Positions 1-64,000 of a DNA stretch of 64,000 nucleotides are shown here, in pieces; positions within the stretch are counted from its first letter, which is position 1; every line of letters starts with the position of its first letter. A program made the translations under genes and the position numbers. A model generated the notes under the pieces. That model saw nothing but the letters and a program-made list of their open reading frames with translations, did no database searches and had not been told where the DNA came from. Origin of the DNA: Candidatus Jettenia caeni (GTDB taxonomy: Bacteria; Planctomycetota; Brocadiia; Brocadiales; Brocadiaceae); contig BAFH01000001.1 of NCBI GenBank assembly GCA_000296795.1, positions 388 to 64,387 on the forward strand, written 5' to 3'.

Positions 1-283
1 CCCCTTACAAATACTTACGTAACACGGACAAACGGAGTTTGTCCGTGTTGTGTTTAACGTGTCATGCTAGGGGTAGTGTCCGAAGCAATCTCTTGAATAG
101 TGAGAAAAAGATGCTTTCGGAAAAACCCCTCGCAATGACAAATACTCTAGAGCTTCTTATGGTAAATCAGCTTGATGTACATACCCCCTAACCCCTCCCA
201 GGAAGGGAGTATAAATGTCCCTTCCCGGGAGGGAATTGAAGGGTGGGTAAAAAGTCTTGGATTTTGCCTTTTAAAAACCCAAC
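1..283. repeat. mosaic palindromic repeat block, no gene
   Basis: No coding region is seen here. The block strings together modules that recur elsewhere in the window: a short hairpin with arms ACACGGACAAAC / GTTTGTCCGTGT (about 22-49), a roughly 100-bp inverted repeat beginning with a degenerate TGTCATGC-AGGGGTAGTGTC arm and closing with CCCCTCGCAATGACA (about 60-142), and a CCCTCCCAGGAAGGGAG / CTTCCCGGGAGGG module (about 185-235). It lies just downstream of the first minus-strand gene. Confidence 0.75.
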
Positions 284-1009
284 CTACTTTACATTATGTG
301 CGGTATTAAATAGTATACTCGTACTACAGGGAGATAATCGTCCAAGATACCCCTGAGGCTGGGGCGGGCCATCATAGCCAAGCCAGTTCCATGCGGCAGG
401 GCTTGTATAGAAGGCTTGCATTACATCTTTTGTAAGTACCGGAAACAGGTCTACGGCTGCTCCAAGCCCTCCCATTTTACAGTGTTTATAGTAAAGATAT
501 TTAGTCTTCCAGGTAACCTTACGACGTATCTTGTCAAATAAGGAACGATCAGGGGCATAAGACTTTCCCGATGGTATATCTACCAGGCGCAGTATATCGA
601 TCTGTTGATCATGAGCTAATTCAGAAAACAGAGGGCCATATTCACGTTGAGCTATCTCATCAAATGCATCCAAACCTTTTTTATAGAGAAGCTGTTTTGC
701 GCGCGATTGTAACACTATACCATCAAGGGTAGTAGCGACATGGGCATCTAACGCCCCTGGCCCTGTCTCATCAGAGGGTATAATAAGGGCTGCAAGTGCG
801 CCAATCAAAGCATTCTCTTTTTGAGTAAACCATTGATTCTTGTCATGTGGGCGTTCTTTTGTGCTTTTCATCAACCTTTTTGCGCGTTTCTGTTTATCCA
901 GGAGAGTTTTTCCGGTAAAACCAAAAATCGCCACCGTGCTTATTGCTCCGCCAATGAGTGCTGTCCACTTCATAAATTCACGACGAGTAGGTTTATTCTG
1001 TGTGTTCAT
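284..1009 (-). CDS. gluconate 2-dehydrogenase subunit 3-like protein, Tat-exported
   Basis: This 241-residue protein begins with a twin-arginine signal (TRREFMKW, then a hydrophobic stretch of about 15 residues), so it is probably exported folded by the Tat system. The mature part has the pattern of the Gluconate_2-dh3 family (FTQKENALIGALAALIIPSDETGPGA). In that family the small subunit accompanies a GMC-type flavoprotein dehydrogenase and often a cytochrome c. The partner is not in the window and could lie beyond the left edge, downstream on this strand. The gene follows the SDR gene by 15 bp, so the two are probably cotranscribed. The family assignment is fairly safe, but the substrate is unknown. 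Confidence 0.8.
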   Translation of the reverse strand: MNTQNKPTRREFMKWTALIGGAISTVAIFGFTGKTLLDKQKRAKRLMKSTKERPHDKNQWFTQKENALIGALAALIIPSDETGPGALDAHVATTLDGIVLQSRAKQLLYKKGLDAFDEIAQREYGPLFSELAHDQQIDILRLVDIPSGKSYAPDRSLFDKIRRKVTWKTKYLYYKHCKMGGLGAAVDLFPVLTKDVMQAFYTSPAAWNWLGYDGPPQPQGYLGRLSPCSTSILFNTAHNVK

Positions 1010-1024
1010 AGGTAGTAGTTCCCT

Positions 1025-1753
1025 CTAATCAAACTTAATAAAAGGTCTTATATTAATATCAGTAACTTCAGCGCTTCGGGGTAAGGTGAGTGCATGGATA
1101 ATTACCGATGCAATATCTTTCGTTTGCATAAACCGTTCCGGATAGTATGTTTTTCCTTCCATCTTATGAACAACCTCCTGCATAGGAGTGGCGGTTCGCC
1201 CTGGATAAATGCTTAAAACACGAATACCATACGCATTCACTTCGGTTCTTAACGTATCTGCAATAGCCTTGAGTGCATGTTTTGTTGCTGCGTACTGACT
1301 CAAATTTTGCTTTATATTCAATCCGGAGCTGGAATTTACAAATACGATCTGTCCGCATCGGGAAATAATCATAGGTAAGAGTACTTGAGTAAGCAGGTAA
1401 GGAGCACGAACATTGGTCTGATATTGTTTATCAAGGTCTTTAACCGGAGCAGACTCAAGCATACCCATTGAAAAAATACCGGCGCTGTGAATGAGCATGT
1501 CAATATGTCCAAAATCCTGTTGCAGAGATGTCTTTAACTTCTGAATATCATCGTCTACGGTTAAATCAGTCTGATAACCCCTGATGCAGGATGGCGTTCC
1601 CCGGGTGTCTTTCATCATAGCCTCAAGGGAAGATATATTTCTTCCTACAAGGCAAACGGTAGCGCCTTGTGCTGCAAGACTCAAAGCAACGGCCTTGCCG
1701 ATACCACTACTTGCCCCTGTTACCACTGCAATTTGATCACTTAATGCGGACAT
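1025..1753 (-). CDS. short-chain dehydrogenase/reductase (SDR family)
   Basis: This 242-residue protein is a classical SDR. The nucleotide-binding TGASSGIG motif lies at residues 12-19, the NAG-equivalent SAG near 90-92, and the catalytic Ser around 141-143 with Tyr154 and Lys158 (YAATK). The VGRN segment near residues 36-39 is compatible with NADP(H). SDRs reduce or oxidise many carbonyl/alcohol substrates, so the substrate cannot be read from sequence. Its start overlaps the end of the upstream aminopeptidase-like gene by 13 bp, indicating translational coupling in the 4.9-0.3 kb minus-strand operon. A role in sugar modification is suggested only by context. Confidence 0.88.
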   Translation of the reverse strand: MSALSDQIAVVTGASSGIGKAVALSLAAQGATVCLVGRNISSLEAMMKDTRGTPSCIRGYQTDLTVDDDIQKLKTSLQQDFGHIDMLIHSAGIFSMGMLESAPVKDLDKQYQTNVRAPYLLTQVLLPMIISRCGQIVFVNSSSGLNIKQNLSQYAATKHALKAIADTLRTEVNAYGIRVLSIYPGRTATPMQEVVHKMEGKTYYPERFMQTKDIASVIIHALTLPRSAEVTDINIRPFIKFD

Positions 1754-3033
1754 TCTTGTAATAAATCGTGTTTCAGCAACATATCTGCTGCTTCATGAAT
1801 TAAGGTGAATTCAAGCCCTGATCTATCGGATATATCTAATAAGGTATTACTTCCGTCAGATAAATTCAAAACCCACAACATGGCAAGCTCCTTTAATTTT
1901 TTATCTTTCTGACCGCCTGTCATTTGGTATAACCCTCTCCTTCCAAGCTGCGGTTCACATTTTGGATTCCTGTTTGAATACGTCTTATTATTCTCAAGAA
2001 CATTGAAAATGGACAGATAGAGAGAAAGCGAATCAGTGAGAGATTTAGGTTGAACAAATTCCAAATTGTCTGCCGATGTGTGGTATTGAGGATAATGGCC
2101 GTACGGCGTTCTCATGAGGCATCCAACAGGAAGATTAAATTCGGGAGAACAGTACTGTCGCTCATCATACCCGTAAGGAATGAAATCGATTGTTTCATAA
2201 GCATTTCCTGAATTTTTTAAGACGTTCATAACCACCCTGTCTATTTCTGCGTTTCCCCGGCGGCTTCTCTTATAGGTAAACCTTCCGGAATCGCCTAAGC
2301 ATGCAGCAACGAGGCCATGTTTGATCCTTGAAACATACGGTTCATTCAGACAAAGCCAGGTTATCGAGCCAATCGTTCCCGGAACGAAGAGAAACCGGTA
2401 CGAGTAATCAAGAGACATACTGGTAAGATGTTTTGCAAGAAAGACTGCGAGAACGATTCCCGAAAGATTATCATTACACAGGGAAGGATGACACGTATGA
2501 CATGAAATTAATATCTCTTCTGCCCTTTTCCCTTTGATGTAATATTCGCCGTATGTTAAATAACCATCTTCGAGCGATGAATCAATAACTACCTCATATT
2601 CGTCCTCTCCCAGATTTATCAATTGATGATAACTGATACAAAATCCCCAATTTTCCTGGTAATATGATGTTCTGTAAGGTATCCACTCAGGGTATTCAGG
2701 TACCGTAAAAAGATGCGCTTTTAATTCATCCAGGGAAACACTTTTCCTTACTGGCACACTATAGTTGAGAACATGGAGTGTATTTTTCCTGAAATCGATT
2801 ATTTTTTCACCTTTTGAATTTTTGACATATGCGTCCTGTATATTCCATTCCTTTGGCACAGTCCAATCAAATACCTTCGTTCCCGTTGGGACTTCATGGG
2901 TTATGAGGGGAATATGTTTTTGGAGTATCGTAAGAGTATCGCGAACTCCGTTGCCGGTTATGCTGCGGCATATCGGGTAAAGTTCAGATATGAGATTGAA
3001 CATATCAAGGCCGGTTTTCGTTAGAGTATTCAT
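1741..3033 (-). CDS. DUF4910/DUF2172 aminopeptidase-like protein
   Basis: This 430-residue protein resembles the family often called polysaccharide biosynthesis protein with an aminopeptidase-like domain. The M28-peptidase-like core carries candidate metal ligands in SCHTCHPSLCNDNLSG (about residues 177-192) and YHTSADNLE (about 317-325). The C-terminal 80 residues look like the small winged-helix domain typical of the family. No signal peptide is visible, so it is probably cytoplasmic. Members are usually found beside nucleotide-sugar and glycosyltransferase genes, as here (epimerase and C-methyltransferase immediately upstream). The true reaction is not established for this family; hydrolysis or transfer of an amide-linked group on a sugar would be a guess. 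Confidence 0.75.
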   Translation of the reverse strand: MNTLTKTGLDMFNLISELYPICRSITGNGVRDTLTILQKHIPLITHEVPTGTKVFDWTVPKEWNIQDAYVKNSKGEKIIDFRKNTLHVLNYSVPVRKSVSLDELKAHLFTVPEYPEWIPYRTSYYQENWGFCISYHQLINLGEDEYEVVIDSSLEDGYLTYGEYYIKGKRAEEILISCHTCHPSLCNDNLSGIVLAVFLAKHLTSMSLDYSYRFLFVPGTIGSITWLCLNEPYVSRIKHGLVAACLGDSGRFTYKRSRRGNAEIDRVVMNVLKNSGNAYETIDFIPYGYDERQYCSPEFNLPVGCLMRTPYGHYPQYHTSADNLEFVQPKSLTDSLSLYLSIFNVLENNKTYSNRNPKCEPQLGRRGLYQMTGGQKDKKLKELAMLWVLNLSDGSNTLLDISDRSGLEFTLIHEAADMLLKHDLLQECPH

Positions 3034-3100
3034 TGGTTTACTCTGTGTCGTTTCCCTTATGCAAAGTCTGAAGTACCATATACCTGAAGTATGAAAAATG

Positions 3101-3625
3101 TTAAAAATCCGGATATTGCCTGTCTTTTTCTGAGATCACTGTTACCTCTGCCGGCCAATGTATTTGAAACGAAGGATCATTCCACCGGACACCCCGTGCT
3201 GATCCAGGCACATAGAACTCCGACATTAAATAAAAAACTTCCGTATTGTCCGTAAGGGTTAAGAACCCATGAGCAAAGCCCTCCGGAATATAGAGCAATT
3301 TCTTATTTTCGGCAGTTAAATCTACGGATATCCATTGTTTAAAGGTTTCTGAATATGGCCGCAGATCGATAATGACATCGTACATTGCTCCCCTGATACA
3401 CCAAACCAGTTTCGCCTCCTCATAAGGAGCGGCCTGATAATGCATACCCCGAAGGGTGCCTCTTTTTTTGTTGAAAGAAACATTCCCTTGTACCAGGTTG
3501 AAGGAAATCCCTTTTTCCCTGAACTCACGACGACACCATGTTCGGGCAAAAAACCCCCGGTCATCTTCTAATTTCTCAAGTCCTATACAATAGGCGTCCT
3601 TGAGTTTGGTCTCGGTAAATATCAT
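3101..3625 (-). CDS. rfbC: dTDP-4-dehydrorhamnose 3,5-epimerase family protein
   Basis: This 174-residue cupin protein matches the RfbC/RmlC family in length and motifs: DDRGFFARTW near the N-terminus, the LRGMHYQ motif that carries the catalytic His, the DLRPYSETFKQW segment, and YIPEGFAHGFLTL. It epimerises C3 and/or C5 of a 4-keto-6-deoxy sugar nucleotide. No rmlA, rmlB or rmlD lies in the window. With a C-methyltransferase immediately upstream (overlap of 4 bp), the product may be a branched deoxysugar rather than plain L-rhamnose. That product assignment is inference from context. Confidence 0.85.
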   Translation of the reverse strand: MIFTETKLKDAYCIGLEKLEDDRGFFARTWCRREFREKGISFNLVQGNVSFNKKRGTLRGMHYQAAPYEEAKLVWCIRGAMYDVIIDLRPYSETFKQWISVDLTAENKKLLYIPEGFAHGFLTLTDNTEVFYLMSEFYVPGSARGVRWNDPSFQIHWPAEVTVISEKDRQYPDF

Positions 3626-4866
3626 GGATATATCTTAACCTCAGGAATGAATACAATGAACTGACCACCCCATTCCCGTATATAAGACATTTGCTCCATG
3701 ACCTCTTCTCTGATATTCCACGGGAGGATTAAGAGGTAATCAGGCTTTGTCTCTCTGATTGTGTCGGGACTATGAATAGGTATATGAGTTCCCGGCAAGT
3801 AATGGCCTTGTTTATGGGGGCTGCGATCTACCGTGTAATCAATAAAATCTGAGCGAATACTGCAGTAATTAAGAAGGGTATTCCCTTTCGCCGGAGCGCC
3901 ATATCCAACGATAGATTTACCTTTTTGCTTTGTTTCAATCAGGAAGGTTAAGATATTTCTTTTTGTCTTCTTTACCTTTTCGGTAAATGAAAGATGATGT
4001 TCCAGCCCCCCAAAGCCAGCAGCCTCTTCCCTGGTTCTTAAATCCGTTACCCTTTGGCTTACCGGTTGAGAAGCATCTTCTGCATGCCTGGCGTAAATCC
4101 TTAAAGAGCCACCATGGGTAGGCAGCTCATCCACATCAAAAATAGTTAAACCATGATGCGCAAAAATTTTCTCTACCGTGATAAAGGAAAAATATGAAAA
4201 ATGTTCATGATAGATAGTGTCGAACTGATTCTCATTCATAAGTTGCATGAGATGAGGGAATTCCATGGTAATAACACCTTTTGGTTTTAAAAATATCTTC
4301 ATTCCTTTCACAAAATCATTTACGTCTGGCACATGGGCCAGAACGTTGTTTCCTATCAAAAGATCGGCCTGTTTACCCTCATTGAGCAACTTCAGGGCTG
4401 TCTGAGTTCCAAAAAATGTAACGATGGTTGGAATCCCTGCTTTCTCTGCTGCTTTTGCCACATTTTTTGCAGGCTCAATACCCAATACCGGTATCCCTCT
4501 TTCTTTAAAATATTGAAGAAGATAACCATCATTGCTCGCAATCTCAACTACAATACTCCGGAGATCAAATCCAAAACGTTCAACCATGAGTTTCGTATAA
4601 TCCCGTGCATGTTTCAGCCAGGAATCAGAGTATGATGAGAAATAGGCATAATCACTGAAGATATTATCGGGAGATTCAAACAATGGTAACTGAACTAAAA
4701 GACACGCTTTGCATACGTATACATGCAGTGGATAAAAGGGTTCCATGTGTTGAAGTTGTTCAGTTTTTAAATAAGAATTTGCCAGGGGCGACATCCCTAA
4801 ATCCACAAAGGTATGATTCAAATGAGATTTACAAAAACGGCATCTGTTTTCTGTATTTGTTATCAT
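3622..4866 (-). CDS. NDP-hexose C-methyltransferase-like, SAM-dependent
   Basis: This 414-residue protein has the three-part layout of the sugar C-methyltransferases (TylCIII type). An N-terminal zinc-binding region has cysteines in CRFC and CKAC. A central SAM-binding Rossmann domain carries VEIASNDGYLL and GIEPA. A C-terminal domain contains GYGAPAKGNTLLNY. These enzymes add a methyl carbon to C3 of a 4-keto-deoxysugar nucleotide, giving a branched sugar. It is the first gene of the operon that continues into the epimerase. The 1-kb gap upstream carries repeats and the palindromic pair at 5389-5434. Confidence 0.85.
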   Translation of the reverse strand: MITNTENRCRFCKSHLNHTFVDLGMSPLANSYLKTEQLQHMEPFYPLHVYVCKACLLVQLPLFESPDNIFSDYAYFSSYSDSWLKHARDYTKLMVERFGFDLRSIVVEIASNDGYLLQYFKERGIPVLGIEPAKNVAKAAEKAGIPTIVTFFGTQTALKLLNEGKQADLLIGNNVLAHVPDVNDFVKGMKIFLKPKGVITMEFPHLMQLMNENQFDTIYHEHFSYFSFITVEKIFAHHGLTIFDVDELPTHGGSLRIYARHAEDASQPVSQRVTDLRTREEAAGFGGLEHHLSFTEKVKKTKRNILTFLIETKQKGKSIVGYGAPAKGNTLLNYCSIRSDFIDYTVDRSPHKQGHYLPGTHIPIHSPDTIRETKPDYLLILPWNIREEVMEQMSYIREWGGQFIVFIPEVKIYP

Positions 4867-5388
4867 TGAAATTTATCTGATTCCCTTCATATCGTTAAAT
4901 ATCAAATTACTCTCGTTAAATCTGGGCTTCTTCCTCGAGGAAAAGTCCTGATGTTTTCACTTCTATCCATAGCTTGATTGCAGAGGAATTTTCATTGTAT
5001 GTAAGCGGTTTTCAGGGTGGCACGGACAAACGATCCCTACAGGGACATGGTTTGTCCGTGTAGGGTTTACCTTGTCATTGCGAGGGTATTGTCTATTGTC
5101 CGAAGCAATCTCTTGCATAGTTGAGAAAAGATTGCTTCGGGAAAAAAACCCCTCGCAATGACAAATACTCCAGAACCTCTTATGGTAAATTATCTTGATG
5201 CATATAAGTTTCTTCCCTGCTCTATACGTATCAGGTATCAAAAAATATACCATCGAAGGAGAAAAAAGAATTTAATTGCAGCGAAGAGGTTAAAATATGA
5301 CATTCTCATGAGAAAAAATCGGAACAAATTATGAAACAAAAAGAGGAAGATATGGGGTAAATAAAAAAAGATATACCGGCACAAAAGT
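4867..5388. repeat. mosaic repeat block upstream of the sugar operon
   Basis: No gene is seen. About 4970-5070 holds the recurring 'AGCTTGATTGCAGAGGAATT' module and a hairpin whose CACGGACAAAC and GTTTGTCCGTG arms are separated by about 20 bases. About 5080-5170 is the 100-bp inverted repeat with TCATTGCGAGGG and CCTCGCAATGAC arms. Any promoter for the minus-strand operon starting at 4866 must lie in or beyond this block; none is recognisable. Confidence 0.7.
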
Positions 5389-5434
5389 GTGGCATGTCAC
5401 AAAACTGTGTCAATACAAAAGCGTGACATGTCAC
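5389..5434. promoter_or_regulatory. paired palindromic sites, possible operator or enhancer
   Basis: Two near-identical 12-mers, GTGGCATGTCAC (5389-5400) and the perfect palindrome GTGACATGTCAC (5423-5434), are spaced 34 bp start to start, about three helical turns. The same motif pair with 33-bp spacing lies upstream of the large secreted protein gene at 10570-10614. Both pairs sit upstream of minus-strand genes. A dimeric regulator site is a reasonable inference; the regulator is unknown. Confidence 0.5.
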
Positions 5435-5755
5435 ATTCTTGTATCGAAAAACATACAATATAAGGGTTTATTATCTAAAAACTCCGGTTGGATGCAGAAA
5501 AACACATGTCTGTTGTATGCATATTCCTGCATAAACAGGTAAACAAAGGCTGGTTTTTCAATAGGGTATACAAACGATGTCAACAGAGAAATATGTGTCT
5601 TTCTTCGAATCTACAGACAATATTGTGCCTCATTTTGAATAATTACCTAAGATTGAATAGAACATGAAAAATGAAGATATGTTGATGAAGAGCATCATTG
5701 CAGAATAGGGAATTGGATATAGCTTCGCCGGCAGGAAATCTCTTCCAAATTATTA

Positions 5756-5809
5756 GACTTCCTGTAAAATGGGAAACAAATTTTGTTGCCTTTAATTTTA
5801 CAGGAAGTC
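5756..5809. repeat. 54-bp perfect inverted repeat
   Basis: GACTTCCTGTAAAAT (5756-5770) and ATTTTACAGGAAGTC (5795-5809) are perfect 15-bp arms around a 24-bp AT-rich centre. It lies about 60 bp past the stop of the secreted BNR gene. It has no clear U-tract, so it may be a small mobile palindrome or an RNA-stabilising 3' structure rather than a terminator. Confidence 0.6.
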
Positions 5810-5827
5810 AGGAGCGGAGCTTATGTA

Positions 5828-5858
5828 ATTCCCTGCGGGCGGTAAGCCCACAGGGAAT
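5828..5858 (-). terminator. stem-loop just downstream of the BNR gene
   Basis: ATTCCCTG and CAGGGAAT arms, continued by GGGC / GCCC, form a strong hairpin 11 bp beyond the stop codon of the minus-strand gene ending at 5870. On the minus strand no U-run follows, so it is at best a weak or Rho-assisted terminator, or a 3' protective structure. Confidence 0.4.
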
Positions 5859-5869
5859 AAAAAATACTT

Positions 5870-8800
5870 CTAGATAATAGGTTCTGATACCTCAGAAGAC
5901 AATATCAAATCACCGAATGCCGATGTATCGCGGTAATTGTCATTTTTCCCATTCCACATGAGCACATGCTCTCTTGTGTTACCGTTATCGTCATCGTTGT
6001 TTTGTATATCAAAGCCTATTCTCATCCCATCCGATGGAGTAATACCAAGATTACTCCACGGAATGGCCATTTCCACGCTGTATCCACCTGATACAGGCGT
6101 CCAGGCATGCAAAACTCCTGTTTTGTTCTGCCTGGAGAATAGGGCTGAATCGTTATAGCCTTTAATATATTGCCTGTCGTAGGTATCGTACGTTGTCTTC
6201 TGATTATGGTTTGCATCAATATAGATCTCTATCGAATCATCTTGCCATGGATCTCCTGAATCATTACGTAAGGTAGTATCCAGAACCTTCACCCCTACAT
6301 AAAGATTTTTATTATCCCACGATACTCCAAAATTTACCTCATTATCCGGGGTACCTGTTAAGACCTTGTTTACATTTGTGGTAATATTCCATAGAGATTC
6401 TTTAAGATTCCCGTCTATGGTTGGACTACTCAAGGCCTTGTGCGCAAACGTTGTATTTGGCGCTACAAAGTTTACTTTAACTGCATCTACCCCTTTGTTA
6501 TCTGCCTGATCTTTAGCCGTTATGGTAATAATATTCTCACCATTGAATAAGGCTATTTTAGGTATCGACCAGTTTGTTGTACCCTCAGCCGTTCCACTAC
6601 CGCCTCTGTTGTTAACCCAGGTTATACTCGTAACGGATATATTGTCAGATGCAGTACCACTGAGACTTATCGTGTTTTGATCAGTAGTATGCGTATCCGT
6701 TGAAGTCGGCACAGTAATGGATGCAACTGGTGGAGTAACATCTTTAGCGCTCGAGTAAGGCGGCGCCAGTTTAAATGTCCCATGGTAAGAACCGGCGTAC
6801 ACATAACCATTATTGGGGTTAACACTCAGAGAGCTAATGTTAATATCGGGACCTATATTATGACTAACGCTTTGCCATGTTGCTCCATAATCAGTCGATC
6901 TGAAAACACCATTTGACTGTCCATAGGAGGGTGCAGCTCTTCCTATATAAACTACATTCGGACTCTTCGGATCAACGGCTACGGTTTGCGTCGGCTTTCT
7001 GCCAAACCAATCATTCTTCAGACCGTCAGCCGATGTTTTTTCTATCCATTTAGAACCATTCCAGACAAACAGGCCACTAGCATCAACCGCCGCATACAAT
7101 CGGTTCGGATTGGTTGGATCAACTGCAAGCTCGTAAATCCCTGCGCCGTTAGAACCTTTAAATGTTCCATAAGGAGCACTCCAGGTATTTCCGCCGTCAG
7201 TTGACCTGTAGACAACGTTTGTTCCGTTGTTGTTCGAAGCTGAATAGACAATATTACCGTCCTTCTGGTACATAGCGACTATTTTTTTTGAAAGTTTTTT
7301 CCATGTGTAGCCCTTATCAGTGCTTTTGAACTGACCCGCATAGATTATCTTGGTATTTTGCGGATGAAAAGCAATGAAACGGTAACTACTTTCGGTGCTG
7401 TTCCCATTGGAATCTTTCTTTATTTGCGTCCATGTTTTCCCATTATCACGGCTAATGACAATAACCTGGCTATACCATTCCCCTGCCGCAGTTACAATAA
7501 CCTTGGAATCCCTGGCAGGATCAAGCGCACCTACAGGGGTTGATTTATCACCATATTTCGGGACGTCTAAGGTCCTGAATGTCGAGCCACCATCTTCGGT
7601 AAGATAAGGGCCGTAATCTGTCAAAAAGAATGCAAACCTGTTAGGGTTATGGGGATCCCAACTCATAGAATTGGAACCTTTAGCCACCGCAGCTCCTGTA
7701 TAACCTGATGAGACAAATCTCCAGTTAACTCCACCATCAGTTGTTCTCTTAATGTGATAAGAATTTCCCGCAATAAGGGCTACATTCTTATTGTTCGGAT
7801 GAAAAGCTGTTGGCGCAGCAAGAAAACCTATGTAACTGGGACTAGCAGGATCCACCATGGAACCACTGACATATCCGTAAGCATTTTTTTCATCCATACT
7901 ATTTGGTGAATACCACTTAGAACCTCCATTATGGGTATAATAAACACTTTGTGATGCATAAAAACTCACATAAAGGCAATTCGGATCTGCCTGACTTATA
8001 GACAGATAGCTCGCCTTCTTTCCATTGCCAAGCACCGATATCCCGCTGTTTCTGGGACTAAAATTATTCCCGCCATCAACCGACATATAGACTCCATACT
8101 GCCTGAGCGCTGCGTATATGACAAGAGGTTGTTTCGGGTTAATTACAACCGTATGTGGATACGTGGGCAGGCCGGAACCGATTTTCTGCACGGTAACACT
8201 GCCATTATCCGTCACCCTGTAGAGACCCTTGGAAGAGCTTGATTTAGCCGAAACATACAAGGTGGAAGGATTCGTCGGATGCGCCTTGACATCAAGGATC
8301 TCCTGAGATTTAAATACATTCATGGAGCTCCATGTACTTCCTCCGTCTTTTGATTTTAATAAACCCTGGTCGTGGGTACCTGCATAAACGATACTACTTG
8401 AGGCGCCAAAGGCAAAATGAGATCCGCCTTTCTCATCCGCTGATGGTTTATGATAATGTGTTTGTTTCACTTGTTTCCAGGTCTCGCCTCCGTCTATAGT
8501 CCTGTAAATACCACTGCACGGCGATTTCGTTGAGCGGTTAACCGTGTGAACAGAGCCTGCCACAAATACGACCTTATCGTTTGTGGGACTTACCACCAGG
8601 GAAATACCTCCTTTTGCCGGGAATCCCTTTTTCTTCATCTTCCAGGTAGTACCACCATCTTCACTTTTCCATATTTGTGAGGTATCAGACGTCAGGTATA
8701 CCATATTAGGATTAGATTGCGCATAAGCAATGGTATAAATCAACTGCGTTCCCTCACCACCCATAAGCCCTGCTGCCTTCTGTGCGGCAGTTCTTATCGG

Positions 8801-10462
8801 CACTTGTTGCCACTCCGTAGGGGAAAGCTTTAGCTGCTCAGCAGAAAGATTGGCATAGTAAGGGTCTTCCGTATTTTCTCCTACTGATTCACCGTTATCC
8901 AATGATTCACGAACGGTAGTATTATACTCTGCAGCGCTGGATAACTCATGGGTAGTTGGTGTTCCATTTGCCACAACATCAGTTCCCTGCCCAATCGCAG
9001 CCACAGGTTCATCAGTATTTGATATTACGGTAAAAATGTAGCCTTTGTTGACAGTATTCCGGTTCTTTAATCGTATCTCACTCCCGGTAATACTAACGTC
9101 TGCAGTACCATCTTCTGATTCAATAAAGAAATCATCGGTGCGGTACACAGAGGTTACCTTTTCATCGGTACCAAGCTTTATCGCCCCGTTCGTGGTTAAA
9201 AATACCGCAAAAAGGTTTCCTGTCTTTGGATGGCGGGAGTATATAACATCACTACTTGCGTAGCTTTTCGTGCTTTGGTACATAGCGCCATTCCATGAAC
9301 GGTCGGTAAGAGGAACATTATTAAGATTGTCCCAATTTGGTAAACACCGGATAAGTTTTAATTTTGGAGACACTTCGGTGATACTCTGAAGATCCGATGT
9401 ATCTTTCGTACTGCTAAACTGTCCAAACCAGTTATACCATGCACCATTGATAGCTGCTTTAGCAGCAAAAAGACGATTTTTATCTTCGCTAAAATCACCA
9501 ATTTGGGAATTACCAACCTTATCGTGCGTAATAGGTATCCCCGAATTAAAGTTATTACCATCGTCCACAAAATTCGCATTTTGCTGACTTCCCTGGGTTA
9601 ACATATCCGGGATTAATGCGTCTTTATCTGCACGGTCCTTTATCTGGTATATCCATTCATTGTTATCCACCTCATTATAGAGCCAGGTTGGCCGAACAAT
9701 CCATTTGGAATTCTTAAATTCCTCCGCCATTCGCGTTCTTAGTTTCTTATAAAATGCGGCAACTCCTTCGGTATATGTTGCATAATCATGAGTGATGGCA
9801 CCATGCACTAAACCGGAATCCATACCTGTCCAATAGGATAAAGGAACTGGCTCGTTATCGCCCTTTTCATTGAGCCGGTAAAATCCGCCAGCAAGTTTTG
9901 GCTCATCAATAATATACCCGCCAAAGGTAAACGGTAAATTAGGGTCCTCATACATCTTCGCTGTCCGGATAATTTCTTCGACAACCTCATCAATAACAGC
10001 TTGTTGTTGAAAATCCCATAGTACGGAAAACTTTGTTGAGGCCCCGGAAGGGTGATACCCTGTCGCTAAATTGGAAGGGAATGGATCATTACTCTTCCAA
10101 ACCATGCGTTGATTATAAAAATCCCTTGCCTTTTCGGAAATAGGTTTCGTGGTATCTATGTATCTACTGTATCCGGATAAGACTTGCGGATACCAGCAAG
10201 GGTCAATGAGATAAAATTTGAGCCCTGAACAATCAGGGTTATTTTGATAGTCTTTAAGAGCAGAAGATGGATGTATGGCAATATAATCATAACCCATTTG
10301 CTTTGCATATTTGATATCCTCTTCCGGTTTACCACACCAGGCAATGCCATAAAAATTCTTGTAACCTTTTATATCTGCATTTGCATAGGCATTTTCGCTT
10401 AAGGAAAATATTTGGCTAAAAAGCAAAAATGCAAATCCTAAAAGACTAATAGTAAATTTCAT
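5870..10462 (-). CDS. large secreted BNR/sortilin-propeller protein with CBM9-like C-terminus
   Basis: This 1530-residue protein starts with a Sec signal peptide (residues 1-28, ending AYANA). Residues about 35-390 read like a TIM-barrel glycoside-hydrolase-like domain (YGIAWCGKPEEDIKYAKQMG, FTFGGYIIDEP). Residues about 560-1210 contain at least eleven Asp-box motifs (SEDGGTTW, TIDGGETW, SKDGGSTW, STDYGATW and others), as in VPS10/sortilin-type propellers. An Ig-like domain follows (about 1220-1320), then a CBM9/DOMON-like carbohydrate-binding domain (IDGNLKESLW through FDIQNNDDDNG). It probably acts outside the cell on glycans or as an adhesive matrix protein. No catalytic residues can be assigned with confidence. 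The Asp-box architecture recurs in the 694-residue protein at 52719-54803. Confidence 0.82.
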   Translation of the reverse strand: MKFTISLLGFAFLLFSQIFSLSENAYANADIKGYKNFYGIAWCGKPEEDIKYAKQMGYDYIAIHPSSALKDYQNNPDCSGLKFYLIDPCWYPQVLSGYSRYIDTTKPISEKARDFYNQRMVWKSNDPFPSNLATGYHPSGASTKFSVLWDFQQQAVIDEVVEEIIRTAKMYEDPNLPFTFGGYIIDEPKLAGGFYRLNEKGDNEPVPLSYWTGMDSGLVHGAITHDYATYTEGVAAFYKKLRTRMAEEFKNSKWIVRPTWLYNEVDNNEWIYQIKDRADKDALIPDMLTQGSQQNANFVDDGNNFNSGIPITHDKVGNSQIGDFSEDKNRLFAAKAAINGAWYNWFGQFSSTKDTSDLQSITEVSPKLKLIRCLPNWDNLNNVPLTDRSWNGAMYQSTKSYASSDVIYSRHPKTGNLFAVFLTTNGAIKLGTDEKVTSVYRTDDFFIESEDGTADVSITGSEIRLKNRNTVNKGYIFTVISNTDEPVAAIGQGTDVVANGTPTTHELSSAAEYNTTVRESLDNGESVGENTEDPYYANLSAEQLKLSPTEWQQVPIRTAAQKAAGLMGGEGTQLIYTIAYAQSNPNMVYLTSDTSQIWKSEDGGTTWKMKKKGFPAKGGISLVVSPTNDKVVFVAGSVHTVNRSTKSPCSGIYRTIDGGETWKQVKQTHYHKPSADEKGGSHFAFGASSSIVYAGTHDQGLLKSKDGGSTWSSMNVFKSQEILDVKAHPTNPSTLYVSAKSSSSKGLYRVTDNGSVTVQKIGSGLPTYPHTVVINPKQPLVIYAALRQYGVYMSVDGGNNFSPRNSGISVLGNGKKASYLSISQADPNCLYVSFYASQSVYYTHNGGSKWYSPNSMDEKNAYGYVSGSMVDPASPSYIGFLAAPTAFHPNNKNVALIAGNSYHIKRTTDGGVNWRFVSSGYTGAAVAKGSNSMSWDPHNPNRFAFFLTDYGPYLTEDGGSTFRTLDVPKYGDKSTPVGALDPARDSKVIVTAAGEWYSQVIVISRDNGKTWTQIKKDSNGNSTESSYRFIAFHPQNTKIIYAGQFKSTDKGYTWKKLSKKIVAMYQKDGNIVYSASNNNGTNVVYRSTDGGNTWSAPYGTFKGSNGAGIYELAVDPTNPNRLYAAVDASGLFVWNGSKWIEKTSADGLKNDWFGRKPTQTVAVDPKSPNVVYIGRAAPSYGQSNGVFRSTDYGATWQSVSHNIGPDINISSLSVNPNNGYVYAGSYHGTFKLAPPYSSAKDVTPPVASITVPTSTDTHTTDQNTISLSGTASDNISVTSITWVNNRGGSGTAEGTTNWSIPKIALFNGENIITITAKDQADNKGVDAVKVNFVAPNTTFAHKALSSPTIDGNLKESLWNITTNVNKVLTGTPDNEVNFGVSWDNKNLYVGVKVLDTTLRNDSGDPWQDDSIEIYIDANHNQKTTYDTYDRQYIKGYNDSALFSRQNKTGVLHAWTPVSGGYSVEMAIPWSNLGITPSDGMRIGFDIQNNDDDNGNTREHVLMWNGKNDNYRDTSAFGDLILSSEVSEPII

Positions 10463-10569
10463 TCAAACCGTCTCCTAACAAAAGTTTTTAAATCGTTGCA
10501 CCAAAACTTTACAAAATAAACCTGCAACTGGTAAAGGTGCCTCCTTTCTGTAAAAATTTTCATGGAAAA

Positions 10570-10614
10570 GCGACATGTCACATTTTACAGCGACACATCT
10601 CTGTGCCATGTCAC
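10570..10614. promoter_or_regulatory. paired palindromic sites upstream of the BNR gene
   Basis: GCGACATGTCAC (10570-10581) and GTGCCATGTCAC (10603-10614) lie 108-152 bp upstream of the start codon at 10462, spaced 33 bp start to start. They match the pair at 5389-5434 in motif and spacing. A half-site CGACAC lies between them. This looks like a two-dimer binding site for a shared regulator (inference). Confidence 0.5.
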
Positions 10615-12028
10615 ACGTCTATTCGTTCTCAGGTAAAACTCATATACTTTTTATACGCCCCAAATGCCTTGATTTTACTACAAGAGCAAATTATTTAGCA
10701 CCTTTCGGTATTTATGGCATAATATTTGTTACAGTTTAACGTGTATCAAGGAATTTCAATTCCGTAGGGCAACCCTTCCGGGGTGCTACCTATGATCACG
10801 TATTCAGACGGCGAGGCAAGGCTAAAGTCTCACCCCTGCATTAAACTAAAAGACTAAAGTAAACTAGTTGCAAAAGACCAGAGAATCGTTATGGTATTGG
10901 CAAAAATGCGAATTCCAATAAAAATAATGAGTCTCTGTCTCTGTTTATTGTTTAATAAACAATGATCAGACAAACCACGTTACATAGAGGTTACATCTAT
11001 GGTTTTTCTATGAGTATTTTTTCATTCGAAAGAATTTTTGGCCAAAAATTCATAACTCTATTTTGTTCTTAGTAGGTTATCCTCCCCTTCCATTTGCCCT
11101 GTATCTTCACTACATATACGCTTTATGATAATGAATTTTTGAGGGCAGTTATTTTAGGTATAACTACTTTTTTGAAACAAAAGAACTATGGTCAAAAACT
11201 TGAATAAACGCTGATCTGCACATTAACACACAGATCGTTCCTGGACGAGATTCTGGACTATATAGGGGATTTTGGGAATTCAAGAGCATTACTGAAATGG
11301 TAAATAACAACTTTGAAGCCCAGTTTTCTCCTTGCTATGTTTAGATCTTCAGGAAGGTTTAGATGGTGATTCCTTGTAATTATTGATGAGCATACGAAGA
11401 GGCGAAAAACAGGGTAAATTTCCATTATGTCTCTGCGAATGCACATACAAGATCTAAAATCTGAAGATATTGAATTTCTGCTCTTACAGGCTATACGTCA
11501 CCTTGGGTGCTTAAAGGTAGGATGAGGGATTATTGTATGATTGATATATAAGGCGGGAGTATATACCATTACCCTTTCGGTGATGTAGAGATCGCTGCCG
11601 TTCTCATATTCCTCCTGGTTTCACAAACGATGTCGCAGTTTTAAGTGTTAAAGTTTTCTTCACCCTTTATACAAATACGTTGCACCTCTATCATCCCCTG
11701 CCAGGAGATTTATAAATATCATCATATTTATATGTGAAGAAGTTGAGTCGTTTCTTTTAACACTCAAAATCCAATACACAGCAAGTTGTAAACAAATTAC
11801 CTCATTATTCCCGGAAATAGCAAAGTGAGGTAAACTTTTCTTTTCAAAAAGCAAATTAAAGTTTCATATTTATAACATAGCTAATTTGAAATGGCAATAA
11901 AAAAATTAAATTTTTTTTATTTATTTTGATTTGTTGTAAAGGATTGGTTTTGTAATTTTTGATAGGTCTGCCGTTGGTAAGCTGAACGAACCCAGATAAT
12001 TGCCGCTAAATAATTATTACGAATCTGC
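10615..12028. other. 1.4-kb non-coding stretch
   Basis: I see no convincing gene. The 10745-10830 part is a copy of the recurring module 'GGAATTTCAATTCCGTAGGG ... GGCAAGGCTAAAG'. The rest is AT-rich, with a T-rich run near 11905-11925. Short open frames at 11258-11446 and 11660-11854 have no recognisable motif and no clear ribosome-binding site. Confidence 0.5.
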
Positions 12029-12733
12029 TTATTGTCTTATAAGCATCTTTCCTATTACCCGAAGTGGCTTAGGTAAATTCAGCTTATTTGTATATTCATA
12101 AAGATCTTTTAACAGAAAGGTGTATCTATTCATAATTCTGTCTTTCAAAGAGGTTCGTTTCACCTTTTCAACGATGGTAATAGAATTCACAAATCTGACA
12201 TTCCTGAGCTTTTTTGACTTATAGACAAGTTCTTTAACAACCCTTTTAGGTCCCGTCCATCTATTTCCGCTTGCCGTATCATGAAAGGCTAAAATACCGC
12301 CTTCTGTTACTTTTGGAAACCATAGCTCAACATCTAATTTTACATGATCATATTCATGGTTTCCGTCTATGAAAATGAGTTTAATAGGCTCATCAAAATT
12401 TTTAGCTGCTTCTTCTGAAGTTTTCACAATAGGAGTTATTATATCATCAATTTTTGCATTCTTAATATTCCTTTGAAACTCCTCAAAAGTTTCAATCTTA
12501 TCGGATCTGTGTTTATGTCCTTTGTGAGGATCGATTGCATAGATCTTCAATTTATTTCCCCGTTTTGAGCCCATGCCTAACCATATTGTTGATTTTCCTT
12601 TCCATGAACCAATTTCTACAATCACATTTTCACTCGTACAATTTTTAGCTAAAGTATAAAGCAATTCTCCCTCTTTATCTGTTAACCAACCATCAACATT
12701 ATCAACTATTTTTTTAATCTCATGTATTTCCAT
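12029..12733 (-). CDS. class I SAM-dependent methyltransferase (Methyltransf_24 type)
   Basis: This 234-residue protein has the SAM-binding motif VIVEIGSWKGKSTIWLG (about residues 34-50), the second-strand acidic region IDPHKGH, and LIFIDGNHEYDHVKLDVELW followed by GGILAFHDT. These are characteristic of the Methyltransf_24 / cephalosporin-hydroxylase-like group often found in polysaccharide clusters. The acceptor is unknown. It stands alone between two long non-coding stretches, so it is probably monocistronic. Sugar or lipid methylation is possible from family context, but nothing in the neighbourhood fixes it. Confidence 0.8.
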   Translation of the reverse strand: MEIHEIKKIVDNVDGWLTDKEGELLYTLAKNCTSENVIVEIGSWKGKSTIWLGMGSKRGNKLKIYAIDPHKGHKHRSDKIETFEEFQRNIKNAKIDDIITPIVKTSEEAAKNFDEPIKLIFIDGNHEYDHVKLDVELWFPKVTEGGILAFHDTASGNRWTGPKRVVKELVYKSKKLRNVRFVNSITIVEKVKRTSLKDRIMNRYTFLLKDLYEYTNKLNLPKPLRVIGKMLIRQ

Positions 12734-13565
12734 AGCTATTTTCCCATGTAAAAGTATTAACGAAATTACTGTTTACTCATTCTGTTTAAGGATACATATT
12801 CATTGTAAACAAACCGGATAAAGGACAAATTTACGTAAGAATAACCTAACGCTGTAACTATTCCTGGTGATCAGATTATTACAAGAAATATCATGGACCA
12901 AGATTAGATTAGGGGCATTTGCAACGGGGAAACCTTATAGACAAAATGAATATTACTGTTTAACAGGCAATGCGATATATCGCAATATATCTGCCATAGA
13001 AATTTTATTATGGGAATTTATTGTAAAAATATAATTATTATGTAACTCTTTTAAGAATAGATATTTAAACTAAATACTAGAGAAATTTTATCAAGGCCAA
13101 TTTTATCCTTGAAGGAACTACTCTTATTTTTCTGTATGTATATACATACGCAGGTATCGAACATTTGTTTTAAACGATTGCAACACAAGCATATACATTC
13201 ATCTTTATATGATTGTTTAAAGATACTCTCTGTAGGCAATTGTATACATTTGAAAAAACAGAGCAATGTAGGGGGCAAGGCTTCAGCCTTGCTTCTCTGC
13301 TGGAATGTACCCTGGGTAAGAGCAACCCTGAAGGGTTTACCCTACAATTGAAATTCCTATACATATACATTAAACCAGGCCTTTGGAGACTTTTAATAGC
13401 AATCCTTGCGGGGGTAGGGAAGAACCTTGTGTTCGCCAAACGGGAGACAAACAGAAATGTTTTGAATTGGGAGGGCAAGGGCGAACACAAGGTTCGCCCC
13501 TGCACAAAAGAATATTGACATTCCTTAAACAGATGATGTTTTTATCTGAATGCCCTTTTAACTTT
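12734..13565. repeat. non-coding region with mosaic repeats
   Basis: AT-rich sequence with no gene up to about 13260. Then follow two recurring modules: GGCAAGGCTTCAGCCTTGC ... AACCCTGAAGGGTTTACCCT (about 13275-13345) and a hairpin-forming pair GAACCTTGTGTTCGCC / GGCGAACACAAGGTTC (about 13421-13496). The second module recurs near 45525-45565. Confidence 0.65.
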
Positions 13566-14300
13566 TTAATGTGAAGAATGAGCTCCGTGTGATGGAGACA
13601 TACTTTTACTTGCCTCGTATTTTTTGAATTCGTTGAATGCCTCTTCAGCCTCGTCACTCATCCCTTTTAACAGGTAAACAACACCTAAATAGTTATGCGC
13701 CGTTCCCAGTTTCGGATCCAGCTCAAGGGCTTTTTTATGAGCAGCAATAGCCTCATCCAGTCTTTTTTGCTTACAGTATGTTAAACCAAGCTCATTATAG
13801 GCTGAGGCAAGTTTAGGATGTAATTCCAAAGCCCGCATCTGCATATTTACTGCATCCTCAAACTGCTCGTTCATGCGATAAACAACACCTAAGCTAAAGT
13901 ATATCATCGGATCTTCGGGTTTTAACTTCAGTTCTTTTCTATACACCTCTCCGGCTTTATCAAATTTTCCTAAGGTGTAGTATGCCTTTCCAAGTTTTTC
14001 ATAGGCATTAACCATGGCCGGATCAAGCTCGATTGCTTTCTCCCATGCAGCAATCGCTGCGTCAAAGCTGCCTTTTTTGATATGCTCTAATCCGTAATTA
14101 TAATACTCTGCCGCCGTCATTTTTTCCGGAAGCTTAACCTCTTTTTTTACTTCCTGAGTATCTGAAGATCCTTCTGATACGACATCTTCATTTGCATTAA
14201 TACCTTCAGATGCCTCTTTTTTACTACATCCGGTTATGGATATACAGAACACTATACCGGCAATTGTTATTATAGGTAAATTTCTTTCAATCATCCCCAT
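13566..14300 (-). CDS. TPR-repeat lipoprotein
   Basis: This 244-residue protein begins with a lipoprotein signal: a hydrophobic stretch followed by a lipobox ending ITGC near residue 25, so it is probably anchored to a membrane through a lipidated cysteine. Residues about 60-225 contain five tandem tetratricopeptide repeats, recognisable by repeated A-x-x-x-W/Y-x-K-A-I-E-L-D-P blocks (AAWEKAIELDPAMVNAYEKLG, AHKKALELDPKLGTAHNYLG). TPR domains hold protein partners, which are unknown here. The C-terminus is His/Ser rich. The next gene upstream is the polyprenyl synthase, about 67 bp away, so cotranscription is possible. Confidence 0.85.
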   Translation of the reverse strand: MGMIERNLPIITIAGIVFCISITGCSKKEASEGINANEDVVSEGSSDTQEVKKEVKLPEKMTAAEYYNYGLEHIKKGSFDAAIAAWEKAIELDPAMVNAYEKLGKAYYTLGKFDKAGEVYRKELKLKPEDPMIYFSLGVVYRMNEQFEDAVNMQMRALELHPKLASAYNELGLTYCKQKRLDEAIAAHKKALELDPKLGTAHNYLGVVYLLKGMSDEAEEAFNEFKKYEASKSMSPSHGAHSSH

Positions 14301-14367
14301 CGTATTTTATTCTCCAAACAATAATTACTTGTTGAGCCATAAGTAAAATGGCCTTGAAAACACATTA

Positions 14368-15351
14368 CTAGGACATTCGCTGCGCCATGAAAGATGCAAT
14401 TTCTTTAAATACTGTTTTGTTTTCAACAGGAATCTCATCAATAGTCTTATAAGCCTGTTTTACGAGATCTTCCGCATAATCCTGAGCATATTGTATAGCA
14501 TGATATTTTTTGTATATATCCAGCACCCATTTTATATCGTTATCGGTTGTTTCATCTCTGGGTTTTAACATAATATCGCGCAAGCATTTTTTATCATCCG
14601 TACAAGCAACTTGCAATGTATAGGAATATAAAAAGCTTGCCTTGCCTTCTTTCACATCGGAGCCGATCACCCCTCCCCGTCCCTTTCCATGAGTCATATC
14701 AATGAGATCATCACGGATTTGAAACGCTGGTCCCATTGTCTTCCCCAACATCCATATCTTTTCAACAACCTCTTCTGAAGCACCCGATACTATAGCCCCG
14801 CCGACCATACCACAAGCAAGATAATACCCCGTCTTAAGCTCGACCATTTGCATGTAGTTATCGACCGAAAAATCCTCCGATGCCCTTGCGCCAATATCTA
14901 TTGCCTGGCCCTCGACCGTTTTCCCATAAGTCAACGTGAGCACCTGTAATAATTTTATCTTTTTTTCCAACGATACGGAACTCGCCAGGATGCTTTTATA
15001 CGCGCAGGCGAGAAGATAATCTCCTGCGTTTATCGCATGAGCTATACCGTATTTCATCCACACGGTAGGCTGATCGCGCCGTATCGTATCCCCGTCTTCA
15101 ATATCATCGTGCATAAGAAACATATTATGCATAGCCTCGACGGCAAGAGCAAAGGGTATTGCATCTTTTGTATTTCCCCCCAATGCCTCACAGGTAATTA
15201 AGCATATGGCAGGTCTCACCCTTTTCCCTCCTGTGTACAGGTGATGCCATATAGGCTCGCTTAAATAATTTTTTTTATGAGGGGGTATTAACTCCTGTAA
15301 TAATTGGTCTATTTTCGCACCATAGGTTTTAATTGATTCATCGATCGGCAT
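14368..15351 (-). CDS. polyprenyl diphosphate synthase (trans-type, IspA/IspB family)
   Basis: This protein condenses isopentenyl diphosphate with allylic diphosphates to make a linear prenyl chain. Both aspartate-rich motifs are present: FARM as HDDIEDGDTIRR and SARM as QIRDDLIDM, as are GKRVRPAICL and the KTGY segment. I set the start at 15351 (MPIDESIK) because an AAAGGA ribosome-binding site lies 7 bp upstream; an ATG eight codons earlier has none. Residues before FARM include MFLMHDD, without an obvious bulky stop, so chain length (C15, C20 or longer) is uncertain. The product could supply the carrier lipid or quinone side chain. Confidence 0.9.
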   Translation of the reverse strand: MPIDESIKTYGAKIDQLLQELIPPHKKNYLSEPIWHHLYTGGKRVRPAICLITCEALGGNTKDAIPFALAVEAMHNMFLMHDDIEDGDTIRRDQPTVWMKYGIAHAINAGDYLLACAYKSILASSVSLEKKIKLLQVLTLTYGKTVEGQAIDIGARASEDFSVDNYMQMVELKTGYYLACGMVGGAIVSGASEEVVEKIWMLGKTMGPAFQIRDDLIDMTHGKGRGGVIGSDVKEGKASFLYSYTLQVACTDDKKCLRDIMLKPRDETTDNDIKWVLDIYKKYHAIQYAQDYAEDLVKQAYKTIDEIPVENKTVFKEIASFMAQRMS

Positions 15352-15444
15352 CTCTGATCCTTTTCCAAAGCACATAAGCCTATAAAAAGATTAAGAATAA
15401 GACAAGACTGCAGAAGTAAATTTGAGAAAACTACGATACAAAAT

Positions 15445-15480
15445 AAACCGCTTAAACGGTTGAAACGATTTAAGCGGTTT
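15445..15480 (-). terminator. hairpin after efp, terminator-like
   Basis: AAACCGCTTAAA and TTTAAGCGGTTT form a perfect 12-bp stem 26 bp past the efp stop. On the minus strand the stem is followed by a short U-rich run (ATTTTG). It resembles the larger hairpin at 62552-62605, which is built from the same AAACGGTTT-like words, so it may belong to a repeat family. Confidence 0.55.
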
Positions 15481-15505
15481 AAACAACAGAGTAAAGATAC
15501 TATTC

Positions 15506-16063
15506 CTATTCCCGTCCGAGAAATTCACCCGTCCTTGTATCTACTTTAATTCTCTCACCACTGTTGATAAATAACGGGACCTTTACGACAAGTCCCGTCT
15601 CTAACTTTGCAGGCTTATAGACATTCACTACCGTGTCCCCTTTTTTACCAGGATCTGTTTCGGTAATTTTTAAAACAACTGATGTTGGCAATTCTACGGA
15701 AATAGCTTTACCCTCATAAAAAGCTATCTTTGCCTGGCTGTTTAAGGTCATATAAGGAATGGCATCTTCTACTGCTTCTTTCGGTAATAATATTTGCTCA
15801 TAATTTTCTGTATCCATAAAGCAATAATTTTCACCATCTTTATAAAGATATTCCATCGTGCGATGCTCCAGGAATACATCTTCCAGTTTATCGGTAGACC
15901 GAAACCTCTTCTGAACCACACTCCCCTGCTTTAGACTCTTTAATTTGGCCTGTACCATACCCCGCCAGTTTCCAGGGGTCACGTGCTGATAGTCAACTAC
16001 GAGGTATAATTCACCGTCCATTTTAATCACGGTGCCCCTTTTAATTTCTGTAGCGCTTACCAA
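15506..16063 (-). CDS. efp: translation elongation factor P
   Basis: At 185 residues this is full length for EF-P, with the N-terminal KOW-like domain, the OB domain (LETGLVVKVPLFINSGERIKVDTRTGEFLGR) and the usual C-terminus. EF-P binds the ribosome between the P and E sites and relieves stalling at proline runs. The loop that normally carries the modified Lys34 (E. coli) or Arg32 (Pseudomonas) reads HVTPGNWRGMVQ, with Asn32 at the tip, so neither the lysyl-lysine nor the rhamnosyl-arginine modification would fit. The gene is followed by a terminator-like hairpin. Confidence 0.95.
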   Translation of the reverse strand: MVSATEIKRGTVIKMDGELYLVVDYQHVTPGNWRGMVQAKLKSLKQGSVVQKRFRSTDKLEDVFLEHRTMEYLYKDGENYCFMDTENYEQILLPKEAVEDAIPYMTLNSQAKIAFYEGKAISVELPTSVVLKITETDPGKKGDTVVNVYKPAKLETGLVVKVPLFINSGERIKVDTRTGEFLGRE

Positions 16064-16092
16064 TGTAATAACTCCTCAATAAAATGAATAAA

Positions 16093-17241
16093 CTAAATGT
16101 ATATAAATTCCGCCATTACGGTATCTGCGACAAATAATCCTTTTTCTGTAAGCTTTAATCTCTCATCATCATAACTTACCAATCCAGCCTTTCGTAATAT
16201 GCTTATAGTATCTCCAAATTGATCCTGTATCGTAGAGCCAAACCGCTCATAAAAATCTGTATTTGTTATGCCTTGCCGTAATCGTAAGGCCATAATAACG
16301 GTTTCAGATACAAAATGATCTTGCGGTAAACATTCACGAAAGGATTTTACCTCTTTATTCTCATGCATTCCATGAATATAACGAAACACATCTTTTTCGT
16401 TCGACATCCTCATGCCATCGATAAAAGAGTGCGCCCCTGCCCCCACACCCACATAGCTTGTATTCCTCCAATACACATGATTGTGAGAGCATTCATATCC
16501 GCTCTTTGCAAAGTTTGAGATCTCATAGTGGTTATAACCATTCAGGGTTAAATACTCTATGGCCGTTTTGTACATCTCTAGCTCTGTGTATTCATCCAGT
16601 TTACGAATAACCTCATTCTTTAAATCCCTGGTAAGTGGCGTTTCCCCCTCATAGGTAAGGGCATACGTCGATATATGTTCGGGGTTCAATGCAATTGCAA
16701 TTTCTAAATCTTTCTTCCAGTCATCAGGGGTCTGTTCCGGACATCCAAATATTAAATCGATATTAATATTTTTAAAACCTGCACTTCTTAACAAGGTAAA
16801 GACGTTTCTGGCATCATCGCCTGAATGGATACGGCCGAGGAATTGTAACTGTCTATCCTGAAATGACTGTATACCCAGACTTATACGGTTCACTGTATAC
16901 TCCTTTAACAATCTTACCTTATTTGCCGTCAGTGTACCCGGGTTAGCTTCAACAGTATACTCCTGTGTTTGAGATGTTGCATTATAACGGATGACGCTGC
17001 GAAGGAGTCTTTCCAATTGGATTTCAGATAAGAGGCTTGGTGTCCCCCCCCCTATATAGATAGTAGTAAATGTATATTGGGATGCTAAGGTATCTAATTC
17101 CTTGCTAAGGGCGTGAAGGTAGCGGTCAACTACGCGCGATTCCGATACCATTGAATTAAAATCACAGTAGTTACACTTTTTTGCGCAAAATGGGATATGT
17201 ATATAAAGGGCGGTGGGAAGAATATGTTTTTTAGATGTCAT
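16093..17241 (-). CDS. hemW: radical SAM heme chaperone HemW (CPO-like)
   Basis: The radical SAM cluster motif CAKKCNYCDF (CxxxCxxC) sits near the N-terminus after YIHIPFC. GGGTPSLL and the HemW-family HNHVYW motif follow, and the C-terminus contains the HemW winged region (ETVIMALRLRQGI). HemW binds heme and delivers it to proteins; it is not an active coproporphyrinogen oxidase in characterised members. I place the start at the ATG for MTSKKHIL (17241), which gives 382 residues, normal for the family, and avoids overlap with the upstream glycosyltransferase. A longer frame starts at 17307 and overlaps that gene by 41 bp. Confidence 0.88.
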   Translation of the reverse strand: MTSKKHILPTALYIHIPFCAKKCNYCDFNSMVSESRVVDRYLHALSKELDTLASQYTFTTIYIGGGTPSLLSEIQLERLLRSVIRYNATSQTQEYTVEANPGTLTANKVRLLKEYTVNRISLGIQSFQDRQLQFLGRIHSGDDARNVFTLLRSAGFKNINIDLIFGCPEQTPDDWKKDLEIAIALNPEHISTYALTYEGETPLTRDLKNEVIRKLDEYTELEMYKTAIEYLTLNGYNHYEISNFAKSGYECSHNHVYWRNTSYVGVGAGAHSFIDGMRMSNEKDVFRYIHGMHENKEVKSFRECLPQDHFVSETVIMALRLRQGITNTDFYERFGSTIQDQFGDTISILRKAGLVSYDDERLKLTEKGLFVADTVMAEFIYI

Positions 17242-17266
17242 CGTATCATGTAAAACGAGAAGCGCA

Positions 17267-18016
17267 TTAAAAGCGAACCCTCTGTCTTCCTCTCCGCGTT
17301 GCTGCATTATGTTGCTGAAGACAGGCGAGTTCTTTCTTTATAATATCTTTATAATAGCGTAACCTTGTATTGGGGTCTTCCAAAATACCTTTAAAATTTC
17401 TTTTGGGATCTTTGTAAATAAGTTTAACAGGTATCTCTTTTACCCGCAAGCCCAGCTTCCATGCCTGAATCCATAACTGTAATGGCATACCGTATCCATA
17501 CTCCGTTACATGCAATGCCTTCAACTTTTTAACTTTGTAAGCTTTAAAACCACAGAATGCATCTGTTATATGAAAACGGGTTATACAATTTAAAATCTTT
17601 GTAATCTCCTTGTTAATGAGATATCGGTCTTTGGGAACCTCTTTTCCTATTTTTGCAGGGATAAAATATCGGGATCCGGATAAAATATCATAGTCGTAAA
17701 AGGGAATTTCCTTTAAAAATAGTGGTATCTGCTCTGGTTCATGTTGTCCATCGCCGTCAATCGTTACTACATAATCATATCCCTTGTTTATTGCAAAGGT
17801 AAATGCATCTATGATCGTCTTGCCATATCCGAGATTTCTTGCATGGATAATCATATGTATATCTTCGATATGCATTAAGTTTTCTCGGAACTCATCAGAC
17901 GAACCGTCATCTATCACTACAATATCAAGAGAAAGGTTCTTGATTTTTTGAATGATGTCGTACACATCAATTTCATTAAAGACAGGTATGGCTACAAGGA
18001 CTCTGTTTTCATCCAT
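17267..18016 (-). CDS. family 2 glycosyltransferase (dolichyl/polyprenyl-phosphate sugar synthase-like)
   Basis: This 249-residue GT-A protein has VAIPVFNE at the start, VVIDDGSSDEF for nucleotide binding, and VTIDGDGQHEPEQIP, which carries the DxD-like metal site. This matches the GT2 enzymes that load mannose or glucose onto a polyprenyl phosphate. There are no transmembrane helices, as in the soluble DPM1 type. The C-terminus (LRYYKDIIKKELACLQQH) is typical of short members. It precedes hemW on the same strand. Donor and acceptor are inferred from family only. Confidence 0.85.
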   Translation of the reverse strand: MDENRVLVAIPVFNEIDVYDIIQKIKNLSLDIVVIDDGSSDEFRENLMHIEDIHMIIHARNLGYGKTIIDAFTFAINKGYDYVVTIDGDGQHEPEQIPLFLKEIPFYDYDILSGSRYFIPAKIGKEVPKDRYLINKEITKILNCITRFHITDAFCGFKAYKVKKLKALHVTEYGYGMPLQLWIQAWKLGLRVKEIPVKLIYKDPKRNFKGILEDPNTRLRYYKDIIKKELACLQQHNAATRRGRQRVRF

Positions 18017-18091
18017 AAATGGTTCACCGTTTGTTCACAAAAGTTAAACTGAAAGGGCTTGCCTGCATAAATATTCCAGAGGTACTATGCA

Positions 18092-18997
18092 TTAATAACT
18101 CACACTCATTTTCGATGCTTCCACAGTATTCCTTAATAATATAACCATGGTTACTGGTTCGACTCCGCCTGGGACAGGTGTTATATATGAGGCAACTTCC
18201 TTCGCTGTTTTGAACTCAACATCGCCGGTAATCTTCATCTTCGGTTTATCATTTTTACTCATAACAGAGTTTCCCTGTACATCAAACTCTTTTACATGGT
18301 TAATCCCAACATCTATCACAATTGCCCCTGGTTTTATCATATCCCCTTTAATAAGTTCTGCCTTTCCAACGGCTGCAACTAAAATATCAGCCTTTTTCGT
18401 TTGTACAGAAAGATCTTTCGTGCCTGAGTGGCATATGGTAGGTGTCGCGGACAGATCCAACAAGAGTAGACTAACCGGTTTTCCCACCATGGCGCTACGG
18501 CCGACAATTGTCGCTTCCTTTCCCCTGATCTCTACGCCTATCGATTTAATAAGTTCTACGGCTGCCATAGCTGTGCACGGTACAATCCTTTTTTTATTGC
18601 CATAAACAAGTTCGCCTATATTGGCAGGATTTACTCCCTCCACGTCTTTGTGAGGGGCAATTACCCTGAGTACCTTTTTTACATCCAAGCCATCAGGCAT
18701 TGGTATTTGCAGGATAATTCCTGTCACATGAGGGTCGTTATTTAATTTTTTTATATGTTCAACGAGGGCATCTTCTCCCGTATCGGCTGCCAGTTCATCC
18801 ACGGTGTAGGTAATGCCCATCGCTTCACACTGTTTTTTCTGATTTTGGATATACAGGTGTGATGCTGCATTTTCACCCACCTGAACAGCTTTTACCCGGG
18901 GAAAGATACCTTTTTTCCTTAACATGCTGATCTCTTCAATCAACGGTTCCCGAATCTTTTCAGCAACAAATTCACCATCAATGATTCTCGCCGACAT
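18092..18997 (-). CDS. folD: bifunctional methylenetetrahydrofolate dehydrogenase/cyclohydrolase FolD
   Basis: This 301-residue protein matches FolD throughout: the catalytic lysine region YIQNQKKQCEAMGI, GIILQIPMPDGLD, KDVEGVNPANIGEL, the nucleotide-binding IVGRSAMVGKPVSLLL, and the C-terminal TPVPGGVEPVTMVILLRNT. It interconverts methylene-, methenyl- and formyl-tetrahydrofolate for one-carbon metabolism in the cytoplasm. It is divergent from the ispH-fusion gene across a 405-bp gap, so promoters for both are expected there. Confidence 0.96.
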   Translation of the reverse strand: MSARIIDGEFVAEKIREPLIEEISMLRKKGIFPRVKAVQVGENAASHLYIQNQKKQCEAMGITYTVDELAADTGEDALVEHIKKLNNDPHVTGIILQIPMPDGLDVKKVLRVIAPHKDVEGVNPANIGELVYGNKKRIVPCTAMAAVELIKSIGVEIRGKEATIVGRSAMVGKPVSLLLLDLSATPTICHSGTKDLSVQTKKADILVAAVGKAELIKGDMIKPGAIVIDVGINHVKEFDVQGNSVMSKNDKPKMKITGDVEFKTAKEVASYITPVPGGVEPVTMVILLRNTVEASKMSVSY

Positions 18998-19402
18998 AGC
19001 CGCCCTTTTTCATATAGAATATTCTCTAAATAACCCTTCTCTCTTTCCTGCAAATCTTAAGTATTTTGCAACTTTATTATAGAAGAACAGTCAATGGTAT
19101 AGCAAGGAAAAACCCCCTCAGAGAATAATACTTCTGGTAATATTAAAAGATTGACATCCCTAACCTTACCTGATAAAATTACGCTCGATTATGACGAGGA
19201 TTTATCCTCTCCTTTTACAAAGAGGAGTTAATAGAGAGGCACACCTTTCATAGATAGCAGTGCAAGCCAAAACCGGATTTTTAACGAGTGAAAAATACCT
19301 TCTCCCGATACATAATAATCTGGTTATTCCATACATATGTTGGCCCGGTTTATGGTAGAGAATTAATGCTTTTCCCAAAATCAAATTATCCGAGGTAAAA
19401 AA
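18998..19402. other. 405-bp divergent intergenic region between folD and ispH
   Basis: The region lies between two divergently transcribed genes and should contain both promoters, but I cannot point to convincing -35/-10 pairs. No gene or clear hairpin is seen. A GAGG ribosome-binding site near its right end (19392-19395) serves the TTG start of the ispH fusion. Confidence 0.5.
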
Positions 19403-21145
19403 TTGAGAGTAAAAGTCGCTAAAACTGCTGGGTTTTGTATGGGCGTCCGGAGGGCGATGGACACCCTTTTAGACGCTGCAAATGAAAAAAACGGTGATGG
19501 TAAGGTTTACACAGATGGACCCCTCATCCACAATCCGCAGGTACTCGAATATTTAGAAAAAAGAGGGATTCAAATTGTTAATGGGCAGACGGATCTCTCG
19601 AAGAGTACGGTTATTATAAGGGCGCATGGTATTACACCCGGCCGCAGAAAAGAGATCGAACAGACGGGCGCAAAGGTCTGTGATGCTACGTGTCCTCATG
19701 TAATGAGAGTCCAATCAATCATTAAAAAATATGCTGCACAGGGATATTCAACGGTAATCGTAGGGGATAAGGGGCATGCAGAGGTTATCGGTTTACTGGG
19801 GTATGCAGAAGGGAAAGGATACGTTATACAGGAATTAGAAGAAATTGAATATCTTCCGCCTATGGACAAGGTGTGCATTGTAGCCCAGACAACTCAGGAC
19901 AGACGGATGTTTAAAGAGGCGATAGACAGGCTCAAGAAACGTTATTCTCATTGTGAGTCATTTGAGACTATTTGCAGTTCCACGTATAAACGGCAAGACG
20001 AGGTTATCAACCTTACCAAATCTGTGGATGCCATGATTGTTGTTGGCGGAAGAGGAAGCGCCAATACCACACGGCTTGTTAAAATATGCGAGTCTCAGGG
20101 GACTCCGACAATTCATGTGGAAACTGATGCAGAGCTGGACCTCGATAAGCTGAAAGATTATGATACCGTCGGTGTAACGGCAGGCGCTTCAACCCCTAAC
20201 TGGATGATCAAAAGAGTCGTTGAAAAGGTGCATTCATATAAAGTCAACCGATATGAGAGATTCTTATTTGGCATAAAAAGTATTGCCAGTTTTTTTGTTG
20301 GAAGTTGTATCTTTGTAGGGCTTGGAGCTGCAAGTCTCAGTTACGCAAGCGCTGCTTTACTGGGAATTGAACCCAGATTACATTTTTGTCTGATTGCAGC
20401 GTTATTTATATTCTCCATGCAAGTCCTCAATCACTTCTCCAATAAAGAAGCCGTGGCGCTGAATGAGCCGGTAAGGGCGAAATTATACGAAAAAAAGCAG
20501 AATCTTTTCATCGGTCTTGGCATCGCCGGAGCAGTGGCATCTTTTGTTTTAGGATTCATCATCAGCAAACCCATTTTTTTTTGTATTTTCCTTGCCAGCC
20601 TCTTTGGCATTTTCTACCGGTTGGAAATAATACCAAAGAAACTATCCCGTATTATCAGGTACAGAAGTCTTGAACAAATACCTGGCTCAAAAGAGATTTT
20701 TTACGGGATTGCCTGGGGTGTCAGCACAGCCCTGATACCGTTTCTCGGGACGAGAAAAAGTTTTGTGCCGTCACTTTCCATCGCTATCGCATTTACCTTC
20801 AGCATCGCATTTATCAGAGCAGTTGTCCTTGATATACGGGATATCCAGGGTGACCGTATCCTGGGGAAAGAGACGATTCCCATTGCAATCGGAAAGGAAC
20901 GAACAAAGACGATTCTCATCATCATTACTGCATTAATAGCGATTTTGTTATCCGCAAGCCCGCTTCTTGGATGGACAACCAGCCTGGGATATTACTTACT
21001 ACCCTGTATTGCTTACGCTTACGGATATCAATATCTATTTTATAAACGTATTGTTTTCGAAGGGTTACTCCTTGAGACTATTGCAGATTTCAACTTTATC
21101 TTAGCTGGTATTATTGCTTTTCTATGGAAATCCAATTATCTTTAA
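19403..21145 (+). CDS. ispH: IspH - UbiA-type membrane prenyltransferase fusion
   Basis: This 580-residue protein has two parts. Residues 1 to about 282 are a full IspH (HMBPP reductase) with the three Fe-S cysteines (AGFCMGV, DATCPH, ETICSSTYKRQ) and substrate residues in GPLIHNP, IRAHGIT and GHAEVIG. It makes IPP and DMAPP. Residues about 300-580 form seven to nine membrane helices of UbiA type. The second Asp motif is intact (DIRDIQGDRILGKETIP). The first, normally NDxxDxxxD, reads NHFSNKEAVALNEP and has lost its aspartates. The start is TTG with a GAGG site 8 bp upstream. It is followed by DUF502 and tRNA-Sec. Whether the membrane half is an active prenyltransferase is open. Confidence 0.9.
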   Translation: MRVKVAKTAGFCMGVRRAMDTLLDAANEKNGDGKVYTDGPLIHNPQVLEYLEKRGIQIVNGQTDLSKSTVIIRAHGITPGRRKEIEQTGAKVCDATCPHVMRVQSIIKKYAAQGYSTVIVGDKGHAEVIGLLGYAEGKGYVIQELEEIEYLPPMDKVCIVAQTTQDRRMFKEAIDRLKKRYSHCESFETICSSTYKRQDEVINLTKSVDAMIVVGGRGSANTTRLVKICESQGTPTIHVETDAELDLDKLKDYDTVGVTAGASTPNWMIKRVVEKVHSYKVNRYERFLFGIKSIASFFVGSCIFVGLGAASLSYASAALLGIEPRLHFCLIAALFIFSMQVLNHFSNKEAVALNEPVRAKLYEKKQNLFIGLGIAGAVASFVLGFIISKPIFFCIFLASLFGIFYRLEIIPKKLSRIIRYRSLEQIPGSKEIFYGIAWGVSTALIPFLGTRKSFVPSLSIAIAFTFSIAFIRAVVLDIRDIQGDRILGKETIPIAIGKERTKTILIIITALIAILLSASPLLGWTTSLGYYLLPCIAYAYGYQYLFYKRIVFEGLLLETIADFNFILAGIIAFLWKSNYL

Positions 21146-21159
21146 CATATCAATAGATT

Positions 21160-21849
21160 ATGGAAGAAAAAACACAAGGGATATTCGCTCAATTTAAGAA
21201 AGATGTCAGGAAAAGGATGTTAACAGGATTACTGTTAATCCTGCCTGTGTATGTTACCTTCTTTGTTGTAAAATTTCTTTTCAGCTTTGTAGGAGGCACC
21301 CTTGCTCCGATCATAAAAAAAATATTACAATTTTACGGTGTTGCCTTGCCAAGAAGCTCTGTCGATGAATTTATTATTACATTTCTTGGGCTTATCCTTA
21401 CGTTTATATCATTATACTTTATCGGCATCTTTGCAGCTAATTTTGTCGGTAAAGCCATTATCAATTATTTTGAGAATCTGTTAACAAGAACTCCTGTCGT
21501 TCGAAATATATATTCATCAGTAAAACAGATAATTCACTCAATAAGCTTGCCTGGCAAACAAGCCTTTAAACGCGTAGTCCTTATAGATTTTCCGAAAGAA
21601 GGTACAAAATCAATCGGATTTGTTACCGGTGTTACAGAATATAACCACGGGAAAAAACTTATAAACGTGTTTATTCCAACGACTCCAAATCCGACAACAG
21701 GATTTTTGATATATACCACGGAAGACTTAGTTACCGATACCAACCTTAGCGTAGAAGAGGCGTTCAAAGCGCTCTTCTCAGGAGGTGTCCTGACACCTCC
21801 TGACATAACATCGGCATTTAGAAAAGCGGATACTCAGAATAAAGGTTAA
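21160..21849 (+). CDS. DUF502 family membrane protein
   Basis: This 229-residue protein has two hydrophobic helices near residues 20-45 and 65-95 and a conserved soluble C-terminal half (TPVVRNIYSSVKQ, RVVLIDFPKEGTKSIGFVTG, VFIPTTPNPTTGFL), which define DUF502. Function is unknown; family members are widespread inner-membrane proteins. It starts 14 bp after the ispH-ubiA fusion and ends 15 bp before the selenocysteine tRNA, so all three are probably on one transcript. Confidence 0.88.
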   Translation: MEEKTQGIFAQFKKDVRKRMLTGLLLILPVYVTFFVVKFLFSFVGGTLAPIIKKILQFYGVALPRSSVDEFIITFLGLILTFISLYFIGIFAANFVGKAIINYFENLLTRTPVVRNIYSSVKQIIHSISLPGKQAFKRVVLIDFPKEGTKSIGFVTGVTEYNHGKKLINVFIPTTPNPTTGFLIYTTEDLVTDTNLSVEEAFKALFSGGVLTPPDITSAFRKADTQNKG

Positions 21850-21864
21850 ATGAATTCTTTTCAC

Positions 21865-21961
21865 GGGAGTGCATGTCGGCTGGTGTCGGCGACGGACTTC
21901 AAATCCGGTCTGTCCCGCTTTTAGCGGGATAGGTGGGTTCGATTCCCACACGCTCCCGCCA
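21865..21961 (+). tRNA. selC: selenocysteine tRNA (UCA anticodon)
   Basis: The 97-nt sequence folds as a tRNA-Sec. It has a long acceptor (GGGAGTG with CGCTCCC, then discriminator G and encoded CCA). The D-stem has 6 bp and a 4-base loop (GTCGGC-TGGT-GTCGGC), a hallmark of bacterial tRNA-Sec. The anticodon loop is CTTCAAA with anticodon TCA. The variable arm is long (CCCGC / GCGGG) and the T-arm is GTGGG-TTCGATT-CCCAC. The anticodon reads UGA, so the cell should also carry selA, selB, selD and at least one selenoprotein; none of these is in the window. Confidence 0.95.
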
Positions 21962-22167
21962 TTAAACCTTTATTTATTAGCGTATTATGACTTCCCCCCC
22001 TAAAAAATCGTTACCAAGCCGTCACCAAATCGCATATATATGCTTTACCATGCATACAAAAATATTCTTAACTTTACCCATAGAAAAAGTATTATAAGAG
22101 CATCCTAGAATCTATTTCCCACCTTAGATATTCTATCTTTAGAAAAGAATACGCAACCATGATTTAG

Positions 22168-22374
22168 TTGCATTCTTTTGTTTTGAATACTACAATAAAG
22201 CTTGGATATGAAAACATTAGTACAGGCAAGACGGCTGGGTCAAGAGTGACCTTTATGAATCCTGAAACTAAACACATTATTAAACTTCATAAGCCGCATC
22301 CAAGACCTGAACTTAAACGATACCAGTTAGATTATATAGAGGAAACACTGCGAGACAAAGGGGTGATAGAATGA
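22168..22374 (+). pseudogene. hicA: HicA-type toxin, N-terminally truncated
   Basis: Residues from LGYENISTGKTAGSRVTF through KLHKPHPRPELKRYQLDYIEETL match the HicA family paired with RHH-type HicB. In that family the toxin is usually 80-90 residues with a conserved N-terminal helix before LGY. Here only about 10 unrelated residues precede it, the only upstream start is TTG, and an in-frame stop lies immediately before it (22165-22167). The toxin is therefore probably 5'-truncated and may be inactive. The antitoxin gene follows at once. HicA proteins cleave mRNA. Confidence 0.65.
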
Positions 22375-22377
22375 AAA

Positions 22378-22719
22378 ATGAAAGATGTTTTAACATATAA
22401 GGGGTTTATTGGGTCCGTCCATTTCAGCGCTGAGGATAAGGTCTTTCATGGAAAGGTAAAAGGTATTGATGACCTTGTAACGTTTGAAGGCTCTACCGTA
22501 GAAGAACTTATAAAAGCATTTCATGAAGAAGTAGACGACTATATTAAACTATGCAAGGAGCAAAGCAAAGAACCTTTAAGATCGTATAAGGGTAGTTTTA
22601 ATGTCCGCATATCTCCAGAGCTTCATAAGAAGGCAGTGGAAAGAGCCAGGACATTAGGTATAACCTTAAATAAACTTATCCAAATGGCTGTAGAAAAGGA
22701 AACAATAGGGAAAGATTAA
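22378..22719 (+). CDS. hicB: HicB-type antitoxin with ribbon-helix-helix C-terminus
   Basis: This 113-residue protein has a HicB-like N-terminal half (YKGFIGSVHFSAEDKVFHGKVKGIDDLVTFEG) and a C-terminal RHH DNA-binding segment (SFNVRISPELHKKAVERARTLGITLNKLIQMAVE). It would bind and neutralise HicA and repress the operon. It looks intact although the neighbouring toxin is truncated, a common end state in which the antitoxin outlives the toxin. It starts 3 bp after the toxin stop. Confidence 0.85.
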   Translation: MKDVLTYKGFIGSVHFSAEDKVFHGKVKGIDDLVTFEGSTVEELIKAFHEEVDDYIKLCKEQSKEPLRSYKGSFNVRISPELHKKAVERARTLGITLNKLIQMAVEKETIGKD

Positions 22720-22849
22720 TTTTAAATGATCTTTAACAATTGAAAATACTAAGTATTTGAGAAACAAGGACATAAGGAGAGTCTAAAAATTCTTGGCGCT
22801 ACCGTTCGTCCTTTTCTCTTATCTTTTTATTTCTCAAATACTCGTTAGG

Positions 22850-23791
22850 CTAAGACCTCTCCATTGAAATGCCGGGATAGTGGTCTGTCAGTGGCTCTTT
22901 GTCCCGTATTATCCGGTCTTGTTTCCGGATGTCTTCCCGTAAATACTTCGGCAGATTAAAGAGGGCGTGATGGGTAATACTATCGTAGAAACGCAGTGTA
23001 GTGGTGAGCCTTGATGAAATCCTGGTATCAATCTCATCACCTGTAATATCCAGGTTGCCCGGATTATGCGTTGCCATAGTAAACCCCCATTGCAATGCGT
23101 AAGAAGGAATGTAGGTAACATAGGGATATACGTGAGGAAATACCTTATTAAGGGTATTACAGATACTGGTAAACACGTCATTCTCGGTAAGAGAGGCTGC
23201 TCCAGACTGCACAAGGAGTATGCCACCCTTATTAAGTCTTTCAGCAATAATTTGATAAAATTCCAGGGTAAAAAGCATAAAAGAAGGACCTTCCTCCAAC
23301 GGATCATTCACGTCTATAATAACGACATCAAATCGTTCCTGTGTCCGTTCCAAATATTTTCTGCCGTCTTCAATTATAAGCTCTGTACGGCTATCGTCGA
23401 ATGCGCCCGCATGGAATGAAGGAAGATGCTTCCTGGCGCATACAATCATTTCCCTGTCGATATCGACCATCACGGCTTTTTTTATCGCCCTGTAACGAAG
23501 TGTTTCTCTGAGAGTTGCACCTTCACCCCCCCCTAAAATAAGCACACGTTCCGGACATGGATGTAAAATAAGGGATGGATGCACGAGCGCCTCATGATAG
23601 ATAAACTCATCCGCCTCTGCTGATTGAAGTTCATTTTCCAGGATGAGACATCTTCCATAATTATACGTATCTACGATAATAATTTTTTGAATCCCGGATT
23701 GAACCTGATACACAACATCCTTGAAGGCATGCTTATGCAGTTCGTAACCATTAAAATAATCTTCTATCCAGCTTCCTGATATTTTTTCCAT
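22850..23791 (-). CDS. speE: polyamine aminopropyltransferase (spermidine synthase)
   Basis: This 313-residue protein has the spermidine synthase fold: the N-terminal beta-domain (YQVQSGIQKIIIVDTYNYGRCLILENELQSAEADEFIYHEALVHP), GGGEGATLRE for decarboxylated SAM binding, and the acidic VDIDREMI. The catalytic-loop region reads IIDVNDPLEEGPS rather than the common DSTDP, so another aminopropyl acceptor (for example a thermospermine-type product) is possible. The speD gene lies upstream on the same strand and supplies decarboxylated SAM. Confidence 0.88.
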   Translation of the reverse strand: MEKISGSWIEDYFNGYELHKHAFKDVVYQVQSGIQKIIIVDTYNYGRCLILENELQSAEADEFIYHEALVHPSLILHPCPERVLILGGGEGATLRETLRYRAIKKAVMVDIDREMIVCARKHLPSFHAGAFDDSRTELIIEDGRKYLERTQERFDVVIIDVNDPLEEGPSFMLFTLEFYQIIAERLNKGGILLVQSGAASLTENDVFTSICNTLNKVFPHVYPYVTYIPSYALQWGFTMATHNPGNLDITGDEIDTRISSRLTTTLRFYDSITHHALFNLPKYLREDIRKQDRIIRDKEPLTDHYPGISMERS

Positions 23792-23914
23792 ATAGCCCTT
23801 TCATGTAGGGTATAAAAAGAGTTGTATTCACCATAATCTTATATTTTCCTGACATGCAGGGTAAGGCTTTAGCCTTGCAAAAGCGCAAACCGAAAGGTTT
23901 GCCCTACCTGTGCT
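23792..23914. repeat. mosaic repeat between speD and speE
   Basis: The core (about 23855-23908) is the recurring GGTAAGGCTTTAGCCTTGC ... CCGAAAGGTTTGCCCTAC module found at several other intergenic sites in this window. It may form a hairpin in the speD-speE transcript. Confidence 0.6.
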
Positions 23915-24340
23915 TTAAAGCTCCTGATTCGTTTCCGTTGATATATTCGCTTGTATCTTTTTAGTCAAAAAATTTCCCCTTTTTAGTTCCAGGATTGAAA
24001 TCTCTTTTGCCTGGAATGCCTGTATTATATGAGAAGCAGCATTTTGCGGGTCGATTGTATTACCGCAAATAAAGATGTCGGCAGCGGCATATCCATATTC
24101 AGGCCACGTATGAATAGAGATATGCGATTCAGCAAGTATGGCGACACCGGTTACACCATAGGGACTAAACCGGTGACATACCACATTCACCAGAGTTGCC
24201 TTCATAGACTCCGTAGCTTTGGTAAGGATCTCCTGTATACCATCGGCATCATCAATAACATCCTTACAACATCCCCACATCTCCAGAACGATATGTCTGC
24301 CCAACGTATCCACTACTTCTCTCCTCGTATTAAGCTGCAC
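23915..24340 (-). CDS. speD: S-adenosylmethionine decarboxylase proenzyme
   Basis: This 141-residue protein matches the short bacterial SpeD/SpeH type. The AESHISIHTWPEYGYAAADIF segment contains the self-cleavage Glu-Ser site, whose serine becomes the pyruvoyl cofactor; NVVCHRFSPYGVTGVAILAESH and DIFICG are also typical. It makes the aminopropyl donor for polyamine synthesis. It is the upstream gene of the speD-speE pair. The C-terminal extension after RGNFLTKK is short and unremarkable. Confidence 0.93.
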   Translation of the reverse strand: MQLNTRREVVDTLGRHIVLEMWGCCKDVIDDADGIQEILTKATESMKATLVNVVCHRFSPYGVTGVAILAESHISIHTWPEYGYAAADIFICGNTIDPQNAASHIIQAFQAKEISILELKRGNFLTKKIQANISTETNQEL

Positions 24341-24544
24341 AAAATCAAAATGTACCGATGGAAAAACGGTTTGATTCTAGAATGAATTGTTAGACTTGTC
24401 AAGAATGAATCCAGAGCAGAAATATTTTGACAATTCAAATTTCATCCTGTATAGTGCTAAAAAATTATGAAGAATACTGCCAGTCAAAATACCCTTCAGT
24501 CACTTCTGAATCCACACCCTTATTAATCCCCCCTACCCCCCTTT

Positions 24545-24818
24545 AGCAAAGGGGGGAATAGAGAGATTAGCAAAGGGGAGAATAGAGAGAAGTTTTCATT
24601 GACACCAATGAAGTAATGAGACAATGGGAGAATAGAGAGATTGGCAAAGAAGGAGACCGAGAGATTTGTAAAGGAAGAGACGGAGAGGCTTGCAAAAGAG
24701 AGGACGGAGGAGTTTGTAAAGGGAGAGATGGAGAGATTAAGAAAGGGGAGAACTGAAGGATTAATAAAGGGGTGTCCAGGAGAATTAGTAAAGGGAGATG
24801 GTGAGGATTTGGGGAGGA
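24545..24818 (+). repeat. tandem 24-bp repeat entering a coding region
   Basis: About nine degenerate copies of a 24-bp purine-rich unit (consensus close to GAGAGATTAGTAAAGGGAGA plus four bases) run from the intergenic region into the Mur-ligase reading frame. The first copies resemble the intergenic 'TTAGCAAAGGGGGGAATAGA' element just upstream (24542-24561). Later copies are in frame and would encode an 8-residue repeat (ERFVKEET, ERLAKERT, EEFVKGEM, ERLRKGRT). Confidence 0.75.
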
Positions 24819-26242
24819 ATTTAGCGTTATTCTCATATCACTTTGTTGGCGTGGGTGGCATTGGCATGAGCGCCATCGCTCAGGTACTGAAGGAACAAGG
24901 CCACACGGTTAGTGGTTCCGATAGAAATTATGACAAACACATTACCCCTTATGTATTTTCCAAACTCCTGTCTCAAGGCATTTCACTCCACCCTCAGGAC
25001 GGTTCGGGTGTTAACGAAAACACACATTTTATCGTTATCTCTTCCGCCATCGAAGAAGAGAATCCGGATATTAAAAAAGCCCGGCTGCTTAACAAAAAGA
25101 TTATAAAACGCGCTAACCTCCTGGCTGAGATATTTAACCATAAATATGGAATTGCTATCGGAGGAACAAATGGAAAGACTACCGTAAGTTCTATGGTCAG
25201 CTATATCCTTGATTATGCCAACCTGTCCCCTACTATTATTATAGGTGGATGTATCAAAAACTATGTTGATAAAGTCCATTTAGGTAATGCAAAAACGGGC
25301 ACATCAGACATCATTGCCATAGAGGCCGATGAGAGTGATGGCAGTATCGTCTCTTATACACCACAAACATCCGTCATTACGAATGTGTCTAAAGACCACA
25401 ATACTATCGAAGAGATATCGAAGATGTTTGTAACCCTTTCGGAAAATACCAGGAAACTGCTCATTCTCAATGCCGATTGTCCTCATTTGAGAACGATACA
25501 TTTTAAGCATAAAAACATCGTTACCTATGGGTTACATAATGGCGCTGCTCTAAGCGCAAAAAATATAACTTATAAACCATTCCAAACCTTGTTTGATGTA
25601 AATGGTCAGTCTTTTGAGATACATCTTCCCGGTTCTTATAACGTATCAAACGCACTTGCAGCTATTGCCGTTGCCAGAAGTCTGAATATCCCCGATAGTA
25701 AAACATCTGTAGCGCTCAAACAATTCAGGGGTATACAGCGCAGGATGGATAGTATCGGAGAGGTTCATGGAATAAGGGTGATAGACGATTATGCCCACAA
25801 TCCGGAAAAAGTTAAGGCAGCAATACAGGCAGTAAAATTACACTATAAGCGTATTATCGCTATCTTTCAACCTCACGGTTACGGCCCTGCCAATTTTATG
25901 AAGGAAGAACTCGTAGAAGCCTTTGTTACCGCCCTCTCCTCTCAGGATATTCTCTTTATGCCGGAGATATATTATGCTGGCGGCACTGCCAGCAAAAATA
26001 TCTCTTCTGCTGATATTATTCAGCAGGTAAGCAAAGCCGGTAAAAAAGCCTTTTTTATTGAAAAAAGAGACGATATTATACCAATAATTGAAGGACAGAC
26101 CCATGAGGGTGATTGTATCCTTGTCATGGGAGCAAGAGACTATACCCTTACTGAATTTTGCGAAAAAATCCTGCAGGGTTTGATACAGAAAAAGATGCTG
26201 AAGAATTATAGCATCCAGGAGATGAAACAGAACAGAATATGA
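24641..26242 (+). CDS. murC: MurC-type UDP-N-acetylmuramate ligase
   Basis: The catalytic part is a Mur ligase: GVGGIGMSAIAQVL (N-terminal nucleotide-sugar fold), GSDRN, the P-loop IGGTNGKTTVSSM (usually GTHGKTTT), the carbamylated-lysine region EADESDGS, and DDYAHNPEKVKAAI in the C-terminal domain. It would add L-alanine to UDP-MurNAc, although DYAHNP and GTNGKT are variants that leave room for a MurC-like paralogue. The frame opens with TTG at 24641 and first encodes about 55 residues of an 8-residue KE-rich repeat. A more orthodox start would be the TTG at 24809, directly before the ligase fold. The start is therefore uncertain. Confidence 0.85.
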   Translation: MAKKETERFVKEETERLAKERTEEFVKGEMERLRKGRTEGLIKGCPGELVKGDGEDLGRNLALFSYHFVGVGGIGMSAIAQVLKEQGHTVSGSDRNYDKHITPYVFSKLLSQGISLHPQDGSGVNENTHFIVISSAIEEENPDIKKARLLNKKIIKRANLLAEIFNHKYGIAIGGTNGKTTVSSMVSYILDYANLSPTIIIGGCIKNYVDKVHLGNAKTGTSDIIAIEADESDGSIVSYTPQTSVITNVSKDHNTIEEISKMFVTLSENTRKLLILNADCPHLRTIHFKHKNIVTYGLHNGAALSAKNITYKPFQTLFDVNGQSFEIHLPGSYNVSNALAAIAVARSLNIPDSKTSVALKQFRGIQRRMDSIGEVHGIRVIDDYAHNPEKVKAAIQAVKLHYKRIIAIFQPHGYGPANFMKEELVEAFVTALSSQDILFMPEIYYAGGTASKNISSADIIQQVSKAGKKAFFIEKRDDIIPIIEGQTHEGDCILVMGARDYTLTEFCEKILQGLIQKKMLKNYSIQEMKQNRI

Positions 26243-26634
26243 TGCAAGAGGTAGGGTAGAGATATACTCAAGAGGTTCACAATTTGTGATTTATAAACTT
26301 GATACCTGGTAACCATAATCTTACGGGATGGCACGGACAAGCTATGCTTGTCCGTGTTTTTGTATACCGTTTCATGCTTTTTCACTTGTAATGATTAGAC
26401 TTGTATTATCTATTCAAAATAGACAATTCGTAACCAATGCTGTGCTAGTTCAACACGGACAAACAAAGTTTGTCCGTGCCACCCTGTTATTAAGGAAAAA
26501 TTCATATTTTATGAGCATCTTGAGTATAGTGCTGGTGCATTCGGCGTAAAAACCAACGCCTTAATCTACCCTACTCATAACTATAGCATATCTTAAGTTT
26601 TGTAGGGCAACTCTTTAGTATTGGTTCTCCTGAA
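26243..26634. repeat. inverted mosaic repeat between two convergent genes
   Basis: Two copies of the CACGGACAA / TTGTCCGTG hairpin (about 26334-26358 and 26453-26478) face each other, flanked by GGGATGGCACGG and CCGTGCCACCCTG. The whole 26325-26490 segment is thus a large inverted repeat with a unique centre. No gene is supported. Confidence 0.65.
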
Positions 26635-28023
26635 TTAAGCTCTTTCTATGGTTTGCAAAAAATGTCGTGCTAAATTTGGATTGGTTGCAAAGTGGACATG
26701 GGTGTAGGCGGCCAACACACGGTCAGTAAAGAGGCCATCCGGATGTGATGTCTTATCACCATATTTAGAAACATTGTATGCATATGATGTACCTTCGGGC
26801 ACATGCAGCGATGACCAGTGAAATTCATGCGCTCTGAACACATCGCCCTTTTGACACAAAAGATTATCATGCATTGCCTGAACATTACTGTAGCCTAATC
26901 CCTGCCGCTTATTCTCCATCCTCGTTGCGCCTTTCAGTATCCCGCACATCTCATGCGTTTTCCCTTTAAAATCTACCAAATGCTCAAGCAGATACATCAT
27001 CCCCCCGCATTCTCCATATATGATCGCGCCTTTCTTATGGGCCTTCCGTATCGATTCCTTCATTGTTGTATTCGAAGCAAGCAATGCGGCATGAAGTTCC
27101 GGAAATCCACCGCCAATATATAAGCCTTTGATATCAGCGGGTATATATTTATCATACAAGGGACTGAAGTACGTAAGCTCCGCACCGTACAATTCCAGGA
27201 GATCAAGATTATCCTGATAATAAAAATTAAACGCCTCATCCGAGGCAACAGCAATCCTGAAATGAAACCTCTTATCTATTTCCCTGAATACCGTCCTCTC
27301 AAATGCAGGGAGGCTGTTTGGCGCAGATGCAATACTGAGTAATACATCAATATCAACCGTAGCCGACAGTATATTTCCAATTTTTCGGTACGTTGACTTT
27401 GAGAATTCCTGCTCTACTGATGGCACCAGACCCAGGTGACGTTCCGGTAATGCTATCTCCTCATCAAACGGCAGGTATCCCAGCACAGGAATATTGCAAT
27501 TTTCTTCGATAGATTTCCTGAGAGAAGTGTAATGACGTTCACTTCTCACCCGATTTAAAATCACACCCTGGATTTTCACCTCTCTGTCAAAATGTTTATA
27601 TCCCAGGATAACAGCGCCCGCGCTTCTTGACATCCCTTTTGCGTCCATTACCAGTATTACGGGCATATTCAATATCCTGGCAAGATGCGCTGTGCTTCCG
27701 AACTCCGTTCCATCCAGGCAGCCATCGTAGAGACCCATCACCCCCTCGATCACAGCTATATCCGAGTCCATGAAAGCATGCCCGAACAATTCCAAACAAA
27801 CATCCCTGCTCATAAGCCATGTATCAAGGTTGCGGGAGGGACGTCCGGTAACAGCCATATGATGTAAGGGATCAATATAGTCAGGTCCTGCCTTAAAACC
27901 TTGCACCTTATATCCCTTCTCCATGAGTGCAGACATCAGGCCAAGGGTGATAGTTGTTTTTCCTACCCCGCTGTGTGTTCCGGCGATTAATATTCTTGGA
28001 AAATCAGGTAACATATGATTCAT
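26635..28023 (-). CDS. cbiA: cobyrinate a,c-diamide synthase
   Basis: The N-terminal amidotransferase ATPase domain has the P-loop GTHSGVGKTTITLGL, followed by KAGPDYIDPLHH and NLDTWLM. The C-terminal GATase1 domain has the nucleophile Cys in YGECGGMMYL and the His in HVHFATNP. This is the CbiA/CobB layout, which amidates two carboxylates of the corrin ring in B12 synthesis. I set the start at 28023 (MNHMLPDF) because AAAAAAGGACTT precedes it; the open frame extends upstream to 28110, but that part is repeat-derived sequence. No other cobalamin genes and no cobalamin riboswitch are visible nearby. Confidence 0.93.
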   Translation of the reverse strand: MNHMLPDFPRILIAGTHSGVGKTTITLGLMSALMEKGYKVQGFKAGPDYIDPLHHMAVTGRPSRNLDTWLMSRDVCLELFGHAFMDSDIAVIEGVMGLYDGCLDGTEFGSTAHLARILNMPVILVMDAKGMSRSAGAVILGYKHFDREVKIQGVILNRVRSERHYTSLRKSIEENCNIPVLGYLPFDEEIALPERHLGLVPSVEQEFSKSTYRKIGNILSATVDIDVLLSIASAPNSLPAFERTVFREIDKRFHFRIAVASDEAFNFYYQDNLDLLELYGAELTYFSPLYDKYIPADIKGLYIGGGFPELHAALLASNTTMKESIRKAHKKGAIIYGECGGMMYLLEHLVDFKGKTHEMCGILKGATRMENKRQGLGYSNVQAMHDNLLCQKGDVFRAHEFHWSSLHVPEGTSYAYNVSKYGDKTSHPDGLFTDRVLAAYTHVHFATNPNLARHFLQTIERA

Positions 28024-29049
28024 AAGTCCTTTTTTACTGTAAGAAATTATCAGGGAGATAAGAATTTCAATTCTGCAGGGCAACCCTTCAGAGTTGCTAT
28101 CCCGGCGCATGTATTTTGGCAGGGAAGCAAGGCTAAAGCCTTGCCCTACGTCGCAGACACCGTTTTTTATGAGGAGAGACCGTAAGTTTTTACATCTCTA
28201 CTGCTAAAGGCAGCCTGGTTTAATACGAAAAGATTTCAAAGCAATTCCGGAGTAACAAGGCGTACCTTGCCACTACACATTATGAAAGTAAAGCATTGTA
28301 CATTGCCAGTCGCCATAGGAAGACGGTTCCTACCTTTGTGATCTGAAGGTCATCAAAGTCCTCATGAGACTTCGTACCTTTCTTTAAAAGTCAAAAACAT
28401 GAGCTTCTGGTTTCTCTCGTGGCGTATTCTAGCTGAAATTTGTAGTTCAATCAATAAGATTAAACTAAACAAAATATAATACAGTATTTACCCTATAAGA
28501 ACAACGAGAATTGCTCAGTCCGTTTTGGGTGGCGCTGACAAATTCTGTTTGTCAGTGTTTTCTCTTCCCTATCCCTGTGTGTATTCAAACAGGCACGGAC
28601 AAACCCTGTCCCTGTATATCTTGAACAGGGATGGTTTGTCCGTGTTCAACCTGAGAGATGCGGTTATAGTCACAAGGTAAGATTTATTTTACTTATTAAG
28701 GTGACACATATGCCCATAATCCCCCTTGATCCCCCTTTAAAAAAAGGGGAAATGGTGAATGTTTTAAAAAAGGGGGAAAAGAAAGAAGTCTCCCTTTAGG
28801 AACTTATCCTTACCCATAAACCAGACTGCCCTGGGCAGCAGCTCATAAGAAAACAGCATGGCGTAGGGCAAGGCTTTAGCCTTGCCTCCCCGCCTGAATA
28901 CATGCGCACGGGATGGCAACCCTGGAATTGTTTTGTAAACCAAATACTCTCCCGTGTATTGATCAATCTTTACCATGTACACAAAGGAGAGACGCAAGAT
29001 GTTGCGTCTCTCCAGGGGAATGAATCCACCCCTAAATCCCCTCCCAAGA
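28024..29049. repeat. 1-kb non-coding region with several repeat modules
   Basis: Modules seen: the GCAGGGCAACCCTTCAG ... GGCTAAAGCCTTGCCCTAC unit (about 28075-28146), a GACAAATTCTGTTTGTCAGTG hairpin (28529-28557), an ACGGACAAACCCTGT hairpin (about 28592-28645), a CCCCCTTGATCCCCCTTTAA module (about 28721-28780), and a second GGCAAGGCTTTAGCCTTGCC unit (about 28867-28920). The 28160-28520 part shows nothing recognisable. Confidence 0.6.
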
Positions 29050-30763
29050 GAGACTGTGTCATAATTACCCAGAAAGGGTTGGATTCGTTCTTTAATCAGA
29101 GAGAAAAATACTCTCGGTGAAACATGATCTGCATATGTGTCTCAAAAAGACATCGTTTTTTTCATACCCTGTAGATAATGAGGCATCTTCCCTCAATCTC
29201 TTAGCTCTGCAATGCCATGAATCCTCCTATAAGCTCTCTCACACCTCCCAGTAACGTAATCATTCGTACGATATTAAAACAGGTTGCTGCGACTGATATC
29301 TCCGCCCGTGCTCCTTCTCGTCCCCGTACCAGAAAGCTCGTCATCCCCAGATTCCTCCTGATATGACCAAACGGATGTTCAACCCGTGCCTTCCGTTTCT
29401 TGTAGATCTCTTGAGACTCTGGGTGCTCATACTGCCTCTCCAGTTTCTCCTTGACCTCTTCCTGAGATAACCGAACTATCTTTCTCCCCCTCGGGAAATC
29501 TGTACACTGACCATACTGCTTGCACTTCTTACACACGACAGCATCCGGTATCCGGTATGCTATCTTTTTGTCTCCCTCGTGTTTCCCTTCATACACGAGC
29601 TTCTGCCCTTCCGGACACCAGTAACAGTCGTGCTCTTTGTCATAGACAAATTTATCCTTACCAAAGGGCTTTTCTTCTGGATTATGCAGTGCTTGCCGCT
29701 GCGATGGAACTATGACTGTTGTCCCCCTCCGGTCTATCTTCTCGAGCTCTTCGGTATCTGCATAGCCTGCATCTGCACATCCAACCTTACATCCCTTCCC
29801 GGTCACCTCTTCCGCTTGAGTAATCTGATGGGCAAATTGGTTTACATCACTCGTCTCGCTGACGGCATCAACATGCACAATAAGACTATGCTTCTCATCC
29901 ACAACGCTTTGCACATTATAGCTCGCATGGGAACCTTGTACGCTTCTCATCAGGGCACTCTCCGGATCGGTCTGGTTTATCGTTTTCGGCCTTTTCCCTT
30001 TTTCCTCTTCCTCTTTAAATCGATTCAACATCTCCCGTATCCGGGTACGATACTCTTCGTTCTCTACCAGCTCTTTCTCCAGCTTTATCCATGAACCCTG
30101 TTCTTTCTCTTTCTCATCAATTCGTTCACATTCCTCAAGCAGTTCATCTATCCGCTTATCAACCTCTGCCAAGTGTTCCTCGTAGTGGTGCTTTGTGTGA
30201 TTTCTCGTACGAGATGCATTTGCCCTGATCTTTGTTCCATCTACAAAGAGTACATTGCCATCGAGTAAGTCTAATTCCATACACATCCGAGTACATTGCT
30301 TGAGAATTCTTTTAAGGGCTTCTGTGTTCTTACGGCGAAACTCCGCTATGGTTTTATGATCAGGAGTAAGTCCTCCCAGAAGCCAGATAAACGATACATT
30401 ATGATACAGAGCTCTCTCGAGTTTCCGGGAACTCTTCCATCCATACGAATAGCCGTAGACAAATAATTTGAGCATGACCCGGGGATCATACTCTGTGTTA
30501 CCAACTTTATGAGGATTCATCTCCATACCAAGTTCTTTCAAATCCAGTGCATCAACAAACGCATCATATACCCTTACCGGGTCATCGGGACCAACATAGT
30601 CCTCGATGCTTTTGGGTAATAATGCTATTTGATAACGATTCCCATATCGATATGCCATTATTCCACCTCCTTTTTAGGGGTATATTCTATCACATCCCGC
30701 ATTCTTTATCTCTCCGAGAGTCCGCTTTTTTATAAAAAATTTTGATAATTACGACACAGTCTC
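29050..30763 (-). mobile_element. IS1182-family insertion sequence, apparently complete
   Basis: Terminal inverted repeats GAGACTGTGTC(A/G)TAATTA are at 29050-29067 and, inverted, at 30746-30763, one mismatch in 18. A single intact transposase lies between them. The element sits inside the recurring CCCACCCCTAAATCCCCTCCC module. I could not identify a convincing target-site duplication. Confidence 0.85.
29201..30658 (-). CDS. IS1182-family transposase
   Basis: This 485-residue protein has an N-terminal DUF772-type domain (YDPRVMLKLFVYGYSYGWKSSRKLERA, LTPDHKTIAEFRRKN). The DDE catalytic domain carries the first Asp in FVDGTKIRANAS, the second in CADAGYADTEELE, and the Glu in the region RVEHPFGHIRRNLGM. 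A cysteine cluster (CYWCPEGQ ... CKKCKQYGQC) lies between, as in the family. No frameshift or premature stop is seen, so it is probably functional. The AGGAGG site just before the ATG is strong. Confidence 0.93.
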   Translation of the reverse strand: MAYRYGNRYQIALLPKSIEDYVGPDDPVRVYDAFVDALDLKELGMEMNPHKVGNTEYDPRVMLKLFVYGYSYGWKSSRKLERALYHNVSFIWLLGGLTPDHKTIAEFRRKNTEALKRILKQCTRMCMELDLLDGNVLFVDGTKIRANASRTRNHTKHHYEEHLAEVDKRIDELLEECERIDEKEKEQGSWIKLEKELVENEEYRTRIREMLNRFKEEEEKGKRPKTINQTDPESALMRSVQGSHASYNVQSVVDEKHSLIVHVDAVSETSDVNQFAHQITQAEEVTGKGCKVGCADAGYADTEELEKIDRRGTTVIVPSQRQALHNPEEKPFGKDKFVYDKEHDCYWCPEGQKLVYEGKHEGDKKIAYRIPDAVVCKKCKQYGQCTDFPRGRKIVRLSQEEVKEKLERQYEHPESQEIYKKRKARVEHPFGHIRRNLGMTSFLVRGREGARAEISVAATCFNIVRMITLLGGVRELIGGFMALQS

Positions 30764-30973
30764 AGAGGGGAAGGAACACACCCCCAACCCCCTCTCAAGA
30801 GGGGAGTATAAAAGTCCCCTCTCGGGAGGGGATTTAGGGGTGGGTAAAAAGTCGTTGGGTTTTGCCTTTTAAAACCCAACCTAATTAAATGCATAGGAAT
30901 TTCAATTCCGTAGGGAAACCCTTCAGGGTTGCTCTTACCCAGGTGCATTCCAACGGGGAAGCAAGGCTAAACC
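30764..30973. repeat. mosaic repeat right of the IS1182 copy
   Basis: It contains a CCCCCTCTCAAGAGGGG / CCCCTCTCGGGAGGGG pair, a GGGTTTTGCCTTTTAAAACCC palindrome, and the CATAGGAATTTCAATTCCGTAGGG ... GAAGCAAGGCTAAA unit. That unit is interrupted at 30977 by a MITE and resumes after 31093. No gene is supported. Confidence 0.65.
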
Positions 30974-30977
30974 TAAA

Positions 30978-31093
30978 CAGTCTGTCCGAGAATGCAATTG
31001 ACTCACATGCCATACTAAATATTGTTATCGTGCTAATATTTTGTTAGCATATAGCATAGGATTTGCCGTGTGAAAGCATTCTCGGACAGACTG
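30978..31093. mobile_element. 116-bp MITE with 19-bp terminal inverted repeats
   Basis: The ends read CAGTCTGTCCGAGAATGC and, inverted, GCATTCTCGGACAGACTG, a perfect match. The element is flanked on both sides by TAAA (30974-30977 and 31094-31097). It has no coding capacity. It splits a GCAAGGCTAAA / AAAGCCTTGCCCTAC repeat unit that is uninterrupted at 28133-28146, which gives the pre-insertion state. Its mobilising transposase is not evident in the window. Confidence 0.8.
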
Positions 31094-31097
31094 TAAA

Positions 31098-31424
31098 GCC
31101 TTGCCCTACGGTTTCATAAAAAATAAAAGTCGCCAAAGGCCTAATTAGATTTTCCTGCCTAATCCCGTAGGGATGTCATGATTATAGCAAAAACAGAGAG
31201 AAGGATTGTGAACCCCGAAGGGGTGACATGGGATATCCGCTTAGAGATGTCACCCCTTCGGGGTTGAATGCGGTATGTTCGGCTTCATACAAAATGTCCT
31301 ATAGCCCCACAGGAGCGGCATGCTTTTTTTATGTATCAAACACATGGATAACCTCGGAGTTCTTCAGAAATTACACCTTATCAGATCGCTTCTGCGGAAG
31401 TTCTTTGGGTATTGAAATTTCATT
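31098..31424. repeat. repeat-rich intergenic region
   Basis: After the end of the split unit (GCCTTGCCCTACGG), 31149-31272 holds TAATCCCGTAGGGATGTCATG and an inverted pair AACCCCGAAGGGGTGACAT / ATGTCACCCCTTCGGGGTT. The same modules recur near 34240-34345. No gene is supported. Confidence 0.6.
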
Positions 31425-32747
31425 TTAACACTTATAGATCTTTTTACTCTTTATGCCATTCCTCTCAAACGCATTTCTTGTATCCACAATATGTTCTGCA
31501 TGCCTTTCTATAAAAGCATAGTCATACAGGGAATGGTCTGTCAAAAGAAGTGTAATATGCGCCTTTTTTAAAACCTCCTCGGTAAGCGCAACAGAACTCA
31601 TATCAATATCAGGATAATGACGATGCCCCCTGCACTCGGGAACGTATGGGTCGTGGTATATCACATTCGCGCCATTTTTCTTTAAGAGCTGAATAATACG
31701 CAACGATGGTGATTCCCGCTGATCATCCACGTCTTTTTTATACGCCGTTCCTAACACAAGGATCTGAGAACCATGCAGAGCCTTCCCGATGGTATTTAAA
31801 ACCTGCCCGACCCTCTCAACGACATAATACGGCATATTCGTATTTATCTCTCCTGCAAGCTCTATAAACCTGGTTGAAAATTCATACTCCCTTGCCTTCC
31901 ATGTCAGATAAAACGGGTCTATCGGGATACAGTGCCCGCCAAGCCCCGGTCCCGGATAGAAGGCCTGGAATCCGAAAGGTTTCGTTTTTGCTGCTTCTAT
32001 CACCTCCCATACATCAATTCCCATCTTATCAAAGAGCATCTTGAGCTCATTGACAAGGGCAATATTCACTGCCCGGTAAATATTCTCAAGCAGCTTTGTT
32101 GCCTCAGCAACCTTTGTTGATGATACCGGTATGGTTTTGACAACGACTGAATCATACAGCGCCCTGGTAGCCGCAAGGCATTTTTCTGTATAGCCGCTTA
32201 CTATCTTTGGAATAGTTGAGGTAGAAAAATCCTTCCGGTTCGGGTCCTCTCTTTCAGGAGAGAATGCCAGATGGAAGTCTTCACCCGCCTTTAAACCCGT
32301 CTCTTCCAATATCGATCTCATATCCTCATCCGTAGTACCCGGATAGGTAGTTGATTCAAGAACGATTAACTGCCCCTTCCTGAGATACTGAGCAATGGTT
32401 CTTGTCGTGCCGAATACATAGGTCATGTCTGGCTCACGGTTTTTATTCAGAGGGGTTGGAACGCAGATGATAATACAATCCATATCGGAAAGTTTCGAGA
32501 AATCGGAAGTGGGAGAGAATCGCGACCCGTTGGCCATGATCCGTGAGCTATCGATATGTTTGATATAACTCTTTCCTTGTTTTAGTAATGCTACTTTTTT
32601 ATCATCGATGTCGAAACCTGTTACCGGAAAACCTGCCCTGCAGAATTCAATGGCAAGGGGAAGACCCACGTAGCCAAGACCGATAATACCGATCAGAGAT
32701 TGTTTGGTTTGAATTTTTTCGAGTAAACTTCCTGGAATTCTATTCAT
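31425..32747 (-). CDS. UDP-N-acetylhexosamine 6-dehydrogenase (WbpA/WecC type)
   Basis: This 440-residue protein belongs to the UDP-glucose/UDP-HexNAc dehydrogenase family: IGIIGLGYVGLPLAIEF (NAD binding), the substrate-loop GEDFHLAFSPEREDPN, the catalytic Cys in GPGLGGHCIPIDPFYLTWKA, and the C-terminal domain with LGTAYKKDVDDQRESPSL. It oxidises C6 of the amino sugar to a uronic acid with two NAD+. The GGHCIPIDPFYLTWKA pattern is closest in my memory to WbpA (UDP-GlcNAc), but with WecB- and WecG-type genes nearby a UDP-ManNAc dehydrogenase role is equally plausible. It starts 195 bp from the end of the wecG-like gene. Confidence 0.88.
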   Translation of the reverse strand: MNRIPGSLLEKIQTKQSLIGIIGLGYVGLPLAIEFCRAGFPVTGFDIDDKKVALLKQGKSYIKHIDSSRIMANGSRFSPTSDFSKLSDMDCIIICVPTPLNKNREPDMTYVFGTTRTIAQYLRKGQLIVLESTTYPGTTDEDMRSILEETGLKAGEDFHLAFSPEREDPNRKDFSTSTIPKIVSGYTEKCLAATRALYDSVVVKTIPVSSTKVAEATKLLENIYRAVNIALVNELKMLFDKMGIDVWEVIEAAKTKPFGFQAFYPGPGLGGHCIPIDPFYLTWKAREYEFSTRFIELAGEINTNMPYYVVERVGQVLNTIGKALHGSQILVLGTAYKKDVDDQRESPSLRIIQLLKKNGANVIYHDPYVPECRGHRHYPDIDMSSVALTEEVLKKAHITLLLTDHSLYDYAFIERHAEHIVDTRNAFERNGIKSKKIYKC

Positions 32748-32941
32748 GTATTTTGTAAATGCGTGGTTAACATTACCTCCCCGGGTTATCTATATCTCTT
32801 GAAATAACTCATGAGAAATCATCCTCCAGAAACCGTATACTATAGATAAGGTGTATCCTATTGTCTAGATAATTTTATGGTAAATATTTGTGCTGGTTTT
32901 CAGACCCCGCCAGAATTAGTTTTACAGAACAGGGTAATTTT

Positions 32942-33757
32942 TTACAACATAATCCTTCTGATCAAGGCTAATAAACATTTCTCGAATAAAGCCCTTACCA
33001 GCATCCAGGCAAAGACGGTATTTGTCACCAGATATCTCCTCCACATTCTTTTGGGCTCACTCAAGAATCTGAAAAACCACTCTAACCCAATCCGTTGCAT
33101 CCATACAGGGGCGCGTTTTACCTTCCCTGCTACAACGTCAAAACTCCCGCCAACCCCCATAGTAAAGGGTACTCCAAGAGAATCGAGGTATTTATTCAAG
33201 AATAATTCTTTTTTAGGACTACTCATTGCCACGAATAGTATATCAGCATGAGAATTTTGAATATTTGCAACAATTTCGCTTTCTTCTCTCTCGGAGAAAT
33301 AGCCGTTCCTGTAACCAGCAATTTCAAGGTTAGGATATTGCGTATACCATACGTTAACTACCGCTTTAATAACTTCTTCGCTGGCACCTAAAAGATATAC
33401 CCTGTATCCTTTCCATGCGGCATGCTTTATCAGATCTTGCATCAGATCAATCCCGGCAACCCGTTCCGGCACATAAAAGTTCATCAGTTGCGCTCCCCAC
33501 ACAATTCCCTGGCCATCAACATTTATCAGTCCACAGGAGTTAATAATTTCCCGTAAACGGTTATCTTTTTGCATCATTACCAACTTCGCAACATTTATCA
33601 CTACATGCTGGGTTACTTCACGATTTTTGATTATTTCATCTATGCGCCCAAGTGTCTCTTCCATAGTCAGAGGATCAATATGAGCGCCGAAAAAATTAAA
33701 CCTTTTCCGGATATTAAGATCATTCCCCGTCTTATTTTCTTGGGCTATTTTGCTCAC
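32942..33757 (-). CDS. WecG/TagA/CpsF family glycosyltransferase
   Basis: This 271-residue GT26 protein has the conserved core: THVVINVAKLVMMQKD (usual TxNxxH region), NVDGQGIVWGAQL with the conserved Asp, RVAGIDLM, YLLGASEEVI, and the late motif GVPFTMGVGGSFDVVAGKVKRAPVWMQRIGLEWFFRFLSEPKR. Family members transfer ManNAcA (WecG) or ManNAc (TagA) to a polyprenyl-diphosphate-linked GlcNAc. The conserved C-terminus, which mediates membrane association in TagA-type enzymes, is present. The UDP-HexNAc dehydrogenase lies downstream and the wecB gene further upstream. Confidence 0.9.
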   Translation of the reverse strand: MSKIAQENKTGNDLNIRKRFNFFGAHIDPLTMEETLGRIDEIIKNREVTQHVVINVAKLVMMQKDNRLREIINSCGLINVDGQGIVWGAQLMNFYVPERVAGIDLMQDLIKHAAWKGYRVYLLGASEEVIKAVVNVWYTQYPNLEIAGYRNGYFSEREESEIVANIQNSHADILFVAMSSPKKELFLNKYLDSLGVPFTMGVGGSFDVVAGKVKRAPVWMQRIGLEWFFRFLSEPKRMWRRYLVTNTVFAWMLVRALFEKCLLALIRRIML

Positions 33758-34496
33758 GCTATGATTTAACCTTTAAAAAATTATATCATCATGTTACGAC
33801 TTCAAGGTTCATAGAGAAAAAACTATACCAACGACCACAATCATAAAAATAAAAGGCATAACTCCTTGTATTATTTCAATATAGAGAAAATAAAGTGTTT
33901 ACAAGGGATAAGAAAAGAAAATACTATGGATGTTAGGAAGGTAACACTAAGAGGTAAAAACAAGAAAAAATGAATTGTTTAACTGTTTACAGAATTGGTG
34001 GTTATATAAAAAACTAAAAAACTAACACCATACTGTTAGCTTTCTAACATTTCTTGTAACCTTATATAATGTGAAGAATTACGTAGTTATATGAGGCTGC
34101 CTTTGATAGCAGGGGCAGGTTTTCAAATCCACCCTCTACTCATGAAAAATAGAGACATCAGTTCAAAGTTCCCATGGGGTTATCTCATGTCTCGCTATAA
34201 AAGACGAATAGAGATAAAATATACCTTACCATGAAATCCTGAAGAGATGACATTCATGCAGACATCCCATGTCACCCCTTCGGGGTTGAAGGGCTTTTTT
34301 CTTCTTTTTCTATAATCATGACATCCCTACGGGATTAGGCAGGAAAAGGAAAGGAGAGATGCAAGATCTTGCGTCTATCCAGCGAAATGAACCCACCCCT
34401 AACCCCTCCCGGGAGGGGAATAAAAGCTGGTCCTCGACCCGATCGGGGAAAGTCCCCTCCCGGGAGGGGTTAGGGGTGGGTAAATCGGCACATGTA
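33758..34496. other. non-coding region, then repeat modules
   Basis: 33758-34230 shows nothing recognisable. 34240-34345 repeats the GACATCCCATGTCACCCCTTCGGGGTT and ATGACATCCCTACGGGATTAGG modules of 31149-31272 in the opposite order. 34383-34485 is a CCCACCCCTAACCCCTCCC module and its inverted copy. No gene is supported. Confidence 0.55.
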
Positions 34497-34864
34497 TCAA
34501 GCTAAGAATAGTGTCCCATGGGAAGGAGGCTATCCCCCTGGAGAAAGAGCAATGTGTGTGCATGTTCCCCTCTAATCCCCCCTAACCCCCTTTAAAAAAG
34601 GGGGAAAGAAGGATAAACTTAGAAAAGGAGGAAGGATTTCCTTTTGAGAAAAATTTGCCTGATCAAACATAGCAAACTTTTCTCCATTTTCTAAAGCATT
34701 CACTATTTCCCCATTTTCTCAAGGGAGACTAAGGGAGATTATGCATTTCCCCTTTTCTAAAGGAGGACCAAGGGGGATTATACATTTCCCCCTTTTTTAA
34801 AGGGGGACTAAGGGGGATTATGGGTGGTTTGTTATTCTTCACCGTTTCCCTATTTTAGCTTGAT
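34497..34864. repeat. long dispersed repeat, copy 1 (about 370 bp)
   Basis: It starts TCAAGCTAAGAATAGTGT and ends CCCTATTTTAGCTTGAT. It is near-identical in order and content to 40708-41078, with small indels in the CCCCTTTAAAAAAGGGG tracts. The terminal words TCAAGCTAA and TTTAGCTTGA are inverted repeats of each other, which suggests a discrete unit rather than a chance duplication. A partial third copy lies near 63515-63765. Confidence 0.75.
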
Positions 34865-35236
34865 TGTAGAGGAATTTTCATCTATGAAAAAGCATGTCAA
34901 GAAAAAATAATGTTCCTGTTGACAAAAAAGCAAAGGAACTGTTTTCTTGCCATGCGTCCTTCCCGCTTAATTGGGGCTAATCAAGCTATTAAAGTATCGA
35001 GTGCATGAATGACAAACGGGTTATTATCGTTCTCTTTCTCTTACCTTCTCTGAAATACCTTTGGCAATCGGTTTTCAGTCATCTATCGGTGCTCTTTGCT
35101 GAGCATGGTAATTTTAGATTTAAACGAGGGCGGATCAACCATTGCGTTGGACCTCTTTGGGTCAATGACATCTGGATCTCATCCCTCTGTCAAGAAAACA
35201 GGTGCGAACCAGCCTTTCATGCCTTCTTACCCTGTT

Positions 35237-35968
35237 TTACTTGATGAGATTGCCGGTGATCAGTCTGTCATTATAGTTCTCACTCTTCCTCCATACGCTT
35301 AAAGATATTGCCGCTATCTTACGACATACTGCATTATAGGCATTGTCATGACTGATACCTCTCAACCGCAAGGTATCGTAATAGTTCCTTAAACCGCTCT
35401 TACCCTTTAAAACCGAATGTCCTGCCATCTTGTATACGCATTTTAATATCCGATTTCCCCAAATCTTTTCACTCCCATATCCCCTGCCGTCACTTATCCT
35501 CTTATGCCTCACCAACCCACAGTAGCTGTAATATTTGTACTTACTGCTAAATCTCTCCGGGTCTATTACCTGGGAGACGATCTTCGCCGCCTGGATACTC
35601 CCAATACCGGGAATGCTCTTGAGATATTTTATCTCTTGAAATCCCTTACTGCATCGAACGATCTCTTTTCCATATTCCTGCCTGCTTTCTTCCATCTTCT
35701 CCGTCTTTTTCTTCTTGTAGTCACCATTTGCTACTGGATTGCATACGATCAACTCATCTACTTCTGGTCTCAATATCTCATAGAGCCAGTTGCTTAATTC
35801 ACACTCTTCAAAGGTCAGTTTCTTAACACCCTCTATGCCCCTCAAATACTTCACCAAAAGCCGACCGTTGCTCTCAATCGTAGTGTTGTCTGCTTCCCTC
35901 CCTCTTTCATCCGTTACATTGAATGTACAGGTTGACGAATGTGCATCCAATCCTATATACTTTATCAT
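35237..35968 (-). pseudogene. IS110-family transposase with internal deletion
   Basis: The N-terminus has the RuvC-like IGLDAHSSTCTFNV (first Asp) and TFEECELSNWLYEILR (Glu). The C-terminus has the transposase_20 region LKSIPGIGSIQAAKIVSQVIDPERFSSKYKYYSYCGLVR. Between CNPVANGD and the KKKTEKMEESRQ segment, roughly 80-100 residues are missing, including the K-x-D-x-x-DA segment with the last two acidic catalytic residues. At 243 residues it is well short of the usual 320-400. The deletion keeps the frame, but the protein should be inactive. The 5' flank (35969-36100) has palindromic sequence where IS110 elements usually encode a guide (bridge) RNA. Confidence 0.8.
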
Positions 35969-36696
35969 ACAGCCTCCTTTCCAAGGTTTAAAGTCTTACC
36001 ACCTTCATTGGTGATCTCAAGCCTTTATGATATTTAATATCACAAAAGGTTATTGCCTGTTCAAGGCTTTTTAACCTCCTTGGAAGGACGCTGCTTTTTC
36101 ATATTACCATTGCGAGGGTAGTGTCCGAAGCAATCTCTTGAATAGTTGAGAAAAGATTGCTTCGGGAAAAAACCCCTCGCAATGACAAATACTCTGGAGC
36201 CTCTTATGGTAAATTATCTTAAATGAAAGGCTTGTGAAGCGGAACAATTCTTTCTTTGTATGATTGTTTCAATTCCTTACAGGTTCATTGTAGAGGAATT
36301 TTCATTTTATCATATAAGCGGTTTTCAGGGCACGGGCTGTACAGACGCATAATAATACGTCTCTCCGTTTGTCCGTGTTGCCGCCTTTAGCTTGATGCAT
36401 ATGATGCTAAAGCCTCTCCCTACATCGACTCCTTGAGTGTTTCTATGGTAAATATTGGTCCTATACCGGAGAGTATGTGATTTACAAAACTTCGTCTCCG
36501 CTATATGCTGTCTGGTTTCAATCGTTGATCACCATATATACCAGTTTCCTGATTACCAGTCAAAACCGATATTCCGGAGCAGGGCTATCGCGAGTAGCTC
36601 CTCATGAAAATCTTTGTCATGGCTCAGCCTCTCGTTTCCTGGCAAGTTCAAACTTTACTCCTAAATCTGAACCTGCCTGATATTGCCAATGCCTAT
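35969..36696. repeat. IS110 flank and mosaic repeats
   Basis: 35969-36100 is probably the non-coding end of the IS110 element (CCTTTCCAAGG and CCTTGGAAGG words around TGATATTTAATATCA). 36107-36188 is the TTGCGAGGGTAGTGTC ... CCCCTCGCAATGACA inverted repeat. 36282-36330 carries a CATTGTAGAGGAATTTTCAT module, and a degenerate GTTTGTCCGTG arm follows near 36366-36380. 36390-36696 shows no gene. Confidence 0.6.
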
Positions 36697-37797
36697 TTAT
36701 AGAGCGGATAGAACCTTCACAATCCTCTGTGCAGCCTTTCCATCCCAAAACTGAGGAATTTTATTCTTTTTCCGCTCCTTCTCTCCCTGCAAGATTTTGT
36801 TTACCGAACTGATAATCTTTCTCTTATTTCTTCCTACCAGTATATTCGTTCCTTCCTGTATGGTAACAGGCCGTTCCGTATTATCCCGCATAGTAAGACA
36901 CGGGATACCCAGAACCGTTGTCTCTTCCTGGATACCACCCGAATCGGTAATAACCAACCTTGAGTCCTTCACTAACCTGACAAAATCTACGTACCCTAAC
37001 GGTTCAATCATCGCCAGATTTGTCAGGTTATTAAATGTATCCATCATATGAAACAACTTCATCTTTTCCTTTGTCCGTACATGGATAGGATACACAATCT
37101 TGATTTTTTGAGATACCGACCCGATGATATCGTATATTTCTGCAAGAGCTTGCTGTGAATCGACATTACCCGGACGGTGAAGGGTCAGCACGGCATAAGA
37201 CCCGGGCTGCAGTGAAAAGTTTTTCAGAACAGAGGATGTGTTAATCTTTTTCATATTGGACAGTAACGCATCGATCATAATATTACCGGTAAAGAAGACC
37301 TTCTTTTTCTTTACGCCTTCATTTTTCAAATTAACCAGTCCGCTCTTTTCACTTACAAAGAGGTAGTCTGATATTGAATCGGTAACCACCCTGTTAATTT
37401 CTTCCGGCATGGTTCTGTCGAAACTCCTTAAACCTGCTTCAATATGAGCAACCCTGATATGCATCTTGGAAGCAACCAAAGAGCAGGCCAGCGTGGAATT
37501 CACATCGCCGACAACAATAACCAGGTCAGGTTTTTCTTTTAAAAGAACCTCCTCAAATGCCATCATGATTTTGGCCGATTGCATAGCATGGGAAGCAGAA
37601 CCGACATTTAAGTAGATATCCGCTTGAGAAATGCCCAGGTCTTTGAAAAAAACATCAGACATCAGAAAATCATAATGTTGACCGGTATGGACGAGAACTG
37701 GTTTTATTGATGGGTATTTTTTTAATTCTTTCAAGAGTGGGGCAATCTTCATAAAATTAGGTCTTGCCCCGGCGACAATAATAAATTTTTTCTTCAT
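36697..37797 (-). CDS. wecB: UDP-N-acetylglucosamine 2-epimerase, non-hydrolysing
   Basis: This 366-residue GT-B-fold protein matches WecB: VAGARPNFMKIAPLL, LVHTGQHYDFLMSD, VVGDVNSTLACSLVA, HIEAGLRSFDRTMPEEINR, and VITDSGGIQEETTVLGIPCLTMRDNTERPVT. It interconverts UDP-GlcNAc and UDP-ManNAc. It is probably the entry step for the UDP-HexNAc dehydrogenase (31425-32747) and the WecG-type transferase (32942-33757), although an IS110 remnant and repeats now separate them. No promoter is recognised in the repeat-rich upstream gap. Confidence 0.95.
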   Translation of the reverse strand: MKKKFIIVAGARPNFMKIAPLLKELKKYPSIKPVLVHTGQHYDFLMSDVFFKDLGISQADIYLNVGSASHAMQSAKIMMAFEEVLLKEKPDLVIVVGDVNSTLACSLVASKMHIRVAHIEAGLRSFDRTMPEEINRVVTDSISDYLFVSEKSGLVNLKNEGVKKKKVFFTGNIMIDALLSNMKKINTSSVLKNFSLQPGSYAVLTLHRPGNVDSQQALAEIYDIIGSVSQKIKIVYPIHVRTKEKMKLFHMMDTFNNLTNLAMIEPLGYVDFVRLVKDSRLVITDSGGIQEETTVLGIPCLTMRDNTERPVTIQEGTNILVGRNKRKIISSVNKILQGEKERKKNKIPQFWDGKAAQRIVKVLSAL

Positions 37798-38296
37798 AAA
37801 AATGCTTTCTTAGGTAAAGCCCTCCATTGGGTTCTGGCTTGCAAGCCAGAACCCATAATTTTAATGTATAGAAAATTCAAAGTTTTTCATTGTTAGCCAC
37901 GAATGAACACGAATAGACACGAATACCTATGAAAATAAAAGATTCGTGTTCATTCGTGGCTTAAAAGAGTCGCCGAAGACCTAATATAATGCATAGGAAT
38001 TTCAAACTAACTATATAGTGGCAAGGCGCGCCTTGCCACTACTGTTATATACATAACGACATAAATTCTTAGCACTCCGGCGGGTTCAGGTTTGCAACCT
38101 GAACCCATAATTTTAACGGCGCTATGCCGTATATACATAGCGATATAAGTTAACAACTCCCCGATAACTACATTCGATGACAAGCGTCTGTCATTCCGGG
38201 CTTGACCCGGAATCCAGTATTTTTCTGGATTCCCGATGGAGTTTATCCTCGTGAAAGCGGGGGCAGGAGTGACATACTTGTCCCCGTGAAAACGGA
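37798..38296. repeat. repeat-rich intergenic region
   Basis: It contains a perfect 19-bp inverted repeat at 37896-37960 (GCCACGAATGAACACGAAT and its complement), GGCAAGGCGCGCCTTGCC (38020-38037), a GGGTTCAGGTTTGCAACCTGAACCC palindrome (about 38081-38105), and ATTCCGGGCTTGACCCGGAAT (about 38194-38214). Several of these words are widely dispersed bacterial repeats. No gene is supported. Confidence 0.65.
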
Positions 38297-38441
38297 GATT
38301 CGTATCTGATTTTGGATATATTGCTCGCAACCCCATCTGCCTCATGAAGGATTGCGCTCTTTCCCTACTTATACAAATGCCCTCTCGTCTTAATACCTCT
38401 CTTATCTTGTGACTCCCACAGAATGGACTTTTCGTTTCACC
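38297..38441 (-). pseudogene. IS3-family transposase OrfB fragment
   Basis: About 48 codons in one frame match the HTH_21 region of IS3-type OrfB (YGETKSPFCGSHKIREVLR, then REGICISRERAQSFMRQMGLRAIYPK). The DDE integrase domain is missing, and the frame runs on into repeat sequence. It abuts the stop codon of the PIN-domain gene. It is a dead remnant. Confidence 0.7.
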
Positions 38442-38823
38442 ATATAACTTTAATTCCTTTAGCATGAATTTCCCTGTCGTTGCTAACAAGGGAACTGCCA
38501 GTTACTAGTGCGGTTGCAAGTATTAACCTATCGTGTACTTCTAATCCTCTTATGGTCTCCACTATTTTTAATAATCTTGTATCGAAGGAAACTATCTCAT
38601 AATTGCTGCTTTTTTCTAAATTTGATAAGAGCTTATGAAACGATACATTAACACGTCCCTTTTCTATTAAATAAAGTATTTCCATCAAAACTATTATTGG
38701 TAAGTAAATGGTATATGAACCCTCAGCCTCTTGAATGGTCTTCAATGCCTTTTGAGATAACTTATTATTCAGGCTTTTATCCAAATACCAAATAAAGGTG
38801 TGGGTATCCAAAGTTATTTCCAT
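38437..38823 (-). CDS. vapC: PIN-domain toxin (VapC-like)
   Basis: This 128-residue protein has the PIN-domain acidic residues: LDTHTFIWYL near the N-terminus, the central MEILYLIEKGR Glu, and GLEVHDRLILATALVTGSSLVSNDREI in the C-terminal half. VapC-type toxins are RNases that cut tRNA or rRNA. The gene overlaps the upstream HTH gene by 10 bp, the usual antitoxin-first arrangement. The reading frame is intact, ending directly at an IS3 remnant. Confidence 0.88.
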   Translation of the reverse strand: MEITLDTHTFIWYLDKSLNNKLSQKALKTIQEAEGSYTIYLPIIVLMEILYLIEKGRVNVSFHKLLSNLEKSSNYEIVSFDTRLLKIVETIRGLEVHDRLILATALVTGSSLVSNDREIHAKGIKVIW

Positions 38824-39092
38824 ATACTTTTTGCTTCTTCAATATCTTTTTCGGTTACTTTACTCTTGCTTGTTATTCCGTGCAGGGAAATACGACCCTC
38901 TTTTTTTATCTCCGGTGTCTCTTTGAAATATTCTCTCAAGGCATCCTCAGTCACAAGCCATTTAGTCCCCATTTTCCTTGCCCGGAGCTTTCCCTGTCGA
39001 ATGTATGTCCTCAAAGTAAACGTTGTGATACCCAGACTCTTTGATAACTCTTTCAGTGAGTAAAGTTTTAATTCCCCTAATTGGATAGGCAT
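38814..39092 (-). CDS. excisionase-like HTH protein, probable antitoxin
   Basis: This protein has an N-terminal MerR/excisionase-type helix-turn-helix (YSLKELSKSLGITTFTLRTYIRQGKLRARKMGTKWLVTEDALREYF) and a charged C-terminal tail (KVTEKDIEEAKSIWK) that could wrap a toxin. I set the start at 39092 (MPIQLGEL) because AGGAGA lies 8 bp upstream; an ATG eight codons earlier lacks such a site. It directly precedes and overlaps the PIN gene, so it most likely serves as antitoxin and autorepressor. This is inferred from position and fold. Confidence 0.75.
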   Translation of the reverse strand: MPIQLGELKLYSLKELSKSLGITTFTLRTYIRQGKLRARKMGTKWLVTEDALREYFKETPEIKKEGRISLHGITSKSKVTEKDIEEAKSIWK

Positions 39093-39192
39093 TCTGTATC
39101 TCCTGTGGTTAAGCAATTAACATTTTTCATAATAATACTCAAATAACTATTATGTATCAATATGTTTTTACGTTTACATTATATATACTATA

Positions 39193-39201
39193 GTATTTAT
39201 A
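39193..39201. repeat. 9-bp target-site duplication, left copy
   Basis: GTATTTATA directly precedes the IS5-family element and recurs immediately after it at 40353-40361. Nine base pairs is the duplication size of the IS903 subgroup. Confidence 0.8.
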
Positions 39202-40352
39202 GGCTTTGTTGCACAAATCCGATAAAAAAGCAGTTTTTCCCTGTAGTATGCAATTTATGAGATCGCATAACTTTCCGGCATTCCTAATTTCATCATACGG
39301 TTTAAAAAAGATGCCTTGATACCTACTTCTGTTCTTTGTTGAGCAAGATTTCTGGCATAAAGCCTATCGCCAAAGATGGTTTTGAATCGAAATATCGCAT
39401 TCTCAACCAGAGAGCGGACGTGGTAACCAACACGCTCTTTCCACTGTCTTAGGGAAGTTCTTCTGATATGCCTTATCGTCTCATCTCGGACATGTGGCTC
39501 TGTACTGCAGTTGCCATGCTGCCATATCTTTGCATCCTTCCTCGGAGGAATAAGTATTCTGAGAATCCCTCTTCTCTTACAACTCTCATAGACCTTCCTC
39601 TTATCATAGGAGCCATCACCGGCAAAGGTATCAATCCTTGACTCTTCCTGGCTTAGAAGCTTATCTACTACCTCTGAATCACCAGTACTATTCTCGGTAA
39701 GCTCTTGTGCTCTTATCTCTCCATCAGGAGTAATGGACAAATGAATCTTTCTCCATGTTCTTCTCTTGGTATATCCATGCTGTCTTACCTTCCATTCCCC
39801 TTCCCCATAGACCTTTAACCCACTGCTATCAAGGACTAATACCAGATTCTCTTTCTTCTCTTTCGCTAAAGAAATTCCCACTGTTTCACCTCTTCGAGAC
39901 AGGGTTGAATAATCAGGAACCTTCAGAGGGATATTCATGAGCCGAAACAGTGATTTGACTAATCCTTCTGTTTGACGAAGTCTTTGATGAAATACGATAC
40001 CCAACTGAAGCGTTGATGTTATGGCCAGATCACTATACGTAGGGGGAGACCCTCTTTGGCCCGTTGGCTCTGCATTCCATTTCTCTTGTACCCCCTCATC
40101 TATCCATACATCAAGAGACCCTCTTTGTCTTAATGCCTCTGTATACTCTGACCAGTTTCTTACCCGGTAGTCCTTCTTTGATTTCTTCTTTTTCTGTTCT
40201 TGGAGCGGCCTTTTATCTGTTCCTGCTAGTTTCTTTACGTCCCGTTTCTGTTGCTTCATACTGATATACTTATCCTACAAAATAATTTATGGTACTCTTT
40301 CCCTTATTCTCTTAGTATATCAGATATTTATCCGGCTTTGTGCAACAAAGCC
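39202..40352 (-). mobile_element. IS5-family element, IS903-like, complete
   Basis: The 1151-bp element starts GGCTTTGTTGCACAAATCCG and ends with the inverted version (CGGCTTTGTGCAACAAAGCC). Flanking 9-bp duplications and an intact transposase indicate a fairly recent insertion. The terminal sequence is strongly reminiscent of IS903/IS102 ends. Confidence 0.9.
39255..40259 (-). CDS. IS5-family transposase
   Basis: This 334-residue DDE transposase has the first Asp in VLVLDSSGLKVYG, the second in DTFAGDGSYDKRKVYE, and the Glu in YHVRSLVENAIFRFKTIFGDRLYARN. The N-terminus has the IS5/IS903 entry region (RNWSEYTEALRQRGSLDVWID) and a basic leader. No stop or frameshift is seen, so it is likely functional. 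Confidence 0.94.
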   Translation of the reverse strand: MKQQKRDVKKLAGTDKRPLQEQKKKKSKKDYRVRNWSEYTEALRQRGSLDVWIDEGVQEKWNAEPTGQRGSPPTYSDLAITSTLQLGIVFHQRLRQTEGLVKSLFRLMNIPLKVPDYSTLSRRGETVGISLAKEKKENLVLVLDSSGLKVYGEGEWKVRQHGYTKRRTWRKIHLSITPDGEIRAQELTENSTGDSEVVDKLLSQEESRIDTFAGDGSYDKRKVYESCKRRGILRILIPPRKDAKIWQHGNCSTEPHVRDETIRHIRRTSLRQWKERVGYHVRSLVENAIFRFKTIFGDRLYARNLAQQRTEVGIKASFLNRMMKLGMPESYAIS

Positions 40353-40707
40353 GTATTTATAAACTGCTTTATTAATCAGGTTGGGTTTTACAAGGCAAAA
40401 CCCAACGACTTTTTACCTACCCTTAAATCCCCTCCCAAGAGGGGACTTTTATACTCCCCCCTTGAGAGGGGGTTGGGGGCATATGCATCAAGATAATTTA
40501 CCATAAGAGGCTCTAGAGTATGTGTCATTGCGAGGGGTTTTTTCCCGAAGCAATCTTTTCTCAACTATGCAAGAGATTGCTTCGGACACTACCCTCGCAA
40601 TGACACGTTAAACACAACACGGGCAAACGGAGAGACGCATTATTATGCGTCTCTACAGTCCGTGCCACCCTGAAAACCGCTTACATACAATGAAAATTCC
40701 TCTACAA
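40353..40707. repeat. target-site duplication and mosaic repeats
   Basis: 40353-40361 is the right copy of the GTATTTATA duplication. It is followed by GGGTTTTACAAGGCAAAACCC, a CCCCTCCCAAGAGGGG / CCCCCTTGAGAGGGGG pair (40430-40475), and the TCATTGCGAGGGG ... CCCTCGCAATGACA inverted repeat (about 40526-40603), oriented opposite to the copy at 36107-36188. The CCTGAAAACCGCTTACATAC module (40671-40690) is inverted relative to 4995-5017. No gene is supported. Confidence 0.65.
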
Positions 40708-41078
40708 TCAAGCTAAGAATAGTGTTCCATGGGAAGGAGGTATCCCCCTGGAGAAAGAGCAATGTGTGTGCATGTTCCCCTCTAATCCCCCCTAACCCCC
40801 CTTTAAAAAAGGGGGGAAAGAAGGATAAGTTTAAAAAAGGGGGGAAAGGATGATTAGTTGAGAAAAGGAGGAAGGATTTCCTCTTGAGAAAAGTTTGCCT
40901 GATCAAACATATCAAACTTTTCTCCATTTTCTAAAGGGAGACTATAGGAAGATTATGCATTTCCCCCTTTCTAAAGAAGGACCAAGGGGGATTATGCATT
41001 TCCCCCTTTTTTAAAGGGGGATTAAGGGGGATTAGGAGTGGTTTGTTATTCTCCACCGTTTCCCTATTTTAGCTTGAT
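40708..41078. repeat. long dispersed repeat, copy 2 (about 370 bp)
   Basis: It has the same start (TCAAGCTAAGAATAGTGT) and end (CCCTATTTTAGCTTGAT) as the copy at 34497-34864, in the same orientation. Differences are mostly indels in C/A tracts (CCCCCCTTTAAAAAAGGGGGG). The interior has no coding capacity that I would trust. Confidence 0.75.
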
Positions 41079-41409
41079 GCATATGGGGTTGGGGGTGTGT
41101 TTATTCTCCTCCTGGGAAGAGTTAGGGGTGGGTTCACTTCCCTGGAGAGACGCAAAATCCTGCGTCTCTACAATTGGGGTCGGGGTGTGTTAACGGCATA
41201 ATGAAAAACTTTGAATTTCCTATACATTAAAATTATGGGTTCAGGTTGCAAACCTGAACCCGCGTAGGGAAAGATTGCTTCGGGAAAAAACCTCCCTCGC
41301 AATGATACATACTCTAAAGCTTATGAGAGTAAATTAGCCTGACAGTGTACTACAAGGTCGTACCAACTATCATCTTGTTTTTCAGATTATCAAAAGTCTT
41401 TGCTCCAAC
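41079..41409. repeat. short repeat fragments between long repeat and asnB
   Basis: It contains partial GGTTGGGGGTGTGTTTA and GGGTTCAGGTTGCAAACCTGAACCC (41239-41262, palindromic) modules and a partial CTCGCAATGATACATACTCTAA unit (41297-41318). No gene is supported. Confidence 0.55.
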
Positions 41410-43287
41410 TTACCGACCTTCAAAAAAACCTTTACACCATAATTCAAATGATAAGAGTGCGAAAATATGTCTGCGGAAATTCTCTTTCCTATGCTGGTGC
41501 TGGTCGATCATTCTATTGATATAACGCAGAGAAAAATAGTTACTACAGGCTGAATCCTTCGCATTGATAATATTTTTAGCTACCTGTGCCAGATCGGATT
41601 GTAACCATGTATCCATCGGCGTCTCAAAACCTCGTTTTTTTCGGTAAATAATCTCTTTGGGCAACCATTTCTCAACGGCTTTTTTATGGATAAGCTTTCC
41701 CGTTGTCCCTCTCAATTTAAACGAGGCTGGTAAAGATTCTAAAAACGTAATTAACCCGATATCGAGAAATGGTACCCTCATCTCCAGTGAATTTGCCATT
41801 GTCATCTTATCATTAAACAACAGGAGATTATCAGGCAAACCCATTCTCGTATCGATAAACGTTATTTTTGATAAAGAGTCTTTTAATTGAGACGTTTGTG
41901 AATAGAGCCTTTCTACGAGCATCTCATCAACATCTCTCATCTGTCCCTTTACGTCATCATTCAGTAATTGATCTTTTTGCTCAGGGGTAAATATGGTATA
42001 AATCCCCAGAAACCTTTGCAGTTCCGAAGAAAATTTACTTACATATACAGCCCGTTTAAACCTTTCGTTTCTCGGTAGGATTGCGGCAATAGTCTGAAAT
42101 GGCAAGATACGCAATAAACCAGCGTATTTATTTATATAATTTTCCCCGATGTATCTATGATATCCAGCCATAGGCTCATCAGCCCCCTGCCCTGCCAATA
42201 CAACCTTTACATGATCCGATGCAAGTTTTGAAACATAATAGAGCGCCGAAATCGATGTCTCCGCAATGGGTTCTTCGATATAATAAAATGACTTATAGAA
42301 AAAATCCATGTACTCCTTTTGTGTTAATTCCAGTTCATAGTGTTCAGTCCCAATCAATCTCGCTGAAACTCGCGCATCAGACAGTTCATTAAAATCGCCT
42401 TCTCCTGGAAACCCGATAGTAAACGTCTTGATTTTCTCTTTTGCATATTTTTGCATTAAGTACCCAATTACAGCCGAGTCAATACCACCGCTTAATAATA
42501 ACCCCACCGGCACATCACTTACCAATTGTCGTCTAATTGACTGTTCCAATAACCTCTGGTATTCTTCAATTGCCTCTTCTTCAGAAATATTGGCATTTGT
42601 TACAGGCTGATAATTCCAATATGATTCTAACTCAACAGAGCCTTCCGATGTTACTCTTAAATAGTGTCCAGGGTATAACTTTTTTATATCTTTAAAAAGC
42701 GTTTGAGGTGATGGATTATACCTGAAGGTAAGAAAGCTGTGAAATGCCTCATAATCCAGTTCTTTTTTAAAAGAAGGGTATTGTAGAATGGCCTTTATCT
42801 CTGACCCAAAGACCAGGCTTCCCTGTACAAACGTATAATAAAGCGGTTTAACCCCGAAGTGATCTCTAGCCAGAATAAGGCACTGATTCCTTTTATCATA
42901 TATCCCAAAGGCGAATATACCGTTGAGACGTTCGAATCCTTTTTCACCGTATTTCTCATACAGGTAAATAATAACTTCGGTATCTGAGGTTGTTCTAAAG
43001 TGACATCCTTTTTTTTGCAGGTCTTTTTTTAAATCAACAAAGTTATAAATCTCGCCATTAAAGACAATCCATATTGTTTCTGCTGCATTGGACATAGGCT
43101 GTTTGCCGGTTGTCAGGTCAATAATGCTCAGACGTCGATGACAGAGTCCAAGGTGAACTGCCGGATCAATAAAAAACCCTTCGTCATCAGGTCCGCGATG
43201 GCGAATAGCACCGCCCATCTTCTGCAAAACCTGCAGGTCAATGGAGTGTTTATTTTGATAATTGAATATACCTGCTATTCCACACAT
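41410..43287 (-). CDS. asnB: asparagine synthase (glutamine-hydrolysing)
   Basis: This 625-residue protein has the N-terminal glutaminase nucleophile Cys2 (MCGIAGIFNY), the RHRGPDDEG and HRRLSIIDL motifs, and the synthetase PP-loop VGLLLSGGIDSAVIG. It makes asparagine from aspartate, glutamine and ATP. AsnB paralogues of this length are frequent in exopolysaccharide loci, where they may amidate sugar uronic acids instead; the nearby WecB and dehydrogenase genes make that worth considering. The frame is intact over its full length. Confidence 0.93.
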   Translation of the reverse strand: MCGIAGIFNYQNKHSIDLQVLQKMGGAIRHRGPDDEGFFIDPAVHLGLCHRRLSIIDLTTGKQPMSNAAETIWIVFNGEIYNFVDLKKDLQKKGCHFRTTSDTEVIIYLYEKYGEKGFERLNGIFAFGIYDKRNQCLILARDHFGVKPLYYTFVQGSLVFGSEIKAILQYPSFKKELDYEAFHSFLTFRYNPSPQTLFKDIKKLYPGHYLRVTSEGSVELESYWNYQPVTNANISEEEAIEEYQRLLEQSIRRQLVSDVPVGLLLSGGIDSAVIGYLMQKYAKEKIKTFTIGFPGEGDFNELSDARVSARLIGTEHYELELTQKEYMDFFYKSFYYIEEPIAETSISALYYVSKLASDHVKVVLAGQGADEPMAGYHRYIGENYINKYAGLLRILPFQTIAAILPRNERFKRAVYVSKFSSELQRFLGIYTIFTPEQKDQLLNDDVKGQMRDVDEMLVERLYSQTSQLKDSLSKITFIDTRMGLPDNLLLFNDKMTMANSLEMRVPFLDIGLITFLESLPASFKLRGTTGKLIHKKAVEKWLPKEIIYRKKRGFETPMDTWLQSDLAQVAKNIINAKDSACSNYFSLRYINRMIDQHQHRKENFRRHIFALLSFELWCKGFFEGR

Positions 43288-44102
43288 GTTTTATTCATTT
43301 CCTCAACAGATAGAACGCTACCCCGCTGGCCATTGCACATTCTTACCCACATTCTAGTACACTGTCAACTTAATTTATCATAATAGACTCTCTCGTATGT
43401 GTCATTGCGAGGGATTTTTTCCCGAAGCAATCTCTTGCGTATTTCAGGAAAGATTGCTTCGGAAAAAAAACCTCCCTCGCAATGACACATACAAGAATCT
43501 ATTATTATAAACCATCAGAGAGGTCCTTCCATCCTGCATTCATTCCATGAATTAATTCTATTTTTTTAGCCCTTGAGCCACCCTTTTTTGTTTGTCATTA
43601 TGTAAACAGAGTATAATTTGTCCATTACTCTGATTGAATCTGGCATTATAAAAAAAGATTGCTTCGGAAAATACCCTCGCAATGACATGGTTAAGGATCC
43701 CGTACATCCCATACACCTGCATATAACAAAAGTCTTGACTTTCTCCATATTCTGTCTGGTTTCATCTCTTAAATACTATAAGCAAGCAACGTCTGTTTTT
43801 ATCAAAAAATTTGTCAGAAACCAAAATAAGTCAAGAAAGATATTGGTATCTATAAATAGTTAAGCAGGTTGGGTTGAGGCACGAAACCCAACATTTTCAT
43901 AAATGCCGTAAATGTTCGTATTGGGTGTTGTTCCTCAACCCAACTTATCAATTAACCTTAGCATCTTCAGATTCTATAGGCGTAAAATATCCTTGCAGAA
44001 CCGGCGATTTTTCAGATACAACGTAATTTCCTTTTGACAAGCATATTTCAATGTCATACAATTATGTCATACATTATAAGCATATTCATACGGAGATAAA
44101 AC
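43288..44102. repeat. non-coding region with repeats
   Basis: 43398-43486 is a full TCATTGCGAGGG ... CCTCGCAATGACA inverted repeat. 43647-43686 is a partial copy. 43865-43950 has GGTTGGGTTGAGGCACGAAACC facing GTTCCTCAACCCAACTT. No gene is supported. Confidence 0.6.
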
Positions 44103-44321
44103 ATGCGTACCACGTTAAATATTGATGACCTCTTAATGAAACAGCTTCTTGAAGTTACCCATGAAAAATCAAAAACCAGGGCGATTACTATTGCCATTAA
44201 AGACTATCTCAAAAAGAAACATATTAAAGATATTCTCTCTTACCAGGGAACCGTAGATATAGAAAACAACTGGCAACAATTGGAGAAGGAGGAAATAACG
44301 GAATATGAGGACAAAACATAA
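44103..44321 (+). CDS. vapB: VapB-type antitoxin
   Basis: This 72-residue protein starts with a VapB/RHH-like MRTTLNIDDLLMKQLLEVTHEKSKTRAITIAIKDYL, followed by a C-terminal toxin-binding tail (YQGTVDIENNWQQLEKEE). CGGAGATAAAAC precedes the ATG. The toxin gene overlaps it by 17 bp. The antitoxin frame is intact while the toxin carries a stop codon. Confidence 0.88.
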   Translation: MRTTLNIDDLLMKQLLEVTHEKSKTRAITIAIKDYLKKKHIKDILSYQGTVDIENNWQQLEKEEITEYEDKT

Positions 44322-44712
44322 TCCAAAAGTTATTGCTGATACTTGTATCTGGATCGAGTTCTTTCGTACAAAATGAGAAACCTCAAACAGCCTGAGAGAT
44401 CTCATCTCTAACAACCTTGTTGCTGGTGTCGGGTTAATCATGGCTGAACTACTCCAGGGTATTAAGACAAATAAAGAATATGAAATTGTATTAGACGTGT
44501 TCAATACCATTGAATATCTCGAAATAACGAAAGATATCTGGATAGAAGCCGGGATGCTCTCCAAGAAACTTCGATTGCAGGGAAAGACAATTCCACTGTC
44601 TGACATCACCATCGCTTGTTGCGCAAAGAAATATAAGTATCAGGTGTTTACTATTGACAATCATTTTCATACTATCCAGGATATAAACAGTATTTCGTTA
44701 TTCTTTCGTTAA
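44305..44712 (+). pseudogene. vapC: VapC PIN-domain toxin with an in-frame TGA
   Basis: The full frame would encode about 135 residues: KVIADTCIWIEFFRTK, then TGA at 44374-44376, then ETSNSLRDLISNN and MAELLQGIKTNKEYEI, IPLSDITIACCAKKYKYQVFTIDNHF. All PIN acidic positions are present on both sides of the stop. The stop replaces one residue in a loop of low conservation, where Gly is common, so GGA to TGA is a simple explanation. It is most likely a nonsense pseudogene. A selenocysteine tRNA exists in this genome, but I see no SECIS-type hairpin argument for read-through. Confidence 0.8.
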
Positions 44713-44837
44713 ACCAACCAGCATAGCTGTGTTGAATAATAAACACCTTCGTTATAATCTCATTTTCTTATATCATCACCTGTCATCCATAATGATAATG
44801 TTAGCCTTTAGTTCCTCATGCTGATATTTACAGATGA

Positions 44838-45125
44838 TCATACCCTATCTTCAGAATTCTTCACAACCTTCTGCATATTGGATTGACATGAATGGGACAT
44901 ATCTTTTTGAATATACAATGTTCTCTTATTATCTATGGCATAGGAATTTATCCCTAGACCCATACACCGGTGCCTTCCGTTGGAAAGGTTTTTATACATA
45001 TGATATACAATGATATACAACGCAGCATCGCCTCTATTTTCCGACTGAATATTGGTAAGGAGTTTAAACGGCATATCATTAAGAGACTTATCCAGTTGAG
45101 CAAGATACTCTTTTATGATTGACAT
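44838..45125 (-). CDS. small protein, possible TumE-like toxin remnant
   Basis: This 95-residue frame has an N-terminus (IIKEYLAQLDKSLNDMPFKLLTNIQSENRGDAALYI) reminiscent of DUF6516 TumE-type toxins, but the rest (MGLGINSYAIDNKRTLYIQK) does not follow the family, so it is probably truncated or rearranged. It overlaps the end of the upstream gene by 13 bp, as toxin genes often do. The identification is tentative. Confidence 0.35.
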   Translation of the reverse strand: MSIIKEYLAQLDKSLNDMPFKLLTNIQSENRGDAALYIIVYHMYKNLSNGRHRCMGLGINSYAIDNKRTLYIQKDMSHSCQSNMQKVVKNSEDRV

Positions 45126-45451
45126 ATTTCAATGTTTTCAATTATTGATAATTTCTGTTTCAGTTCATTTACGAGTTTTTCTTCTGCCCACCAGTTAAAG
45201 GTATCATCACTCTCTTCGATTTCTCTATTCTTGAATTTATCCGTGAAGACACTTGTAGAAATTCCGTATTTCTCCTCGTATTTTTTTATCTTCGACGCTG
45301 ATATTTCTATGGCAAATTTTATCCTTCTTTTTTCCTCTTTCAGCCCTCCGGACAGAAGCCTCTTTATTATTTCGGTCTCACCCGAAGTACTTTTTACATT
45401 TATAGTAACCATATCAGTAATTATTTCCTCTTTAATGTTTAGGAAATTCAA
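45113..45451 (-). CDS. small charged protein, possible antitoxin
   Basis: This frame of up to 112 residues contains TINVKSTSGETEIIKRLLSGGLKEEKRRIKFAIEISASKIKKYEEKYGISTSVFTDKF and an acidic C-terminal part (EIEESDDTFNWWAEEKLVNELKQKL). This resembles the antitoxin that precedes TumE/DUF6516 toxins. The start may be the internal ATG for MVTINVKS at 45412. Pairing with the downstream overlapping frame supports a toxin-antitoxin origin; I cannot confirm it. Confidence 0.5.
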   Translation of the reverse strand: MNFLNIKEEIITDMVTINVKSTSGETEIIKRLLSGGLKEEKRRIKFAIEISASKIKKYEEKYGISTSVFTDKFKNREIEESDDTFNWWAEEKLVNELKQKLSIIENIEICQS

Positions 45452-46017
45452 TGTTTTGTTGTAGGGGTAGGTTTTAAACCTGCCCCTACTTGTGTTCGCC
45501 TTTACTTAGCGCAATTCAAAACGTTTGTATTTGTTTCCCGTTTGGGAGAACACAAGGTTCGCCCCTACATGAGTGTTACAAAAAAGTTGCCAAATGCCTA
45601 ATTTAATGTATATGTATAGGAATTTCAAAGCTACGTAGGGTGGGTATTGTCCATCAAAACACCTCGCCTACATGTTATTTTTCGGTGGGTAATGCCCCAT
45701 ACGCATCAAGCTAAGGATTTTTGTATCCAAGAGCTTTATTATGAATGATATCTTTCGTCCTTTTGGGCCTTTGATAGTTCTCCTAGCTCGTTAGTGGCTC
45801 GTTGGCTCGTTCCTAAACTCTGGTTTGGGAACGCAATTGCCTGGAAACTCTGTTTCGAGTAGGGGCACGTTGCAACGTGCCCCTACCGAGGAATCATACG
45901 ATCAGGTACCTCTTGATTCGAGAAACAGAGTTTCTCGCACACGCGTGCTCCCAAACAGAGTTTGGGAACAAGTCGGGTAGCGCTTAGCTTGATGCGTATG
46001 GGGTAATGCCCACCCTA
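45452..46017. repeat. repeat-rich region downstream of a truncated toxin gene
   Basis: It contains GTAGGGGTAGGTTTTAAACCTGCCCCTAC (45462-45490), GAACACAAGGTTCGCCC (45548-45564), and GTAGGGGCACGTTGCAACGTGCCCCTAC (45861-45888), all palindromic or recurring, together with two GGGTGGG...AATGCC pieces. The right end abuts the stop of the shortened DUF3368 gene. No gene is supported. Confidence 0.6.
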
Positions 46018-46257
46018 CTACTGTCTACCAGACCTGTTCAATTCAAGATCAACAACTTTTTCAATCTTTAGCCCAGAACTGATTTTTAGTTCATAAGTTC
46101 CAATTCCTTGTTCCCCTCCCTCCAGTATTTCTTCCTTTACCCCCAAAGGAATGAGAACGTCGTTATAAAGCTTCTGAAGTAACGGGATTTGATTACATAT
46201 TGAAAGGGCAATCCAGGGCGATGTATTAACCACAATCTGGTTTTCCTGAACGGTCAT
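46018..46257 (-). pseudogene. DUF3368 PIN-like toxin, C-terminally truncated
   Basis: Residues IVVNTSPWIALSICNQIPLLQKLYNDVLIPLGVKEEILEGGEQGIG match the first half of DUF3368 (PIN-like) proteins. Those are about 150-160 residues; here the frame stops at 79, right at a repeat block, and the C-terminal acidic residues are lost. It overlaps the UPF0175 antitoxin gene by 4 bp (ATGA), the standard arrangement. It is probably inactive. Confidence 0.75.
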
Positions 46258-46508
46258 CTTTTGGATTCCTCTAAAACCTCATCTAAATCCACCTGAAAAG
46301 GAGAGGCCTTATATTGCCTCAATTTCAATAAAAAATTCACCCTGCTTATTCCAGCTAACTGTGCGGCCTTGCCAGAAGATATTTTACCGAGTTCATAAAG
46401 CTTCAAAGTCAAAAGGTATCTTGCTTCATCTTCAAATTCTTCCTTGCTCTCTTTAAGAGAAAGTAGGAAGTCATCTGAATACTTTATTATCAGAATATTT
46501 TCCTTCAT
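46254..46508 (-). CDS. UPF0175 family antitoxin
   Basis: This 84-residue protein has the UPF0175 core: EDEARYLLTLKLYELGKISSGKAAQLAGISRVNFLLKLRQYKASPFQVDLDEVLEE, a helix-turn-helix of about 20 residues plus a short binding tail. UPF0175 proteins are the usual partners of DUF3368 toxins. It is intact, whereas its toxin is cut short. Confidence 0.88.
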   Translation of the reverse strand: MKENILIIKYSDDFLLSLKESKEEFEDEARYLLTLKLYELGKISSGKAAQLAGISRVNFLLKLRQYKASPFQVDLDEVLEESKR

Positions 46509-46799
46509 ATTGTTATGCCTCCTTTAGCTTGATTGTAGAGGAATTTTCATTCTATTTATACGGTTTTCCAGGGTGGCACGGACAAGCTAGCTTATCCGTG
46601 TTTATATGAGTAACCCTGATTCACTATATTTTACTGAAATTGCAATACTTCTTGATATATTTTTTCTAGCCTCGTTGCAATCTTTATGGCCTAAAATCGT
46701 TCTTTGGCATATTGATAATTACAGAAAGAAATATTTCTATGTAACTCCTTATATCCCTTGACAAAAAACATCATATATATTAGAAATAAAGCTGTGTAA
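46509..46799. repeat. short intergenic region with one repeat module
   Basis: 46522-46600 carries the AGCTTGATTGTAGAGGAATT and GGCACGGACAAGCTAGCTTATCCGTG modules seen at several other sites. The remainder shows nothing recognisable. Confidence 0.55.
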
Positions 46800-47300
46800 A
46801 GTCAGTACCACCCGCATAGCGGGTGGCTTGATTAGCCCTATAAGGGCATTGTTACCGGTATCCCTTAAGGGATTACTTAAGTCAGAGTCATATTTGTCTT
46901 CAATCGACTCACTCTCCTCTTGGTCCTGTATATATTTTCGCACCTTCGCCTCATCCAACCCCACTGTATTCACATAATAACCTTTCGCCCAAAATTGGTG
47001 GCCTCGAAAATTTTGCTTCAGACGACTGTGCTTCTCAAACACTATCATCGCACTTTTACCCTTTCAATATCCCACTATCGTTGATACTGAATATTTCGGT
47101 GGTATCGCCAAGCAAATGTGGATGTGATCTATACATGCTTTACCTTCTATCACTTCCACTCCTTTGTACTCGCTTAAACGACGCAATATTTCGCCTATTT
47201 CTTTTCGTAGCTTTCCGTAGACTATCTTACGCCTTTTCTTCGGCACCCATACAACATGATACCTGCACTCCCATACCGTATGTGATAAACTCTTTTTCAC
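46749..47300 (-). pseudogene. tnpA: IS200-type TnpA (Y1/HUH transposase) with an in-frame TGA
   Basis: The frame encodes an N-terminal HUH part (VWECRYHVVWVPKKRRKIVYG, then HIHICLAIPPKYSVSTIVGY with the His-x-His motif). A TGA at 47064-47066 follows, and then, in the same frame, KGKSAMIVFEKHS and GYYVNTVGLDEAKVRKYIQDQEE with the catalytic Tyr. Normal IS200 TnpA reads VGxLKGKSA across this point, so TGA replaces Leu. The frame also runs past the usual C-terminus into the hairpin end. It is most likely inactive. Confidence 0.8.
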
Positions 47301-47425
47301 CCTTAATCTCCTTCTGCTATATTGCGAATCTTAAAGCATTCCCAATCGCAGTATACCGAAGGAGATTTTTTTATAAATACTACAGCATAGCTTTTGCTAT
47401 TCACACCCGCTTAGCGGATGGTTTA
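46800..47425 (-). mobile_element. IS200/IS605-family element, IS200-like
   Basis: Subterminal hairpins typical of IS200-type ends are present: CCACCCGC-ATA-GCGGGTGG at 46808-46826 and an imperfect CACCCGCTTAGCGGATGG at about 47405-47422. A single tnpA lies between them, without tnpB. Exact ends are uncertain because these elements lack terminal inverted repeats and duplications. Confidence 0.75.
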
Positions 47426-47434
47426 GCTTAGGAA

Positions 47435-48880
47435 TTAGTTAAACCCTCCTTTTAACAACTTCCAGCCAAGTTGTAATGAATCACTAATTCCAAGTTTTTT
47501 GATTCTGCTACCGATTTCTTTCGTATAAAACTCAGGATTAAATAGATATCTTTCACCGTATTTTGTAGTTAATTTAATTTTTGCAAACGCCGCATTTACC
47601 TTATAATATGCTTCAAGTAATTCTTCTGCACTCAGAATACCATTTGTAGATACGGGAAAATAATCTTGATCAATATGAGGGTTTGTTATATATCTATTCC
47701 AATCTTTTGTAATTAACCAGCCATTTTTTTCTGCTTCTTCCATAAAACGTGTATCAGGAAATGGCGTTGCAATGGCACACGTAGGATAATCAGAATGTAG
47801 TTCTCTTGCCAGAGCAATAGTTTTTTCAATACTCTCCCATGTCTCGCCGAGGTTCCCCACCATAAAAAAACTAGAAACAATTAAACCAGCATCCTTTGCC
47901 CAAATATGAGCGTTTTTAATCTGCTCCCCGGCTATCCCTTTTCCAACATTTTTCCTTACCTCCGGGTCGCCTGATTCAACACCAAAGCAAATATTTCGAC
48001 ACCCCGCCATATACATCTTCTTTAAAACTTCCTTATCTACGGTATTTACTCTTGCATTAGCAATCCATCGGTATTGTTTGTTAGTGTTAATGATCAAATC
48101 ACATAACTCATCAACCCTCTTTTTATCTATGGTTAGTGTATCATCAATAAAGTTGAAATAGCGTGCCCCAAATTTTTCCTCAAGAAATTGTAACTCAGAA
48201 AAAATATTTTCTGCTGAACGTTTCCTAAACCGTCGGGTAAAAGCTGTATGCGAAGAACAAAAGGCACATTTTCCCGGGCATCCTCTGGATGTAAATACAG
48301 AAAACACAGGTAATTCTTCTGATACACCCAATATCTTCTCTGAGTATGCATTTATTGGAAAGTCATCCCATTTGGGGAAAGGCAGGATATCAAGGTCCTC
48401 TATTAATGCTCTATCTCTATTTTTAATGATATTCCCATCTCTTTTAAAAACAAGCCCGTCAATTTTTTCCCAATTTTCTATTCCCTTATCCAATGCTTCC
48501 ACCAACTGTCTAAACGTAATTTCTCCCTCCCGTAGGATTACAAAATCAACAAAATCATATTCCATAGCTTCTTCCGGCAAAGCAGACACATGGTTACCCC
48601 CTAAAATTATGGGTATTTTGGGATAAATACTTTTACATGTTTGTGCCACTTTTAACGCGTTTCCAAACTGATTGGTCATAAAAGATATACCAATTATCTC
48701 AGGTTTATTCTTTTTAATAGAGTCTTCAATATCGGATAATGTTAATCCCAAGGGGTTCATATCTAAAATCTTTACCTTATATCCTTGTTGTTCAACAAAA
48801 GCTGCCAAATATGCTAAACCAAGAGGAGGACTTTTATGTTTTGACAGGTAAGGTGGATAAATTAGTAATATATCTATCAT
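47435..48880 (-). CDS. B12-binding radical SAM protein (B12-binding domain plus rSAM)
   Basis: This 481-residue protein has an N-terminal B12-binding-like domain (DILLIYPPY, LAAFVEQQGYKVKILDMNP, GISFMTNQF, ILGGNHVSALPEE) and a radical SAM cluster motif SRGCPGKCAFCSS. FIDDTLTIDKKRV and ICFGVESGDPEVRK follow, as in the BchE/HpnP-like class. Such enzymes methylate or cyclise unactivated carbons. It sits at the 3' end of the exopolysaccharide locus, 12 bp from the toroid gene. The substrate may be a lipid or sugar moiety; this cannot be told from sequence. Confidence 0.88.
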   Translation of the reverse strand: MIDILLIYPPYLSKHKSPPLGLAYLAAFVEQQGYKVKILDMNPLGLTLSDIEDSIKKNKPEIIGISFMTNQFGNALKVAQTCKSIYPKIPIILGGNHVSALPEEAMEYDFVDFVILREGEITFRQLVEALDKGIENWEKIDGLVFKRDGNIIKNRDRALIEDLDILPFPKWDDFPINAYSEKILGVSEELPVFSVFTSRGCPGKCAFCSSHTAFTRRFRKRSAENIFSELQFLEEKFGARYFNFIDDTLTIDKKRVDELCDLIINTNKQYRWIANARVNTVDKEVLKKMYMAGCRNICFGVESGDPEVRKNVGKGIAGEQIKNAHIWAKDAGLIVSSFFMVGNLGETWESIEKTIALARELHSDYPTCAIATPFPDTRFMEEAEKNGWLITKDWNRYITNPHIDQDYFPVSTNGILSAEELLEAYYKVNAAFAKIKLTTKYGERYLFNPEFYTKEIGSRIKKLGISDSLQLGWKLLKGGFN

Positions 48881-48892
48881 TACAAAGATCTC

Positions 48893-50101
48893 CTAAGAAG
48901 TCAGCTTACTTAATAAAAATGTTAGTGCGTTGAACATAGGTGCTTGTCCCCAACGTATATAAGGAAACTTGTTTCTGTGGGTTCGATAAGTACGGAAATA
49001 AAAGAAACCTTTTTTATCCTGCATATTATTAATAGTCCATTTGGCAACTTTTCGTGCTAGGTTGATTGCTTCTGGATAGAGGTCACTCAGGAGTGTAAGA
49101 CAATATATTGTCTCGGCACAGCCCCTAATATCTACTTTAATGCCATTAGGGTATGGGTAGTAATAATAATAGCGAACAGAGTGATCCGTGGTTATAAATT
49201 GTTTGATGAAGAATTCATATCCTTTATCGATTGATTTTTTCAAATTTTCACTTTTATTCCATTTCCATATCCAATAGAGATTTTCCAATACAAAACAGGT
49301 ATGAAAACTATCAATAAAATTTCTATTTTCTTGAACATCATCACGATCAAAATAAAACCAAGATCCATCAGAATTTTGTTGAGTTACAATGTAATTAATA
49401 ATTTTTTCAACCAATTCCCTTTTCATCCAGTCATCACTATTTTCCCTCATTAAGGAGGCTAAAATCCTGGCAGCATAACTATTAGCGTTGATTACGTAAT
49501 TTTGATTCGTAGGCGTATAACTCAATGCAATCCCATATGACATAACTTTACGATTCAAGTCACAAGCAACAAACTCACCTGTTTTTTCTGCAGTTTCCCG
49601 ATATATCTCTTCTTTTGTTAATCGATGTCCTTCCAAAAATGCCTCTGTTGCATATGCTGTAAGGGTCACGCATGGAGTTCCCTTTTTGACAAAAACTTTT
49701 CCTTCCCAGTCAAAATGCAAGCCCCAACCACAACCGTGTTCGGTATTTGACGCATTTTCCTTTAGCCAACCAAGGAGTTTACACCCTAGGTTTAAATAGT
49801 TCATTTCATTTGTCATTTGATAGAGCCGAAAGTATCCCATAGCAATTCGAGGAATCGCTTCAGCCGATCTATCCTTCATGGCAAAAATCTTTCTAGATTG
49901 GGGTAGGCATACGTCAAGAGAATTAAGGAAAGCAACTATTGGCATACCTATTAATTTATTCATTGAAAAGATTCGTCTTCCTACTATACCTATTTTTGAA
50001 GACCAAAAATCATAATGGTCATAACTGGAGTAATCATTTTGTTCAATCCAATTAATTAGAGAATGAATGCTCTTTAAGATAAAACTATTATTCTTTATCA
50101 T
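48893..50101 (-). CDS. alpha/alpha-toroid protein, function unknown
   Basis: About 402 residues of regularly spaced helices (AIPRIAMGYFRLYQM, GCGWGLHFDWEG, NSYAARILASLM, YIVTQQNSDGSWFYFD, DSFHTCFVLENLYWIWKW). The QNSDGSW and GxGWxxxFDW words recall the QW-type repeats of terpene cyclases and glycoside-hydrolase toroids. No catalytic DxDD is seen. I chose the ATG at 50101 because it begins 17 bp after the upstream gene's stop; the longer frame to 50176 would overlap that gene by 58 bp. Such proteins occur in exopolysaccharide loci, where they are often poorly annotated. Confidence 0.7.
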   Translation of the reverse strand: MIKNNSFILKSIHSLINWIEQNDYSSYDHYDFWSSKIGIVGRRIFSMNKLIGMPIVAFLNSLDVCLPQSRKIFAMKDRSAEAIPRIAMGYFRLYQMTNEMNYLNLGCKLLGWLKENASNTEHGCGWGLHFDWEGKVFVKKGTPCVTLTAYATEAFLEGHRLTKEEIYRETAEKTGEFVACDLNRKVMSYGIALSYTPTNQNYVINANSYAARILASLMRENSDDWMKRELVEKIINYIVTQQNSDGSWFYFDRDDVQENRNFIDSFHTCFVLENLYWIWKWNKSENLKKSIDKGYEFFIKQFITTDHSVRYYYYYPYPNGIKVDIRGCAETIYCLTLLSDLYPEAINLARKVAKWTINNMQDKKGFFYFRTYRTHRNKFPYIRWGQAPMFNALTFLLSKLTS

Positions 50102-50118
50102 TTTTTTCTGATTGTGAG

Positions 50119-51318
50119 TCAACGATTCAGAAAACTTACAATGTGTTGAGCCGCTTGGTCTGCAATAAAATCCCATGTATGTTCCTTCGCATAACAGGTC
50201 CTTTTCTGTCTCATTGCCGGAGTATCTGAAGAAATTGCTCTATGCAGTTGGTAATTAAATTCTTCATAGTCTTTCGCAATATAGAGGTAATCTTTAAAGT
50301 ATTCTAATTCTAAAATATCAACAGATACTACTGGTTTACCGGTAGCGAGATATTCTAGTAGTTTCTTTGGATTTCTATAACAATTAAATATATTATCTTT
50401 GCGATAATAAATGCCGAAACAAGCGATTTTTTGCATATAATTAGGCAACAATTCGTAAGGCTTCTTACCTAAAAAATAGACATTTTTTTCTTCTTTTACG
50501 ACAGTTATATCCGAATAAATATCGCCAATAAAAACAAAAGAAAGGTCTTTATTCTTCCTTGCCAAATACCTTACGAGTTCAAAATCAAGGTCTGTTAAAA
50601 CTCCAATATAACCAACAATAGGTGTTTTAATATCCATTATGTCATCTGGTACCGGCAAATGATTAAGATTATATCTTGCAAAATGATCATAATCAACGCC
50701 GTGTCCTAGATGGTGTGTATTATGATTAAATTTTTTACGTTCCTCAACCATGCGATGGTTAACAAAAAAGGCCACGTCAGCACTCTGTTGAATTCTTATA
50801 TCCATATCTAAAATAAAATGGTTAATTTCTCCTGTATAATAAGCAACATTATCAGTACAATAATAGACAAGGCATTTTGCAATTTTCCTTCTCTGATGTA
50901 ATGCAATATCTTTTACAGAAGGAATACATACCCATAAGAGAGGATTTTTAAAATTGAGCATCCTAAGAATGATATTGAACTGTAAAAGTAAAAGATATTT
51001 ATTCATGATCGAAACAAAGCGCTCATATCCTCTTATTGGAGGCAAAGCAATTGGAGTGAGTACATAAATATTATGTTCTGCTTTTTTTAGATATCTCGCC
51101 AAGCTTTTTAATTTCCCCATAATTCTTTTCCATGCAAATTTGTCTGTTTTAAAACTTGGCATACGGGTACCAATAGAATTAACAAATAAAATACGGTTTT
51201 GCTTTGCAAATGACTTCATAATATGAAGATCTGAATGAGGATTGTGATACCACCAATCAGCCCCCGCAAAACAAATTATATTCTCTTCTCTTAAGTTCGT
51301 TCTCGTTTGTTTGCTCAT
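50119..51318 (-). CDS. glycosyltransferase, GT-B fold
   Basis: This 399-residue protein has a GT4-like C-terminal half: VGYIGVLTDLDFELVRYLARKNKDLSFVFIGDI, VYFLGKKPYELLPNYM, and NCYRNPKKLLEYLATGKPVVSVDILEL with the nucleotide-sugar-binding Glu region. The N-terminal half (NIICFAGADWWYHNPHSDLHIMKSFAKQNRILFVNSIG) fits a family often found in EPS loci. Donor and acceptor are unknown. It lies between the O-antigen ligase gene and the toroid gene on the same strand. Confidence 0.85.
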   Translation of the reverse strand: MSKQTRTNLREENIICFAGADWWYHNPHSDLHIMKSFAKQNRILFVNSIGTRMPSFKTDKFAWKRIMGKLKSLARYLKKAEHNIYVLTPIALPPIRGYERFVSIMNKYLLLLQFNIILRMLNFKNPLLWVCIPSVKDIALHQRRKIAKCLVYYCTDNVAYYTGEINHFILDMDIRIQQSADVAFFVNHRMVEERKKFNHNTHHLGHGVDYDHFARYNLNHLPVPDDIMDIKTPIVGYIGVLTDLDFELVRYLARKNKDLSFVFIGDIYSDITVVKEEKNVYFLGKKPYELLPNYMQKIACFGIYYRKDNIFNCYRNPKKLLEYLATGKPVVSVDILELEYFKDYLYIAKDYEEFNYQLHRAISSDTPAMRQKRTCYAKEHTWDFIADQAAQHIVSFLNR

Positions 51319-51344
51319 CTTTGTTTATATCATTAAAATAAACT

Positions 51345-52709
51345 CTATCTGTATAAATTAATATATTGAATTGAAGCTTTTTCCTTTATTGAAATTAATC
51401 TAAAGTAAATTCCTATCAAACCCCAAAAATACCAATGAATAATCACATAACCTGCAAGATTTTCTGAAATACTCATCAATAAAAAAGCTGGAATGAAACA
51501 GATAAAAAAACTTGCCAATTTTTGCAAAACTCCATTTTTTTCGAAAGATTGGTAATTTTTCACTGCATGAGTTAATACATAAAAATAAGGCAAAAAATAT
51601 ACTAAAACTCCAATAAAGCCAGATTCAACAAAGAAACGTATGTAATCATTATGAGCTTCTAAATTATCTTTACCAATATAACGAGAAGCTAAAATACCAT
51701 GTCCAAAAAATGGTTTTTTTACCCCAACGACCAAAAGGTCATGCCATTTATTAAGTCTCCAACCAAAGGAGCTCATTTCATTGATTTCTACCTGACCTCC
51801 GTAAGAACTAAAGATATTTAAAATTTTTTGTTGCACTAATGGAATGAAGCTAAGTACTATCAACATGCCAATACCCGGCATGATCCATTTACGGTTAAAA
51901 AAAACGGCATACATTGCTCCCATCAATACCAAAGCCATCCAGGAACTTCTTGTCTCTGCAAGAACTAAAATACTTATTAAGATAGCAATACATACTATAC
52001 GCCAAAAAGAATACTGTAATGAAGAAGATGGATTATCGATCTGAAAGAATAAACATCCAATAATAATCAATAAGAAAAAAGCAAGAACGTTTGGATGTGA
52101 GAATGTAGCTACAAAACGGCCAGCAGCAAATTCACCACTATAGCCACCGTAAAACAAGTAATCGATAGTCCCAACTACAATAGGGATGATTGCAGATAAG
52201 GGTATAGCCTTCAATAAAAGACCTGCATCTTTTTCAGATGATATATTACCGATTACCATTATTAGAATTGCGAGAACAGAAAAATAGCCCAATAGTATTT
52301 TTACCGCACTCGATACTTCTGGAGAAGTAAAAAGAGACATGCTGTAAACGAAACAGAACATAGCATAAAAAGCAATAATGGGAAGTTTTAATCTGTTAGA
52401 ATTATGTGGGGTAATTAAAATATAAAAAATTGCCCCAAGTACAAGGAATAAATTAACTATTCCGCCTAAACCTATATCAATACCTCCGACTGAAAACCTT
52501 ATCGATAACAGAATACTATCAATAGCTGGCCGCAACAATAAAAGCATAAAGAGAAAATATAAGAGATGGCTAATAAAAATTTGAGCTAAAATTAAAACGA
52601 AAAGTATGCCCATGATATACAGAGGAGAAAAACCACTTGCGATTAATGCTGCAAATAAACATCCAATGATAGCCGTTATACCTATTTTTAATGATAGTAT
52701 ATTTCCCAT
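51345..52709 (-). CDS. O-antigen ligase / Wzy-like polymerase
   Basis: This 454-residue membrane protein has about 10-12 hydrophobic segments and the Wzy_C signature: LVLAETRSSWMALVLMG and, after a large loop, LEAHNDYIRFFVESGFIGVLVYFLPYFY. Such proteins polymerise repeat units or ligate glycan to a carrier in the periplasm. In this locus a polymerase role beside the Wzx flippase is more likely than ligation to lipid A, but sequence alone does not separate them. Confidence 0.9.
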   Translation of the reverse strand: MGNILSLKIGITAIIGCLFAALIASGFSPLYIMGILFVLILAQIFISHLLYFLFMLLLLRPAIDSILLSIRFSVGGIDIGLGGIVNLFLVLGAIFYILITPHNSNRLKLPIIAFYAMFCFVYSMSLFTSPEVSSAVKILLGYFSVLAILIMVIGNISSEKDAGLLLKAIPLSAIIPIVVGTIDYLFYGGYSGEFAAGRFVATFSHPNVLAFFLLIIIGCLFFQIDNPSSSLQYSFWRIVCIAILISILVLAETRSSWMALVLMGAMYAVFFNRKWIMPGIGMLIVLSFIPLVQQKILNIFSSYGGQVEINEMSSFGWRLNKWHDLLVVGVKKPFFGHGILASRYIGKDNLEAHNDYIRFFVESGFIGVLVYFLPYFYVLTHAVKNYQSFEKNGVLQKLASFFICFIPAFLLMSISENLAGYVIIHWYFWGLIGIYFRLISIKEKASIQYINLYR

Positions 52710-52718
52710 AGTAATTTT

Positions 52719-54803
52719 TTATAAGAAACCCAGGGGTCTTTTATAGACAGATCCAGCATATAAAAGCACATAAAGCATTTCTTCTTGAGAGTTAACTACC
52801 AAAGTAGCAGGTCCATTCGATGGTGGAAGGGTGTCTGTAATATCTCTCCAGTTTTTACCTTCATCCTTTGAATAAAGTATTTTTCCTCCTGAATATCCAT
52901 TCCAATTAACTATTCCCATAAAAATTTGTTTTTCATCTTCAGGGTTAATACAAATGGCTTCACAACTCTCTGACTCCTTGAAACTTTTCAGAAGTTTCCA
53001 CGATTTCCCTTTATTGTAAGAAGCATACAAAACTGGTTTGCCGGATGTACCAGCCGCATACACAATTCCTGTTTTTGAAATAGCAAGATCAAATATCCAT
53101 CTTGATTCTGAAAAAACTTTTTTCCATGTTCTACCATAGTCTTCGGATCGATACACCCCACCATCGTTTCCACATGCCCCCCAAAATATACGATTGGGTT
53201 CTGTTGGGTCTACTACCAATCCGTTATAAATTCGCAAAGAATCTGGCTGTCCAATTGACCTTTGCCATGACTTACCACCATCACGAGAGATAAATAGGCC
53301 TCCTCCATCATCTCCATCAATACCAAGATATATATTGCGATTATCCTTTGGGTCTATTGCTAAAGCCCTTGGATAACCTTGCCCCCACATCGTATTTACC
53401 TGTGGCCTTTTTGATGGAAGTCCATTTCTAATCACCTCAAAATTTCTTCCTCCATCAAAGCTTAAAATAACTTGATTAATATCATCATTCCATGGAGAAG
53501 AAGTAGCAATTATGGTATTATTCTCTTTCTCTGGTATAACGAAAACCCTCCAAACATGTCCATTAATCGCTTTATCATATCCTTTCGATGGAAAAAGGGC
53601 CTTATAATATTTTCCACTATTGGAACTTTCCAATAAACCATTATCCATAGTAGCTACAAAAATATTACCAAGGGAAGATATAAAAATATCTGAACCACAA
53701 GAATTTGGAGCACCTTTTATTATCTCGTTCCAATTTTCTCCATTATCATCAGAACGCCACACTCCCCACCAATCAGTAAAATAGATAGTCTCTTGATTGA
53801 ATGGGTCGAAAACAACAGCATTTGGTTTACCAAAGCCTTTCATCCATGCTCTTGTTGGATTATGAATTTCATTGTGTCTAAGATTTTTTTCTCTATCTTT
53901 CCATGTTTCGCCTTTATCTGTACTTAAAAATACACCGCCTTTCCAGCCATCCCTCCATCCTGCTAATAATTTTGTAGCTCCAGACCTATCGATTCTCACC
54001 GATAATCTTGTTATTTCATCCCGAGGTATATCCGTAGTAAATTGCCACGTTTTACCATAATCAGAGCTAAAGGCAATTTGCCTTCCAGATGTTACATAAA
54101 TCGTATCATTTGACCCGGAGCATACCATATCCCATACTCTACTATTACCAACTTCTATTTTTTGCCATTCTTTTTTGGTCACATCATATCGCATAAGTCC
54201 AAGTTCAGATGCAACAAACAGCATTTTTCCACCTTGGCTCAGCAAAAGGGTTGTTATAGTGACTTCTTTTTTAAAAGGATACTTATTCCCTTCCAGGCAT
54301 TTCCATTCCTTACCTCCATCTTCAGAATAGAAGATCTCTCCTTTTTTTGTGCCAGCATATACTCTATTGCAATCTTTTGAATCAATCGCAATGGAGCGAT
54401 AACTGTCAGGCCTTTTAAAGATAATTTTATCTTTTGTAGATAAGAGATAGTGCCATGTCTTACCAGCATCATCCGATCTCATCATGCCTGCTTGTGTCCC
54501 TATATAGATAACATCAGAATTGGATGGTGCTATTGATAGGACAGCGATATGTAAATTTACCAAGCCATCGTTGATAAAGTGCCATTCGTCTCCTTTGTTA
54601 TCACTACGCCATAGACCCGCAACATCTGATAAAAGATATAGTCTTTCCTTCACGTTGGGATCAGGTACTATGGCAGGATAACATCCGCCACCATACCATC
54701 CTACAAATGTCCAACCGCTCTTTATTACTTCATCTGCCGGTGATTGAGTAATAAAGTAAAAAAGGAGCAAGAAAAATATAGAGGTAAAATATATTCTCCG
54801 CAT
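52719..54803 (-). CDS. secreted BNR/VPS10-repeat protein of the EPS locus
   Basis: This 694-residue protein begins with a signal peptide (RIYFTSIFFLLLFYFITQSPADE). It has about eleven Asp-box motifs (SDNKGDEW, SDDAGKTW, SEDGGKEW, SSDYGKTW, STDKGETW, SDDNGENW, SRDGGKSW, SEDYGRTW, SKDEGKNW and others) spread over the whole length, giving one or two beta-propellers. No other domain is seen. It may bind or process the secreted polysaccharide. Its ATG overlaps the stop of the upstream glycosyltransferase by 1 bp (TAATG), so it is translationally coupled within the locus. It is related in architecture to the 1530-residue protein at 5870-10462. Confidence 0.85.
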   Translation of the reverse strand: MRRIYFTSIFFLLLFYFITQSPADEVIKSGWTFVGWYGGGCYPAIVPDPNVKERLYLLSDVAGLWRSDNKGDEWHFINDGLVNLHIAVLSIAPSNSDVIYIGTQAGMMRSDDAGKTWHYLLSTKDKIIFKRPDSYRSIAIDSKDCNRVYAGTKKGEIFYSEDGGKEWKCLEGNKYPFKKEVTITTLLLSQGGKMLFVASELGLMRYDVTKKEWQKIEVGNSRVWDMVCSGSNDTIYVTSGRQIAFSSDYGKTWQFTTDIPRDEITRLSVRIDRSGATKLLAGWRDGWKGGVFLSTDKGETWKDREKNLRHNEIHNPTRAWMKGFGKPNAVVFDPFNQETIYFTDWWGVWRSDDNGENWNEIIKGAPNSCGSDIFISSLGNIFVATMDNGLLESSNSGKYYKALFPSKGYDKAINGHVWRVFVIPEKENNTIIATSSPWNDDINQVILSFDGGRNFEVIRNGLPSKRPQVNTMWGQGYPRALAIDPKDNRNIYLGIDGDDGGGLFISRDGGKSWQRSIGQPDSLRIYNGLVVDPTEPNRIFWGACGNDGGVYRSEDYGRTWKKVFSESRWIFDLAISKTGIVYAAGTSGKPVLYASYNKGKSWKLLKSFKESESCEAICINPEDEKQIFMGIVNWNGYSGGKILYSKDEGKNWRDITDTLPPSNGPATLVVNSQEEMLYVLLYAGSVYKRPLGFL

Positions 54804-55960
54804 TACATTGTGCTCACAAGATCATAATATAAGTTTTCGATATTTTTGACTGTTTTTTTAATATCACATTCATTCTCTATAAGCTTGCTTCCCGCATTAC
54901 CAATAGTATTCGATAAAGATTGATTATCTAAAAGCAGATTAATTGTTTGTGCCCATACCTCTGGTTTATAAGGATCAAGCAAAAAACCATTTTCTCCATG
55001 TGTTATAAAATAATCATTACATCCGACTCCCTGGGAGACAAGGACTGGTACACCCATACTCATTGCTTCAATCATAGTAATTGAATGAAGTTCTAATAGG
55101 GTCGGTTGAATAAATATATTTGATATTTTTAAAAATTCTTTCACATTCGGACAAAATCCAATAAAACGAACGATATTATCTAAATTTCTTTTTTTAACAT
55201 TTTCTTCTAATTCATTTTTTAAAGGGCCATCCCCTGCAATAACAAAAATAACTTTATCACATCTTTGTACACTTATTTCTGCAATATCAATAACGGCACC
55301 TATATTTTTTTCTTGAGAAATTCTTGCAGCCGCAAAAATAATTCTCCTGTCTGCTGGAATGCAATGCTTTTTTCTTAATTCATATCCATCAACAGATTGA
55401 TTAAACTTGGGATTAATACCATTCAATAGCATTTTAATTTTTCGATCAGAGGCGATGCGATTTCTTAACAGAAGATTTTTATTATTCTTTGTTAAGACTA
55501 CAATACTGTCTGATAATTTGGCAAAATACTTTGCCAATCTAAATTGATCGGGTCTTACGCCTCTTTTTTCAAGGTATAATGGTTCTTCATATCTATAATC
55601 ATGTACATGTTCAATAACTTTTACACCGGAAAGTCTAGCTGCAATTCCTCCCCACACATGAGCGTTAAAATTATGAGTATGCACGATTTGAATTTTATTC
55701 TTAAAAATATACCTTAGTATACGAAAAATAATTATAAGACTTGCAAGACTCTTAACCTTGTAAGCTGTATTGGAATATTTAAATAATCTCACTCCAAGTT
55801 GTTTGAATCTAGTTTCAAACTCTCCGCCATATGAATATCCAATATGAATCTCAAATTTATTTGTATCAATCGCTTGAGATAAATTAAAAAGATTTACTTC
55901 TGCACCACCTAAACTTAACGTTTTAATTACGTGAAGCACCCTTAATTTGTTATTTTTCAT
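54803..55960 (-). CDS. family 4 glycosyltransferase
   Basis: This 385-residue GT-B protein has VIKTLSLGGAEVNLFNLSQ at the N-terminus, HTHNFNAHVWGGIAARL, and the GT4 C-terminal motif QPTLLELHSITMIEAMSMGVPVLVSQGVGCND (E-x7-E). It transfers a sugar with retention to a growing lipid-linked glycan. Specificity is unknown. It is followed directly by the BNR gene. Confidence 0.93.
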   Translation of the reverse strand: MKNNKLRVLHVIKTLSLGGAEVNLFNLSQAIDTNKFEIHIGYSYGGEFETRFKQLGVRLFKYSNTAYKVKSLASLIIIFRILRYIFKNKIQIVHTHNFNAHVWGGIAARLSGVKVIEHVHDYRYEEPLYLEKRGVRPDQFRLAKYFAKLSDSIVVLTKNNKNLLLRNRIASDRKIKMLLNGINPKFNQSVDGYELRKKHCIPADRRIIFAAARISQEKNIGAVIDIAEISVQRCDKVIFVIAGDGPLKNELEENVKKRNLDNIVRFIGFCPNVKEFLKISNIFIQPTLLELHSITMIEAMSMGVPVLVSQGVGCNDYFITHGENGFLLDPYKPEVWAQTINLLLDNQSLSNTIGNAGSKLIENECDIKKTVKNIENLYYDLVSTM

Positions 55961-56022
55961 TTTTTATTATTAAGCTAATTCTTGATGTATTTACTCATTC
56001 TATTTTGAAAAATAATTTTTTG

Positions 56023-56958
56023 TTATCTTAGCCAATGAGACAAATCTTTATTTATAAATTTCTGCAGTTTTAATATATCTTCACGATACAGATTTTTAAG
56101 GTTTTCATAAGTTTCCTGCTTTATCTGCGGCTTTTCTAGCATGTTTTTCATTTTTAAATCCTCTACCAACTTCGAGATTTTGAATATAATCTCTTTTGAC
56201 ACAAAGGGTTTGATTGTTAATTTCATAAAATTTATAAGCAATTTTGCCTTTTCTGGCGTTGCTAAGAGTTTATTTACTGCTTTATTTTTTGGAATACCAG
56301 AGATATTAAACTTAACTTCAACATCTGGAATGAATGAAGTATCTATTTCTAGAAACTTATAGATATCCTTTACCAAGGTAAAGGCATCCTTTTGTAAGTC
56401 ATCATAAAATAAAACCTTAACATGATTAAAGTTTTCCACATAGGCTTTCACTTGATTATAGTAAAAACTCTCACGCTTGCAACGTGGCCCATAAAATGAC
56501 CAACCATCACGTAAACTTTCTTTTTCCTGTTCTAATACATCCTCAAAGGATAAAAAGTTTCCAAATTCTTTTACGAGATGTACATAATATGAGAAAGCCC
56601 TTTCTACAGGTTCTCTCAAAATAATTATTATCTTCACATCTCCTAGATAGGTTTTTATTTGTTTAATAGTGTCCTCATAAAAATAGAGGCTTTCTGTACT
56701 AGCTTCTCCTATGGCTTTTTCATTTCTAACATTTTCAAAAAGCCTTTTATAGTCATCAAAAGTCTTTATTAAAGTATTTCCAATTTTACTAGTCTCAATC
56801 TCGTTCAAAGCAAATTTTTTAAATTGAGAGGATAAAAAATTAGGTTCCTTTAAAGGACTCATATAAATTTCAGGGTGCTGTTTTAAATATTGATAAAGCG
56901 ATGTTGTACCACTTCTAGCGGCACCAACAATTAAAAAGTTTGGTAGTTTAACTGTCAC
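56023..56958 (-). CDS. PAPS-dependent sulfotransferase
   Basis: This 311-residue protein has the 5'-phosphosulfate-binding loop LIVGAARSGTTSLYQYLKQHP near the N-terminus and the 3'-phosphate-binding region IIILREPVERAFSYYVH. KEPNFLSSQ follows the first loop, as in heparan-type sulfotransferases. It moves a sulfuryl group from PAPS to a hydroxyl or amine of a glycan. Its place between two glycosyltransferases suggests that the exopolysaccharide is sulfated. A short truncated second copy of its 5' end lies at 58177-58266. Confidence 0.92.
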   Translation of the reverse strand: MTVKLPNFLIVGAARSGTTSLYQYLKQHPEIYMSPLKEPNFLSSQFKKFALNEIETSKIGNTLIKTFDDYKRLFENVRNEKAIGEASTESLYFYEDTIKQIKTYLGDVKIIIILREPVERAFSYYVHLVKEFGNFLSFEDVLEQEKESLRDGWSFYGPRCKRESFYYNQVKAYVENFNHVKVLFYDDLQKDAFTLVKDIYKFLEIDTSFIPDVEVKFNISGIPKNKAVNKLLATPEKAKLLINFMKLTIKPFVSKEIIFKISKLVEDLKMKNMLEKPQIKQETYENLKNLYREDILKLQKFINKDLSHWLR

Positions 56959-56984
56959 TTTTCTTCCTTTATTAAAGGATACTA

Positions 56985-58139
56985 TTAAGTCTTAAGCCAA
57001 TTGAATAAATTTATATATTGTCTTGCAACTTCTTTAATATCGAATCTTTTTTTTAATTCTTCAATGTTTAAGGCTGTATTTAATTCGTTCCTTTCTTTTA
57101 GAATGGAAAAAACTTCTTTAGCAAAATCAGCAGGCAGATCTGAAAAACACTGTCGTCCTATATTGGAAGTAATGATAATATCTGACGTAACGCCGTCGAT
57201 ATGGCGACAAACAATCGGAACCGAAGAAATGCCAGCCTCAATTAATGTGTTTGGCAGCCCTTCAGCCGTTGAGCAATGTAATAAACAATCTGTAATTTTC
57301 ATGTATTCATTTATATTATGTATAAATCCTAAAAATAGAATGTTTTTCAATGACGATTCTTTTATGATTGTTAGAAGTTTTTGAAAATATGGATTTGAAA
57401 CATCATTCTTGGGACCTGCAATTAAAAGAACAGAATTTGGTAACTTTTCACCGATAAATTTCCATGCCTGAATCATAAATTCATAACCTTTTCGTTCTTC
57501 AATTTGCCCAACAGCCAAAAATATGTGTGAGTAATTTAAAAATCCCAATTTACTTTTTAATACTTTTTTGTCTTCAGTTGGCAATTTAAAAAACATTGAA
57601 GTATTAACCCCAACTGGAATTAGTTCCAATTTTTTTTTGCTAATACCACTTTCGAGAGATAAATGAAACAACTTAGTTGATATAGGTATTATTTTATCCA
57701 CACAATACAAAGATGGATGAAATAGGAATCCAAGTTTTCTTTTCCTTATGCTTAAAGGATCATCACAGCCAACTAAGGTTAATTGTAAAAGTGTTTTTTT
57801 GCCAAATAATTTAGTTAATGGGAACAAAAAAGTATCAAATCCTGATATACCAAAAAAAAGAATAATATCATGGTTTGACTTAAAAAGAAGAAATAAAAAC
57901 ATCTTTAGAAAATATATAAATTGTCCTAAGCTTGATAACGCTTTGGATTCAAAATAACTGCAAAACTTATATACAGAGAAACCATCGTATATATCTAAAG
58001 CTGTTTTCTGTCTATAATTATTTGTAGCAAACTCTACATCAATACCTTGCCGTTTTAATTCCTTAGCTAGAAAAATCGCTTGAATAACTCCCCCACCATA
58101 TCGTGGTGGGAATATTCTACAAATCATCAAAACTTTCAT
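56985..58139 (-). CDS. family 4 glycosyltransferase
   Basis: This 384-residue protein has the N-terminal RIFPPRYGGGVIQAIFLAKELKRQGIDV and a GT4 C-terminal domain (FLAVGQIEERKGYEFMIQAW, LHCSTAEGLPNTLIEAGISSVPIVC with the E-x7-E motif). It is a retaining transferase of unknown specificity. It lies between the full-length sulfotransferase gene and the truncated sulfotransferase remnant, consistent with a duplication around it. Confidence 0.93.
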   Translation of the reverse strand: MKVLMICRIFPPRYGGGVIQAIFLAKELKRQGIDVEFATNNYRQKTALDIYDGFSVYKFCSYFESKALSSLGQFIYFLKMFLFLLFKSNHDIILFFGISGFDTFLFPLTKLFGKKTLLQLTLVGCDDPLSIRKRKLGFLFHPSLYCVDKIIPISTKLFHLSLESGISKKKLELIPVGVNTSMFFKLPTEDKKVLKSKLGFLNYSHIFLAVGQIEERKGYEFMIQAWKFIGEKLPNSVLLIAGPKNDVSNPYFQKLLTIIKESSLKNILFLGFIHNINEYMKITDCLLHCSTAEGLPNTLIEAGISSVPIVCRHIDGVTSDIIITSNIGRQCFSDLPADFAKEVFSILKERNELNTALNIEELKKRFDIKEVARQYINLFNWLKT

Positions 58140-58176
58140 ACTTTAAGCTTTCCTATATAAAATAACATTAAATCAA

Positions 58177-58266
58177 TTAATGATGCTGTTTCAAATATTG
58201 ATAAAGCAATGTCGTACCACTTTTTGCAGCATCAACAATTAAAAAATTTGGTAATTTAATTGCCAT
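58177..58266 (-). pseudogene. 5' fragment of a second sulfotransferase gene
   Basis: A 29-codon frame (start CAT at 58264-58266, stop at 58177-58179 on the minus strand) begins MAIKLPNFLIVDAAKSGTTLLYQYLKQHH. This is almost the same as the first 28 residues of the sulfotransferase at 56023-56958, including the PAPS loop but with Asp where that protein has Gly. The rest of the gene is gone. Confidence 0.85.
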
Positions 58267-58277
58267 TTATTTTTATC

Positions 58278-59813
58278 CTATGCAATTCCTTTGCTTGTAA
58301 TTAGTTTCGATGAGATTCTTTTTGATAGGGTTATCAAGTAAACTCTCTCATTATTATTTAATATGATAAAATATGAAATTGTATAGTAAACAATAACAAA
58401 CATCGGTAAAGAATAGAGTAGATATAATAAGTTAATGTGTAAAAAAGACTTAATATAGAATATGATAGCTCCCCATACCAATCCTAATAAGACTGGTTTA
58501 ATAAATCCTGCGAGATAATATTTAAAAAAATTAATTTTTACTATTTTGGACGTGTAGTATGGCAGAAAAAATGCAGTTTGTATTGTTTGTGATATTGCCG
58601 TTCCCAATGCAAACCCAACTAATCCCATATTAAAGTGCAACGCAAATAATATACTAACGCCTATTTTCATTACCCCCAATAGTAATGCCATTCTGCCTGG
58701 TATTTTAACCTTTCCGAATGCAGTAGTTAAGCTTATACATATCGAAAAAACCAATACAGGTACTATTGCAATTATATGGAAATATAAAATGTTCACCGAT
58801 GCTAGGAAATTTTGGCCTACCCAAAAAATAACGAATTCTTTAGCAAATATCGCTAGCAATACACAAAATGGAATAGAAATGAGTGCAGATAATTTTGTAA
58901 ACGCGCAAAATAAGGTTTTAATTTTGTTTATTTCATCCATTGAAAACAGTTCTGTAAATGTTGGTGATAGAACTGTTACTGAATACTGGATTAATCTCTT
59001 TAGAGCACCAATACTCTTTAGGCTCACAGCATATATAGCGTTAGAATAAGAACCGTAAATTCGATTAATAATAACGGTATCAGCAGTATCATAAAATAAT
59101 TCACTTACTTTGTTTACTATTATTGAAAGCATAAACTGCCACATTTGCCTCAATTTAACATACGATACATTTTTAAAATTTATCTGAAACGCTGAGAATA
59201 TTTTTTTTGCACTCTGAAAAACTAACATTCTCTCAATAATTACAGATACTAAAAATATAATTCCATAATATTCTAACTTAGAATTAAAGATTGAATAAAA
59301 CACTAAAATTAGAATAAAGCGGCAAAGGCTACCTGCCGATGAATAAATATTAATGAGGTCAAACCTTTGTTTAGCGTACAATATAGCCCAATATGGTGTA
59401 AATATAACATTAATGGCGAAACCGAGTATCAACATTAAAAGTACAAATTGAGCGTGTACCTGTAAGCTCAATGGTATGCTAAACAGGTAGCTGATATTCA
59501 GCAATAGAGATACTCCCACAATCGAAAACAAAAAAGTAAAAATGTATAAAATAACCTGTCCATTTGCCAAATATGAGTTTACCTCGTTATCCTTACCTTT
59601 TGAAATATGTAAACCAACGAATCTCGCTAGTGCTGACCGTAAACCAACAGCAGCCATCTCAAAAAAAATGATAAAAGACTCCATTAATATAATTACACCA
59701 TAGCCAGTTGAGGTTAGTTTACTAATAAGAAATGGAACTATTATAAAACCTAATACCATCTCAAACAACTTGCCTAAATTATTACTTAAGATATTAATTA
59801 TCATTCTTTTCAT
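58278..59813 (-). CDS. Wzx-type polysaccharide flippase
   Basis: This 511-residue protein has 12-14 predicted membrane segments and fits the MATE/Wzx-like (polysaccharide_synt) superfamily: LISKLTSTGYGVIILMES, AVGLRSALARFVGLHISKGKDNEVNSYLA at the N-terminal end and VGFALGTAISQTIQTAFFLPYYTSKI further on. It would flip the lipid-linked repeat unit across the cytoplasmic membrane. It lies between the methyltransferase and sulfotransferase/GT4 genes. Confidence 0.87.
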   Translation of the reverse strand: MKRMIINILSNNLGKLFEMVLGFIIVPFLISKLTSTGYGVIILMESFIIFFEMAAVGLRSALARFVGLHISKGKDNEVNSYLANGQVILYIFTFLFSIVGVSLLLNISYLFSIPLSLQVHAQFVLLMLILGFAINVIFTPYWAILYAKQRFDLINIYSSAGSLCRFILILVFYSIFNSKLEYYGIIFLVSVIIERMLVFQSAKKIFSAFQINFKNVSYVKLRQMWQFMLSIIVNKVSELFYDTADTVIINRIYGSYSNAIYAVSLKSIGALKRLIQYSVTVLSPTFTELFSMDEINKIKTLFCAFTKLSALISIPFCVLLAIFAKEFVIFWVGQNFLASVNILYFHIIAIVPVLVFSICISLTTAFGKVKIPGRMALLLGVMKIGVSILFALHFNMGLVGFALGTAISQTIQTAFFLPYYTSKIVKINFFKYYLAGFIKPVLLGLVWGAIIFYIKSFLHINLLYLLYSLPMFVIVYYTISYFIILNNNERVYLITLSKRISSKLITSKGIA

Positions 59814-59907
59814 TTTGTAGTCTTGTGTTTTCTAGTCAATCTATAAATATTTAGAAGTTATCCCCAAACCTCAATTTAGCCTCTCTATGTATATCCAATA
59901 TCTATAT

Positions 59908-60660
59908 CTATCCTTTAGAACAGTAATAAATCTCTCCACTTCCAGGTGTAAGACCCATGTGAACTATATCCTCTTTCTTAAAGAAATCAGAAACATAACT
60001 AACTTTTACTCTAAATCCAGCTTCTTGAAGTCTATCAATATAGTCAGATCCATACCGCCGAACATGATCTTCCTGCCCAAAAACCCTACGACGTTCAGAT
60101 GGATCAATAATGGAGTAGTCCTCAAAAGTCCTATTTACAGTAATGGGAACGAGTATAATAGCCCACCCATCATCTTTTAAGATACGATGGAATTCTTTTA
60201 AAGCCTTTTTATCATTCTGAACATGCTCTAATACGTGACTGCAATAGATAACATCAAAGAATTCTTCTGGATATTGGATATCTGTTATATCCATTTTTAC
60301 CATCACACGTGGATTTAGTAAGTCCGCAGTAATGTAGCTTTCGCCTAAACATTTTTTCAATCTGGATTCAAGACATGGCTCCGGTGCTATGTGAAGCATT
60401 TTTTTAAATCTTCCATCAAATAGATTCGTCATCTTGTTAAAATACAGCCATACAAATCGATGCCTTCCCAAAGAACAACAGTGAATACAACAAGCATCAT
60501 CAGGACAAATACCGAGCTTACGAAATTTCCGCATTGATTTATTACAAATTGGGCATATACACCCTTTACCACGATAAGGTATGGAATACACAAAATCCCT
60601 TGTAAGTCTTAATGGTTTTTTAGACCATTCAGGTAAAGACGAAACGGTTTTCTTAACCAT
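59908..60660 (-). CDS. class I SAM methyltransferase with N-terminal Cys cluster
   Basis: This 250-residue protein has a Cys-rich N-terminal region (CICPICNKSMRKFRKLGICPDDACCIHCC) that probably binds zinc. A Methyltransf_11 domain follows, with LHIAPEPCLESRL, YITADLLNPRVMVKMDITDIQYPEEFFDVIYCSHVLEHVQNDKKALKEFHRILKDDGW and GWAIILVPI. It methylates an unknown acceptor, possibly a sugar of the exopolysaccharide, as suggested by position between the Wzz-like and Wzx genes. Confidence 0.85.
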   Translation of the reverse strand: MVKKTVSSLPEWSKKPLRLTRDFVYSIPYRGKGCICPICNKSMRKFRKLGICPDDACCIHCCSLGRHRFVWLYFNKMTNLFDGRFKKMLHIAPEPCLESRLKKCLGESYITADLLNPRVMVKMDITDIQYPEEFFDVIYCSHVLEHVQNDKKALKEFHRILKDDGWAIILVPITVNRTFEDYSIIDPSERRRVFGQEDHVRRYGSDYIDRLQEAGFRVKVSYVSDFFKKEDIVHMGLTPGSGEIYYCSKG

Positions 60661-60740
60661 ATTTAGATAATTTGAAATAAATATTTATATTACTTAATGC
60701 TTTGTTAATGATTTTAATCTAAGTTTTTCCCTTGTAATGC

Positions 60741-62501
60741 CTATACCCTCTTATAAATCATTCCTGGAATCGCAAAGGTACGGTTATTGAAAATGACTCC
60801 GACCAGATTAGCATTTTTTTGCTCTAAAGGCGCAATCAATGACTTTATAACGTGCCGCCGGGTTTTTCCCTCGTTTACGACAAGAATGACTCCGTCTACA
60901 TACGATGAGAGGAGACACGTATCCTTCACATTTCTTAAGTTTGCATAATCAACAAGGACTATGTCATACTTTTCTTTCGCTGAATTAATTACCTTAAACA
61001 TTCTGGAGGTATCACCCGTGGTAGCCTGGTTGAGGGTTACTCTTTCTGATAATAAGGTAGCTAGTTTAGGATTTGTGCGTTTACTTTTCTTATCAGGAAA
61101 GGCTTCTCCTTCAAGTACATCTTCATCATCTTTCACTTCATCAAATATAGTAAAGAGATCTCCATCCATCGTCAGATTGTGTGAGTCTTCTCCGGCAGTT
61201 AAGACCGACAGGTTATTATGTATGTGTTGCGACGCTTTTTCAAAAGATATGGTTCCCCTAAGGATACTCGTCAAACCGGGATTATCAGGGATATGAAACG
61301 TCCTGTGTATCGTTGAAGTATGTATATTGGCATCGATGATAAGGACCTTATGACCTGCTTTTTTCGATAAGAAATTACCAAGATTCGCAACGATTGTTGC
61401 AGAGTCCTCCACTGGCGAAGCGGCTGTTATTAAAAGGGATTTTAGATTTTTATCCCTCATGAAAAGATATATCTTATCAGAAAGATCTTTATAAGATTGA
61501 GTGTAAGGGGTTATTTTCATCGTATCTTTCACTAATCTTTTACTCTTAAAACCCTTCCGGGGGATAAAGCCCAGGACAGGTACATTGAGAAATTTTCCTA
61601 CCTCTTGCGGTGACTTAAACGTGCAATTAAGGTACTCAAACCCGAAGGAAAGCATGATGCCTAAGACTACGCTCATACAGAAGGCAAGTACAAGGGTAAG
61701 GTGTTTACTCGTTCCTACCGGTATAAAAGGTATTCGTGCCTGCTCAACGATCTTGATTGTCGCCGGGCCAATTGATTCCATATAGGAAAGCGGAGAACCA
61801 CTCAGGTTACCGGTCATCTTGTCGATGCTATCTTTTAATTGTAATACGATCTGATGTCTTTCTCCGTATTTCAACTGGAGTTCGGCAAGCTGTTGTTCAA
61901 GGTCGCAAATAATATAGGAACGGCTTACTACATTGGCAATCGCTGCTGCCTCCTGGGGGCTGAAGTCGCTTACGGTTATTATGAATACATCGGTATCCCG
62001 TATTGGCGTAACCTCTATCTTCCTGCTTAGGTCTCCTACTGCTTTCCATAAAAGGAATTCATCCAATTGCTCTGATGAAAGGTTCTTTAATTCATTTGTC
62101 TTCTTCTGCTGCAGGTTTATTAACCATTGAGGCTTTTTTTGCTCAAGCCATTGTCTTACAGGAGAATAAAAGCTCTTCTCGTAGCCGGATGGACGTTCAT
62201 GTAACTTCAGCACCTTAACGGCGCGCTCCAGTACATGAGAGGAGGTTACAATTTCTGCCTGGGTAAGGGCTATGTAGGATTGAGAACGGTTATAACTTAA
62301 GTCCCTGTAATATGGCGAATCGACCTGCTTTTCAGCGGATATGAGCATTTTAACGCTTGCCTTATAGACCGGGGTTTTGAGTTCTAATACAAGGAAGACG
62401 ATGGTCATAATGGTAACGAAGGTTGTTATGATAACGGCCTTGTGACGAAATACGATTGACAGATAGTCTCGCAGGGTGTTTCCGGTGGAATCAAGACTCA
62501 T
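60741..62501 (-). CDS. Wzz / BY-kinase-like chain-length protein with degenerate Walker A
   Basis: This 586-residue protein has an N-terminal membrane helix (about residues 22-42), a Wzz-type periplasmic part with coiled coils, and a second helix (about 268-290). The cytoplasmic P-loop domain should read S-x-x-P-G-E-G-K-S/T at Walker A but has TAASPVEDSATIVANLG, lacking the Gly-Lys pair. Walker A' (VLIIDANIHTSTIH) and B-like (YDIVLVDYANL) are present. There is no C-terminal tyrosine cluster. It probably controls chain length and export without kinase activity. It lies downstream of the Wza gene, across a hairpin. Confidence 0.88.
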   Translation of the reverse strand: MSLDSTGNTLRDYLSIVFRHKAVIITTFVTIMTIVFLVLELKTPVYKASVKMLISAEKQVDSPYYRDLSYNRSQSYIALTQAEIVTSSHVLERAVKVLKLHERPSGYEKSFYSPVRQWLEQKKPQWLINLQQKKTNELKNLSSEQLDEFLLWKAVGDLSRKIEVTPIRDTDVFIITVSDFSPQEAAAIANVVSRSYIICDLEQQLAELQLKYGERHQIVLQLKDSIDKMTGNLSGSPLSYMESIGPATIKIVEQARIPFIPVGTSKHLTLVLAFCMSVVLGIMLSFGFEYLNCTFKSPQEVGKFLNVPVLGFIPRKGFKSKRLVKDTMKITPYTQSYKDLSDKIYLFMRDKNLKSLLITAASPVEDSATIVANLGNFLSKKAGHKVLIIDANIHTSTIHRTFHIPDNPGLTSILRGTISFEKASQHIHNNLSVLTAGEDSHNLTMDGDLFTIFDEVKDDEDVLEGEAFPDKKSKRTNPKLATLLSERVTLNQATTGDTSRMFKVINSAKEKYDIVLVDYANLRNVKDTCLLSSYVDGVILVVNEGKTRRHVIKSLIAPLEQKNANLVGVIFNNRTFAIPGMIYKRV

Positions 62502-62551
62502 AAAAAATTGTTCCTTAGTAATAATTTATGGGACGCTGATAAAAACAGTTC

Positions 62552-62605
62552 AAACAGTTCAAACCGTTTAAGCCGTTCAAACGGATTAAACGGTTTGAAC
62601 TGTTT
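62552..62605 (-). terminator. strong hairpin between wza and wzc-like genes
   Basis: AAACAGTTCAAACCGTTT and AAACGGTTTGAACTGTTT form a perfect 18-bp stem around an 18-base loop that itself contains CCGTTCAAACGG. The stem includes the last codon of the exporter gene, and U-rich sequence (TTTTTATC) follows on the minus strand. It may attenuate transcription between the two genes. Confidence 0.6.
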
Positions 62606-63455
62606 ATAATACTCCTTCCAGGACAACGACTATGTCTTCCGGCTCTAAACGGATATCTTTGTCGACCTTACCGCCCACAGCTCCTTTCATGTCTACTTTG
62701 ATACTCTGATATCCTGTTTTGCCTGGAATTGTCCGGAGGATTTTTACCCTGTCCGGGGAGCCGTATTTCGCAAAACCCCCGGAAAGGGATATGGCTTTGA
62801 GCACGGTCATGTTATCTTCCAGGGTAAATTTACCGGGGTTTTCAACTTCTCCATATACGAAAAAACTACTGCTGCGCTCTACGATTACTATATCATCATT
62901 CTCAATCGGCATATCGGCATTCAGATTACTCTCTTTTTTATTTTTCAAATCTATAGCAATTTCTTCGTATCCGGGTTTGTCTTTTAATCTTCGTTTGAGT
63001 TTTACCCTGCCATATATACCATCCGGTGTGATACCTTCAGCCGATGAAATGGCCTTTATCACGGTCATATTTTCTTCCAGGTCGTATTTTCCCGGGGTTT
63101 TAACTTCACCGTACACAAAGAATCTCATACTCTTGTAGCTTGATAAGGTTACGGATACTACGGCATACTTTATGTAACTAACGGAAAGTCTTTTTGATAT
63201 TTCCTTTTCGATTTCCGAAAGATTCATACCTTTTACATTAAGGACCCCTATATAGGGGAAGGATATCGTACCATCATGCGCAACAGGGGTCACTGTTTTC
63301 AGGTTATCGTGCCCAAGTACATTTATCTCCAGTACGTCGTTTACATTGACGGTATATTGCTCTGTAGATTCGCCGGAGTAACCTGGCATTGATACCATGG
63401 AGACACTAAAAAACACGCATAAACAGAGAAAGATACTTTTCAATTTTTTCCTCAT
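62604..63455 (-). CDS. Wza-type polysaccharide export protein
   Basis: A signal peptide (MRKKLKSIFLCLCVFFSVSMVSMPGYSGE) precedes the Poly_export domain (YTVNVNDVLEINVLGHDNL, GTISFPYIGVLNVKGM). Two SLBB domains follow, each with a FFVYGEV(K/E)(T/N)PGK motif and DDIVIVE / EDIVVVLE. It forms the outer-membrane or periplasmic channel for the exopolysaccharide. I chose the ATG at 63455 because the signal peptide starts there; a TTG at 63476 would add seven residues. No lipobox is evident, unlike E. coli Wza. Confidence 0.9.
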   Translation of the reverse strand: MRKKLKSIFLCLCVFFSVSMVSMPGYSGESTEQYTVNVNDVLEINVLGHDNLKTVTPVAHDGTISFPYIGVLNVKGMNLSEIEKEISKRLSVSYIKYAVVSVTLSSYKSMRFFVYGEVKTPGKYDLEENMTVIKAISSAEGITPDGIYGRVKLKRRLKDKPGYEEIAIDLKNKKESNLNADMPIENDDIVIVERSSSFFVYGEVENPGKFTLEDNMTVLKAISLSGGFAKYGSPDRVKILRTIPGKTGYQSIKVDMKGAVGGKVDKDIRLEPEDIVVVLEGVL

Positions 63456-63908
63456 AGAGAAGAGTTCAAAAATCAATATACAACATGTTACTGTTACATG
63501 ATAAGCGGGGTATCTTAATCCCCCCTTGATCCCCCTTTAGGAAAGGGGGAAAATTTTTTTAGTACCTTTAGGAAAAGGGGGAAATTGTCTTAGTCCCTTT
63601 AGAAAAGAGGGAAAATCCTTTTGGTTCTCCTTTAGGAATTTATCCTTTTTGTTTTTTTGAGACAGGATTAACAAGATAAAAATGATAATCCTGCTCATCC
63701 TGTCTCAAAAAATTCTTTTGTGGTTTGTTATTCTTCGCCGTTTCCATATTTTAGCTTGATGCATCTGCCGATTTACCCACCCCTAACCCCTCCCAGGAGG
63801 GGAATAAAAAGTCCCCTCCTGGGAGGGGTTAGGGGTGGGTTCATTTCCCGGAGAGACGCAAGATTTTGCGTCTTCTCTACGTGTTGATTTCACGGTCTTT
63901 GAGACGTC
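63456..63908. repeat. repeat-rich region between wza and the sugar transferase
   Basis: It contains a third partial copy of the long dispersed repeat (CCCCCCTTGATCCCCCTTTAG and TTATTCTTCGCCGTTTCCATATTTTAGCTTGATGC). 63653-63712 is a perfect inverted repeat with 16-bp arms TTTTTTGAGACAGGAT and ATCCTGTCTCAAAAAA. A CCCCTCCCAGGAGGGG / CCCCTCCTGGGAGGGG pair lies at about 63789-63829. No gene is supported. Confidence 0.65.
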
Positions 63909-64000
63909 TTATCTTGCCCCTATTCCAAATAATACTACCGGCAAGGTTCTTATGAGTATTTTACAATCGAGCCAGAGCGACCAATTGTCGATGTAGTTCA
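63909..64000 (-). CDS. polyprenyl glycosylphosphotransferase (sugar transferase), C-terminus only
   Basis: The last 30 codons before the stop at 63909-63911 read NYIDNWSLWLDCKILIRTLP followed by VVLFGIGAR, the classic C-terminus of WcaJ/WbaP-type bacterial sugar transferases (Y-x-E/D-N-W-S-x-x-x-D-x-x-I-L-x-x-T). These attach the first sugar phosphate to undecaprenyl phosphate and start the repeat unit. The gene continues beyond the right edge. Confidence 0.9.
   Translation of the reverse strand, partial: NYIDNWSLWLDCKILIRTLPVVLFGIGAR

What the first reader, a model, noticed from the sequence alone, without database searches (positions are those of the whole stretch)
19403..21145. IspH fused to a UbiA-type membrane domain that has lost its first aspartate motif
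Seen: one uninterrupted frame with a complete IspH, followed by a polytopic UbiA-like half with an intact second motif (DIRDIQGD) but NHFSNKEAV in place of NDxxDxxxD. Known: UbiA enzymes need both aspartate motifs for Mg-diphosphate binding. Inference: the membrane half may have a changed role, such as a prenyl-diphosphate binding module, membrane anchor or non-canonical transferase that receives the IspH product directly.
Basis: partly seen in the sequence, partly recalled or inferred. Interest (0 to 1): 0.65.

Follow-up and report, generated by a model that had tools for sequence, protein, structure and literature searches.

The report
IspH fused to altered UbiA membrane domain
In anammox bacteria and many other Planctomycetota the last enzyme that makes isoprenoid building blocks is permanently joined to a membrane domain shaped like a prenyltransferase, and that domain has kept half of its catalytic site under strong selection while the other half has worn away; the fusion itself was already known from sulfate reducers.

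Summary
Window 19403-21145 (+) is one 580-codon gene of a Candidatus Jettenia genome: an IspH with its expected active-site residues, and the only IspH in the genome, joined to a UbiA-fold membrane half. It is not a sequencing artefact: 69 of 392 sampled Planctomycetota genomes carry the same fusion, and no strong stand-alone relative of the membrane half was found. IspH-UbiA fusions were published in 2015 (Rao et al., PMC4746011) from sulfate reducers, with both aspartate motifs said to be present; planctomycetes were not named. What is new is the pattern of loss. The asparagine of motif 1 stays (N343 = AfUbiA N68), but the aspartates equivalent to D72 and D76 are gone or drifting (columns ranked 184th and 280th of 287 by conservation). 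Y405 (= Y139), D480 (= D198), D484 (= D202), W438 and D562 are among the twelve most conserved columns. The membrane half evolves as slowly as the ordinary UbiA enzyme of the same genomes. A fusion on an IMG/VR contig has lost nearly every site residue yet keeps the fold. Best reading: a functional IspH tethered to a non-canonical UbiA module that probably binds an isoprenoid ligand and is not an ordinary prenyltransferase. Its function is untested.

The parts
19403..21145 (+). ispH-ubiA fusion gene, 580 aa, TTG start; the only IspH gene of the genome
   Evidence: ORF and translation; only PF02401 match in the genome; same fusion in 69 of 392 Planctomycetota genomes
19392..19395 (+). GAGG ribosome-binding-site-like sequence, 7 bases before the TTG start
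   Evidence: read directly
19151..19179 (+). promoter-like site TTGACA-17-TAAAAT with TG before the second hexamer (consensus match only)
19409..20230 (+). IspH half, residues 3-276; the known IspH active-site positions are conserved (C12, H43, H75, C97, H125, E127, C191, S219, N221, S263)
   Evidence: Pfam LYTB 314.6 bits; invariant columns; Z 33 to E. coli IspH; the naming of active-site residues rests on established IspH knowledge
20270..21130 (+). UbiA-fold membrane half, residues 290-576
   Evidence: Pfam UbiA; ApUbiA 4od4 Z 19.6, 252 residues aligned
20429..20455 (+). first motif, residues 343-351 NHFSNKEAV; N343 kept, D5 replaced by N347, D9 by V351
20615..20617 (+). Y405, equivalent of the catalytic tyrosine Y139 of AfUbiA
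   Evidence: alignment; (76 of 81 Tyr)
20681..20695 (+). PGSKE (427-431), conserved loop before the next helix, part of the family signature R-x-L-K-D-I-P-x-S-K
20714..20716 (+). W438, fifth most conserved column of the half
20831..20854 (+). second motif, residues 477-484 DIRDIQGD; D480 and D484 = AfUbiA D198 and D202; D484 invariant in all 81 aligned planctomycete fusions
21086..21088 (+). D562 in the last membrane helix, conserved in 80 of 81 fused sequences
21160..21849 (+). DUF502 membrane protein gene, 14 bases downstream; the same gene follows the fusion in 20 Brocadiales loci but in no distant locus

Best explanation
The gene makes a membrane-bound form of the cell's only IspH. The N-terminal half is a working HMBPP reductase that supplies all IPP and DMAPP (inferred from intact active-site residues and from being the only copy). 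The C-terminal half is a complete UbiA-fold membrane domain that no longer has the standard two-site magnesium-diphosphate centre. It keeps the asparagine of motif 1, the catalytic tyrosine, both aspartates of motif 2 and a conserved aspartate in the last helix, but has lost the motif 1 aspartates that hold the first magnesium. I infer that it is not an ordinary prenyltransferase. It most likely acts in cis on IspH as a membrane tether that also binds an isoprenoid or other small ligand, either to localise and channel IPP/DMAPP or to sense product. Shown here: the fusion, its distribution, the fold, the pattern of conservation. Inferred: ligand binding, tethering, and any effect on IspH.
For: (1) Only IspH in the genome, with the active-site positions invariant in 61 aligned fusions. 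(2) The membrane half occurs only fused: all strong profile hits in 392 genomes (69 genomes) lie in IspH frames or are cut by contig ends or frameshifts; the best stand-alone relative scores 108 bits, against 175 or more for all but one fused protein. A partner that never travels alone argues for a role on IspH and not for a separate pathway step. (3) All 43 fused IspHs in the tree plus six unfused ones form one clade (SH-aLRT 92.9, bootstrap 97), consistent with one origin and a few later losses of the membrane half. (4) Conservation ranks of the 287 columns: D484 1st, D562 3rd, W438 5th, Y405 7th, N343 9th, D477 11th, D480 12th; position 347 is 184th and 351 is 280th. (5) The half is as constrained as the ordinary UbiA of the same genomes (83/77/51/49/57/57% against 76/74/55/55/58/57% identity), so it is doing something. 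(6) Complete UbiA fold, Z 19.6 to ApUbiA. (7) An ordinary UbiA exists in 14 of 15 Brocadiales genomes searched, so the fused half need not make the quinone. (8) Fusion L187 has lost almost all site residues, is not recognised by Pfam UbiA, yet keeps the UbiA fold.
Against: No biochemistry exists for this half; Rao et al. could not express full-length fusions (PMC4746011). D to N at position 347 can still leave a metal ligand, so loss of catalysis is not proved. N343, Y405, D480 and D484 being kept is also what a modified enzyme would show. L187 is one lineage of unknown host. Desulfobacterota sequences, reported to keep two DxxxD repeats, could not be reached. Coordinates of the models were not available, so pocket geometry was not inspected.
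Confidence: 0.5

Rival explanations
1. The membrane half is an active but non-canonical UbiA-type enzyme. It ionises a prenyl diphosphate using mainly the three-aspartate second motif and then transfers, cyclises or isomerises it; IspH feeds it DMAPP or IPP.
For: Motif 2 DxxDxxxD (D477, D480, D484) has the spacing of UbiA-type terpene synthases (QDxxDxxxD), which also have a degenerate motif 1 NxxxG/AxxxD (PMC9835599). N343, Y405, D480 and D484 are kept. Constraint equals that of an ordinary UbiA.
Against: The fungal enzymes keep the last aspartate of motif 1, and a D100A mutant of Tps1A abolished product (that D100 is this residue is my reading). The Brocadiales fusions have lost it, and D477 is G or A in 11 of 81. 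The half is never found stand-alone. Some fused lineages have P at position 347, and L187 retains only Y and the last D.
Confidence: 0.27
2. The membrane half is only an anchor that places IspH at the membrane, for example near its electron donor or polyprenyl synthases; its former active site is a relic.
For: Rao et al. proposed membrane localisation (PMC4746011). L187 has lost nearly all site residues but keeps the fold. A few species in the fused clade have lost the half.
Against: In planctomycetes the site residues are the best-conserved columns of the half and the half evolves at the rate of an active UbiA; a pure anchor predicts hydrophobicity only.
Confidence: 0.15
3. It is an ordinary prenyltransferase whose motif 1 tolerates N for D.
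For: A few Scalindua fusions have D at 347 (NHFAD), and 15 of 30 distant fusions have D or E there.
Against: AfUbiA D72A abolishes GPP binding and the EcMenA equivalent loses function (PMC4106721). Position 351 is hydrophobic in all Brocadiales fusions aligned, and nine distant sequences have P at 347.
Confidence: 0.06
4. The frame is an artefact that joins two neighbouring genes.
For: None found.
Against: Same frame in 69 of 392 genomes, including complete ones, down to 25% identity.
Confidence: 0.01

Closest known systems
IspH-UbiA fusion ('Rosetta stone' protein) of sulfate-reducing bacteria, Rao et al. 2015 (PMC4746011)
   Same: Same order IspH then UbiA-like membrane domain, similar length, organism has another UbiA/MenA, function of the membrane half unknown (called PT_UbiA_5).
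   Different: Reported from sulfate reducers with two DxxxD repeats present; planctomycetes not named. The planctomycete fusions have an eroded motif 1.
AfUbiA and ApUbiA, archaeal UbiA homologues with solved structures (4TQ3, 4OD5)
   Same: Fold (Z 18-20), N68, Y139, D198 and D202 equivalents.
   Different: D72 and D76 equivalents missing; fused to IspH; conserved PGSKE loop and D562.
MqnP/UbiA-like enzyme of the same genome (L001)
   Same: Same superfamily, motif 1 register and NP(R) following it.
   Different: L001 has NRLIDTKYD with both aspartates, is not fused, and gives 181 bits to Pfam UbiA against 58-60.
UbiA-type terpene synthases (Tps1A, EriG, Fma-TC)
   Same: Degenerate motif 1 and a three-aspartate motif 2 with the same spacing (PMC9835599).
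   Different: Fungal, not fused, keep the last aspartate of motif 1.
UBIAD1-HMGCR pair of animals
   Same: A UbiA-fold protein physically coupled to an isoprenoid-pathway reductase; UBIAD1 is described as a GGPP sensor (PMC9579336). L187's membrane half matches UBIAD1 in 8djk, Z 15.0.
   Different: Non-covalent complex, mevalonate pathway, unrelated reductase, UBIAD1 keeps its catalytic motifs. An analogy, not a relationship.
IspH-RPS1 fusions of Firmicutes
   Same: IspH with a C-terminal fusion partner.
   Different: Partner is ribosomal protein S1 repeats, soluble.

Membership tests
IspH (LytB, HMBPP reductase) | Pfam LYTB over its whole length with the three cluster cysteines and the catalytic H/E/T/S/N residues | tested here: met
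   314.6 bits, residues 3-276; C12, C97, C191, H43, H75, H125, E127, T164, S219, N221, S263 invariant in 61 fusions
IspH (LytB, HMBPP reductase) | Reduces HMBPP to IPP and DMAPP | not testable with these tools
   only IspH in the genome, so activity is expected
UbiA superfamily (fold) | UbiA membrane-helix fold and Pfam UbiA match over the gathering score | tested here: met
   57.8 bits against 34.2; Z 19.6 to 4od4 over 252 residues; all 61 aligned fusions match Pfam UbiA at E 0.001
UbiA prenyltransferase (active) | First motif N-x-x-x-D-x-x-x-D | tested here: not met
   N343 kept; D5 is N347, D9 is V351; columns 347 and 351 unconserved in the family
UbiA prenyltransferase (active) | Second motif DxxxD (AfUbiA D198, D202) | tested here: met
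   D480 and D484; D484 invariant in 81, D480 in 76 of 81
UbiA prenyltransferase (active) | Conserved catalytic tyrosine (AfUbiA Y139) | tested here: met
   Y405, 76 of 81
UbiA prenyltransferase (active) | Basic diphosphate ligands R22 and K146 of AfUbiA | tested here: inconclusive
   alignment of these loops is not reliable; K430 is K or R in 79 of 81 but its equivalence is unknown
UbiA prenyltransferase (active) | Mg-dependent prenyl transfer | not testable with these tools
   needs an assay
IspH-UbiA fusion of Rao et al. 2015 | IspH with C-terminal UbiA-like domain in one frame | tested here: met
IspH-UbiA fusion of Rao et al. 2015 | Two DxxxD repeats in the UbiA half | tested here: not met
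UbiA-type terpene synthase | NxxxG/AxxxD and QDxxDxxxD | tested here: not met
   motif 2 is LDxxDxxxD (spacing matches) but motif 1 lacks the final D

The most novel reading that the evidence does not exclude
The UbiA half is a pseudo-prenyltransferase that works as a built-in isoprenoid sensor or channelling module for the last step of the MEP pathway, a bacterial and covalent counterpart of the UBIAD1-HMGCR pair. It binds a prenyl diphosphate or prenyl lipid through N343, Y405, D480, D484 and D562 and adjusts or positions IspH.
Probability: 0.15. Interest if true: 0.75.

Novelty: new variant of a known kind. Interest (0 to 1): 0.42.

Why it matters
IspH is essential in most bacteria and is a drug target, yet nobody knows why some lineages tie it to a prenyltransferase-like membrane domain. 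The pattern found here makes the question testable: one clade, obligate fusion, one metal site eroded while the rest of the pocket is held fixed. Four residues (N343, Y405, D484, D562) can separate anchor, sensor and enzyme. It would also warn annotators not to call these proteins prenyltransferases on the strength of the Pfam match.

Tried and rejected
Assembly artefact: rejected, the joined frame is in many genomes. Shifted register of motif 1, suggested by YNLDRLVD in the stand-alone relative L120: considered and set aside, because the profile alignment and the following NEP-R / NPR match fix N343 on N1. Gene neighbourhood as a functional clue: uninformative; DUF502 follows in Brocadiales only, and an RNase HII-like gene (my reading, no family search run) follows the fusion in one distant subgroup. 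The long N-terminal extension of the L084 frame (1193 codons) looked like read-through of a G+C-rich frame and was ignored. Plasmid records: no fusion, and no match to the UbiA half. Model coordinates were not exposed, so pocket geometry could not be measured.

Full report
WHAT IS THERE. Window 19403-21145 (+) is a single 580-codon gene with a TTG start seven bases behind GAGG. Pfam gives LYTB (IspH) at residues 3-276, 314.6 bits, and UbiA at 311-549, 57.8 bits against a cut-off of 34.2. The window lies in a 4.09 Mb genome in four contigs; its closest named relative in the collection is Candidatus Jettenia ecosi, 98% identical in the UbiA half, so this is an anammox bacterium. It is the only IspH gene of the genome.

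NOT AN ARTEFACT. Among 392 Planctomycetota genomes the full-length fusion was found from 98% down to below 30% identity. A profile of the UbiA half alone (A2) hits 84 genomes at 1e-12; by my count 69 are fused (33 Brocadiales, one other member of the class, 35 others) and 15 are weak stand-alone proteins. All but one of the fused hits score 175 bits or more; the exception is a 558-codon frame with 80 bits (G208). The best stand-alone protein scores 108. The apparent stand-alone hit G145 sits at a contig end and its IspH at another. In the phylum sample no Brocadiales genome has an unfused IspH: the three without a fusion (G258, G366, G292) gave no IspH match at all.

ONE ORIGIN. In a tree of IspH domains, 43 fused proteins and six unfused planctomycete proteins form one clade with SH-aLRT 92.9 and bootstrap 97; the other unfused planctomycete proteins lie outside. 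The unfused members carry no trace of the UbiA half nearby. This fits one fusion event and a few later losses; branches inside the clade are partly weak.

THE MOTIFS. The register was checked in two independent ways. Profile-profile alignment with ordinary UbiA proteins of Brocadiales pairs LNHFSNKEAVALNEP with FNRLIDTKYDVHNPR. The profile-to-PDB alignment pairs D480 and D484 with D198 and D202 of AfUbiA and Y405 with Y139. So N343 = N68, N347 = D72, V351 = D76. Huang et al. 2014 (PMC4106721) report that N68, D72, D198 and D202 coordinate two magnesium ions, that alanine at N68, D72, R22 or K146 abolishes GPP binding, that D198A and D202A raise KD 45- and 21-fold, and that Y139 is present in 97% of the family. 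Measured against that list the fusion keeps N68, Y139, D198 and D202 and lacks D72 and D76; R22 and K146 could not be judged.

THE PATTERN OF LOSS. In 81 fused sequences position 343 is N in 77, 405 is Y in 76, 480 is D in 76, 484 is D in all 81, 562 is D in 80 and 438 is W in 79. Position 347 is N in most Brocadiales and E, P, D or another residue elsewhere; 351 is V, A or I in Brocadiales and mixed elsewhere. Ranked by entropy over 287 columns in a thinned set, 484 is 1st, 562 3rd, 438 5th, 405 7th, 343 9th, 477 11th, 480 12th, 347 184th and 351 280th. Parsimony on the IspH tree puts an acidic residue at 347 in the ancestor with five changes since. One half of the metal site has therefore drifted while the rest of the pocket stayed fixed.

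CONSTRAINT. Between Jettenia and six other Brocadiales genomes the fused UbiA half is 83, 77, 51, 49, 57 and 57% identical; the ordinary UbiA of the same genomes is 76, 74, 55, 55, 58 and 57% identical; the IspH half is 92-66%. The fused half is under as much constraint as a normal enzyme.

FOLD. AlphaFold2 with 61 sequences gave mean pLDDT 85.6, with low confidence in the loops after both motifs. The membrane half aligns to ApUbiA 4od4 with Z 19.6, rmsd 3.0 over 252 residues, and to AfUbiA 4tq4 with Z 18.5 over 259. Soluble prenyl synthases, which are also helical, follow at Z 14-16, so the top UbiA matches stand only a few units above them; the sequence match to Pfam UbiA settles the family.

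A FURTHER-DECAYED RELATIVE. A scan of IMG/VR found L187, an IspH fusion of 544 aa on a contig with RadC, TadA and a probable cytochrome; the host is unknown. Profile alignment to the planctomycete fusions covers 506 residues at probability 100. Its membrane half is not recognised by Pfam UbiA. In the residue alignment only Y405 and D484 equivalents remain, while 480, 562, 438 and 430 are replaced; by the other alignment the motif 1 asparagine may also be kept. Its model (pLDDT 87.5) still matches UBIAD1 (8djk, Z 15.0) and ApUbiA (Z 14.2) over the whole half. In at least one lineage the fused UbiA fold therefore outlives nearly the whole catalytic site.

SURROUNDINGS. DUF502 follows the fusion in 20 Brocadiales loci but not in distant groups; an RNase HII-like gene follows it in one distant subgroup. 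A polyprenyl synthetase gene lies 4 kb upstream on the other strand (window 14368-15375), one of two in the genome. None of this points to a specific product. Of 15 Brocadiales genomes searched, 14 also have an ordinary UbiA, so the fused half is not needed to make the quinone.

WHAT IS KNOWN. Rao et al. 2015 (PMC4746011) described 47 IspH-UbiA fusions, all or nearly all in sulfate reducers, stated that two DxxxD repeats are present, proposed prenyltransferase activity and membrane localisation, and failed to express them intact. The only other paper found by name cites that one. The fusion is therefore not new. New here are the planctomycete clade including all anammox genera sampled, the eroded first site with retained N343/Y405/D480/D484/D562, the obligate linkage, and L187.

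HOW IT MOST LIKELY WORKS. IspH makes IPP and DMAPP at the membrane surface. The UbiA half holds it there and, in planctomycetes, very likely still binds a ligand in its pocket. Without D72 and D76 equivalents ordinary transfer is unlikely. The obligate linkage suggests that the ligand matters to IspH, as a sensor or as part of a channel. A non-canonical enzyme is the main rival: UbiA-type terpene synthases also have a weak first motif and a three-aspartate second motif (PMC9835599), but they keep the last aspartate of motif 1. The UBIAD1-HMGCR pair, where a UbiA-fold protein senses GGPP for an isoprenoid-pathway reductase (PMC9579336), is an analogy that makes the sensor reading testable; it is not evidence for it.

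LIMITS. No assay; no coordinates of the models; Desulfobacterota not reached; conservation counts include related sequences; many of the distant genomes are draft metagenome assemblies; L187 is one lineage.

Noticed in passing
window 21865-21961 (+): A selenocysteine tRNA gene directly after the DUF502 gene (ARAGORN and Rfam RF01852), so this anammox genome may make selenoproteins.
   Followed up: no
window 24641-26242 (+): A Mur ligase (MurC/Mpl type) whose ORF begins with a repetitive K/E-rich stretch of about 60 residues before the Mur_ligase domain (residue 66 on); it may be a real extension or a wrong start.
   Followed up: no
L075 5131-6875: The Scalindua rubra IspH-UbiA copy is split over two overlapping frames, a frameshift or assembly error.
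   Followed up: no
L120 1406-2500 (-) and L121 790-1935 (+): Stand-alone UbiA-like proteins with YNLDRLVD / YILDRGID in place of motif 1, a K(D/E)xP loop like the fused family and an aspartate near the last helix; they may belong to a wider uncharacterised UbiA subfamily.
   Followed up: partly
window 14368-15375 (-): Polyprenyl synthetase gene near the fusion, one of two in the genome; the local gene order recurs in some relatives.
   Followed up: partly
L187 1049-2683 (+): IspH fusion with an almost fully decayed UbiA half on an IMG/VR contig that looks like host DNA of unknown origin (RadC, TadA, c-type haem motif).
   Followed up: partly
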